A DNA stretch of 38,835 nucleotides from Candidatus Nomurabacteria bacterium (GCA_003155695.1 PMDZ01000011.1:18299-57133), one strand, 5' to 3'. Counted from the first letter of the stretch, positions 1-38,835 are shown. A program made the numbers and translations. The notes: generated from the letters alone by a model not told the origin.

Positions 1-2
1 CA

Positions 3-332
3 ACCGGAGCATATTTATATAATTTAGATACTTCTATTCTCGAGCTTGGCAAACACGAAACCAAATCGAAAAATACTTTGGAAAATCAAGTAAGTTTATA
101 TGCCACCCCGGTTCCATTTATAGTTGGGGCGGAGAGTAAGCCGAAAAATTTTACGGCTTGTTCACTCCTGCGAGGTGATTTGAACTGCGATAACCATGTC
201 AACCTCATTGATTTTTCCATTATGGCTTATTGGTACAAGAGGACAAATCCTCCACAGATAGTAGATTTAAGCGGTGACGGCAAGATTACTTTGACGGACT
301 TCAGTATATTAGCATTTAATTGGACTGGCTAA
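3..332 (+). CDS. C-terminal end of a dockerin-bearing secreted protein (5' partial)
   Basis: The frame is open from the window edge to TAA at 330-332, so only the last 109 residues are seen and the start lies outside. The end is a type I-like dockerin with two EF-hand-like calcium loops. The first contains GDLNCDNHVNLIDF (about 174-215) and the second DLSGDGKITLTDF (about 264-302); both keep the D-x-(N/S)-x-D spacing and an Asp at loop position 12. In the dockerin family such modules bind cohesins non-covalently and attach proteins to a scaffold. The next three genes encode cohesin-like proteins, so a partner relationship is likely. The nature of the N-terminal cargo is unknown. Confidence is high for the dockerin and low for any further function. 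Confidence 0.85.
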   Translation, partial: TGAYLYNLDTSILELGKHETKSKNTLENQVSLYATPVPFIVGAESKPKNFTACSLLRGDLNCDNHVNLIDFSIMAYWYKRTNPPQIVDLSGDGKITLTDFSILAFNWTG

Positions 333-351
333 ACCACAGAAGTAGCCGCCC

Positions 352-375
352 GATTCACGAAGTGAATTTAGGGGT
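352..375 (+). promoter_or_regulatory. Hairpin and Shine-Dalgarno ahead of the first cohesin gene
   Basis: ATTCAC (353-358) and GTGAAT (362-367) form a perfect stem with a GAA loop. AGGGGT follows at 370-375, six bases from the ATG at 381. There is no U-run, so this is not a terminator. The hairpin may influence translation or processing between the dockerin and cohesin genes. This is one of very few clear Shine-Dalgarno sequences in the window. Confidence 0.5.
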
Positions 376-380
376 AATGT

Positions 381-1277
381 ATGAAAATAAAAAAATTAAA
401 AATTATATTAATACTTCTCTTTTTTATCCTGAATTTATTTCTGGCAAGTAAAGTATTTGCCGCGACTCTAACTTTGAATCCTTCCAAGGAATCCCTGGGG
501 ATAGGGGAACAGTTCTATGTGGATTTGATGCTAGACCCGGAAGGGCAATCAGTAAATACAATTAGAGGTAGCGTCTCATTTGCAAGCGATAAAGTTTCTT
601 TCGTAAGGGTTGAGGATGGTAAATCACTGGTTAATTTATGGGTAGAGAAACCAAAATTGGAGGGGAACACTATTGGCTTTGCCGGAGTAATTTCCAATGG
701 ATTTGACGGGGTGATTGACCCATTCAACCAAAGTCATAAATTACCGGGATTGATAATTCGTTTGATATTCGAAGCCGAAAATCCCGGGCAAGTCGATTTC
801 TCAACCTCGACATTTTCCTTAAATCTAAATGACGGATTGGGGACGGAAATAGAAGCTCCTTCAGCAAATAGTTCTGTAAATGTTGGTGATTTCTCAAATA
901 TATTAAAATATAAAGCGAGTGGTAATGGAACTCCGGAGTTGGAAGCTTATATAACGCGTGACCCGAATATTTATAACAATAAATATGTCCTCGTTTTCAA
1001 GGCCAACGATAAGGGAACAGGCATAAAAAGTGTTATGATAAAAGAAGGAGGAAGTAGCTGGAAAGAAATAGAGAGCCCTTATCTCCTCAAAGACCAATCC
1101 CGTCACAGTAATATTTCTTTGCAGGCTATGAATTTTTCCGGAGCGGGAGTTTCCATAAATATCAACGGAATTCCTTATGATTGGATATCACTAATCAGGA
1201 TTGCAAGTGTAATCATCACTATTATCGTAGTATTATCCGTTTTAATTATCAAAAAGAAATATGCGAATAAAAAATAA
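381..1277 (+). CDS. Membrane-anchored cohesin-domain protein 1
   Basis: 298 residues. A signal peptide covers residues 1-28 (hydrophobic core then VFAA). A cohesin-like beta-sandwich spans about 29-168, with the features GIGEQFYVDL, GVISNGFDG and LNLNDGLGTE. A second small beta domain follows (about 180-262), then a C-terminal membrane helix (about 268-290) with a KKKYANKK tail facing the cytoplasm. The predicted topology puts the cohesin outside the cell. The first of three cohesin genes, it overlaps the next by 17 bases and lies 48 bases after the dockerin gene. It shares the cohesin pattern (GKS...LW...P, F.GVI.NG, LNDG.G) with the third protein. The likely role is to display a docking site for dockerin proteins at the membrane. 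Family assignment is by pattern recognition only. Confidence 0.75.
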   Translation: MKIKKLKIILILLFFILNLFLASKVFAATLTLNPSKESLGIGEQFYVDLMLDPEGQSVNTIRGSVSFASDKVSFVRVEDGKSLVNLWVEKPKLEGNTIGFAGVISNGFDGVIDPFNQSHKLPGLIIRLIFEAENPGQVDFSTSTFSLNLNDGLGTEIEAPSANSSVNVGDFSNILKYKASGNGTPELEAYITRDPNIYNNKYVLVFKANDKGTGIKSVMIKEGGSSWKEIESPYLLKDQSRHSNISLQAMNFSGAGVSININGIPYDWISLIRIASVIITIIVVLSVLIIKKKYANKK

Positions 1278-2214
1278 AAATTTATATTTCTCTTTATTTT
1301 TTTTATTTTTTATAATATCTTTTTTTATCGATATAAGTAAAGTTTCCGCGGCAACCGCCAGCTTTTCTCCCGCATCCGGAACCTATAATGTCGGCGATAC
1401 TATAAAAGTAAGGGTTCTAGCAACAAGCGATAGATCGATCAATGCTTTTTCCGCCAATGTCTCTTTCTCCAAAGATATTTTATCGTTAACGTCAATTTCT
1501 AAAAGTTTATCACTAATAGATTTGTGGCCTCGAGATGCGGTCTATTCAAACAGCGATGGATTTGCGAATTTTGAGGGAGTAATGCTCAACGGTTACACCG
1601 GAAATGCCGGCAATATAATAACTTTGATTTTTAAGGCAAAAGCAGTAGGAACAGCATCTATCCGTTTTACAAACGTTTCAATATTGGCAAATGATGGTAG
1701 TGGTACGGATATTTTTTTGGGTGGGTTGTCCACAGGAACTTTTAATATAGAGAAAGCCGTTGCAGTTGCAAATGTTGAGAAAAAAGCACCGACGCCGACC
1801 CCCGCTTGTATAAATACAAATACCGGAGTACCGGAACCAACCATTTCCTGTATTGCAATAAATGCAATAGATAAAATTAAGGAAGTTGAGGTTGCCAATA
1901 ATTTACCGAACAATTCACTTGTCGTAACTCTCGCTATTATTTTTATAATTATACTTAGTCTTATAACAATTTATTTGTTTTATTTTATTTTTAGAATTAA
2001 AAAATATTTTAAAAATAAATTATTCAAAACCGAAGATATCATAAATAAAAATTTCAAAAATCTGGAAAAAGATATTGAATTAAAAGAAATAAATCTGAAG
2101 AAATCGAAGGGGGTTAAAATTGGCAGGGAACAAGAAGATGATATCTTGGAAGAAGTCGCAGATACCGAAGAGAAGATTATCAAAGAAGTCGAGAAAATTG
2201 AGGATGAAATATGA
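1261..2214 (+). CDS. Membrane-anchored cohesin-domain protein 2
   Basis: 317 residues starting at an ATG inside the end of the previous gene. A signal peptide spans about 1-31 (KVSAAT). A single cohesin-like domain spans about 32-166 (YNVGDTIKVRV, FEGVMLNGYTG, LANDGSGTD). A short linker with APTPTP and two Cys follows, then a strong membrane helix (about 217-243). The cytoplasmic tail of about 70 charged residues is probably coiled coil. The cohesin lies outside and the acidic/basic helical tail inside, so it could connect to an intracellular partner. It overlaps the third cohesin gene by 4 bases (ATGA), which indicates translational coupling. Confidence 0.72.
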   Translation: MRIKNKNLYFSLFFLFFIISFFIDISKVSAATASFSPASGTYNVGDTIKVRVLATSDRSINAFSANVSFSKDILSLTSISKSLSLIDLWPRDAVYSNSDGFANFEGVMLNGYTGNAGNIITLIFKAKAVGTASIRFTNVSILANDGSGTDIFLGGLSTGTFNIEKAVAVANVEKKAPTPTPACINTNTGVPEPTISCIAINAIDKIKEVEVANNLPNNSLVVTLAIIFIIILSLITIYLFYFIFRIKKYFKNKLFKTEDIINKNFKNLEKDIELKEINLKKSKGVKIGREQEDDILEEVADTEEKIIKEVEKIEDEI

Positions 2215-3563
2215 TTAATTTTTTAAAAAAGAAAATTTTCATTTTATCTATTTTAGGCTTGTTTCTAATACCCTTTTTTTCATTTGCGCAGTCGGTAATA
2301 AATTTGGATGGCCCATCTCTTTTACCTAAAGCTGAAATTTTTACTAGTCCACACACGGGAGATTTCTTGGAAGACTCAACTTTTGAGGTTCCTATTTATA
2401 TAAACACGGAAGGCAATAGTATAAATACCATAAATATAAAATTAAATTTTGACCCGTCCAGGTTATCTATTATAAAACCTTCGGGGGGAAAATCGATTTT
2501 TGGAATTTGGCTTGAACCCCCGAGTTACGATAATAAAGCCGGAACGGCTAGTTTTGTTGGGGTTATTCCTAATGGTATAGTTACAAGTTCGGGACTTATT
2601 GCCACAATAACCTTCAAGGCTATTTCTGTCGGTGAAGCCAGAATTAATTTAACCGATTATACAAGCGCCAATCTTAATGATGGAGTAGGGTCTAATGTTA
2701 AATTAAGTTTAAACGGGTCGTTTTTGACTATTAGTCCTATAACTCCGGAGGGGGTAATGATTTATTCCGATACTCATCCATATCAAGACCATTGGTATAA
2801 CAACAATTCTCCCATTTTGAAGTGGGATTCGCCACCAGGAATAAATGGTTACAGTGTTTTAATCGATTTAAATCCCGGAACCATTCCCCCGATTACAATA
2901 AATACCGATAATTCTTCCATTTCTTATGAAAATTTGAAAGATGGGGTTTGGTACTTCCATGTCAGAGCAAATATAAATGGAGTCTGGGGTAATACTTCAC
3001 ATTTTCAAATAAAAATCGATACGAATCCTCCGGCTTTTTTCACCCCGACTGTTAATACCATAAAAGATAATTCCAATTCAAGTAAATATTTACTTTCATT
3101 TATTACGACGGATTCATTATCAAGTGTGGACCATTATGAAATCGGTATTTTGGATAAAGACCAGGAGAATAATTCTTCTCCTATCTTTGTCCAAACAGAA
3201 AGTCCGTATCTGGTATCAAACGCAAGCAAAAATATACATGTAATAATCAGAGCTTTCGATAATGCCGGAAATATTCGTGAAGCGTCCATTGATCTTTATC
3301 CGGGTGTTAATCTAATCATCGCTCTTAAAAAATATGCTTTATATTTATTTATAATTCTGACCTTCCTTCTTCTTCTCGAACTCATACTGCACTATCTTTT
3401 CGGTCATCATATTATCGACCATGTCAAAAAAATGTTTCTTATTTTCAAAAAGATTTCCTCCGATGATAAAAAATATGAGAAAATCGAAGAGGAGATAAAC
3501 GAAGTTGATAATCCCGTTAATCCTACCGTTCCCGTTCCTCCAAATAATGAAGAAAAACCTTAA
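2211..3563 (+). CDS. Membrane-anchored cohesin-domain protein 3 with Ig/FN3-like modules
   Basis: 450 residues. A signal peptide covers about 1-26 (FSFAQS). A cohesin-like domain lies at about 38-172 (FEVPIYINTEGNSINTINI, GVIPNG, ANLNDGVGS). A module resembling fibronectin-III or Ig folds (about 178-272, LKWDSPPGINGYSVLI then GVWYFHVRA) and another beta module (about 275-365) follow. A membrane helix (about 373-397) and a cytoplasmic tail ending in a Pro-rich stretch complete it. It is the longest of the three and the best candidate for a surface scaffold. It is last in the operon, followed by a weak hairpin terminator. Confidence 0.72.
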   Translation: MINFLKKKIFILSILGLFLIPFFSFAQSVINLDGPSLLPKAEIFTSPHTGDFLEDSTFEVPIYINTEGNSINTINIKLNFDPSRLSIIKPSGGKSIFGIWLEPPSYDNKAGTASFVGVIPNGIVTSSGLIATITFKAISVGEARINLTDYTSANLNDGVGSNVKLSLNGSFLTISPITPEGVMIYSDTHPYQDHWYNNNSPILKWDSPPGINGYSVLIDLNPGTIPPITINTDNSSISYENLKDGVWYFHVRANINGVWGNTSHFQIKIDTNPPAFFTPTVNTIKDNSNSSKYLLSFITTDSLSSVDHYEIGILDKDQENNSSPIFVQTESPYLVSNASKNIHVIIRAFDNAGNIREASIDLYPGVNLIIALKKYALYLFIILTFLLLLELILHYLFGHHIIDHVKKMFLIFKKISSDDKKYEKIEEEINEVDNPVNPTVPVPPNNEEKP

Positions 3564-3568
3564 AATAT

Positions 3569-3590
3569 AAGGCCTATAAAAGGCTTTTTG
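3569..3590 (+). terminator. Weak intrinsic terminator after the cohesin operon
   Basis: AAGGCCT (3569-3575) pairs with AGGCTTT (3581-3587) across a five-base loop, with one G-U pair, and runs into TTTTTG. It lies 5 bases after the cohesin 3 stop. Confidence 0.5.
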
Positions 3591-3593
3591 CCC

Positions 3594-3622
3594 TTTATTT
3601 TTATCTAAAAATTTGCTATAAT
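3594..3622 (+). promoter_or_regulatory. gyrB promoter (extended -10)
   Basis: The -10 is TATAAT at 3617-3622, preceded by TGC (extended -10). A weak -35 TTTATT sits at 3594-3599 with 17-bp spacing. The predicted start near 3629 gives a leader of about 43 bases before gyrB. Confidence 0.65.
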
Positions 3623-3671
3623 GAAAGGAGTAATTGCCCGATATTAGAGGGTATTTTACATTATTATTACA

Positions 3672-5768
3672 ATGAAAAAAGATGATAAAAAAGACAAAAA
3701 AGAAGTAAAATATGGAGCCGAGCAAATATCGGTTCTTGAAGGACTTGAGCCGGTTAGACGCCGTCCGGGGATGTATATAGGTACTACCGGAGTTGAAGGA
3801 TTGCACCATTTAATTTGGGAAATTTTCGATAACTCACGGGATGAAGCCATGGGTGGATTCTCTGACCACATTGAAGTGGTTCTCTTGCCGGATAATTCGG
3901 TCCGTATTGTCGATAACGGTCGTGGTATTCCTGTTGGAATTCATTCCAAAACAAAAGTATCGGCACTTGAAACGGTCATGACGACACTTCACGCCGGAGG
4001 AAAATTCGGCGGGGAAGATAGTGGTTACAAAGTTTCCGGAGGTCTTCATGGAGTCGGAGCCTCGGTTGTCAATGCGCTTTCTATTTACACAAAAGCTGAA
4101 GTTCACGTTGATGGAGGAAAATATGTTCAGGAATATTCTCAAGGGAAACGCAAAGCTTTAGTTAAAAAAGTTGGTTCTTCCAAACTCCACGGTACAATAA
4201 TCTCTTTCAAGCCTGATGAAGAAATATTTAAACTTGCCAAGTTTGATTTGGAAACAGTCTTGAATCATTTGCGTCAGCAAGCATATCTGGTCAAAGGTTT
4301 AAGGATAGATATATTGGATGCACGCGAATGGGATGGGGAAAAAGGAAAAAAAGATTTCAATGATATTTTTTGGTTTAGAGAACTTGAACTTGAGATACCG
4401 TCAACGACTTACTATTTTGAGGGAGGGCTGATATCTCTGGTAAAATTTTACAACAAAAGCGAGAAGCCTATTCACTCTACTGTATTCTATGTTGAGAAAG
4501 AATTGGATAATGTCGGAGTCGAGATTGCTCTGCAGTATGTCGATGATATAAATTTTGATATTTTGCCTTTTGCCAATAATATTTACACCGGTGAAGGAGG
4601 TACTCATGTCACCGGTTTCAAGACAACACTCACTCGTGTTTTGAATACATATGGCAAAAAGAATAATTTAATTAAAGAACTTGATGGTGGTTTTACCGGA
4701 GACGATGTTCTGGAAGGCTTAACGGCTGTCATATCAGTCAAGCTTCGTGAAATTCAGTTTGAGGGGCAAACTAAGGCTAAACTCGGTTCTCCTGAAGCTC
4801 AAGGTGCTGTCTCAACTGTCTTTGGCGATGCATTTTCGGCTTTTCTTGAGGAGAATCCAGATGAAGCCAAGTCTATAATAAGTAAATCCCTGCTTGCTCT
4901 TCGGGCTCGCAAAGCGGCCAAAGCGGCCAAAGACTCGGTTCTGCGTAAAGGAGCGCTTGAAGGCATGACTCTTCCGGGCAAACTTGCTGACTGCCAGGTA
5001 AAAGATGCCTCTTTGGCCGAATTATTTATTGTCGAGGGAGATTCGGCAGGAGGTACAGCTAAAATGGGTAGAGATAGAAAAACCCAAGCTATTCTTCCTC
5101 TTCGTGGAAAAATTTTGAATGTTGAACGTGCACGACTGGATAGAATGCTCGGCAGTGAACAAATAAAAAATCTTGTTATTGCCATGGGGACTTCTATCGG
5201 TGACACTTTTGACCTCGAGAAAATTCGTTATCACAAAATAATTATTGCCACCGATGCCGATGTGGACGGAGCCCATATTCGAACTCTGATTCTAACTTTA
5301 ATGTATCGATACTTCCGACCGATTCTTGATGCCGGTTATGTTTACATTGCCCAGCCGCCACTTTTCAAAATAAAAAGAGGCAAAGAAATCATGTATGCTT
5401 ATTCCGACCAGGAGAGAGACAAACTTCTCGGGAAAGATGCGGCTGTGCTTTCAGAATTGCTTGCCGAATCGGCAAACGAATCCGCCGACACCGAAGGCTC
5501 CAGCGAAGAAATAGAAGAAGAGGAAGAGACAAAAGACAAAAAACAATCTAGCAAAATTCATGTTCAGCGATATAAAGGTTTGGGAGAAATGAATGCCGAG
5601 GAACTTTGGGAAACAACGATGGATCCGGCCAAACGTGTTCTAAAACAGGTAGCCATAAACGATGCCGAAGTTGCGAATAAAGTTTTTGAAATGTTGATGG
5701 GTTCAGAAGTTCCACCACGCAAAACTTTCATCCAATCCAACGCCAAAATGGCAAACTTGGATTTCTAA
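3672..5768 (+). CDS. gyrB: DNA gyrase subunit B
   Basis: 698 residues, the ATPase and cleavage subunit of type II topoisomerase. The GHKL ATPase shows the N-box (EIFDNSRDEA), NGRGIP (about residues 80-85) and GGLHGVGASVVNALS. The TOPRIM part has EGDSAGG (about 452) and DADVDGAHI (about 527). The C-terminal QRYKGLGEM motif is present. An acidic insert of about 25 residues (around 610-630, rich in Glu) sits just before that motif, where other GyrB proteins have a short loop. gyrA is not in the window. GyrB and ParE are hard to separate by eye; GyrB is the likelier call in a genome that may have a single type II enzyme. There is no Shine-Dalgarno near the ATG. Confidence 0.93.
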   Translation: MKKDDKKDKKEVKYGAEQISVLEGLEPVRRRPGMYIGTTGVEGLHHLIWEIFDNSRDEAMGGFSDHIEVVLLPDNSVRIVDNGRGIPVGIHSKTKVSALETVMTTLHAGGKFGGEDSGYKVSGGLHGVGASVVNALSIYTKAEVHVDGGKYVQEYSQGKRKALVKKVGSSKLHGTIISFKPDEEIFKLAKFDLETVLNHLRQQAYLVKGLRIDILDAREWDGEKGKKDFNDIFWFRELELEIPSTTYYFEGGLISLVKFYNKSEKPIHSTVFYVEKELDNVGVEIALQYVDDINFDILPFANNIYTGEGGTHVTGFKTTLTRVLNTYGKKNNLIKELDGGFTGDDVLEGLTAVISVKLREIQFEGQTKAKLGSPEAQGAVSTVFGDAFSAFLEENPDEAKSIISKSLLALRARKAAKAAKDSVLRKGALEGMTLPGKLADCQVKDASLAELFIVEGDSAGGTAKMGRDRKTQAILPLRGKILNVERARLDRMLGSEQIKNLVIAMGTSIGDTFDLEKIRYHKIIIATDADVDGAHIRTLILTLMYRYFRPILDAGYVYIAQPPLFKIKRGKEIMYAYSDQERDKLLGKDAAVLSELLAESANESADTEGSSEEIEEEEETKDKKQSSKIHVQRYKGLGEMNAEELWETTMDPAKRVLKQVAINDAEVANKVFEMLMGSEVPPRKTFIQSNAKMANLDF

Positions 5769-5770
5769 TA

Positions 5771-5796
5771 AAAAACCCTCCGTTGGAGGGCTTTTT
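5771..5796. terminator. Bidirectional terminator between gyrB and thrS
   Basis: CCCTCC (5776-5781) pairs with GGAGGG (5785-5790) across GTT. An A-run precedes it and CTTTTT follows, so it can serve both convergent genes. Confidence 0.85.
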
Positions 5797-5802
5797 ATTA
5801 TT

Positions 5803-7548
5803 TTAATTTAAAGTTTTTTCGGAGATTTCTTTTTTGAGTCTTTCTAAGAATTTTTCTACTGTGATTCCTTCCAGCTTTTCCGTTCTCCCTTCAACCGTTA
5901 TAACCTTGGCCTCTTTCTCTTTGTCACCGATAACGATTACATAAGGAACTTTTTGCATTTTAGCGGTTCGGATTCTTTTGCCGAGAGATTCATTTGAATC
6001 GTCTAATTTTACACGGATATCTTTTTCTTTCAGAGTCTCATAAACCGAATCGGTATATTCCTTCTGGTGTTCGGAAATAGGCAAGACAACAACTTGGACA
6101 GGGGAAAGCCAAAGTGGGAAAACTCCTGCTAAATGTTCGATAAGAGTAGACAAAAATCTTTCAATCGAACCCATAACGGCACAGTGAATCATGACAACTT
6201 GCTCTTTTTCACCTTTTTCATTAATACAAGTTAGTCCGAAGTTTTTCGGCATATTAAAATCAAGTTGAATTGTTGCGACTTGGAGAACTCTACCAATGGA
6301 GTCATGTGAAATAAAATCTATTTTAGGTCCATAAAATGCGGCTTCTCCCGGGCCGTCAATCCAGTTAGCTCCTTTTTTCTCCATCAAACTTTTTAATGAT
6401 TTTTCTGCCTTTTCCCAAACTTCCTTGTCTCCTAAATATTTCTCCATATGAGCTTCATCATGACGGGACAATCGTAATTGCAGTTTGAATCCGAAAGAAT
6501 TATAAAAAGTTTCTATAATTTCCCAGATATCCATTACTTCTTTTTCTATTTGGTTTTCCCGGCAGAAAACATGAGAATCATCTTGAGTTATCGAAAGAAC
6601 CCGTGAAAGACCGGATAATTCTCCCGATTGCTCATCTCGATATACCATAGTTGTTTCGGCATATCTTTGAGGCATATCCTTGTAACTATGAAGCTCGGAA
6701 TCGAATATCTGGGTATGATGCGGACAATTCATCGGCTTCATTGCGTATATATGATCTTCTCTGGTATGTATTTTAAACAAATCATCAGCAAATTTTGCCC
6801 AATGTCCTGAAGTTTCGTAGAGTTCTTTTTTGGTAATGTGAGGAATTGTTACTTTCTGATAACCTTTTGGTTTACGAAGTTCCCATATATAATCGTTCAA
6901 TAATTCTCTTATTATTGTTCCTTTCGGTGTCCAAAGAGGAAGACCTGCACCAACCAAATCGGAGAAAACAAATAGTCCCATTTCTTTGCCGATTTTTCTA
7001 TGGTCGCGTCTTTTAGCTTCTTCTTGCTGAAAAATATAAGCATCAAGTTCTTCTTTGGTATTAAATGCCAGACCGTAGATACGAGTCAGCATTTTATTTT
7101 TCTCGTCTCCGCGCCAATAAGCTCCGGCAATGCGTTCGAGTTTAAATGAGCCGTCTTTGATGTCTTTCATATTTCCGATATGGCCTCCTCGGCAAAGGTC
7201 GGAAAAATTCCCTGAAGTGTAGACTGTAATTTCTTCACCCTTTTCGGCGATTTCATTTATAAGTTCAATTTTGTATTCATTCCCGGCGAACATTTCGAGA
7301 GCTTCCTGTTTGGTCAAAACTTTCTTTTCGAAAGTTGTCCAAGTCTTCGCTAGTTCCTTCATTTTAGATTCAATTTTGGCTAAATCGGCATCGGTAATTT
7401 TACCTGCTACATCCACATCATAATAAAAGCCATTATCAACGGCTGGGCCTAAGGTTATCTTTGAACCAGGGTAAAGCTCCAATATTGAGGCACCTAATAA
7501 GTGGGAGAGCGAATGACGCAAATGCATTAATTTTTCGGTGTTTTCCAT
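5803..7548 (-). CDS. thrS: Threonyl-tRNA synthetase lacking the TGS domain
   Basis: 581 residues; typical bacterial ThrRS is about 640. It charges tRNA-Thr. The protein starts directly in the editing domain (HSLSHLLGA, residues 12-20; CRGGH at 119-123). The class II core has the zinc-ligand stretch MNCPHH (273-278), motif 2 (RDEQSGELSGLSRV, 304-317) and motif 3 (GSIERFLSTLIEH). The C-terminal part is the anticodon-binding domain. The N-terminal TGS module of about 60 residues is absent and no upstream start could supply it, because the promoter lies immediately before the ATG. A tRNA-Thr(UGU) gene occurs at 32277-32349. Confidence 0.95.
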   Translation of the reverse strand: MENTEKLMHLRHSLSHLLGASILELYPGSKITLGPAVDNGFYYDVDVAGKITDADLAKIESKMKELAKTWTTFEKKVLTKQEALEMFAGNEYKIELINEIAEKGEEITVYTSGNFSDLCRGGHIGNMKDIKDGSFKLERIAGAYWRGDEKNKMLTRIYGLAFNTKEELDAYIFQQEEAKRRDHRKIGKEMGLFVFSDLVGAGLPLWTPKGTIIRELLNDYIWELRKPKGYQKVTIPHITKKELYETSGHWAKFADDLFKIHTREDHIYAMKPMNCPHHTQIFDSELHSYKDMPQRYAETTMVYRDEQSGELSGLSRVLSITQDDSHVFCRENQIEKEVMDIWEIIETFYNSFGFKLQLRLSRHDEAHMEKYLGDKEVWEKAEKSLKSLMEKKGANWIDGPGEAAFYGPKIDFISHDSIGRVLQVATIQLDFNMPKNFGLTCINEKGEKEQVVMIHCAVMGSIERFLSTLIEHLAGVFPLWLSPVQVVVLPISEHQKEYTDSVYETLKEKDIRVKLDDSNESLGKRIRTAKMQKVPYVIVIGDKEKEAKVITVEGRTEKLEGITVEKFLERLKKEISEKTLN

Positions 7549-7555
7549 ATCCCAT

Positions 7556-7564
7556 ATAATAACA
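7556..7564 (-). promoter_or_regulatory. thrS promoter, leaderless type
   Basis: On the minus strand TGT-TATTAT (extended -10) occupies 7564-7556, followed by seven bases and then the thrS ATG at 7548. No clear -35 and no Shine-Dalgarno are seen. It is divergent from the rpmF promoter. Confidence 0.5.
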
Positions 7565-7599
7565 CAATAATTAATCCTAAGAAACCCTTATAATTGAAG

Positions 7600-7627
7600 T
7601 TGCATTTTAATAGAAAATCGGTATACT
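7600..7627 (+). promoter_or_regulatory. rpmF promoter, leaderless type
   Basis: The -35 is TTGCAT (7600-7605) and the -10 is TATACT (7622-7627) with a 16-bp spacer. Only six bases separate the -10 from the ATG at 7634, so transcription should start at or next to the start codon. Confidence 0.7.
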
Positions 7628-7633
7628 ATTCAT

Positions 7634-7843
7634 ATGGTTATACGAATGAGGAGTACGCATTCCCACACAGGGAATCGAAGGTCACATCATGCTTTGAAAG
7701 CATCTCTTTTTACTACGTGTTCAAACTGTGGTGAGAAGAAAGAGACCCATATAGTTTGTAAACATTGTGGTTTTTACAATGGACGAAAAGTTTTGGATGT
7801 GGTTAAAAAAGTAGAGAAAAAGCAGGCAAAAAAGAAGAAATAG
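7634..7843 (+). CDS. rpmF: 50S ribosomal protein L32
   Basis: 69 residues; usual length is 55-65. The L32 core HTGNRRSHHALK is at 11-22, and a zinc knuckle is formed by CxxC at 29-32 and 42-45. The N-terminus MVIRMRSTHS differs from the usual MAVPKRKTS, and the tail is Lys-rich (KKQAKKKK). It is preceded by a promoter with almost no leader and followed by a low-complexity hairpin region before nusB. Confidence 0.92.
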   Translation: MVIRMRSTHSHTGNRRSHHALKASLFTTCSNCGEKKETHIVCKHCGFYNGRKVLDVVKKVEKKQAKKKK

Positions 7844-7844
7844 G

Positions 7845-7891
7845 TTCTAGTTTTTAGGTTCTAAAAATTATTTCTAGAAGCTGGAAACTAG
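7845..7891. repeat. CTAG-rich palindromic intergenic element
   Basis: TTTTTAG (7851-7857) and CTAAAAA (7861-7867) form a 7-bp hairpin with a GTT loop. CTAGTTT (7847-7853) is inverted as AAACTAG (7885-7891), and TTCTAGAA lies at 7872-7879. The nested inverted repeats look like a small repetitive element or a weak terminator between rpmF and nusB. Confidence 0.45.
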
Positions 7892-7906
7892 CCCCTAATT
7901 AATTTT

Positions 7907-8818
7907 ATGGCAAACAGGCACCTTTCACGTTCAATAGTTCTTCAAACCCTCTTCGAGTGGGATTTCGCTGTCTCAAAAGACGCGGACACGGAAGAAATGC
8001 TTGAGCGCAATATTGAAGAATTTGGTCCAGGCCTTGATGATTCAAACTTTATGTCGGAGCTCTTTCAAGGTGTAATCAAGAAGAAAGCGATTATTGACGA
8101 GATTATTGAAAAAGCCGCCCCCGATTGGCCCATAGACAAAATCTCAATAGTTGACCGCAACATTCTTCGTATCGGATTATATGAATTGCTTTTCGGCGAC
8201 CGTGCCCAAGTCCCACCGAAAGTGGCGATTAACGAGGCCATTGAACTGGCAAAAAGTTTCGGCGGAGAAAATTCGAGTAAATTTATCAATGGAGTCCTTG
8301 GTGGAGTCTATAAAGAGATAGGCGAGCCCGGTAAAGACGAAGTCAGCAAGAAAAACAAACATTTTGAAACTGACCCGGCAAAATTCCCGATTGAGAAAAA
8401 AGCCGGGGCGGTTGTTTATGCAATTCACAACGATGAAATAAATTTTGCTTTCGTACATGACGTTTTTGGTTATTGGACTTTATCAAAAGGAGGTATCGAA
8501 GAGAAAGATAATGAAGAAGAAGGGGCTGTAAGGGAAATTAAAGAAGAAATGGGTCTTGATATTAAAATCAAAGAATTACTTGGACGTAACGAATATATCG
8601 CTTGCCATCCGGAAAAAGGGAAAATACGAAAACAGGTTGTATTCTTTCTGGCAAAATCAGAGTACACAGATATTGTCCTTGAAAAAGGAACCGGAGGTCT
8701 TGATGATGCCAAGTGGTTCAAACTTGAAGAAGTCCCAAATCTAAAAATGTACGACAATATGATTCCGCTTTTGACCAAAGCCATAGAAATTTTAACCAAG
8801 CCCACATCAGCCAATTAA
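7907..8818 (+). CDS. nusB: Transcription antitermination factor NusB fused to a NUDIX hydrolase domain
   Basis: 303 residues, about twice the size of NusB (130-150). Residues 4-138 form an all-helical NusB domain (SRSIVLQTLFEWDF; SIVDRNILRIGLYELLF; AINEAIELAKSFGGENSSKF) that in the family binds boxA RNA with S10. Residues 160-300 form a NUDIX domain with a Nudix box at 195-217 (GGIEEKDNEEEGAV then REIKEEMGL). The box keeps REIKEE and the Gly residues, but the first loop is one residue shorter than the canonical spacing and the first Glu is replaced by Asp/Asn. The closest-looking type is an Ap4A/dNTP pyrophosphatase-like hydrolase. The reading frame is continuous, so the fusion is real at sequence level. 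It is followed by rnc after one base. Confidence 0.88.
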   Translation: MANRHLSRSIVLQTLFEWDFAVSKDADTEEMLERNIEEFGPGLDDSNFMSELFQGVIKKKAIIDEIIEKAAPDWPIDKISIVDRNILRIGLYELLFGDRAQVPPKVAINEAIELAKSFGGENSSKFINGVLGGVYKEIGEPGKDEVSKKNKHFETDPAKFPIEKKAGAVVYAIHNDEINFAFVHDVFGYWTLSKGGIEEKDNEEEGAVREIKEEMGLDIKIKELLGRNEYIACHPEKGKIRKQVVFFLAKSEYTDIVLEKGTGGLDDAKWFKLEEVPNLKMYDNMIPLLTKAIEILTKPTSAN

Positions 8819-8819
8819 C

Positions 8820-9515
8820 ATGATAGACTTTTCACAATTCGAAAAAAAGACAAATATTATATTTAATGATAAAAAGCTTCTGGAACAAGCATTTATTCAC
8901 CGTTCATATATAAATGAAAATACCGGGTCGCAATTATCGCACAATGAACGTTTGGAATTTTTGGGAGACGCTGTTCTCGAACTTATCGTCACCGATTATT
9001 TATACAACAAATATCCCGACCAAGATGAGGGGAGTTTGACTGCTTATAGGTCATCGCTCGTTAATGCGATTATTATCGGAGAAGTGGCTATGGACATCGG
9101 AATGAATGAATATTTGCTTCTTTCAAAAGGTGAGTCCAAAGATGTCGGCAAAGCTCGAGGCTATATTCTCGCCAATACTTACGAAGCCTATGTCGGAGCA
9201 GTCTATCTTGACCGCGGATACGATGTAGCCAAAGATTTCATCGCGGGGACACTTTTCGGAAAGATTGAAGCTATCGTGGCCAAGAAATTATGGCGAGACC
9301 ACAAGAGTTTAATTCAAGAAAAATCTCAAGAATATTTAAACGTCACCCCGAACTATAAAGTTTTGAGTGAAGTCGGACCAGACCACGATAAACATTTCAC
9401 TATCGGAATATTTTTCGGAGACGAACTGGTTGCCGAAGGCAAAGGTAAATCAAAACAAGAAGCCGAGCAAGAAGCCGCGCGCGGTGCATTAGAAGTTAAG
9501 GAGTGGCTTGATTAA
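8820..9515 (+). CDS. rnc: Ribonuclease III
   Basis: 231 residues, normal length. It cleaves double-stranded RNA in rRNA and mRNA maturation. The signature NERLEFLGDAVLE is at 42-54 and the second acidic residue (E122) is in TYEAYVGAVYLD; these supply the metal-binding carboxylates. A dsRNA-binding domain follows at about 160-230, ending GKSKQEAEQEAARGAL. The ATG is one base after the nusB-NUDIX stop, and the end lies just before smc, so the three genes are probably one transcript. The rnc-smc pairing is also seen in other bacteria. Confidence 0.95.
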   Translation: MIDFSQFEKKTNIIFNDKKLLEQAFIHRSYINENTGSQLSHNERLEFLGDAVLELIVTDYLYNKYPDQDEGSLTAYRSSLVNAIIIGEVAMDIGMNEYLLLSKGESKDVGKARGYILANTYEAYVGAVYLDRGYDVAKDFIAGTLFGKIEAIVAKKLWRDHKSLIQEKSQEYLNVTPNYKVLSEVGPDHDKHFTIGIFFGDELVAEGKGKSKQEAEQEAARGALEVKEWLD

Positions 9516-9516
9516 A

Positions 9517-11790
9517 ATGACTCTCAAATCTATTGAGCTAACAGGTTTTAAATCATTCGGAAAGAAAAGCGTTGTGGCTTTCACCACACCGATAACTTCT
9601 ATTGTCGGGCCAAACGGTTCGGGCAAATCAAATATTGTCGAAGCAATACGTTTCGTCCTTGGGGAACAGTCAATGAAGTCTCTTCGCGGGAAAGGCGGAG
9701 TTGACCTTATTTTCAAAGGCTCAAAAGGAATGTCATCTTCCAATCGGGCTCAAGTCCAAATCACTTTCGACAATACAAATAAAATTTTTTCTTTTACGAA
9801 TAGCGGACTTGGAGTCTCACTTGATTACGATGAGATAGTACTTGGCCGAGAAGTTTTTGCCGATGGCTCGAACAAATACTCTATCAATCATACAGAAGTT
9901 CGTCTGAAAGATATTGTTGACTTGTTGGCCTCGGTAAATATCGGAAGTTCCGGGCACCATATCATTTCCCAAGGAGAATCAGACCGAGTTCTTAATGCTT
10001 CCAATAAAGAGCGTCGAGGTATGATTGAAGATGCTCTTGGTTTACGAGTTTACCAATTCAGAATTAAAGAATCGGAAAGAAAACTGGAAAAAACACTTAT
10101 CAATATCAAGGAGGTTCAAGCCCTTCGACGCGAGATTGCTCCTCATTTGGCATTTTTGAAAAAGCAGGTCCAAGTTGTGGAGAGGGCACGCCAAATGCGA
10201 GACGAGTTACGCGAACTTTATAAAACTTATCTTTCGAAAGAGGGGACATATATAAATAATGAAACCAAAAGATTGGGTGATTTACGTCGGTCATTAAATG
10301 ACAAAGGCTCATCACTTGATTCTCGGATTGAAGAATTACAAAAACGAAATAATGAGAATAAACCCAACGACGTCTATTCCAAAGAAATAGAAGAATATGA
10401 AAATAAAGTTTCTGATATTCGAAATACAAAAAATGAATTAGTCCGCAAGCTTGGCCGCATCGAGGGAATTTTAGAAGGTATTGAACATCAGTTTTCCAAG
10501 GTCAAAGAAGTTAAAACTAGAGTTATCGAAGAATCGGAATGGCGGATTTTTATCAATGATATATCAACTCGCATCGATGAAGCTATCAAAATAGAAGATT
10601 TGCCGAATGTTATCGAGGCTTTGAAGAATATCAAGTCGCACCTGGAAGGATTTTATAAAAATAAAGATACGAACGAGAAAGAAAATATTTCTTTGGAAGA
10701 CAATCCTGAATATAAAGAGATGAAAAATTCCAAAGATGAGATTCAGAAAGAGATAGAAAAAATGGAAAGCGGAGAGAAGGAAATAGAGGATGCAATCGGA
10801 GGATTAAAACAGAAAGAAGTTGAAAACCAGGCCTCGTATCGTAATAGCGAGAAGATACTCTATGAACTTCTTCGTGAGAAAAATGAAGTGACCTCAAACT
10901 CACATTCGCTTAACTTTGAAGAAGAAAAACTTTCAATGATAAAAAGTGCGTTTGAAATGGAACTCTCTGAAGCCGGAGTTCTAATTGGTAGAGAAATAGT
11001 CGATTTTGCCAAAGAAAAAGTCGAAGGGGAAATTAATCGGATCTCTCAGGAAGAACTACGGAAGAAGATTGAACGCATAAAAATTAAGATTGAAGATGCC
11101 GGCTCCGGTTCAGGCAACGATGTAATGAAAGAGTTTGAAGAGACGGCTGAACGTGATGCATTTTTAGGAAAAGAAATTGAAGATCTGAATAAAAGTATCA
11201 AAGATTGCAATCTTCTTATTCAGGAATTGAAAGAAAAATTGGATACGGAATTTAAAACCGGGGTTGAAAAAATCAACAAGCAGTTCCAGGAATTTTTCGC
11301 TTTGATGTTTGGCGGTGGTGGAGCCTTTCTTTCAATCACCATGGAACACAAAAAACCGAAGAAAAACGACGAATCAATAGAAGAAGACGAAGAGACAGAG
11401 GAAGAAGATGAGGAAGAAAACGAAATCGGTTTCGAGCGCGGCATTGAGATAAACGTCAACTTGCCTCACAAGAAAGTCAAAGACTTACATATGCTCTCCG
11501 GAGGGGAAAGGTCTCTGACCTCCATCGCTCTTTTGTTTGCCATTTCACAAGTTAACCCGCCACCATTTCTAGTCCTCGATGAGACGGATGCGGCGCTCGA
11601 TGAAGCCAATTCCCGCAAATACGGAAACATGCTAGAAAACCTTTCCAAATATTCTGAGCTTATCGTCGTCACTCACAATCGCGAAACCATGTCACGAGCC
11701 GATGTCCTCTACGGAGTGACCATGAGCGCCGAAGGTGTCTCCAAACTTCTCTCCATTCACCTTGAAGATGCTACCTCATACGCGAAATAA
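9517..11790 (+). CDS. smc: Chromosome segregation SMC-family ATPase, short form
   Basis: 757 residues from ATG 9517; a TTG at 9508 could add three residues, but MTLKSIELTGFKSF matches family starts. Typical SMC is about 1150-1200. The N-lobe has Walker A GPNGSGKSN (31-39) and the R-loop LRGKGG. The C-lobe has LSGGERSL (from 660), Walker B FLVLDETDAALDE (about 684-696) and VVTHNRETM. The central 425 residues are charged coiled coil (about 165-590); no canonical globular hinge with its Gly-rich motifs is recognisable. An acidic insert lies in the C-lobe (nt about 11370-11425, ESIEEDEETEEEDEEENE). The role is chromosome compaction; ScpA and ScpB are not in the window. The order rnc-smc supports SMC over RecN or Rad50. 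Confidence 0.88.
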   Translation: MTLKSIELTGFKSFGKKSVVAFTTPITSIVGPNGSGKSNIVEAIRFVLGEQSMKSLRGKGGVDLIFKGSKGMSSSNRAQVQITFDNTNKIFSFTNSGLGVSLDYDEIVLGREVFADGSNKYSINHTEVRLKDIVDLLASVNIGSSGHHIISQGESDRVLNASNKERRGMIEDALGLRVYQFRIKESERKLEKTLINIKEVQALRREIAPHLAFLKKQVQVVERARQMRDELRELYKTYLSKEGTYINNETKRLGDLRRSLNDKGSSLDSRIEELQKRNNENKPNDVYSKEIEEYENKVSDIRNTKNELVRKLGRIEGILEGIEHQFSKVKEVKTRVIEESEWRIFINDISTRIDEAIKIEDLPNVIEALKNIKSHLEGFYKNKDTNEKENISLEDNPEYKEMKNSKDEIQKEIEKMESGEKEIEDAIGGLKQKEVENQASYRNSEKILYELLREKNEVTSNSHSLNFEEEKLSMIKSAFEMELSEAGVLIGREIVDFAKEKVEGEINRISQEELRKKIERIKIKIEDAGSGSGNDVMKEFEETAERDAFLGKEIEDLNKSIKDCNLLIQELKEKLDTEFKTGVEKINKQFQEFFALMFGGGGAFLSITMEHKKPKKNDESIEEDEETEEEDEEENEIGFERGIEINVNLPHKKVKDLHMLSGGERSLTSIALLFAISQVNPPPFLVLDETDAALDEANSRKYGNMLENLSKYSELIVVTHNRETMSRADVLYGVTMSAEGVSKLLSIHLEDATSYAK

Positions 11791-11795
11791 AATAT

Positions 11796-11836
11796 AAAAT
11801 GTCACGCAAGCAAAATTCGCGTGGTATTTTGTTTTT
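11796..11836 (+). terminator. smc terminator
   Basis: A 12-bp stem (11796-11807 with 11819-11830, two G-U pairs) surrounds the loop 11808-11818 and is followed by GTTTTT. Confidence 0.75.
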
Positions 11837-11858
11837 AGCATAATTGGCCTAAGTGTGA

Positions 11859-11864
11859 TATAAA
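11859..11864 (+). promoter_or_regulatory. Putative promoter -10 for small protein 1
   Basis: TATAAA at 11859-11864 lies in a GTGATATAA context that is shared with the next cassette. A weak -35 TTAGCA sits at 11835-11840 (18-bp spacer), partly inside the smc terminator. Confidence 0.4.
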
Positions 11865-11900
11865 AAGAGTAAATTCAAATAATAACTAATAATTACAGCC

Positions 11901-12092
11901 ATGAAAAAGAAAACATTTTTAGGGGCTGTAATGTCGTTAATTTGCAGTCCTTCCTATGGGGTAAAAACCATAATAAAACCTGGTTCCGATTTTTATGCCG
12001 ATGCTATGATTTTTGGGGGTCTCGCCGTTATATTTATTGTAGTTATAGTTTCAGGCGTTAAGATTCGTAAAAAATTATGGAAAAAACAATAA
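11901..12092 (+). CDS. Small membrane protein, cassette 1
   Basis: 63 residues with no recognised family. A short hydrophobic start (MKKKTFLGAVMSLICSPSYG) looks like a signal peptide. About 15 residues later comes one membrane helix (about 36-53), ending in a basic tail (KIRKKLWKKQ). The predicted product is a tiny membrane protein with its tail inside. It has its own promoter-like sequence and a strong terminator. The bases around the start (TTACAGCC then ATGAAAAAGAAA) closely match those of cassette 2, which suggests related units. The start is supported by that conservation, not by a Shine-Dalgarno. Confidence 0.6.
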   Translation: MKKKTFLGAVMSLICSPSYGVKTIIKPGSDFYADAMIFGGLAVIFIVVIVSGVKIRKKLWKKQ

Positions 12093-12119
12093 AATGCGCA
12101 GATTTTGTCTGGGCATTTT
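12091..12119 (+). terminator. Terminator of cassette 1
   Basis: AAAATGC (12091-12097) pairs with GCATTTT (12113-12119), and CAGA (12099-12102) pairs with TCTG (12108-12111). One G-G mismatch separates the two helices. It overlaps the stop codon region of the 63-residue gene. Confidence 0.75.
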
Positions 12120-12122
12120 ACA

Positions 12123-12152
12123 TTGACAAATCAAGTAAAATCGTGATATAAT
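12123..12152 (+). promoter_or_regulatory. Promoter of cassette 2
   Basis: Consensus -35 TTGACA (12123-12128) and -10 TATAAT (12147-12152) with an 18-bp spacer. The leader to the ATG at 12208 is about 49 bases and A+T-rich. Confidence 0.75.
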
Positions 12153-12207
12153 GAGGAAAATTTTTGAAACGACATTTTGTTATTTATATAATTTAAAATT
12201 TACAGTT

Positions 12208-12540
12208 ATGAAAAAGAAATTATTCTTTGTTTTAGTACTGTTACTTATCTGTTCTATGGTTTACAGTCAAATTGGTAAGTTAAATCCCACCGAAGCCCAA
12301 AAGGAAACCCTAGGAGTGGTCCATTTGCTTGTTATTATTGTGACTGGATTTCTGATTCTCGGTCTTATCCTTGGTTGGATTCAAGAGAATAACAGAAAAA
12401 AATCGTCGGATCGATTTAATTTCAAAAGGACTGTTATTTTTAATCTGATAAAACGTGCTGTAGAAAGCATAAAAAGAAAATCAAAAGGTAGGTATCCGAT
12501 TAAGAAGGCTCAGCACGACAGAATGTGGATAGAACAATAG
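12208..12540 (+). CDS. Small membrane protein, cassette 2
   Basis: 110 residues from ATG 12208. An in-frame ATG at 12151 overlaps the promoter -10 and is rejected. The N-terminus MKKKLFFVLVLLLICSMVYS is a clear signal peptide. A second hydrophobic helix spans about 36-59, then comes a basic cytoplasmic tail (KKSSDRFNFKR, KRKSKGRYPIKK). No family is recognised. The signal peptide ending VYSQ resembles those of Bacteroidetes more than the neighbouring genes here, so transfer is possible but unproven. It has its own promoter and a strong terminator. Confidence 0.65.
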   Translation: MKKKLFFVLVLLLICSMVYSQIGKLNPTEAQKETLGVVHLLVIIVTGFLILGLILGWIQENNRKKSSDRFNFKRTVIFNLIKRAVESIKRKSKGRYPIKKAQHDRMWIEQ

Positions 12541-12560
12541 TATTTAAATTTTTTCATTTA

Positions 12561-12589
12561 AGCCCGTTACATGCAACGGGCTTTTTTTT
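12561..12589 (+). terminator. Terminator of cassette 2
   Basis: AGCCCGTT (12561-12568) pairs perfectly with AACGGGCT (12575-12582) around a six-base loop, followed by a run of U. Confidence 0.9.
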
Positions 12590-12610
12590 ATTGGTTATCC
12601 ACATTTTATT

Positions 12611-12639
12611 TTGATTTTTTGATATGAGAATGTTATAAT
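12611..12639 (+). promoter_or_regulatory. Promoter of the candidate small RNA
   Basis: -35 TTGATT (12611-12616), 17-bp spacer, extended -10 TGT-TATAAT (12631-12639). It is among the best promoters in the window, yet no sizeable gene follows. Confidence 0.75.
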
Positions 12640-12645
12640 GTAAGT

Positions 12646-12815
12646 CAACTTTAAATACTGTTGAGGATGAAAAACAAAAATGTTCTTTGCTCATTTGAGC
12701 AGACGAAAAACGAAGCTTTGGCAGCTTCAGTAAACAACAGCCGGAATAATCTATAACGTGCAGACGACTTAAAAAAAATGGAAAAAGGGTAGCTTATAAA
12801 CTGCCCTTTCATTTT
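12646..12815 (+). ncRNA. Candidate structured small RNA (or leader of a 29-codon ORF)
   Basis: A unit of about 165 bases has its own promoter (12611-12639) and terminator hairpin (12784-12809). CTGTTG (12658-12663) pairs with CAACAG (12735-12740) and encloses two hairpins: TGCTC/GAGCA (12688-12701) and GAAGCT/AGCTTC (12712-12728), a three-way junction. It includes GACGAAAA (12702-12709) and GCTTTGGCAGCTT (12715-12727), which recall the E. coli tmRNA tag region. No tRNA-like ends or CCA are present, so it is not called tmRNA. A short ORF, ATG 12667 to TAA 12756 (29 residues, containing KNEALAASVNN), runs through the structure after GAGG at 12663-12666. RNA is favoured because of the paired stems, but a small peptide is not excluded. 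Confidence 0.5.
12784..12809. terminator. Bidirectional terminator (small RNA and vanY)
   Basis: AAAGGGTAG (12784-12792) pairs with CTGCCCTTT (12801-12809) with one U-G pair. On the minus strand the stem runs into CTTTTTCC, so it can also end vanY. Confidence 0.75.
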
Positions 12816-12831
12816 GCCAATTTTTTAATTT

Positions 12832-13671
12832 TTATTTCAAAAATTCAGTGATAGTTAAACCCGAATCTTTTATTTCTTTTGCTTTTTCGATGCCTAGATA
12901 GCGGTAATGCCACGGTTCGGATTTGTAACCGGTAATACTTTCTTTACCGAGCGGATAACTTTGAATAAAGCCATAAAGATAGGCATTTTCTTTCAGCCAA
13001 TCACTTTCTGGTGTTTTATAAAAATCACCCGAAGCCGAAGCATAATCTATTGAGGATGAAGTGACATCGACAGTTGTTCCGAGTTGATGTTCGGAGTATC
13101 CTGGTTTGGCGAGAGATATCAAGGCATCGGCTTTTCCACTATTTACGGCATTATTAAATAAAATTTTTTGAGTTTCGTATGTTCTGAAAGCGGAACTGGC
13201 TTTGATAGAATATCCATCTTCTTCGGCATCATCTATCATAGATAGAAAAGAATTCTTTGCGATCTCCACTAAGCAAACCCCCTTTTTTGTACTTGACCCT
13301 TCATCTAACTCTTCCAAATCTTCAGGTATATATCTCGGGTTTGGCAATCCGACTTCTTGCCCGATATTAAGTAGTGACATATCTTCATATTCTTCTTCAT
13401 CTTCTTTTTCAGGTATTGGACAAGCGGTAGGTACCACTTTATTTTTCACTTTTTTTTCTACAATTTTTTCTTTATTTAAAATCTTTTCAGGTTGAATATT
13501 TTTATCAATTGGAATTATTTTTGGGTCATCCTCTTGTAAATTACTAACTTGAGCAATTTGATTATCACTATTGATATTACGAATTTTATTGACAGAAAAG
13601 ATTCCAACAAAAAAAATTATTATTAATATAAATATTGATATTAAAATAATTTTGATATCATTGTATTTCAT
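12832..13671 (-). CDS. Membrane-anchored D-alanyl-D-alanine carboxypeptidase (VanY/M15B)
   Basis: 279 residues from ATG 13671; a TTG two codons earlier is less likely. An N-terminal membrane helix (about 8-27) anchors it, followed by a charged linker (30-130). The zinc peptidase domain (about 130-279) has SSAFRTYETQ (159-168), the metal motif SEHQLGTTVD (193-202, SxHxxGxxxD) and EPWHY (252-256) with the third His. In the family this removes the terminal D-Ala of peptidoglycan stem peptides outside the membrane. The gene overlaps the end of rnr by 14 bases and is probably co-transcribed with it. There are no van resistance genes nearby, so a wall-maintenance role is more likely than vancomycin resistance. 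Confidence 0.9.
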   Translation of the reverse strand: MKYNDIKIILISIFILIIIFFVGIFSVNKIRNINSDNQIAQVSNLQEDDPKIIPIDKNIQPEKILNKEKIVEKKVKNKVVPTACPIPEKEDEEEYEDMSLLNIGQEVGLPNPRYIPEDLEELDEGSSTKKGVCLVEIAKNSFLSMIDDAEEDGYSIKASSAFRTYETQKILFNNAVNSGKADALISLAKPGYSEHQLGTTVDVTSSSIDYASASGDFYKTPESDWLKENAYLYGFIQSYPLGKESITGYKSEPWHYRYLGIEKAKEIKDSGLTITEFLK

Positions 13672-15619
13672 AGTCAATCGTTTTTTTATTCATATCAGCA
13701 TTTGCAATCCTAAACTTAACCTTATCTCCGAGAGTGTATTTCTTATGACTTTTTCTCCCGCGGATACTCATTCCTTCTTTGTCGAAAATATAATAATCAT
13801 CTTTCAAATCTCTCATCCTGACCATTCCTTCACATTTAGTTTGTTTATCCTCTATATATAGGCCCCATTCTGTCACTCCTGTAATTATACCTTCGTATTT
13901 TTCGCCGATACGCTTGGACATATATTCCACCTGTTTGTATTTGATTGAAGCGCGTTCGGCTTCAGCAGCTTCCTTTTCTCTATTTGAAGCTTCCTGACAC
14001 ATCTCTTCATATTCAAACCACCTCTCTTTTGGTATAGGTTTATTTTCCAAGAAATCGGCAAGGAGACGATGTACAATAACATCGGGATATCGGCGAATAG
14101 GGGAAGTGAAATGAGTATAATATTTGAAACCAAGCCCCCAATGGCCAATATTTTTTGTCGAGTAAATAGCCTTGGCCATGGTGCGGATAATGGCGCTGTG
14201 AATAGTATCGCGAATTGGGCTGTGTTCAAGTTTAACTATAAGAGCATTTATTTCCTCTGATGGGATTATGCCATTTATCAGTCTGACTTTGTGGCCGAGC
14301 CTTTTTAAAAAACTGGCTAAATCTTTTATTTTTTCTTTGTTTGGAAAATCGTGCACTCGATAGAGGAAGACGCTTTGTGTCCCGTCTTTTCTTCTCGACA
14401 TATGTTCGGCGACACGACGGTTAGCAAGAAGCATCAACTCCTCAATCAATTTATTTGTATCACCCCGCTCTTTGACATATACGGATAGGGGAACACCATT
14501 ACTGTCTAATTTGAATTTTACTTCCTCCTGCTCGAGAGATATGGCTCCTTCGTCAAAACGTTTCTTTAGGAGTTTCTTGGCGATATTATTCAGAGTAGAA
14601 AGCTCTTCAAAAAAAGTTCCGTGCTTGTTGTCCAAAATTTTTTGGGCTTCCTCGTATGTAAATCTTTTATCGGAGTGAATTATCGTTCGCCCAAACCATT
14701 CTTTGTGGATTGTGCCATTTTTATCCAATTCAAATATAACCGAAAAAGTCAGTCGGTCAACCTGCGGATTCAAACTGCATATACCATTTGAAAGTTCTTC
14801 CGGAAGCATTGGGATAGTCCTATCGACAAGATAAACCGAAGTTCCGCGGTGTCGCGCTTCTATATCCAAGTCGGTGCCCAGTTTTACATAGTGAGAGACA
14901 TCGGCAATATGAATACCGACTTCATAATGACTACCACCCCCAACCCCCTCCTTGGAAAAGGAGGGGAGCTTGCGGAAAGATATGGCGTCGTCGAAATCTT
15001 TAGCATCCTCCGGGTCAATAGTGAAAGTTGTTGAACTTCTCATATCACGCCTACTCTTAATATCTTGCTCTGTAATACCCAATTGAGAAACTTTTTGCGC
15101 TTCGTTTAGGATAAATGGAGGGAATGTGGAATTGAAACCTTTCTCAAGGGCGATAGCTTCCATTTCGGCATTATGTTCCATCGGCATTCCGAGAACCTTC
15201 GTGACTTCTCCGACAGGAGCTTTCTTGGTATCAAGCCATAGGGTGATGGTGACAAAAACTTTTTGTCCAATCTTGGCCCCATTTAATTTATTCTCCGGGA
15301 TTATAATATCGGAATACATTTTCAAATCGGAAGGGATAAGAAAGTATGTGTCATTTTCTTTCTCCAGAACTCCTCCATAACCCTTTTTCGAACGATTCAG
15401 TATTTTAACAACTTCACCACTTAAAGTTCCATCTTTCTTTTTCGGGTGCAATAATACGACAACCGTATCACCATTACAAGCAGTTTTAAGAAAGCTATGG
15501 TCTATTTCGATAACTTGATTTTCTTTATTTAGGCGGACACTCCCGGTTCCTTTATGGGTAATGTTTATTATTCCTTCAATATTTCGGCTCGAATTTTTGT
15601 TGTTTCTCGTATCTTTCAT
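13658..15619 (-). CDS. rnr: Ribonuclease R / RNB-family exoribonuclease
   Basis: 653 residues, shorter than E. coli RNase R (813), similar to compact RNB enzymes. It degrades RNA 3' to 5'. Cold-shock-like beta domains occupy about 10-145. The RNB core has the catalytic motif IDPEDAKDFDDA (201-212), HIADVSHYV, and RGTSVYLVDRTIPMLPEELS. The C-terminal S1 domain (about 560-650) includes YEGIITGVTEWGLYIED. Residues 217-230 (KLPSFSKEGVGGGS) form an unusual insert encoded by a palindromic repeat (14944-14966), placed between two strands near the active site. The stop is TGA. The start codon lies seven bases from a TATACT, so the mRNA is probably leaderless. Confidence 0.93.
   Translation of the reverse strand: MKDTRNNKNSSRNIEGIINITHKGTGSVRLNKENQVIEIDHSFLKTACNGDTVVVLLHPKKKDGTLSGEVVKILNRSKKGYGGVLEKENDTYFLIPSDLKMYSDIIIPENKLNGAKIGQKVFVTITLWLDTKKAPVGEVTKVLGMPMEHNAEMEAIALEKGFNSTFPPFILNEAQKVSQLGITEQDIKSRRDMRSSTTFTIDPEDAKDFDDAISFRKLPSFSKEGVGGGSHYEVGIHIADVSHYVKLGTDLDIEARHRGTSVYLVDRTIPMLPEELSNGICSLNPQVDRLTFSVIFELDKNGTIHKEWFGRTIIHSDKRFTYEEAQKILDNKHGTFFEELSTLNNIAKKLLKKRFDEGAISLEQEEVKFKLDSNGVPLSVYVKERGDTNKLIEELMLLANRRVAEHMSRRKDGTQSVFLYRVHDFPNKEKIKDLASFLKRLGHKVRLINGIIPSEEINALIVKLEHSPIRDTIHSAIIRTMAKAIYSTKNIGHWGLGFKYYTHFTSPIRRYPDVIVHRLLADFLENKPIPKERWFEYEEMCQEASNREKEAAEAERASIKYKQVEYMSKRIGEKYEGIITGVTEWGLYIEDKQTKCEGMVRMRDLKDDYYIFDKEGMSIRGRKSHKKYTLGDKVKFRIANADMNKKTIDYEIQ
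14944..14966. repeat. Palindromic repeat inserted in the rnr coding region
   Basis: CCCCTCCTT (14945-14953) and AAGGAGGGG (14958-14966) form a perfect 9-bp stem with a GGAA loop. It stays in frame and encodes the SFSKEGVGGG insert of RNase R. GC content and composition differ sharply from the surrounding gene, and it resembles mobile palindromic (REP-like) elements. Confidence 0.7.
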
Positions 15620-15626
15620 AATTAAG

Positions 15627-15635
15627 AGTATAGCA
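15627..15635 (-). promoter_or_regulatory. rnr promoter, leaderless type
   Basis: On the minus strand TGC-TATACT (15635-15627) is an extended -10, followed by seven bases and the ATG at 15619. It is divergent from the rpsP promoter. Confidence 0.65.
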
Positions 15636-15646
15636 TAAAATTTAAG

Positions 15647-15675
15647 TTGATTATTTTGAGTGATTATGGTAGGAT
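15647..15675 (+). promoter_or_regulatory. rpsP promoter
   Basis: -35 TTGATT (15647-15652), 17-bp spacer, -10 TAGGAT (15670-15675). The same -10 is used at rpoB. The start codon is only ten bases downstream, so the leader is very short or absent. Confidence 0.5.
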
Positions 15676-15685
15676 ACTTTCACGT

Positions 15686-15991
15686 ATGTTAATGATAAGA
15701 CTACAACGAATAGGGCGCAAGAATGATGCCGCTTTCAGAGTGCTTTTAACTGATTCCAAGAATTCGGCCAAGAGTGGTAGATTCAAAGAAATTTTGGGTT
15801 CATATAATATAAAAAAAGGAGAAATATTATTCAAGGCCGACCGCATCACTTACTGGATAGGGAAAGGTGCGCAAGTCTCGGACACCGTTCATAATTTTCT
15901 CGTTCATCAGAAACTGATTGAAGGCAAAAAGAAGAATGTCTTATCGAAGAAATCTCCGACCAAAGCTCGCAAAGCACTAAAAAAATCGTAA
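15686..15991 (+). CDS. rpsP: 30S ribosomal protein S16
   Basis: 101 residues from ATG 15686, chosen because MLMIRLQRIGRKN matches family N-termini; an upstream in-frame TTG at 15647 overlaps the promoter. Family blocks: RLQRIGRKNDAAFRVLLTDS, GRFKEILGSYN, ADRITYWIGKGAQVSDTV. S16 binds 16S rRNA early in 30S assembly. The tail is Lys/Ser-rich. It is followed by an exceptionally long hairpin and then by the KH protein gene, its usual neighbour. Confidence 0.95.
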   Translation: MLMIRLQRIGRKNDAAFRVLLTDSKNSAKSGRFKEILGSYNIKKGEILFKADRITYWIGKGAQVSDTVHNFLVHQKLIEGKKKNVLSKKSPTKARKALKKS

Positions 15992-16004
15992 AAATATAAT
16001 CCAT

Positions 16005-16088
16005 AAAAGACGCAATATTAAAGTTTTCTTCGCGCTTTACCCCAAAGGGGCCCTACGCGACTCAGAAAATTTCAATATTGCGTCTTTT
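16005..16088 (+). terminator. 84-base nested hairpin between rpsP and the KH gene
   Basis: The outer stem is perfect over 15 bp (16005-16019 with 16074-16088). It continues as an imperfect 10-bp helix (16020-16029 with 16064-16073), then TCGCG/CGCGA (16030-16034 with 16056-16060), and is capped by CCCC-AAA-GGGG (16040-16050). The outer arm ends in TTTT. It can act as a terminator, and could equally be an RNA processing site or a remnant palindromic element. Confidence 0.75.
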
Positions 16089-16091
16089 CTA

Positions 16092-16121
16092 TTGCAAAAG
16101 AAAGGAATTATATGTTATAAT
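16092..16121 (+). promoter_or_regulatory. Promoter of the KH-domain gene
   Basis: -35 TTGCAA (16092-16097), 18-bp spacer, extended -10 TGT-TATAAT (ending 16121). The leader to ATG 16182 is about 54 bases. Confidence 0.7.
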
Positions 16122-16181
16122 AAAAATGAGCAGTTTGTAGTCGGTACACTGCATGAATTTAAGAATAATACTAAAAGATAT

Positions 16182-16523
16182 ATGTCAGACGATAAAGCGT
16201 TTTTAGAGTATATTGTAAAGGCATTGGTTGATTATCCAGATGATGTGAAAATCGACCGAACGGTAGACGAAATGGGGGTCCTTATAACTATGACGGTTAA
16301 CGCCGCAGATATGGGCAAGATAATCGGTCGTCAAGGCAACACGGCAAAAGCAATCAGAACTCTTTTGCGAGTTATCGGTATGAAAAATAATGCTCGAGTT
16401 AATCTAAAGATTAACGAACCGGAAGGTGGAAAGATTGAAAATCCTGGAGCACCAGTTTCAACATCAAGTAGTGAATCATCCAAGTCGGTTGATGCAGCAC
16501 TGGAAGACTTGAAGGGGATCTAA
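16182..16523 (+). CDS. khpA: KH-domain RNA-binding protein (KhpA-like)
   Basis: 113 residues from ATG 16182. An upstream in-frame ATG at 16092-region codons would overlap the promoter, and MSDDKAFLEYIVKALVDYPD matches KhpA starts. A single KH domain has the GxxG loop GRQG (49-52) within GKIIGRQGNTAKAIRTLLR. After about residue 85 comes a Ser-rich, probably disordered tail (TSSSESSKS), longer than in the 75-85 residue relatives. The rpsP-khpA-trmD neighbourhood is the usual one. The function is RNA binding linked to cell-wall or division control in other phyla; its role here is inferred. Confidence 0.88.
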   Translation: MSDDKAFLEYIVKALVDYPDDVKIDRTVDEMGVLITMTVNAADMGKIIGRQGNTAKAIRTLLRVIGMKNNARVNLKINEPEGGKIENPGAPVSTSSSESSKSVDAALEDLKGI

Positions 16524-16550
16524 GAATTTTCAATTAAAAAATACAAAAAA

Positions 16551-16583
16551 AGAAAAGCCCCGGCCTTTGGCCGGGGCTTTTCT
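16551..16583 (+). terminator. Terminator of the KH gene
   Basis: A perfect 15-bp GC-rich stem (16551-16565 with 16569-16583) has a TTT loop and flanking A and T tracts. Confidence 0.9.
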
Positions 16584-16594
16584 TGTGCTAATAT
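16566..16594 (+). promoter_or_regulatory. trmD promoter nested in the upstream terminator
   Basis: The extended -10 TGC-TAATAT (16586-16594) lies six bases before ATG 16601. The best -35 (TTTGGC, 16566-16571, 17-bp spacer) falls in the loop and 3' arm of the terminator, so the hairpin DNA and promoter overlap. Confidence 0.45.
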
Positions 16595-16600
16595 GTTTTT

Positions 16601-17314
16601 ATGAGATTTCATGTCATTACATTATTCCCAGAAATGTTCGATTCCTATCTCAAGGAGTCTATTTTGGGACGAGCCATAAAAGAAAAAAAAATTTCTGTTT
16701 CTTTTACAAATCCTCGCAAATTTGTGACAGGGAAATATAAAAAAATCTGGCCAGACGGCAATATCTCGGCCCAAGTAGATGACCGACCTTATGCCGGTGG
16801 TCCGGGAATGGTCATGATGGCCGAACCGATAATAAAAGCTGTTGAAACAACTTTGAGAAAAATTAAAAATTATGAATTAAGAATTAAAAATTCTAAAACC
16901 AAAAACCCAAAACCAAAAACCTTAATCATTAATTTCGTTCCAAGTGCAGAAAAATTTGATACAAAAATAGCAAAAAGTATAGTCGGAAAATATACAGATA
17001 TAATTATGATTTGTGGCAGATACGAGGGAATTGATGCTCGGGTGGATAAAATTTTAAAGACAAAAAAGTTATCAATAGGGGATTATGTTCTAACCGGTGG
17101 AGAAATACCGGCCATGGTCCTGATTGATTCCATCTCCCGTCAAATCGAAGGTGTTCTTGGTAATTTCGATTCCCGCGAAGAAGAACGAACCTCATCGAGA
17201 GAAGTTTATACCCGTCCGGAAGTGTTGATACATAAAGGTAAAAAATATAAAGTACCAAAAGTTTTACTTTCAGGTGACCACAAAAAAATAGAGGAATGGA
17301 AAAAAAGTAAATAA
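16601..17314 (+). CDS. trmD: tRNA (guanine-N1)-methyltransferase
   Basis: 237 residues. It methylates G37 of tRNAs using SAM; the SPOUT trefoil-knot family works as a dimer. Motifs: FHVITLFPEMF (3-13), VDDRPYAGGPGM (59-70), ICGRYEGID (137-145), SIGDYVLTGGE (158-168) and VYTRPEV (202-208). Residues 87-106 are a Lys/Asn-rich insert (KIKNYELRIKN...KPK) encoded by A+T low-complexity sequence. It sits in a loop where other TrmD proteins have a few residues. The segment before YTRP (RTSSREV) also differs from the usual LLDxPHYTRP, so the equivalent of the catalytic Asp of E. coli TrmD is not obvious. Confidence 0.93.
   Translation: MRFHVITLFPEMFDSYLKESILGRAIKEKKISVSFTNPRKFVTGKYKKIWPDGNISAQVDDRPYAGGPGMVMMAEPIIKAVETTLRKIKNYELRIKNSKTKNPKPKTLIINFVPSAEKFDTKIAKSIVGKYTDIIMICGRYEGIDARVDKILKTKKLSIGDYVLTGGEIPAMVLIDSISRQIEGVLGNFDSREEERTSSREVYTRPEVLIHKGKKYKVPKVLLSGDHKKIEEWKKSK
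16859..16918. repeat. A+T-rich repeat-like insert inside trmD
   Basis: AATTAAAAATT and AATTAAGAATTAAAAATT units alternate, then CAAAAACC is repeated. The stretch keeps the frame and encodes the 20-residue insert of TrmD. It looks like a recently inserted low-complexity element rather than conserved coding sequence. Confidence 0.55.
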
Positions 17315-17337
17315 TCTTAATTTTTTGCGGTTTTTTC

Positions 17338-17366
17338 TTGACAAATTTATTCGAATAGTATAGGAT
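17338..17366 (+). promoter_or_regulatory. rpoB promoter
   Basis: -35 TTGACA (17338-17343), 17-bp spacer, -10 TAGGAT (17361-17366). The predicted leader is about 150 bases, one of the longest in the window. It starts near ACTCA...TGAGT, which can pair (17369-17390). Confidence 0.65.
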
Positions 17367-17476
17367 AGTACTCAGATTGAAAAGATTGAGTCATGGCAAA
17401 TCAGTCACTAGTTTATTAAGTTTTTAACTTAACTTGTGTTAAAAAACAATATTGCCAGTAATTATAAATAGATCAC

Positions 17477-17509
17477 AACAATAAGGTTTGGTCGCCTTAG
17501 TGTTTTTTT
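17477..17509 (+). promoter_or_regulatory. Attenuator-like hairpin in the rpoB leader
   Basis: TAAGG (17482-17486) pairs with CCTTA (17495-17499), and AACA (17477-17480) pairs with TGTT (17501-17504) around one mismatch. Five more U follow. It has terminator form but sits 16 bases before rpoB, so it would limit read-through into rpoBC. Confidence 0.55.
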
Positions 17510-17524
17510 GTTATTATTTTATCC

Positions 17525-20500
17525 ATGAAAAAAACAACCGGACACGAGAAGAAGTATTTTGCCCGTTATAAGAAGCCACTCATCCCATTCCCGAATCTGA
17601 TCGAGAACCAATTAACTTCATTCAGTTGGCTGGTTGAGTCGGGGCTCAAAGAAGTATTCAAAGAATTTTCTCCCATTAACGACTACTCGGAAAAGAAATT
17701 CCAATTGGATTTCACTTCTTTTGTGCTTTCCGAACCGAAATTCGATGAAGAATACACGAAGGTAAACAAATTAACTTATGAAGGAAATCTCAAGGCTCGC
17801 GTCAAACTTTTGAATAAAGGTATAGGAACTTCCAAAGAGCAAGAAATATTTATGGCTGATGTCCCATTAATGACCAAACATGGAACATTCATCATCAACG
17901 GGGTAGAGCGTGTTATTGTCCCGCAATTGACCAGAAGTTTCGGAGTCTTTTTTACCGAACAAGAATTAAAGACCAAACTTTACTTTGGCGCCAAAATAAT
18001 ACCGGCTCGTGGAGTCTGGATAGAAATCGAATCCGATACTGATGGAGCTATATATGTCCGAGTGGATAAAAAGCGCAAGTTTTCTGTCGCCTCACTTCTC
18101 CGAGTCCTTGGACTTGAAAAAGACGAAGCGATAATTAAAGCCTTCAGTGGACTATCCGCTTTCCCAGAAGAGACTCTCAAAGCTATCAAAATTTCTCTTG
18201 AAAAAGACCCAGCCAAAACAATGTCCGATTCATTTATTGAGATATATAAACGTCTCCGTGACGGGGACTTGGCAACTTCCGAGAATGCCCGTGAATTTAT
18301 CACTACACTCCTTTCTCCCGAGCGATATGACCTTTCTCCTGTCGGGCGATTCCGATTCAACAAACGTTTTGAAAAAAGTATGGATGATAAGGAAATGGAA
18401 CGTCGTACTATTTCGGCCGATGATATTGTCAGTATTGTCCACAATATTGTTGTCTTGAACAATACCTTGCATGCCAAAGCCGACGATATCGACCACTTGG
18501 GTCAGCGTCGTGTCCGTTATGTCGGAGAAATGATTCAACAGAAATTCCGCATGGGAATGTCACAAATCAAGAGAAATATCCAAGACCGTATGTCGACCAT
18601 CGATGTCGGAACGACTCTTCCAATTCAAATTATAAATCAGCGTCCGCTTCAGGCCCGCATTAAAGAATTTTTCACCGCCAACCAGCTATCACAATTCATG
18701 AACCAGGAAAATGTCATGGCTGAACTTGAACACTTGCGCCGACTCTCGGCCCTTGGTCCCGGCGGACTGACTCGTGAACGTGCCGGACTTGAAGTTCGTG
18801 ATGTCCACACATCGCACTACGGCCGCGTTTGTCCAATTCATACTCCGGAAGGTCCGAACATCGGATTGATCTTGAACCTTTCGACTTATGCTCGGGTTAA
18901 TGAATTTGGAATTATTGAAACTCCTTACGTTAAAGTTAAAGACGGTAAAATTACTTCCGAAGTTGTTTATTTAAACGCACTGGAGGAAGAAAAGTACAAC
19001 ATTGCCCATGCTGGAATTGATTACGATGATAAAGGAAACATTATTGATGATAAAGTTGAAGCTCGTATCAAAACAAAACCGGGAATGATTTCAAAAAGTG
19101 AAATTGATTTTATCGATGTTGCGACCAACCAAGCTTTCTCGATTGCCACCTCAATGATTCCATTCCTCGAGCACGATGACGCGCACCGAACTCTCATGGG
19201 TAGCAATATGCAGAAGCAGGCGTTGCCTTGTGTTGTACCTGAGATACCGCTTGTCGCTACAGGAATGGAGGAGTTAGCAAGTCGTGATTCCGGACGTTTG
19301 GTTATATCCGAAGTAAATGGTGTTGTTTCTTATGTCGATGCTAAAAAAGTAACGGTTAAAGATGATAAAGACAAAGACCATGTTTACCCACTTATTAATT
19401 TTTCTCGTACGAATAATTTCTCAATGTTTCATCAACGCCCGAGTGTCTCAATTGGAGATAAAATTAAAAAAGGTGAAATTCTGGCAGATACAAGTACGAC
19501 GGACCACGGTCAAATTTCACTTGGGCAGAATGTTCTTGTTGGATTTATGTCCTGGGGCGGAGCCAACTACGAGGATGCCATAATTTTGTCGGAAAAGCTT
19601 GTAAAACAAAGTAAATTTACCAGTATCTATGTTACCGAATTTATCTGCAATGTTCGTGATACCAAATTGGGTCCGGAGATAACGACTCGCGATATTCCGA
19701 ATGTTGGAGAAAATAAACTGAAAGACCTTGATGAAGATGGAATAATAGTCATTGGAGCCGAAGTTAAAGAAAATGATATCCTTGTCGGTAAAATTACACC
19801 AAAAGGTGAGACCGAACTGACACCGGAAGAAAGATTGCTCCGCTCAATCTTTACCGAAAAAGCCCGCGATGTTAAAGATACTTCACTCCGACTTGAACAC
19901 GGTAAGCAGGGAAGAATTATCGGAGTTAAAATATTCTCACGTGACCTGGGTCACAATCTCGAATCGGGTATTATAAAAAGAATTGTTGTGGAAATTGCTC
20001 AGCTCCGAAATATTTCTGTCGGAGACAAATTAGCCGGACGCCACGGAAACAAAGGTGTTATTTCGGTTATCCTTCCGGAAGAAGAAATGCCATACATGGC
20101 CGACGGAACCTCGATAGATATCATTCTTACACCACTTGGAGTGCCTTCTCGTATGAACTTGGGTCAGATTCTTGAAATGCATTTGGGTTATGCGGCTCAT
20201 ACTTTAGGTTATCAAGCAATTGTTCCGCCATTTTCATCGGCTACAGTTCCGGAAATCAAAGCCGAGCTTGTAAAAGCCGGTATGCCGGAAAGTGGCAAAG
20301 TCACTCTTTATGACGGACGTACCGGAGATGCTTTTGACCAGGATATTGCCATCGGTTATATGTACTTGCTCAAACTTCACCACATGGTTGAAGATAAATT
20401 GCACATGCGTTCTATCGGTCCATACTCTCTCATTACTCAGCAACCTCTTGGTGGTAAAGCTCAGGGCGGAGGACAGCGTTTCGGAGAAATGGAGGTCTGG

Positions 20501-20710
20501 GCGCTTGAAGGTCACGGCGCTGCTTATACACTACGCGAAATGTTAACTATTAAGTCTGATGATATTGTCGGTCGTTCACAAACATTTGATGCCATTATTA
20601 AAGGTCACCCAATCGGTGAACCGAATGTCCCAGCTTCGTTTAATGTCCTTCTGAACTATCTCCGAGGTCTTGCATTAGATGTCGATTTGAAAAAGCCCGG
20701 GAGTAATTAA
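17525..20710 (+). CDS. rpoB: RNA polymerase beta subunit
   Basis: 1061 residues, a compact beta without the lineage inserts of E. coli (1342). Family blocks run throughout: protrusion (FIINGVERVIVPQLTRSFGV), fork (ALGPGGLTRERAGLEVRDVH), active-site Lys regions (GVKIFSRD, VGDKLAGRHGNKGVIS) and the clamp end (LGGKAQGGGQRFGEMEVWAL). In the rifampicin pocket, the residue matching E. coli Asp516 is Asn393 (FMNQ, codon 18701-18703). The site two residues before the conserved RR is His-Leu instead of His-Lys. There is no Shine-Dalgarno, and the long structured leader ends in an attenuator-like hairpin. rpoC follows after 23 bases. Confidence 0.98.
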   Translation: MKKTTGHEKKYFARYKKPLIPFPNLIENQLTSFSWLVESGLKEVFKEFSPINDYSEKKFQLDFTSFVLSEPKFDEEYTKVNKLTYEGNLKARVKLLNKGIGTSKEQEIFMADVPLMTKHGTFIINGVERVIVPQLTRSFGVFFTEQELKTKLYFGAKIIPARGVWIEIESDTDGAIYVRVDKKRKFSVASLLRVLGLEKDEAIIKAFSGLSAFPEETLKAIKISLEKDPAKTMSDSFIEIYKRLRDGDLATSENAREFITTLLSPERYDLSPVGRFRFNKRFEKSMDDKEMERRTISADDIVSIVHNIVVLNNTLHAKADDIDHLGQRRVRYVGEMIQQKFRMGMSQIKRNIQDRMSTIDVGTTLPIQIINQRPLQARIKEFFTANQLSQFMNQENVMAELEHLRRLSALGPGGLTRERAGLEVRDVHTSHYGRVCPIHTPEGPNIGLILNLSTYARVNEFGIIETPYVKVKDGKITSEVVYLNALEEEKYNIAHAGIDYDDKGNIIDDKVEARIKTKPGMISKSEIDFIDVATNQAFSIATSMIPFLEHDDAHRTLMGSNMQKQALPCVVPEIPLVATGMEELASRDSGRLVISEVNGVVSYVDAKKVTVKDDKDKDHVYPLINFSRTNNFSMFHQRPSVSIGDKIKKGEILADTSTTDHGQISLGQNVLVGFMSWGGANYEDAIILSEKLVKQSKFTSIYVTEFICNVRDTKLGPEITTRDIPNVGENKLKDLDEDGIIVIGAEVKENDILVGKITPKGETELTPEERLLRSIFTEKARDVKDTSLRLEHGKQGRIIGVKIFSRDLGHNLESGIIKRIVVEIAQLRNISVGDKLAGRHGNKGVISVILPEEEMPYMADGTSIDIILTPLGVPSRMNLGQILEMHLGYAAHTLGYQAIVPPFSSATVPEIKAELVKAGMPESGKVTLYDGRTGDAFDQDIAIGYMYLLKLHHMVEDKLHMRSIGPYSLITQQPLGGKAQGGGQRFGEMEVWALEGHGAAYTLREMLTIKSDDIVGRSQTFDAIIKGHPIGEPNVPASFNVLLNYLRGLALDVDLKKPGSN

Positions 20711-20733
20711 TAGCATAAATATTATACAATCAT

Positions 20734-23700
20734 ATGAAAACAATTGATACAACAAACTTTGACAGAATAGCGCTAAAACTGGCATCGCCGGAAACCATTA
20801 AGGAATGGTCTTATGGAGAAGTGACCAAACCTGAAACCATAAACTATCGTACCGGACGAAGCGAGCGCTCGGGGCTATTCGACGAGAGAATTTTCGGTCC
20901 GGAAAAAGATTACGAATGTTATTGCGGTAAATATCGACGTATAAGATATAAGGATATTATTTGTGAAAAGTGTGGAGTTGAAGTTACTCGCTCAATAGTA
21001 CGTCGTGAACGCATGGGGCATATCGAACTTTCTTCGCCAGTTGCACACATTTGGTTCTTGCGAGGAGTTCCTTCTAGAATGTCCGTACTTCTCAATATTT
21101 CCGTCAGTGATTTGGAAAAAGTTATATATTTCGCCGGTTATATAATTACGAATGTTTATGCCGAAGAAAAAGAAGGAATAATCAAAAATCTCGAAAGTGA
21201 ATTCAAGGCAAAAATAAAAAGTGTCGGAGTCGAAGAGGATAAAGAAAAGTTAAAAGAACTTTTGTTGAATACCAAAAAAGAAATTAACGAAATAGTTCCG
21301 GGAAAAGTTCTGAATGAAATCGCTTACCACCACTTTGGCCTAAAATACGGAAGTTGCTTTGAAGCCAGTATCGGAGCCGAAGCGATTTACACCTTATTTA
21401 AGAATATGGATTTAGCGAAGCTTAAGATTGAAACCGAGAATATAGTTTCCAAATCTTCCAATATTGACCGCGAGAAATTGGAAAAAAGATTATCACTTAT
21501 TCGTTCAATGCTTCACTCCGGCATTCGCCCGGAATGGATGTTCCTGACTATTATTCCGGTTATTCCTCCAGCTCTTCGTCCGATGGTAGCACTTGATGGT
21601 GGACGTCACGCTACCTCGGATTTGAACGACTTGTATCGCCGAGTCATAAACAGAAATAATCGTTTGAAAAAATTAAAAGAAATCGGCGCTCCGGATGTCA
21701 TTCTTCGAAATGAAAAACGTATTTTACAGGAAGCTGTCGATGCTCTTATCGATAACTCGATTGCCAAGCAAAACGATTCACAGGCAGTTTCTTCATCTCA
21801 AAAACGAGCTCTTAAATCTTTATCTGACAATCTAAAATCAAAACAAGGATTATTCCGTCAGAATTTGCTAGGTAAGCGTGTCGACTACTCCGGCCGTTCG
21901 GTTATCGTTGTCGGACCTGGACTCAAATTGCATCAATGTGGTTTGCCGAAGCACATGGTTCTCGAACTTTTCAAACCTTTTGTCATTTCAAAAATATTGG
22001 AAACCGAGCTGGCTTTCAATATTCGTGGAGCCAATCGTTTGATAGAAGAAGGAATTCCCGAAGTCTGGGCGATACTTGAAGAAGTTATTAAAGGGAAATA
22101 TGTTCTGTTGAATCGTGCCCCGACTCTTCACCGGTTGGGAATTCAAGCTTTCCATCCTATTCTTATTGAAGGAAATGCTATCCAGGTGCATCCGCTTGTT
22201 TGTGCCGGATTTAACGCCGACTTCGATGGAGACCAGATGGCCGTCTATGTTCCGCTTTCCGATATGGCCCAAATGGAAGCTCGCGAATATATGGCTTCAA
22301 ATAAAAATTTATTGAAACCACAAGATGGTTCGCCAATTGTGATGCCGAAAATGGATATAATTCTTGGTTGTTATTGGATGACTAAATCAGTTGACGGTGA
22401 AAAAGGTGAAGGCATGGCTTTTGCCAGTCCGAACCAAGCCATTACGGCTTTTGATTTGGGAGTCATTACTTTCCGCGCCAAGATTAAGGTCTTGGGTACC
22501 GATAAAATCAAGTACAATACATTTGGAAATAAACCATTTGAAACGACAGTTGGAAAATTATTCTTTAACAGTATTTTTCCGGATGATTTTCCTTATATAA
22601 ATGAAGAAATAAATATTAAGAGAATGTCTCTGCTTGTCGACGAACTTATTGTTCATCATGGGATAGATGAAACTCCTAAATATTTGGATAAAATTAAAGA
22701 TTTTGGTTACCAATATGCGACTTATTCGGGAGTCACTTGGGGAATTGATAATGTCAAAGTGCCTGAAGGTAAAGCTGAAATCGTCAAGAAGTTCCGCAAG
22801 GAAGAGGAAATAGTTCGAGGACAATTTGACGATGGACTTCTTTCCGAAGAAGAACAATATCAGAAAGTTATTGAAATATGGGAACATGCCAAGAAAGAAA
22901 TAGAGAAACTTATTCCGCAAAGTCTTGACCCTCGTAGTTCTACATATGACCTGGTATTCTCAGGTGCCAGAGGAACGATGGGAAGTTTGGTTCAGATGTG
23001 TGGAATGAAAGGTTTAATTGTGAATACTTCGGGAGAAACGCTCGACTTCCCGATTATTCCGTCATACATCGAAGGATTGTCACCACTTGAATACTTCATT
23101 ACGACTCACGGTTCGCGTAAAGGTGCCGCCGACACTGCCCTAAATACAGCTAAAGCTGGTTACCTGACACGTCGTTTGGTGGATGTCGCTCAAGATGTGG
23201 TTATTACCGAAGAAGATTGTGGAACAAAAAATGGCAAGAAAATCGTCGTTGTTGATGGAGTCTTTGCCAAATATATTCATGGGCGAGTTTTACTTGCGGA
23301 CATCAAGGATAATGAAGGCAAGACAATGTTTAAGAAGGGATCATTAATCACAAAAGAAAACGCCAGACTTTTGGAAAAATCAGGAATCAAAGAAGCTTTC
23401 GTCCGCACACCATTATCTTGCGAAACTGTTCACGGAATTTGCCGAAATTGTTACGGTCTCGATTTGGGACGAAACTGCATGATTGAACTTGGACAAGCAG
23501 TTGGAATTATTGCTGCTCAAGCTATCGGTGAACCAGGAACGCAGTTGACGCTTCGTACTTTTCACGCTGGAGGTGTGGCGACAGTGGACATCACGACTGG
23601 TCTTCCTCGTGTTGAAGAAATTTTCGAAAGACGTACACCAAAAAATCCAGCGATTATTGCAATGACTGATGGAGAAGTTGTAAACGTTGTCGATAATGGA

Positions 23701-24363
23701 ACAGATAAATTGATTAAAGTTCTTTCCGATCTCAAGTCCGATAATAAAGCTGGAGGAAAAAATGGAAATGAAGTTGAATATACAATTCCTGCTCGACGTC
23801 AGATTTTGGTAAAAATCGGAGCCAAGGTTAAAAAAGGCGATTTGTTAACCGATGGTTCAGCCGATATCAATGAAATTGTGAAATACGGCGGTAAAGAAAT
23901 GGCCGAGGAATATATTGTCAATGAAATAAATAAAGTTTACGATTTGCAGAGTGCTTCAATTTCCAGAAAACATATTGAAATAATTATTCGCCAGATGTTC
24001 TCGCGCAAAAGAATTAAAGATGCCGGAGATACAGCTTTTTCACCCGGAGAAATCGTTGAAAACATTGAGTTAATTGAAGAAAATGAAATTATCGAGAAAG
24101 AAGGCCATGGCAAGAAAGCTGAAGCTGGAACAATCGTACTCGGTATTACCGAAGTCTCGCTTACAACAAAGAGTTGGTTGTCTGCCGCTTCATTCCAAAA
24201 TACCAACCGAGTCTTAATCAATAATGCCATTCGTGGCGGAATCGATAATCTCCGAGGTCTGAAAGAAAATGTTATCATCGGTAATCTCATCCCAGCTGGT
24301 ACCGGTTTCGGAGTCAAACGTAAAAAAGTAGTTGAAGAAGAAAAAGACGAGTCGGGTCAATAG
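20734..24363 (+). CDS. rpoC: RNA polymerase beta' subunit
   Basis: 1209 residues. The N-terminal zinc site is Cys62, Cys64, Cys77 and Cys80 (CYCG...CEKC). The catalytic loop NADFDGDQM holds Asp496, Asp498 and Asp500. The bridge helix and trigger-loop part contains GMKGLIVNTSGE, LEYFITTHGSRKGAADTAL and GYLTRRLVDVAQD. A second zinc site is made by CGTKNG...CETVHGICRNCYG. The C-terminal end is charged. Co-directional with rpoB; TATACA five bases before the start might be a weak internal promoter. The length is within the compact bacterial range. Confidence 0.98.
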   Translation: MKTIDTTNFDRIALKLASPETIKEWSYGEVTKPETINYRTGRSERSGLFDERIFGPEKDYECYCGKYRRIRYKDIICEKCGVEVTRSIVRRERMGHIELSSPVAHIWFLRGVPSRMSVLLNISVSDLEKVIYFAGYIITNVYAEEKEGIIKNLESEFKAKIKSVGVEEDKEKLKELLLNTKKEINEIVPGKVLNEIAYHHFGLKYGSCFEASIGAEAIYTLFKNMDLAKLKIETENIVSKSSNIDREKLEKRLSLIRSMLHSGIRPEWMFLTIIPVIPPALRPMVALDGGRHATSDLNDLYRRVINRNNRLKKLKEIGAPDVILRNEKRILQEAVDALIDNSIAKQNDSQAVSSSQKRALKSLSDNLKSKQGLFRQNLLGKRVDYSGRSVIVVGPGLKLHQCGLPKHMVLELFKPFVISKILETELAFNIRGANRLIEEGIPEVWAILEEVIKGKYVLLNRAPTLHRLGIQAFHPILIEGNAIQVHPLVCAGFNADFDGDQMAVYVPLSDMAQMEAREYMASNKNLLKPQDGSPIVMPKMDIILGCYWMTKSVDGEKGEGMAFASPNQAITAFDLGVITFRAKIKVLGTDKIKYNTFGNKPFETTVGKLFFNSIFPDDFPYINEEINIKRMSLLVDELIVHHGIDETPKYLDKIKDFGYQYATYSGVTWGIDNVKVPEGKAEIVKKFRKEEEIVRGQFDDGLLSEEEQYQKVIEIWEHAKKEIEKLIPQSLDPRSSTYDLVFSGARGTMGSLVQMCGMKGLIVNTSGETLDFPIIPSYIEGLSPLEYFITTHGSRKGAADTALNTAKAGYLTRRLVDVAQDVVITEEDCGTKNGKKIVVVDGVFAKYIHGRVLLADIKDNEGKTMFKKGSLITKENARLLEKSGIKEAFVRTPLSCETVHGICRNCYGLDLGRNCMIELGQAVGIIAAQAIGEPGTQLTLRTFHAGGVATVDITTGLPRVEEIFERRTPKNPAIIAMTDGEVVNVVDNGTDKLIKVLSDLKSDNKAGGKNGNEVEYTIPARRQILVKIGAKVKKGDLLTDGSADINEIVKYGGKEMAEEYIVNEINKVYDLQSASISRKHIEIIIRQMFSRKRIKDAGDTAFSPGEIVENIELIEENEIIEKEGHGKKAEAGTIVLGITEVSLTTKSWLSAASFQNTNRVLINNAIRGGIDNLRGLKENVIIGNLIPAGTGFGVKRKKVVEEEKDESGQ

Positions 24364-24367
24364 AATC

Positions 24368-26107
24368 ATGCAAGCACAAAATAAAATTTGTCAAAATTGC
24401 ACAAAAGACTTCACAATAGAGCCAGATGATTTTGGATTTTATGAAAAAATAAAAGTACCACCACCGACATTTTGCCCGGAATGTAGATTACAACGGCGAA
24501 TGACTTGGAGAAATGAAAGAATTTTGTATAGAAGTAATTGTAATTTATGTGGGAAAAGTACTTTAACAACATTTAACCCAAAATACAAAATATATTGTCA
24601 TTCATGTTGGTGGTCTGACAAATGGGATCCTAAGGATTATGGCCGAGATTATGATTTTTCAAAACCATTTTTTGAACAGTATAAGAATTTTCTTTCCCAG
24701 ACCCCATTATGCGGATTATTTAATATAAATCAGATTAATAGTGAATATTGCAATTACACATATGAATCAAAAAATTGTCATTTGAATTTTGCTAGTGATA
24801 TGAATGAAGATACTGGGTATCTGTATCATTCAATAGAAAATAGAAATTCTTATGATATGCTAGGTTCCCGTAAAAATGAAAATTGTTATGAGCTAATGGA
24901 TTGCGAAGGGTGTTATGGAAGTAATAATTTAACTTTTTGTGATGGTTGTATAGATTCTAAATATTGTTACGATTGCAATAATTGTTCTAACTGCCTTGGT
25001 TGCTATGGTTTAAGGAATGCAAAATATTATATATTTAATGAAAAATTTACTCAAGAAGAATATAAAGAAAAAATCAATACATTAAATTTAAATACAAAAA
25101 GTGGTAGTAACTTATTAAAAGAAAATTTTAACCAACTGATAATTAAATATCCTCGTAAGTTTATTACTTCAAAGCATATTACGGATTGCACAGGAGATTA
25201 TTTAAAAAATGCACAAAATTGCAAAATTTGTTTTGACATTGAGGGTCCAGCTAAAGACTTAAAATATTCGACATATGGAGTTACAAAAATAGAAAATATT
25301 CAAGATGCATATGGTTTCGGAGTAAATGTAGAAGATTGTTATGACGTACTAGGAGCAGGAGACAATGTTCAAGAAATTATGTTTTCTTGTTACACATTTA
25401 GTGGTTCTTTCGACTGCAGTTATTCTTGTTTTTCCAATAGTTCGTCAAAATTATTCGGATGCATTAGCGTTAAAAATGGAAAATATATGATCCTTAACAA
25501 ACAATACACTAAAGAAGAGTATGAGAATTTAGTCCCCAAAATCATCAAACACATGTCCGATATGCCATATATAGATGAAAAGGGTAGAATATACAAATAC
25601 GGAGAGTTCTTCCCAACCGAGCTAAGTCCATTCTGCTACAATGAGACAATAGCAGAGGAGTACTTCCCATTAACCAAAGATGAAGCTATTAAGCAAGGTT
25701 ACAAATGGAAAGACAAAGAAGACAGAAATTACAATATAGATATATATAATAAAGATATTCCTGATAACATAGCTGATATAACAGACGATATCATCAATAA
25801 AGTCATAGAATGTGCCCATAAGGGTGAATGTAACCAACAATGCACCGAAGCTTTCAAAATCATTCCTGAGGAACTCCAATTCTACCGCCGGATGAATCTA
25901 CCAATCCCCAGACTCTGTCCCAATTGTCGTCATTATGAACGTCTATCCCAACGTAATCCTCTTAAACTCTGGCATAGACAGTGTATGTGCGATAAAACCA
26001 CCCATAACCACGAAGGCAAATGCCCAAATGAATTTGAAACCAGCTATGCCCCAGAGAGACCGGAAATTGTTTATTGTGAGAAATGTTATCAACAAGAAGT
26101 GTACTAA
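24368..26107 (+). CDS. Cys-rich multi-zinc-ribbon protein of unknown function (Parcubacteria-type)
   Basis: 579 residues from ATG 24368, five bases after rpoC. There are about 40 Cys, mostly as CxxC or CxC pairs. The N-terminal module (about 8-51, CQNC ... FYEKIKVPPPTFCPEC, RNER) is repeated in altered form near the C-terminus (FYRRMNLPIPRLCPNC, then RNP), so the protein is framed by two related zinc ribbons. The middle holds Cys/Asn/Tyr repeats of about 20 residues, such as CYDCNNCSNCLGC followed by YYIFNEKFTQEEY, echoed by YMILNKQYTKEEY. There is no signal peptide or membrane helix, so it is probably cytoplasmic. I associate this architecture with Parcubacteria proteins of no known function, sometimes misannotated as CaiB/BaiF. 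The gene is more A+T-rich than rpoC. Position between rpoC and dnaG suggests a nucleic-acid role, but this is inference. Confidence 0.7.
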   Translation: MQAQNKICQNCTKDFTIEPDDFGFYEKIKVPPPTFCPECRLQRRMTWRNERILYRSNCNLCGKSTLTTFNPKYKIYCHSCWWSDKWDPKDYGRDYDFSKPFFEQYKNFLSQTPLCGLFNINQINSEYCNYTYESKNCHLNFASDMNEDTGYLYHSIENRNSYDMLGSRKNENCYELMDCEGCYGSNNLTFCDGCIDSKYCYDCNNCSNCLGCYGLRNAKYYIFNEKFTQEEYKEKINTLNLNTKSGSNLLKENFNQLIIKYPRKFITSKHITDCTGDYLKNAQNCKICFDIEGPAKDLKYSTYGVTKIENIQDAYGFGVNVEDCYDVLGAGDNVQEIMFSCYTFSGSFDCSYSCFSNSSSKLFGCISVKNGKYMILNKQYTKEEYENLVPKIIKHMSDMPYIDEKGRIYKYGEFFPTELSPFCYNETIAEEYFPLTKDEAIKQGYKWKDKEDRNYNIDIYNKDIPDNIADITDDIINKVIECAHKGECNQQCTEAFKIIPEELQFYRRMNLPIPRLCPNCRHYERLSQRNPLKLWHRQCMCDKTTHNHEGKCPNEFETSYAPERPEIVYCEKCYQQEVY

Positions 26108-26121
26108 TATAAATTATAAAA

Positions 26122-27885
26122 ATGAATTCACCGGTTCAAAAAATTAAAGAGAGACTGTCTATCGTTGATGTTATTTCTTCATATATGAAAGTGGAAAAGG
26201 CCGGGAAGAATTATAAGGTCAAGTGCCCATTCCACAACGAGAAGACCCCGTCATTTTTCATTTCGCCGGAGAGGGGGAGTTACTATTGTTTCGGTTGTAG
26301 CGCAAAAGGAGATATTTTCTCTTTTGTTGAGCATTTTGAAGGGACAAATTTCTTGGGAGCTTTGAAAATTCTGGCTGAACGTGCCGGAGTAGAACTCTCT
26401 TCATATAGAAGCGAACAGAAAGACAAAACGGCTATTTTTTATGAGATTATGGAGGAGGCTACTGCGTATTATGAAAGGATGTTCGTTGACAACAAGGAAG
26501 CCAGAAGTTATCTTTTGAATCGTGGTCTCAATGATTCTACGATCCAATCTTTCCGAATCGGTTATGCCCCTGAATCTTGGACGGCTGTATATGAATATTT
26601 AACCAAGAAGGGTTACAGAAAAGAAGATATTGAGATTGTCGGCTTAATCAAGAAAAAGGATGACAGATTTTATGACCGTTTCCGTGGCCGGATAATGTTT
26701 CCAATAAACGATTCAAGTGGCAGGGTTATTGCTTTCTCCGGCCGTATCTTTAAGAAGATAGACAGCGGCTCTTCTATTGAAGAAGCCAAATATCTGAACA
26801 GTCCTGATACGCCGCTATTTAATAAATCAAATATTTTATTTGGGCTCGACAAAGCCAAGAGTTCCATTCGCAGCCGAAATTATAGTGTTGTCGTCGAAGG
26901 CCAGATGGATTTGATTTTGTCCCACCAGGCTGGATTCACAAATACTGTCGCGGTTTCCGGCACGGCTTTCACCGACTCAACAATTGACAGTGAATCGAAA
27001 ATTAACAATCTCGGATTGGTTCGACGCCTTTCCCCCAATATTATTTTTGCCTATGATGGCGATGAAGCGGGGATACGGGCAGCCAGTCGCTCGGCAATGA
27101 TTGCGCTCTCTCTTGATATGCAAGTTAAGGTAGCAATGCTGCCTGGCGAAAAAGACCCGGCGGATATAATTCTCGAAGATTCAAATAAGTGGAAAGACAT
27201 AATAAAAAATTCGGTAAATATTATCGGTTTCCATTTGGATAGAATTTGTCGAGCCGGGACGGACATAAGAGCCAGAGGTAAAAAAATCAGAGAAATAATT
27301 TTCCCATTTTTAATAATGATAAATAGCTCGATCGAGAAATCCGCCTATATTAATGAGATTCATTCTAAAACTGGAATTTCCGAAACCGCCATAATAGAAG
27401 ACTATAAAAATTACGAGAAAACACAGAAATCCGACGAAAATTTAGTTAAAGACAAGATAGGTGATGTTAAGGATATGAGCTCTCGTCGTGATAATCTGGA
27501 AAAAAGATTGTTCGGTATAATTTTCTGGAAGAGAGGAGACGAAGAACAATCAAAAGCTATTGATGATTTAATAACTTTATTTAAAGAAGACATTGGAGTT
27601 GAAGATTTCCAAAAAATGCTTGATTTATATGAACCTTTTTCCGAAACGCTGGCATTTGAGGCTGAAATGTGGTACAGTGACAAAATTGATGCACTTATTA
27701 AAGATGCCAAAGAAATTATTCTCAATTTGGAAGAAGAAGTTTTCCGTGAAGAGGCTGCCTCGTTGATGGCAAGGATTAATCAGAAAGAACAAAATAAAGA
27801 AAAAGAGAATTTTGAATCGGATCTCAAGAATTACCAAAAAATAGTCGAAAAAATAGAGAATATTAAAAACCGAAGGTCAAAATAA
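26122..27885 (+). CDS. dnaG: DNA primase
   Basis: 587 residues, normal length. It makes RNA primers at the replication fork. The CHC2 zinc ribbon is Cys35, His38, Cys56 and Cys59 (CPFH ... CFGC). The polymerase core has FRIGYAP and [20 protein letters not shown] has [10 protein letters not shown] (about 255) and [12 protein letters not shown] (about 310). The C-terminal helical, charged region should bind the helicase and is weakly conserved. rpoD starts five bases after the stop, the classic dnaG-rpoD pair. Confidence 0.96.
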
Positions 27886-27890
27886 TTTCT

Positions 27891-29234
27891 ATGGTAAAAA
27901 AGAAAAGAAAAAAAATACCAGCCCGCAATGCTTCGCATAGCAAAGTAGGAGGGAAAAAGAAAATGAAAGTCAATAAAAAAATTGCTAAGAAAAAAGCAAA
28001 GGTTAAAAAAGTTAGTAAAAAATCTTTTAAAAAAGTCAAAAAGAGTGAAAAAAAAGTTTCATCTAAAATCCATAAGAAAGTTAAAAAAGTATCAAGAAAA
28101 AAGAAAGCCCACAATAAAAAAATTCATTTGTCCGGTGCCAAGAAATTATCTCTGGAAAAGAAACTTCAAGAATTGGAAGAAAAATCAGATAGCATTATCG
28201 AAAAGGGTAAAAAGAGAGGATTCATAACTTATGACGAAATAATAAAAATATTCCCCGACATTGAGAACAATATTCTTTTCCTGGACGAACTTTATGAGAA
28301 ATTGTCGGTCGCTGGCGTTGATGTTCTTGAAGGAGGAAATCTTCTTGATGTCGATGGTGATACCGACAAACTTGCACTCAAATATAGTAAAGATTCTCAG
28401 ACATATGATTCCATTCAAATGTATTTGAAAGAAATCGGCCAGTACCCGCTCATCCCGGCCTCTGAAGAGAAAAATCTGGCTTATCGTATTGAAAAAGGTG
28501 ATATGGAAGCCAAGAATCTACTTGCTCGGGCGAACCTTCGTCTCGTTGTTTCTATTGCAAAAAAATATGTTGGTAGAAGCTCCGACCTGACGCTTCTTGA
28601 TTTGATTCAAGAAGGGAATTTGGGTTTATTCAAAGCTGTCGAGAAATTCGACTGGACCAAAGGTTACAAATTCTCCACCTATGCGACTTGGTGGATACGT
28701 CAATCCATAACCCGTGCTCTTGCCGACCAGTCCCGCACTATCCGTATTCCTGTCCACATGGTTGAAACTATTTCCAAATATAAACAAGTTGTCCGCCGAT
28801 TGTCTCAGGACCTTGGACGTGAACCGCTTGTCGAAGAAATTGCTACTGAAATGAATCTGGAAGTTGAGAAAATTCACATTATCGAACAAATCAATCAAGA
28901 GACTGTTTCTCTTGAACAACCGATAGGGGATGATGATGAGAAATCTACCCGTGGCGAATTTATTCCCGATGATAAAATTCTTCGACCAGACCAGGATACC
29001 TCAAGACGAATTCTGTCGGACCAGATAAAGGAAGTTCTCGACACTTTAAATCCGAAAGAAAGGAAGATTTTGGAATTACGTTATGGGCTGATGGATGGTA
29101 TTCAACATACACTCGAAGAAGTAGGGCAAGAATTCGGCGTGACTCGTGAACGAATCCGTCAGATTGAAGCCAAAGTCCACGAAAAACTCCGCAACAACGA
29201 AAAAATCGTTCGATTGAGAAATTACTTTGATTAA
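27891..29234 (+). CDS. rpoD: Primary RNA polymerase sigma factor (sigma-70)
   Basis: 447 residues. Regions 1.2-4.2 are intact: [16 protein letters not shown] (1.2), [15 protein letters not shown] and [18 protein letters not shown] (2.1-2.2), [18 protein letters not shown] (2.3-2.4, -10 recognition), region 3, and [18 protein letters not shown] (4.2, -35 recognition). In place of ordinary region 1.1, the first 80 residues are extremely Lys-rich ([19 protein letters not shown] and similar), like a histone H1 tail. A segment with some resemblance to region 1.1 ([12 protein letters not shown]) follows. The basic tail may bind DNA non-specifically. It is the only sigma factor in the window and fits the TGnTATAmT promoters seen. 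Confidence 0.96.
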
Positions 29235-29269
29235 CTAAAAAAGACCAGGCATTGCCTGGTCTTTTTTAG
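29235..29269. terminator. Bidirectional terminator after rpoD
   Basis: A perfect 16-bp stem (29235-29250 with 29254-29269) has an ATT loop, with A-run and T-run arms. It serves rpoD and the convergent DsbA-like gene. Confidence 0.93.
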
Positions 29270-29280
29270 TTTGTAAAATA

Positions 29281-30021
29281 TTACAAATTATCAGCGGCTG
29301 GAGCCTGTGTGGGTGCAATAAGATTAAAAAGTAAATCAGAATATTTCCAGTAGGCATCATTACCTTTTATTTTAGCAACACATTCGGCAGCAATTAACTT
29401 GGTTATTGAATTGTGTATTGGCCAGTTGCGGTATACCCAATTTACACCACCGTTTGAATCATTAACAACTTGCTCCAATATTGGTTGGAATCTTGCACAA
29501 TAAGGACACTCAAAGTCCGAATATTCTATTATTGTCACAGGAGCTGACGGATTTCCAAAAATATGATCGGTTGTCGGGTCGACTGGAGGAACATCTCCGG
29601 TATATTTTGTCGTGACTTTTCCGGCTGTTACTTCAGCGACTAACTTTTTCACATTATCAATTGTATCTGCTCCACGAATTTCTGTTTTTGCTCCATTTGT
29701 ACCGACGACCACACTATATGGTGTGCCTCTTTGATCGGCAGGAACATCTTTCATAGCAGCTTCCGCGCTTGCCTGAATTTTTGTACCTAAAGCGGATGTA
29801 TCGGTGCTGTTGACACATTCAGTAAGTTGAGCCTTTGATACTCCAACTTGCTCCGATAATGTTTTTGGTGCTGCTGGAGTCTTACTTCCATGATTAGTAA
29901 GTAATATACCTATTAACACAATGACTCCGGCAATGATGATTGCCACTGGAGTTGTAATCTTTGGTGTTGGTTGTTGCTTTACTGGATCTTGTTGCACTTC
30001 AATTGGTTTATTATTTTCCAT
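29281..30021 (-). CDS. Membrane-anchored DsbA-like thiol oxidoreductase, apparently circularly permuted
   Basis: 246 residues. The N-terminal cytoplasmic part is short, then one membrane helix (25-42) places the rest outside. Conventional DsbA/Thioredoxin_4 proteins have GNPxAPVTIxEYxDFxCPYC first and the KLxxCxxS...GTPxxxVxG...G half later. Here the order is reversed. The later half comes first (LTECVNS at 66-72, RGTPYSVVVG with the cis-Pro at 98-107, IRGADTIDNVKKLV at 115-128). The CxxC half follows (GNPSAPVTIIEYSDFECPYC, 156-175; WVYRNWPIH, 195-203; YWKYSDLLF, 224-232). The protein ends shortly after. The probable role is disulfide formation in exported proteins; the permutation is my reading of the motif order. 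Confidence 0.8.
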   Translation of the reverse strand: MENNKPIEVQQDPVKQQPTPKITTPVAIIIAGVIVLIGILLTNHGSKTPAAPKTLSEQVGVSKAQLTECVNSTDTSALGTKIQASAEAAMKDVPADQRGTPYSVVVGTNGAKTEIRGADTIDNVKKLVAEVTAGKVTTKYTGDVPPVDPTTDHIFGNPSAPVTIIEYSDFECPYCARFQPILEQVVNDSNGGVNWVYRNWPIHNSITKLIAAECVAKIKGNDAYWKYSDLLFNLIAPTQAPAADNL

Positions 30022-30033
30022 TCTTTATAAGCA

Positions 30034-30050
30034 AGGAATATTATATTCCT
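30034..30050. repeat. 17-base palindrome in the leader of the DsbA-like gene
   Basis: AGGAATAT and ATATTCCT flank one T, a perfect inverted repeat 13 bases upstream of the DsbA-like start codon (30021) and downstream of its promoter. It could be an operator or a mRNA hairpin. Confidence 0.45.
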
Positions 30051-30097
30051 GACGCTTTTGATTAATTTAATAAATTCGACATTGATTAATGTTTTTA

Positions 30098-30106
30098 AGT
30101 ATAGCA
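30098..30106 (-). promoter_or_regulatory. Promoter of the DsbA-like gene
   Basis: Minus-strand extended -10 TGC-TATACT (30106-30098), no clear -35; leader of about 70 bases. Confidence 0.55.
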
Positions 30107-30135
30107 CATCTTCGTCAAAAGAAAAAAATATGATA

Positions 30136-30163
30136 TTGAAAAATATAGGGAATATGCTATACT
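30136..30163 (+). promoter_or_regulatory. Promoter of the GT2 glycosyltransferase
   Basis: -35 TTGAAA (30136-30141), 16-bp spacer, extended -10 TGC-TATACT (ending 30163). The ATG is 11 bases later, so the leader is about five bases. Confidence 0.7.
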
Positions 30164-30174
30164 GAAACCCAACC

Positions 30175-31440
30175 ATGCATTCGACATATACCATTATCTT
30201 TTATGTTTTTTCTTTTATTTCTGTCTATGTGCAGATATTTTTTTTACTGACCTTTTTTGAGAAAAGAAAAAAGATTGTTCAGCATGGAGATATTATGGAA
30301 CTTAAATATTATCCGACAGTTACTATCGCCGTTCCGGTCTACAACGAAGAAGCGACCATTGCGAAAACAGTTAAATCGCTTCTGGCCCTCGATTATCCGA
30401 AAGATAAAATAAAAATATTTATTGTTGACGATGGAAGTAAGGATAACACCGTGGGTGTCGTTCAAGAGTTCAAAGATAATCCGAATATTGTTATTTTGCA
30501 GAAAGAAAATGGTGGAAAACATACGGCCGTTAATTTGGCTCTGATGAGAACAGATTCAGAATTCTTTGGATGTCTTGATTCCGATTCGCTTGTTCACCCC
30601 CAAGCTCTTAAACGCATAATGAGTTATTTCCAAAATGACGGAAGGACAATGGCTGTTGCTCCGTCAATTATTGTTTATGATCCGAAGAATGTTCTTCAAT
30701 ACGCCCAAAGTGTAGAATATGATATGTCCATTTATACCAAAAAAATGCTTGGATTCATGGGTGGAATTCACGTGGCTCCCGGACCGTTCTCAATTTTTAG
30801 GAAAAAAGTTTTTGATGAATTGGGCCTATATAGGAAAGCTCACAATACCGAAGACCAGGAAATAGCATTGCGGATGCAAGAACATGGATATAAGATTGAC
30901 CATTGCCCTGACGCCTATGTTTATACAAATTCACCGGATTCGGTTATGAAACTTTATCGCCAGCGCTTGAGATGGATATATGGTTTTATCAAAAATCTTA
31001 TCGATTATAAACGACTATTATTCAGAAAAGAATATGGGACAGTGGCACTTTTCACATTACCGTCAGGAATAATTTCTATTTTTGGAGTTATTTTTCTTTT
31101 TGTTAACATAGTTGCGAATATCATTAAATTTATCTACAACAAGATAATTCAAATACAAACTATCGGCTTCAGTCATATTTTCAGCCTACATTACAAGTTT
31201 GATTGGTTTTTTCTTAATACGAAAGCAGCATTGTTTTTCTCCGTAATTCTGTATATACTGGTCATTGTGTCCGTAGTGATTGGTAAAAAATTAGCAGGCA
31301 AATCAAAGTTTTCTTTTTCGATTTTTTATTTTGTTATAATCTACAGCGTTATTGCGCCGTTTTGGATGCTTAGGGCCATATATAATGCCATTATTTCCAA
31401 AGAATCAAACTGGGCCATGGAGCGTCGAGTCATTAAATAA
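30175..31440 (+). CDS. Membrane family 2 glycosyltransferase (processive type)
   Basis: 421 residues. The first membrane helix is at about 5-27. The GT-A catalytic domain (about 48-270) has VPVYNEEATI, VDDGS (84-88), DSDS (135-138, the DxD metal site), NTEDQE (general base ED) and QRLRW (QxxRW). Three or more C-terminal membrane helices follow. This set is typical of processive synthases such as hyaluronan or poly-GlcNAc synthases, which make and export a polysaccharide from UDP-sugars. The substrate cannot be told from sequence alone. It is followed after eight bases by a thioredoxin-like gene in the same direction. Confidence 0.88.
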   Translation: MHSTYTIIFYVFSFISVYVQIFFLLTFFEKRKKIVQHGDIMELKYYPTVTIAVPVYNEEATIAKTVKSLLALDYPKDKIKIFIVDDGSKDNTVGVVQEFKDNPNIVILQKENGGKHTAVNLALMRTDSEFFGCLDSDSLVHPQALKRIMSYFQNDGRTMAVAPSIIVYDPKNVLQYAQSVEYDMSIYTKKMLGFMGGIHVAPGPFSIFRKKVFDELGLYRKAHNTEDQEIALRMQEHGYKIDHCPDAYVYTNSPDSVMKLYRQRLRWIYGFIKNLIDYKRLLFRKEYGTVALFTLPSGIISIFGVIFLFVNIVANIIKFIYNKIIQIQTIGFSHIFSLHYKFDWFFLNTKAALFFSVILYILVIVSVVIGKKLAGKSKFSFSIFYFVIIYSVIAPFWMLRAIYNAIISKESNWAMERRVIK

Positions 31441-31448
31441 CGAATATT

Positions 31449-32195
31449 ATGCATCAACACGAACCAAACGATTGGAAAAAATATGTTATTGTGCTGTTTA
31501 TAACTACTGCGATATTTGTATCCGGATTGTGGTTTTCGAGTTATTTAGGCAACAAAAAAATTGACCAACTTAAAACTGTCGAGGGTTCAATCTCGCTTGA
31601 CTTGATGTCGTCCGAAACTCAGTTCTCTTTGATGGGGGAGTTGTCTTGCAAAGACGTCTCAACTACGGTTTTGTCTTCGGAATTAAATTCATTAGCCGAC
31701 AAGATAACATATAGCGAGAATAATATCGGAAACAACAATACCGATGTCATAAGTTTGAAAAAATATTATTCACTTCTTGAAATAAAAGATTATCTGCTGA
31801 TGAAGCAAATTACTCAAAGATGCGGGCAGAAATCCGTCTTCATTCTTTATTTCTATAAAAACGATAATTGTAACGATTGTACGAAGCAAGGTTATGTTTT
31901 GACGAGTCTCAGGGAGACGTACCCGAACCTCCGTGTCTATTCTTTCGATTACAATCTTGATGTTTCGGCGATAGATGCCATGAAATCGATATATAAAGTT
32001 CCAGATAATTTGCCGGCTTTGGTTATAAACGGCAAAGTCTATTCCGGTCTTCAAAATGTGGACGAAATAGTCAAAAATTTCCCTGAACTAGAAACCATCA
32101 AAGTTGATGTTCCAACTACTCCATCAACCACGACCCCAAAATCAACAACTAAAACAACGACAAAAACGCCAGCTCCGACGGTGAAAACAAATTAA
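31449..32195 (+). CDS. Membrane-anchored thioredoxin-like protein
   Basis: 248 residues. There is one N-terminal membrane helix (about 12-32), then an extracytoplasmic region. About 40-125 is a helical segment of unknown type. A thioredoxin-like fold (about 127-212) has CNDC (141-144) as the CxxC site after FILYFYKNDN and a probable cis-Pro189 in NLPALVING. The tail (222-248) is a Thr/Pro/Lys-rich low-complexity stretch. It may reduce or form disulfides outside the membrane, perhaps as a partner of the nearby DsbA-like protein; that pairing is inferred from location only. Confidence 0.75.
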   Translation: MHQHEPNDWKKYVIVLFITTAIFVSGLWFSSYLGNKKIDQLKTVEGSISLDLMSSETQFSLMGELSCKDVSTTVLSSELNSLADKITYSENNIGNNNTDVISLKKYYSLLEIKDYLLMKQITQRCGQKSVFILYFYKNDNCNDCTKQGYVLTSLRETYPNLRVYSFDYNLDVSAIDAMKSIYKVPDNLPALVINGKVYSGLQNVDEIVKNFPELETIKVDVPTTPSTTTPKSTTKTTTKTPAPTVKTN

Positions 32196-32218
32196 TTGAA
32201 CCGCTTCTCAGACTCGAA
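32196..32218. repeat. Duplicate of the tRNA-Thr 3' end
   Basis: This 23-base segment matches 32274-32296, the 3' part of tRNA-Thr (acceptor and T-arm), with one mismatch (32200 versus 32278). The copies are direct repeats 78 bases apart. It begins directly at the end of the thioredoxin-like gene. Confidence 0.75.
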
Positions 32219-32276
32219 TAGTTCCGATATCTTTCTGACTAGGTTTGAGCTTAAACAATATTTAGTTTTCTATTTG

Positions 32277-32349
32277 AGCCGCTTCTCAGACTCGAACTGA
32301 GGACCTTCGCTTTACAAAAGCGTTGCTCTACCAACTGAGCTAAAGCGGC
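32277..32349 (-). tRNA. trnT: tRNA-Thr (anticodon UGU)
   Basis: Read on the minus strand: acceptor GCCGCTT pairs perfectly with AAGCGGC. The D-arm is GCTC-loop-GAGC, and the anticodon loop is TTTGTAA with anticodon TGT, reading ACA (Thr). The T-arm CTCAG/CTGAG has a TTCGAGT loop, and the discriminator base is U. The 27-43 pair is mismatched (A-A). CCA is not encoded. Its first eight to ten bases overlap the stop end of the upstream membrane-protein gene on the same strand. Confidence 0.95.
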
Positions 32350-32768
32350 TTATTATTCTCTTCTTCGTGTTCACGTCTGACTTTTTCTTTGGTGTGACGG
32401 ATTTTGGCTTGCAATTCAAGCTTGGCTCTTTGAACAAAGGTATATTTTTGCGAATTAACTTCTGCTTCTTTTTCTTTACTACTTTTGAAAAGGTTGTAAA
32501 CTTTAGGCCAATTTTTCACACCCCATTTTTTTACTTTCGTATAAATTATAAACCAATACTTTACAACTACCAAGACAATCCATTGAACTAAATATTTAGC
32601 TAAATTTAACAGAATTTTTTCGACATGACGAAAATACATTTCGGGAATTAATTTGTGAGGAGGAGTTTCGGGTAGAGCGCGTAATGTTTTTATTTGCCAA
32701 GCCCGATAATAGAGCATTACAAATGCTAAAATTACGGCTATAAAAAAAAGAATGATAATTATTCCCAT
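32340..32768 (-). CDS. Small membrane protein of unknown function downstream of tsf
   Basis: 142 residues from ATG 32768; earlier in-frame starts lie inside tsf. A membrane helix spans 2-22 and a second hydrophobic helix 58-78. A basic, helical tail follows (residues 95-137, KSSKEKEAEVNSQKYTFVQR). Both termini's orientation is uncertain. The start is one base after the tsf stop, suggesting coupling. The stop TAG (32340-32342) lies inside the tRNA-Thr gene: the last codons (NNKPL) are read through the tRNA acceptor stem. Unrecognised family. Confidence 0.75.
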   Translation of the reverse strand: MGIIIILFFIAVILAFVMLYYRAWQIKTLRALPETPPHKLIPEMYFRHVEKILLNLAKYLVQWIVLVVVKYWFIIYTKVKKWGVKNWPKVYNLFKSSKEKEAEVNSQKYTFVQRAKLELQAKIRHTKEKVRREHEEENNKPL

Positions 32769-32769
32769 A

Positions 32770-33555
32770 TTATTTAATCGATTCGAAAACGAAAGAAACC
32801 AACTTCGCATTGTTATTTTTAAGCAAAGTCCCGACTGTTATATCTCCATTTTTGATATACATCTGGTCCATAAGTGTCTGCTCTTTAAAGTAAGTTGAGA
32901 TTTTTCCTTCAAGCATTTTCTTTTTAATTTCTTCAGCCTTGTCCGATTCTGCAACTTCTTTTTCGAAAACCTCAATAACTTTTTTCTTGTCCTCATCGGT
33001 TATTTCTTCGGCAGTGGTGAAGGCTGGCTTCATAGCAGCAATATGCATAGCGATATCGCGAGCTAATTCTTTTGTGCCGGATGCAAGGGAGACAATGACA
33101 GCGCTTTTATTATTGTGAACATAATTACCGATAATAGGGCCTGTTAACTCTTCGACTTTTCCAAGTTCGATTTTTTCTCCGACTTTTTGGACTATCTCAT
33201 TTATCATATCGAGAGATTTGGATTTCATCGTCTCAATTCCTTCTTTAACTGCCATATCGGCAAGCTTATTTGCCAGATTTACAAAGTCGGCATTTTTTGA
33301 AACGAAATCCGTTTCGGTGTGAAGCATAAGCAATAATGTTTTATCGCCATTTTCTTTGACGACGACAATGCCGTCTTTGGCATTACGGTCAGCTTTTTTC
33401 ATAGCAATAGAACTCGACTTTTTCTTCAGGATAATGAGAGCTTTTTCCATATCGCCACCTGCTTCCTCAAGTGCGTTCTTGCACTGCATTACCGAGACTC
33501 CGGTAGCATCTCTTAATTTTTTAACTTGTTCCGCTGTTATTTTTATTATAGACAT
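32770..33555 (-). CDS. tsf: Translation elongation factor Ts
   Basis: 261 residues; it is the nucleotide exchange factor for EF-Tu. The N-terminal UBA-like domain is ITAEQVKKLRDATGVSVMQC. The EF-Tu contact motif TDFVSKN is present, followed by NLANKLADMAV. The C-terminal subdomain retains DITVGTLLKN near the end. It lies 16 bases after rpsB, the conserved rpsB-tsf pair, and is shorter than E. coli EF-Ts (283). Confidence 0.96.
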   Translation of the reverse strand: MSIIKITAEQVKKLRDATGVSVMQCKNALEEAGGDMEKALIILKKKSSSIAMKKADRNAKDGIVVVKENGDKTLLLMLHTETDFVSKNADFVNLANKLADMAVKEGIETMKSKSLDMINEIVQKVGEKIELGKVEELTGPIIGNYVHNNKSAVIVSLASGTKELARDIAMHIAAMKPAFTTAEEITDEDKKKVIEVFEKEVAESDKAEEIKKKMLEGKISTYFKEQTLMDQMYIKNGDITVGTLLKNNNAKLVSFVFESIK

Positions 33556-33571
33556 ATTTTTTGAAAAATTA

Positions 33572-34276
33572 TTATTTAGTTGCTAAAGGTGTTCCACTTG
33601 CTCCTTTCGTATATGCATCTTTTATTTTTCCGAGGAAGAAAGTAACACTGGAAACTGAGGCATCATTCGCAACGATAGGGTACTCAATTTGTTTTAAATT
33701 GCAGTCCGTATTTAAAAGAGCAATAATAGGGAGTTTCATTTTTTTGGCTTCGGTTACGGCGATGTGCTCCTTCTTTGGGTCAACGACGAATATGGCATCG
33801 GGAGTCTTGGTTATACCGACAAGCCCTTGAAAATTCTTTGTCATATCCTCCATTTCTCTGTCAATCAAAAGTCTTTCTTTCTTGGTGTATTTATCAAGTC
33901 CACCTTTTTCTTTTTGCTCTCGAAGATCCAATAATTTTAATATTCGTTTCTTGATTTCAGGGAAGTTTGTCAATGCTCCGCCAACCCAGCGTTCGCCGAC
34001 ATAAGGCATATTAAGAGCCAGGGCCGTCTCGATAATTTGTTGTTTGGCTTCAGGTTTTGTTCCAACGAACAAAATTGTTTTTCCCGTTGAGGCAAATTTA
34101 GAAACTGCTTCCACAGCTTTTTGCAGCAACTCTTCAGTTTTTTCAATATTGATAATATCTACTCCACTTTTTGTCGCAAAAACATATTGTGATGTTGATG
34201 GATGACGACGACTTTTTGAATATCCGTAATGAACACCGGCACGAAACATTTCTTCAATAGTATTTTGTGTACTCAT
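33572..34276 (-). CDS. rpsB: 30S ribosomal protein S2
   Basis: 234 residues, standard length. Family motifs: FRAGVHYGYSKSRRHPSTSQYVF, shown here in part as AGVHYGYSKSRRHP; TILFVGTK, GERWVGGALTNF, PDAIFVVDP and PIIALLNTDCN. S2 joins the 30S late, near the mRNA exit. No Shine-Dalgarno precedes the ATG; a structured leader of about 137 bases does. The C-terminus ends SGTPLATK. Confidence 0.97.
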   Translation of the reverse strand: MSTQNTIEEMFRAGVHYGYSKSRRHPSTSQYVFATKSGVDIINIEKTEELLQKAVEAVSKFASTGKTILFVGTKPEAKQQIIETALALNMPYVGERWVGGALTNFPEIKKRILKLLDLREQKEKGGLDKYTKKERLLIDREMEDMTKNFQGLVGITKTPDAIFVVDPKKEHIAVTEAKKMKLPIIALLNTDCNLKQIEYPIVANDASVSSVTFFLGKIKDAYTKGASGTPLATK

Positions 34277-34413
34277 TTTCTATGATTAATTAATTATCCC
34301 CGTCGAAGGGGAGGTTTATAAACGCTCCGTTTTTAAGCATTCCAGCTCGCCCGACCATAGGCCTAGGGCTTTTTACAAGGGTCTTTAAAATTAAAAAATC
34401 CCTCACGGAACGT
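34277..34413 (-). promoter_or_regulatory. Structured rpsB leader RNA
   Basis: The predicted transcript starts near 34413. Its first nine bases (34413-34405) pair with 34330-34322 (one G-U), closing a domain. Inside, GAGGG (34404-34400) pairs with CCCTT (34381-34377), and GCCC (34369-34366) pairs with GGGC (34352-34349) around a TAGGCCTA palindrome. A 5-bp CCCC-rich hairpin lies at about 34297-34313. The form fits an autoregulatory S2 leader, which is known in other phyla; the identity here is inferred. Confidence 0.6.
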
Positions 34414-34419
34414 ACAAAC

Positions 34420-34448
34420 ATACTACCAGAAAAACCATTATTTTGCAA
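34420..34448 (-). promoter_or_regulatory. rpsB promoter
   Basis: Minus strand -35 TTGCAA (34448-34443), 17-bp spacer, -10 TAGTAT (34425-34420) preceded by TGG (extended -10). Confidence 0.65.
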
Positions 34449-34468
34449 ATTGAATTTTTTCAAATTCT

Positions 34469-34491
34469 ACTAGGCAAGACCTAGTCGGTTT
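34469..34491. repeat. Left boundary repeat of the accessory gene
   Basis: ACTAGG-CAAGA-CCTAGT (34469-34485) is a perfect 6-bp palindromic hairpin. ACTAGGCAAGACCTAG (34469-34484) recurs directly at 35991-36006 with one mismatch, and CCTAGTCGGTTT (34480-34491) recurs inverted at 35985-35996. Confidence 0.7.
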
Positions 34492-34528
34492 ATCTAAGTA
34501 TAGCAACCTAGATTTTGAGGGGTAAAAA

Positions 34529-34537
34529 TGATAATAT
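34529..34537 (+). promoter_or_regulatory. Promoter of the 483-residue accessory gene, leaderless type
   Basis: Extended -10 TGA-TAATAT (34529-34537) lies six bases before the ATG at 34544. No convincing -35 is seen. Confidence 0.5.
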
Positions 34538-34543
34538 CTATTC

Positions 34544-35995
34544 ATGAAAGGATTTGAACAAAAGGTTATAAAAACAGATAATCTTGATAATATCCCAAAT
34601 AAAGAAAAGCCAGCTACAACAATTGAAATAAATGGTATCCGTATTGAGGTTAAAAAAGAAAATTTTGAATACTCGGAACAAATTCAAAAAGAAACTGGAA
34701 TTTTGGGGTATGAAAGATTTGTTATAAATAAAGAAAATTTAATTGATTTTATCAAAAAAGATTTTAAAAAAGAATTTGGAATTGATATAGAACAAAAAGG
34801 ATTTACCAATATAGATTCTCTTGATGATTTTAAAGAAAAGTCAAAAAAAGAATATGAGCAAGAATGTCAAAAAATCAGAAGTCGATATGGTAGCGATTCA
34901 AAAGAATGTAAAGAATTTTTTGAAAGCACCGAGAATAAAATTTACTCAAAAATAAGAAATTTAAACACCGATACTTGTTATAAAATTATTCGTGTACTTT
35001 CTAACCAAGAATATCCGGACAGATGTTTTACCCACGAAATCGGATTTGATTACGGCAAGGAACAAAAAGAAAATTTCAAAAAAGAACTTGTAAAAAACAA
35101 ATTTTTTATTCAAAAAATTTATGATATTGATTCAATAAAAGAAAAGGCAAGAATAGAATCACCCCAAAAAATATTTAATGCCATAGGCAATCTCGAAGGT
35201 GAAATTAGGTCAGACATAACAATTTTTGATAAAAAAACGGGAGAAAAGATTAATTCTAATCAATCAGTTCTTATTGCGGAACTTGCTAAACCAGAATATT
35301 TTGAAGGAATAAAAAATGGTGATTTATTTGCCTGCACCCCTAATTCTGGTTTTAATGTTTCAACAGGAAAGTTTTTTCTTCCACCAAATATTAAATTATC
35401 AAATGAGATACCATCATTTGGTTTTTCTATGAAAGAAAATTTTTTTAATAAATATCTAAATAAAGCTCTAGATATTTACACAAAAGAAATAAAGGGTTTT
35501 GATTTTAAAAAAGAAAAAAAAGAAAAATATAAACATATATACAATCATGGAATTAATTCTTTAATAAAGGAATTAATTTTTTCAGATAACTCTATCCAAA
35601 ATATATTTAAAAGAATTTTTAATCAGGAAGAAAATCAATGGTTTAAACCCTTTATCATTCAAAGTTTTGATAGTTTTTGGAATGATTTTTCAAAAATTGT
35701 GAATGATGTTATTAAAAAACTAGAAACACAACATAATATAAAAATTTTAGATTATATAAAGGAACGAAATTTTAAAAAAGAAAAAAATGATGATAGTTAT
35801 AATTTTTCTGAGTGGTTAGATCCTGCAGGGATATTTGGACTTGAAGGAGAGCTACGATTACCTATTTTTATTGGTCGTGATGATATTCCTCAACTTTGTT
35901 GGGGTCACGCAAAATATGCTCATTTTATGAGTCCAAAGGGCTTTAATTTTATTGAATTCAAACACGCCGATCATTTACCTAGTAAAACCGACTAG
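34544..35995 (+). CDS. Hypothetical accessory protein, 483 residues
   Basis: No family recognised. There is no signal peptide or membrane helix; it looks soluble and cytoplasmic, very rich in Lys, Glu, Asn, Ile and Phe. Helical, charged stretches cover about 20-130 (ECQKIRSRYGSDSKECKEFF). A mixed middle section (about 205-300, ITIFDKKTGEKINSNQSVL, FACTPNSGFNVSTGKFFLP) follows. The most structured-looking part is the C-terminus (about 425-480: DPAGIFGLEGELRLPIFIG, WGHAKYAHFMSPKGFNFIEF). It is far more A+T-rich than the flanking ribosomal and synthetase genes. Its stop codon is formed by the right boundary repeat. Composition and bounding repeats suggest acquisition; a host-interaction, toxin or defence role is possible but unsupported. 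Confidence 0.6.
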   Translation: MKGFEQKVIKTDNLDNIPNKEKPATTIEINGIRIEVKKENFEYSEQIQKETGILGYERFVINKENLIDFIKKDFKKEFGIDIEQKGFTNIDSLDDFKEKSKKEYEQECQKIRSRYGSDSKECKEFFESTENKIYSKIRNLNTDTCYKIIRVLSNQEYPDRCFTHEIGFDYGKEQKENFKKELVKNKFFIQKIYDIDSIKEKARIESPQKIFNAIGNLEGEIRSDITIFDKKTGEKINSNQSVLIAELAKPEYFEGIKNGDLFACTPNSGFNVSTGKFFLPPNIKLSNEIPSFGFSMKENFFNKYLNKALDIYTKEIKGFDFKKEKKEKYKHIYNHGINSLIKELIFSDNSIQNIFKRIFNQEENQWFKPFIIQSFDSFWNDFSKIVNDVIKKLETQHNIKILDYIKERNFKKEKNDDSYNFSEWLDPAGIFGLEGELRLPIFIGRDDIPQLCWGHAKYAHFMSPKGFNFIEFKHADHLPSKTD

Positions 35996-36006
35996 GCAAG
36001 ACTTAG
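35978..36006. repeat. Right boundary repeat of the accessory gene
   Basis: CCTAGT (35978-35983) is inverted as ACTAGG (35991-35996). ACTAGGCAAGACTTAG (35991-36006) is the direct copy of the left repeat, and AAACCGACTAGG (35985-35996) is the inverted copy of 34480-34491. It supplies the last two codons and stop of the preceding gene. Confidence 0.7.
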
Positions 36007-36022
36007 CAGTTTTTCTCGTTCA

Positions 36023-36060
36023 TTTTACCCAGCTTCTGCTATCGCACTTTTTAGATAAAA
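36023..36060. repeat. 38-base repeat, copy 1, upstream of the Cas2-like gene
   Basis: 32 of 38 bases match copy 2 at 36571-36608, including TTTTACCCAGCT and CTGCTATCGC. The ends TTTTA/TAAAA are inverted. It abuts the -10 of the Cas2-like gene. Confidence 0.7.
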
Positions 36061-36064
36061 GTTG

Positions 36065-36070
36065 TATAAT
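36065..36070 (+). promoter_or_regulatory. Promoter -10 of the Cas2-like gene, leaderless type
   Basis: TATAAT at 36065-36070, seven bases before ATG 36078. No -35 is clear; the preceding repeat occupies that position. Confidence 0.5.
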
Positions 36071-36077
36071 AAGGTAT

Positions 36078-36569
36078 ATGAGTGTAGAAAAAGAAATTCT
36101 TGAATATTTAAACAAAAAGAAATCGGTACTTAAATACAAAGGTACAAGAGTTGGTTTTATGGGATTACCAGATTTTAATTATTACAAATATCAAACACTT
36201 GCAAATAAATTTTCTGTTCTTCATAAAAAGGGTTTAATTAAGAAAATGCCCGATGGAGAATATATTATAACAACTAAAGGGAAAATATTTTTAGAAAAAG
36301 GAAAAGATATTTTGAGAAAATTTAAAACAGATAAAGATGAAAATTCTCAGAAAGATTTATTAATTGTTTATGATATAGAAGAGAATAAAAAAAGGGAAAG
36401 AGACTGGTTTCGTCGTCATTTAAAAAAGTTTCACTTTATAATGATCCAAAGAAGTGTTTGGGTTGGACCGTCACCACTTCCTAAAGAATTTTCAGATTAT
36501 CTAAAAGAAATAGAATTAGGAGGTAATTTAAAAACATTCAAACTCGCAAGAGGGTATGGAGAGAAATAA
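36078..36569 (+). CDS. Winged-helix protein with a Cas2/PaaX-like C-terminal domain
   Basis: 163 residues from ATG 36078; the longer in-frame opening from 35952 crosses the repeats and is rejected. An N-terminal winged helix-turn-helix covers about 3-80 (LANKFSVLHKKGLIKKMPDG, EYIITTKGK). The C-terminal ferredoxin-like domain (about 92-157) begins LLIVYDIEENKKRERDWFRR, with Asp99 at the position of the Cas2 active-site Asp. It continues with MIQRSVWVGP and LKTFKLARG, close to the Cas2 strand pattern. The same pairing (wHTH plus Cas2-like) is known in PaaX-type regulators. No cas1, CRISPR array or phenylacetate genes are present, so a regulator or solitary nuclease is likelier than CRISPR adaptation. 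Repeats flank it on both sides. Confidence 0.78.
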   Translation: MSVEKEILEYLNKKKSVLKYKGTRVGFMGLPDFNYYKYQTLANKFSVLHKKGLIKKMPDGEYIITTKGKIFLEKGKDILRKFKTDKDENSQKDLLIVYDIEENKKRERDWFRRHLKKFHFIMIQRSVWVGPSPLPKEFSDYLKEIELGGNLKTFKLARGYGEK

Positions 36570-36570
36570 C

Positions 36571-36608
36571 TTTTACCCAGCTACTGCTATCGCGCGTTTC
36601 AGGTAAAG
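36571..36608. repeat. 38-base repeat, copy 2, downstream of the Cas2-like gene
   Basis: Direct copy of 36023-36060 with six mismatches. Terminal inverted ends TTTACC (36572-36577) and GGTAAA (36602-36607). It begins two bases after the Cas2-like stop. Confidence 0.7.
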
Positions 36609-36659
36609 ACAAATGTTGTTTTTGATAAATAGAAATTCAAAAAATTAAAATATTCGAAA

Positions 36660-36688
36660 TTGTAAAAAAGCTATTTTTAGGGTAATAT
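36660..36688 (+). promoter_or_regulatory. proS promoter
   Basis: -35 TTGTAA (36660-36665), 17-bp spacer, -10 TAATAT (36683-36688). The ATG follows 11 bases later, so the leader is about five bases. Confidence 0.6.
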
Positions 36689-36699
36689 GGGTCATATAT

Positions 36700-37947
36700 A
36701 TGAAACAATCACATTTGTTTACTAAAACCAAAAAAGAAAGCCCGACAGACGAGGTTGCTCAGAATGCCGAGCTTTTAATTAAGGCTGGATTTATTAATAA
36801 GGAAATGGCGGGAGTCTACTCTTATTTGCCTCTCGGGCTTCGAGTAATCAAGAAAATCGAAAATATTATAAGGGAGGAGATGGACGCAATTGGCGGGCAA
36901 GAAATGAAAACTTCCATACTTCAAAATAAAGAAATCTGGGAAAAGTCTGGAAGGTGGAGTGACAAAGATATTGATATTTGGTTCAAAACAAAATTTAAAA
37001 ATGGAGGAGAAGTTGGCCTATCTTTTACCAATGAGGAAGCTTACGCCAATATTTTAAAACAATATATAAGTTCATATAAAGACTTACCGGTTTATCCTTA
37101 CGATTTTAAAAGTATTTTCAGAAATGAAGCCAGAAGTAAATCTGGAATTTTAAGAGGCAAAGAATTTTACTGGAAAGCACTTTATTCTTTTTCAAAAAAT
37201 GAGGAAGGGCATAATGAATTTTACGAAAAGGCAAAACTTGCATATAGAAATATTTTTCAAAGAGTTGGCATTGGACATTTAACATATATAACTTTTGCTT
37301 CTGGGGGATCATTTTCAAAATTCTCACATGAATTTCAAACAGTTACTGGAGCTGGAGAAGATACGATATATATTGATGAAGACAAAGGTATTGCGGTAAA
37401 CAAAGAAGTTTATGAAGATGAAGTCCTAAAAAACTTGGGTCTTGAAAAGGATAGATTAATCGAAAAAAGAGCCGTAGAGGTCGGGAATATTTTTTCACTT
37501 GGGACAAGATTTTCGGAGCCTTTTGACTTGAAATATAAGGATGAAAATGGAGAAGAAAAATTAGTGGTAATGGGCAGTTATGGTATTGGGCTTGGAAGAC
37601 TAATGGGAACGATTGTTGAATCTCTTTCAGATGGCAAGGGAATTATTTGGCCGGAATCTGTGGCCCCATTTAAAGTGCATTTACTTTCTTTAGGAGATGA
37701 TGACAAAACAAATTCCGAAGGAGATAAACTTTATGAAAATCTATCGGAAAAAGGAATTGAAGTTTTGTATGATGATCGCCGCGATGTTTCGGCCGGAGAA
37801 AAATTTGCCGACTCCGACCTCATCGGGATTCCTTATCGTGTGGTTGTTTCGAAACGAAGTCTCAATGACGGAGGTTTTGAAATTAAGAAAAGAACGGAGG
37901 AAAAAGGGAAAATAGTTTCGTTTGAAAAATTAACAGAAGAATTTTAA
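36700..37947 (+). CDS. proS: Prolyl-tRNA synthetase without the editing insert
   Basis: 415 residues; typical bacterial ProRS is about 570 because of an INS (YbaK-like) editing domain of some 180 residues between motifs 2 and 3. Here that region is a short linker (EDKGIAVNKEVYEDEVLKNL). Class II motifs: AGVYSYLPLGLRV (motif 1), FRNEARSKSGILRGKEF (motif 2), GSYGIGLGRLMGTIVE (motif 3). The anticodon-binding domain is C-terminal (KVHLLSLGD, VLYDDRRDVSAGEKFADSDL, GIPYRVVV). In motif 2 the usual RPRFG reads RSKSG, and the expected KDAYSF reads KALYSF, notable near the active site. The first part of the gene is more A+T-rich than the end. Confidence 0.94.
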   Translation: MKQSHLFTKTKKESPTDEVAQNAELLIKAGFINKEMAGVYSYLPLGLRVIKKIENIIREEMDAIGGQEMKTSILQNKEIWEKSGRWSDKDIDIWFKTKFKNGGEVGLSFTNEEAYANILKQYISSYKDLPVYPYDFKSIFRNEARSKSGILRGKEFYWKALYSFSKNEEGHNEFYEKAKLAYRNIFQRVGIGHLTYITFASGGSFSKFSHEFQTVTGAGEDTIYIDEDKGIAVNKEVYEDEVLKNLGLEKDRLIEKRAVEVGNIFSLGTRFSEPFDLKYKDENGEEKLVVMGSYGIGLGRLMGTIVESLSDGKGIIWPESVAPFKVHLLSLGDDDKTNSEGDKLYENLSEKGIEVLYDDRRDVSAGEKFADSDLIGIPYRVVVSKRSLNDGGFEIKKRTEEKGKIVSFEKLTEEF

Positions 37948-38048
37948 AAATACGTTGGCTGAACCCTTGCGCAGGCTGTCGAGCCGAGCAGAGAAAATTT
38001 TCAGCAGAAAATTATTCGTGGTGAAGACAATATATTTTTAAAATTCTT

Positions 38049-38054
38049 TATAAT
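38049..38054 (+). promoter_or_regulatory. mreB promoter -10, leaderless type
   Basis: TATAAT at 38049-38054, five bases before the ATG at 38060. A possible -35 AAGACA (38024-38029) has a 19-bp spacer. The preceding 37948-38045 contains short hairpins (GGCT/AGCC near 37974, TTTTC/GAAAA near 38000) but no clear gene. Confidence 0.5.
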
Positions 38055-38059
38055 ACAAA

Positions 38060-38835
38060 ATGTTTAAAAAATTCTATGAAATGTTTTCGAATGATATCGG
38101 GATAGATCTGGGAACTGCCAATACTTTGGTCTATTTGAAAGGTCATGGAATTGTCATTAACGAACCATCGGTAGTTGTTGTGAACCAGAAGACCGGTCAA
38201 ATTATTGCCGTCGGAGTTGAGGCCAAACAAATGCTTGGTCGGACCCCGGGCCATATCCGCGCCGTTCGGCCGATTGTCGACGGAGTAATTTCCGATTTTG
38301 AAGTTACCGAAGAAATGATAACTTATCTGATTAACAAAGCCGAAAAAATATCGAAAAAATTTATTCGCCCCAGAGTTATCGTCGGAGTCCCGACCGGTGT
38401 TACCAATGTTGAAATCAGGGCGGTGGAAGATGCAACTCGCTCGGCCGGAGCTCGGGAAGTTTATATCGTCGAAGAGCCGATGTCCGCGGCTATCGGCATA
38501 CGATTGCCAATCAAAGATGCCGTCGGTTCGGTTATCGTAGACATCGGAGGTGGAACGACTGATATTGCTGTCATATCACTTTCGGGAGTTGTCTGTTCGA
38601 AAAATATAAAAATTGCCGGAGACCTTCTGAATATAAATATCATTAACTACATGAAAGATGAGTTCAAACTTTTAATCGGCGAGAGAACAGCCGAGAATAT
38701 TAAGATTGCTATTGGCGGTGTGATGGAGGGTGAGCCGATGGAAGCGGAAGTCAGAGGCCGAGACTTGGTCACCGGGCTTCCTCGTCAAGTCATTGTCACG
38801 GATTCCGATATTCGTGAAGCTATCATGCCTTCAAT
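38060..38835 (+). CDS. mreB: Rod-shape determining protein MreB (3' partial)
   Basis: 258 complete codons are visible; the end lies beyond the window (MreB is usually about 340 residues). It is an actin-like ATPase that organises lateral wall synthesis on the inner membrane face. Motifs: phosphate 1 DIGIDLGTANTLVYLKG (12-28), VGVPTGVTNVEIRAV (connect 1), phosphate 2 VIVDIGGGTTDIAVISLSG. The start MFKKFYEMFSNDIGIDLGT carries an amphipathic N-terminus suited to membrane contact. It predicts a rod-like cell with wall synthesis, consistent with vanY elsewhere in the window. Confidence 0.96.
   Translation, partial: MFKKFYEMFSNDIGIDLGTANTLVYLKGHGIVINEPSVVVVNQKTGQIIAVGVEAKQMLGRTPGHIRAVRPIVDGVISDFEVTEEMITYLINKAEKISKKFIRPRVIVGVPTGVTNVEIRAVEDATRSAGAREVYIVEEPMSAAIGIRLPIKDAVGSVIVDIGGGTTDIAVISLSGVVCSKNIKIAGDLLNINIINYMKDEFKLLIGERTAENIKIAIGGVMEGEPMEAEVRGRDLVTGLPRQVIVTDSDIREAIMPS

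Follow-up and report, generated by a model that had tools for sequence, protein, structure and literature searches.

A probable surface-docking operon of non-cellulosomal cohesin and dockerin genes in a Candidatus Nomurabacteria genome

Introduction

Cohesin and dockerin modules outside cellulosomes are found largely on secreted enzymes or on isolated proteins. To our knowledge, the ways in which Patescibacteria attach to their hosts and build their surfaces are largely unexplained.

That both modules occur outside cellulosomes is already known (Peer et al. 2009, as cited in PMC10066038). The non-cellulosomal cohesins of Archaeoglobus fulgidus (2xdh) and of the Clostridium perfringens glycosidases (2vo8, 2w1n) show the same folds as those described here, with no cellulosome context. 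Cohesin and dockerin transcripts of a Microgenomates organism have been interpreted as signs of a cellulosome (PMC9123182). The polysaccharide-degradation functions tallied in a biogas survey included the genes for both modules, and the same survey predicted some CPR members to be degraders (PMC7038595). In Southlakia epibionticum (Saccharibacteria) the dockerin protein SEML1_0315 is essential in Tn-seq, and the authors suggest host-glycan adhesion or degradation for it (PMC10633639). In WxL/Csc clusters, CscA is the DUF916/WxLIP protein (PMC1534035, PMC10599100), and WxLIP has been proposed as a link between bacterial and host surfaces (PMC10599100).

The operon reported here shares with the cellulosome (CipA/ScaA scaffoldins, type I cohesins, cellulases bearing dockerins) the cohesin and dockerin families and the surface anchoring of cohesins. 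However, the dockerin proteins examined carry no hydrolases, there is as a rule no multi-cohesin scaffoldin, and the anchor is a transmembrane segment whereas cellulosome anchors are SLH or sortase signals. Unlike the 2xdh, 2vo8 and 2w1n systems, it displays single membrane-anchored cohesins, encoded as an ordered series that follows one dockerin gene, as well as conserved cytosolic tails. A likeness to Csc clusters is the WxLIP-like protein with a C-terminal transmembrane segment encoded at 21 of 51 related loci, but the Csc clusters described are without cohesin or dockerin genes. SEML1_0315 is likewise a dockerin protein of a Patescibacterium, a likeness drawn from its description; the text of that paper mentions no cohesin, unlike the case here. 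Judged by sequence comparison, the new elements are old position-specific cohesin lines, a first cohesin protein with a tail of approximately 10 residues, and a later one often with a conserved 70-residue cytosolic module. A literature search that covered few subscription journals yielded no account of the operon's gene order, of cohesin lines tied to position or of the tail module, and no paper joining dockerin, cohesin and Parcubacteria; whether these elements are new to all published work is uncertain.

The locus and its genes

The window, i.e. the whole stretch of 38,835 nucleotides that was analysed, is part of a 773 kb genome assembled in 12 contigs and 95.7% complete. The bacterium is very small. 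The first 3.6 kb of the window contain a dockerin gene (gene 1, 3′ part only), three cohesin genes (genes 2–4) and then gyrB, named from its sequence (Table 1). This four-gene layout, proposed in an earlier sequence-only reading, is borne out, with genes 2 and 3 and genes 3 and 4 overlapping. Each cohesin protein shows an N-terminal plus a C-terminal hydrophobic segment by hydropathy; profiles and hydropathy together confirm the claim that the products of genes 2–4 start with a signal peptide, carry a single cohesin and end in a membrane anchor. The Pfam search suggested by that reading identifies genes 1 and 4 and leaves gene 3 just under the cut-off, but it misses gene 2, whose cohesin identity comes from an independent profile together with a structure model. 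In the syntenic relative RAAC4_OD1_1 (L065), dockerin and cohesin genes are followed by homologues of gyrB, thrS, a nusB-like gene, rnc and smc, also named from sequence.

Table 1. Features of the cohesin-dockerin locus (window positions unless a contig or locus is given).
Feature	Position	Strand	Basis or remark
Window	C10:18299-57133		genome G000
Four-gene set	3-332, 381-1277, 1261-2214, 2211-3563	+	
Gene 1, N-terminal half: signal peptide, Gly-rich linker, Big_6-like Ig domain	L007:7805-8297		
Gene 1, 3′ part: secreted Ig-domain protein ending in type I dockerin	3..332	+	Pfam
Dockerin calcium loop 1, DLNCDNHVNLID	177..212	+	sequence
Dockerin calcium loop 2, DLSGDGKITLTD	264..299	+	sequence
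Gene 2: signal peptide, cohesin, Ig-like domain, C-terminal TM, short basic tail	381..1277	+	
Gene 2 cohesin domain	450..884	+	independent profile, Foldseek on model
Gene 2 C-terminal transmembrane helix	1170..1250	+	hydropathy; model helix 394-423
Gene 3: signal peptide, cohesin, C-terminal TM, 70-80-residue cytosolic tail	1261..2214	+	
Gene 3 cohesin domain	1339..1752	+	Pfam Cohesin, independent profile
Gene 3 transmembrane helix	1900..2001	+	hydropathy
Gene 3 cytosolic tail module, ends ILEEVADTEEKIIKEVEKIEDEI	2002..2211	+	family alignment
Gene 4: signal peptide, cohesin, two Ig/Fn3-like regions, C-terminal TM, Pro-rich cytosolic tail	2211..3563	+	
Gene 4 cohesin domain	2328..2735	+	Pfam Cohesin
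Gene 4 transmembrane helix	3303..3407	+	hydropathy

The dockerin gene

Gene 1 is cut by a two-N (NN) assembly gap at C10:18297, immediately 5′ of the window. The earlier view of it as a dockerin-ended gene stands as to the dockerin, with the correction that the window holds the 3′ part only, the remainder being situated across the gap. The homologue in RAAC4_OD1_1 (L065:8086-8985) is intact and consists of 300 aa, which suggests that approximately 38 residues of gene 1 are missing at the gap. A frameshift or pseudogene was considered and rejected, since the two halves meet at the NN gap and a close relative has an intact gene.

The product is predicted to be secreted, with the signal peptide in the upstream half and the dockerin at the C-terminal end. 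Residues 58–103 match Pfam Dockerin_1 with an E-value = 1.3e-6 (29 bits, cut-off 22.9), and the chain ends 6 residues beyond the match. Both loops fit the F-hand pattern, i.e. D at position 1, N, D or S at 3, D at 5 and D at 12; loop 2 of gene 1 has S at position 3. In 91 family dockerins the loop 1 ligands are D1 (100%), N3 (95%), D5 (94%) and D12 (100%), and those of loop 2 are D1 (100%), N3 (91%), D5 (91%) and D12 (97%). The family keeps the ligands and the hallmark DFSI in both loops, with positions 10–11 mostly hydrophobic, and the dockerin ends within 5 residues of the protein C-terminus in 103 of 113 cases.

The cohesin genes

Gene 2 gives no match to Pfam Cohesin. A profile made solely from Pfam-positive cohesins of other genomes finds it at 7e-20, and this profile reports none of five shuffled copies of the gene. 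For AlphaFold2, genes 1 and 2 were read as one chain in frame through the intervening stops, a device that represents no real protein. The resulting chain shows confident domains (pTM 0.55), and its dockerin part is mostly confident, with 10-residue block means of 72–92. The top Foldseek matches of the gene 2 model are cohesins (2w1n, E-value = 2e-11; 2xdh, TM-score 0.76 over the target), and the cohesin plus the following Ig-like domain align best with 2w1n, a cohesin-FnIII pair. The modelled fold, where an unrelated one would have spoken against the sequence-only reading, and the independent profile both identify gene 2 as a cohesin too. A phmmer search of gene 2 alone against the PDB yielded mostly antibody light chains with E-values of 0.06 or more, dismissed as noise.

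The cohesin identity of genes 3 and 4 rests on profiles, the fold model covering gene 2. Gene 3 scores 1e-4 and 23.0 bits against Pfam Cohesin when searched as a protein, just under the cut-off of 24.1, and 27.2 bits in the genome search with the same cut-off. Gene 4 scores 1.2e-8 and 35.7 bits (cut-off 24.1), and 8.7e-49 with a lineage profile that includes gene 4. The independent profile, with rows from other genomes, finds gene 3 at 3e-35 and gene 4 at 4e-35.

The tail of gene 3 belongs to a module of 70 residues that ends near KEIKDIE and is found in 66 cohesin proteins and 10 other proteins of the fetched loci. Gene 3 carries the sole copy in the genome (E-value = 5.1e-11, gene 3 being among the 22 rows of the profile). 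A comparison with Pfam gave no convincing family match for the module. It is present in 42 of 188 genomes of the class, 38 of which also contain cohesins (p = 9e-16). A strict tail motif appears in 30 of 91 long tails versus 0.8 in shuffles, which lose coil periodicity. The gene 3 tail aligns to the family yet misses the strict motif.

Conservation of the operon

The 78 loci compared were fetched by a gene 4 pattern, not by the dockerin, and their titles are Patescibacteria-type (Parcubacteria, Paceibacterota, Nomurabacteria and the like) or plain bacterium. Checking the gene order in these relatives, as had been proposed, shows that the dockerin-then-cohesin arrangement is kept: of the 68 loci whose upstream sequence is readable, 60 have a dockerin gene as the immediate 5′ neighbour of the first cohesin gene, at gaps of −23 to +442 bp. 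The number of membrane-anchored cohesin genes per operon is 1–5, most often 3.

In three-cohesin operons the cohesin domains group in a tree by position and not by genome (11 label changes vs 44.3 when shuffled), so that the three cohesins of the window represent, by their sequences, old, distinct, position-specific lines. A recent tandem triplication is ruled out by this tree; the repeated cohesins of the earlier triplication claim are upheld as old lines, but a local event is not. The median cytosolic tail measures 10 residues in first cohesins, 64 in middle ones and 76.5 in last ones.

Directly 5′ of the dockerin gene, 21 of 51 loci show a WxLIP-like membrane protein. Pfam WxLIP_PGBD is matched by 25 of 29 such upstream proteins at E ≤ 0.01 (best 2e-9); the protein at L007:6796-7818, upstream of gene 1, gives a weak match (0.002) under the cut-off. 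Three secreted paralogues are also found upstream (L007:3239-6776), with no match in Pfam and, over L007:3284-6773, none to its WxL family. The predicted structure of a relative of these paralogues is of low confidence (pLDDT 37).

Distribution in the genome, class and phylum

Lineage profiles find exactly five cohesins and three dockerins in the genome, at three loci, each of which holds both. The second locus is at the end of contig C2, where a dockerin protein (L008:5092-6108) is followed by a cohesin gene that runs off the contig. The third, on contig C8 (L009:5697-6455), is one protein consisting of an N-terminal membrane segment, a cohesin and a dockerin. A search for more dockerin genes, suggested earlier, has thus produced two further loci. 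There is one cohesin per protein in this genome and mostly so in its relatives, and in 254 of 269 single-cohesin proteins a membrane segment follows the cohesin.

The class sample consists of 188 genomes from 158 genera. With the Pfam profiles, 36 contain both modules and 105 neither (p = 4e-9, phylogeny ignored), and 52 of 77 cohesin matches are within 5 kb of a dockerin. With the lineage profiles, part of whose rows come from these same genomes, 63 contain both, 8 cohesin only, 9 dockerin only and 108 neither, an odds ratio of 94.5 (p = 7e-31, phylogeny ignored). Some of the 17 single-partner genomes may reflect assembly gaps. A wider phylum sample of 145 genomes has 57 with cohesins and 39 with dockerins; some genomes show 7–12 dockerins for few cohesins.

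Proposed function

The locus appears to be a non-cellulosomal cohesin-dockerin operon for surface docking, a reading to which we give a probability of about 0.75. The same gene order, free of cellulose-degrading enzymes, is found across the group and therefore looks like a general surface-attachment kit. Counted in favor of docking are the pairing of dockerin and cohesin at each of the three genomic loci, once in a single polypeptide; the joint absence of cohesin, dockerin and tail module from a genome of the same genus (G088); and the presence of genes 3 and 4 as one reading frame, with the tail missing, in the syntenic RAAC4_OD1_1, although this one instance may be an artefact of sequencing. 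Counted against it are the presence of one dockerin for three cohesins and the 17 genomes that show a single partner.

The gene 1 product would be exported, its two-loop calcium-binding dockerin at the extreme C-terminus forming a plug. The products of genes 2–4 would also be exported but stay in the cytoplasmic membrane through their C-terminal helix, each presenting one cohesin socket to the outside. At least one of these sockets most likely captures the gene 1 product, presumably in a calcium-dependent way, and capture would fix the Ig domains of that product at the cell surface, where they could form a coat, a stalk or an adhesin. The three sockets differ: gene 2 would be a simple anchor whose tail is a mere stub, but genes 3 and 4 would reach into the cytoplasm, gene 3 with a conserved helical module that is the probable binding site of a cytosolic partner. 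The earlier proposal of different inner partners gains support because the gene 3 tail is a conserved module and the gene 2 tail a stub. The upstream WxLIP-like protein and the three secreted paralogues probably add a second wall or surface attachment. Analogy with SEML1_0315 and WxLIP suggests that the operon may be relevant to host contact, and docking may be used in contact with other cells. An enzyme-free, conserved docking operon in about one third of the sampled class would be a concrete, testable surface system with a measurable binding reaction, and the family is an unstudied source of cohesin-dockerin pairs.

It is conceivable, at somewhat less than even odds, that the operon is instead a cell-envelope kit, in which cohesins and the WxLIP-like protein hold a dockerin protein that serves as a coat component, either S-layer-like or linked to the wall. 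The docking mechanism would be the same and only the purpose would differ, with no special role in cell contact. The WxLIP-like neighbours, the fact that the dockerin proteins of most operons are small, Ig-type and free of lectin-like or catalytic domains, and the patchy but wide spread in the phylum all agree with a coat; however, absence from more than half of the class, the same-genus genome included, is odd for an essential one.

The docking operon might further act as a transmembrane receptor, in which capture outside is coupled through the cytosolic tail module to a cytoplasmic partner; this is doubtful, though still a candidate. A receptor would have one tail-bearing cohesin protein per operon, and the partner would be cytoskeletal or signalling. 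The module could be used as bait for finding it. We know of no earlier cohesin-dockerin system wired into the cell interior, and this would be the first if the receptor role is true.

Local cohesins could also bind other dockerins, encoded elsewhere or carried by neighbouring cells, the proximity of the genes reflecting shared export or regulation. The two further dockerin loci and the genomes rich in dockerins are compatible with this, but it is improbable given the order kept in 60 of 68 loci and the own cohesin-dockerin pair at each genomic locus.

A reduced cellulosome that breaks down polysaccharides, the proposal made for the Microgenomates organism (PMC9123182), shares the domain families, and the PDB profile matches are mostly cellulosomal proteins, but it is rejected as very improbable: no hydrolase catalytic domain is found on 88 dockerin proteins among the 25 most frequent of 28 families, GH9 (the sole GH family searched) is absent from the genome, and one cohesin per protein with usually one dockerin per operon is the opposite of a scaffoldin. 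These results uphold the sequence-only reading of surface docking rather than a cellulosome. The domains that the 88 dockerin proteins do carry are Ig/Fn3-type and Big domains, with Big_6 in 52.

Additional cohesin and dockerin loci

Genome G000, to which the window belongs, carries a single protein on contig C8 that consists of an N-terminal membrane segment, a cohesin and a dockerin; it forms a scaffold-like piece in one chain. At the end of contig C2, a 1512 aa secreted repetitive protein with DUF4082 and Lcl_C is situated immediately 5′ of a dockerin protein, which is followed by a cohesin gene truncated by the contig end.

Three secreted beta-rich paralogues, with a fourth such protein upstream, are found upstream of the window and belong to no Pfam family. 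Their N-terminal part is also present in some dockerin proteins (loci L038, L033 and L045).

The cytosolic tail module (the C-terminal ~70 residues of gene 3) shows nine matches in one other genome, G101. Tandem runs there encode ~240 aa proteins bearing the module, and one run lies close to a cohesin gene. Genomes of the phylum, G252 (C27), G277 (C33/C36) and G253 (C6/C7), display 7–12 dockerin matches each, partly in tandem genes of ~620–720 aa.

Two further window genes can be characterised from their sequence. The product of one is SMC-like but has only 760 aa, and its coiled coil appears to be shortened; the other encodes a small protein resembling a PaaX/Cas2-type winged-helix fusion.

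Coordinates of the features described
Feature	Locus or window	Contig
Membrane segment, cohesin and dockerin protein	L009:5697-6455	G000 C8:109696-110454
DUF4082/Lcl_C contig-end locus	L008:557-6416	G000 C2
Beta-rich paralogues	L007:2223-6776	
Tail module tandem runs		G101 C3:7280-9595; C5:39011-41961
SMC-like protein	window 9508-11790	
PaaX/Cas2-type small protein	window 35952-36569
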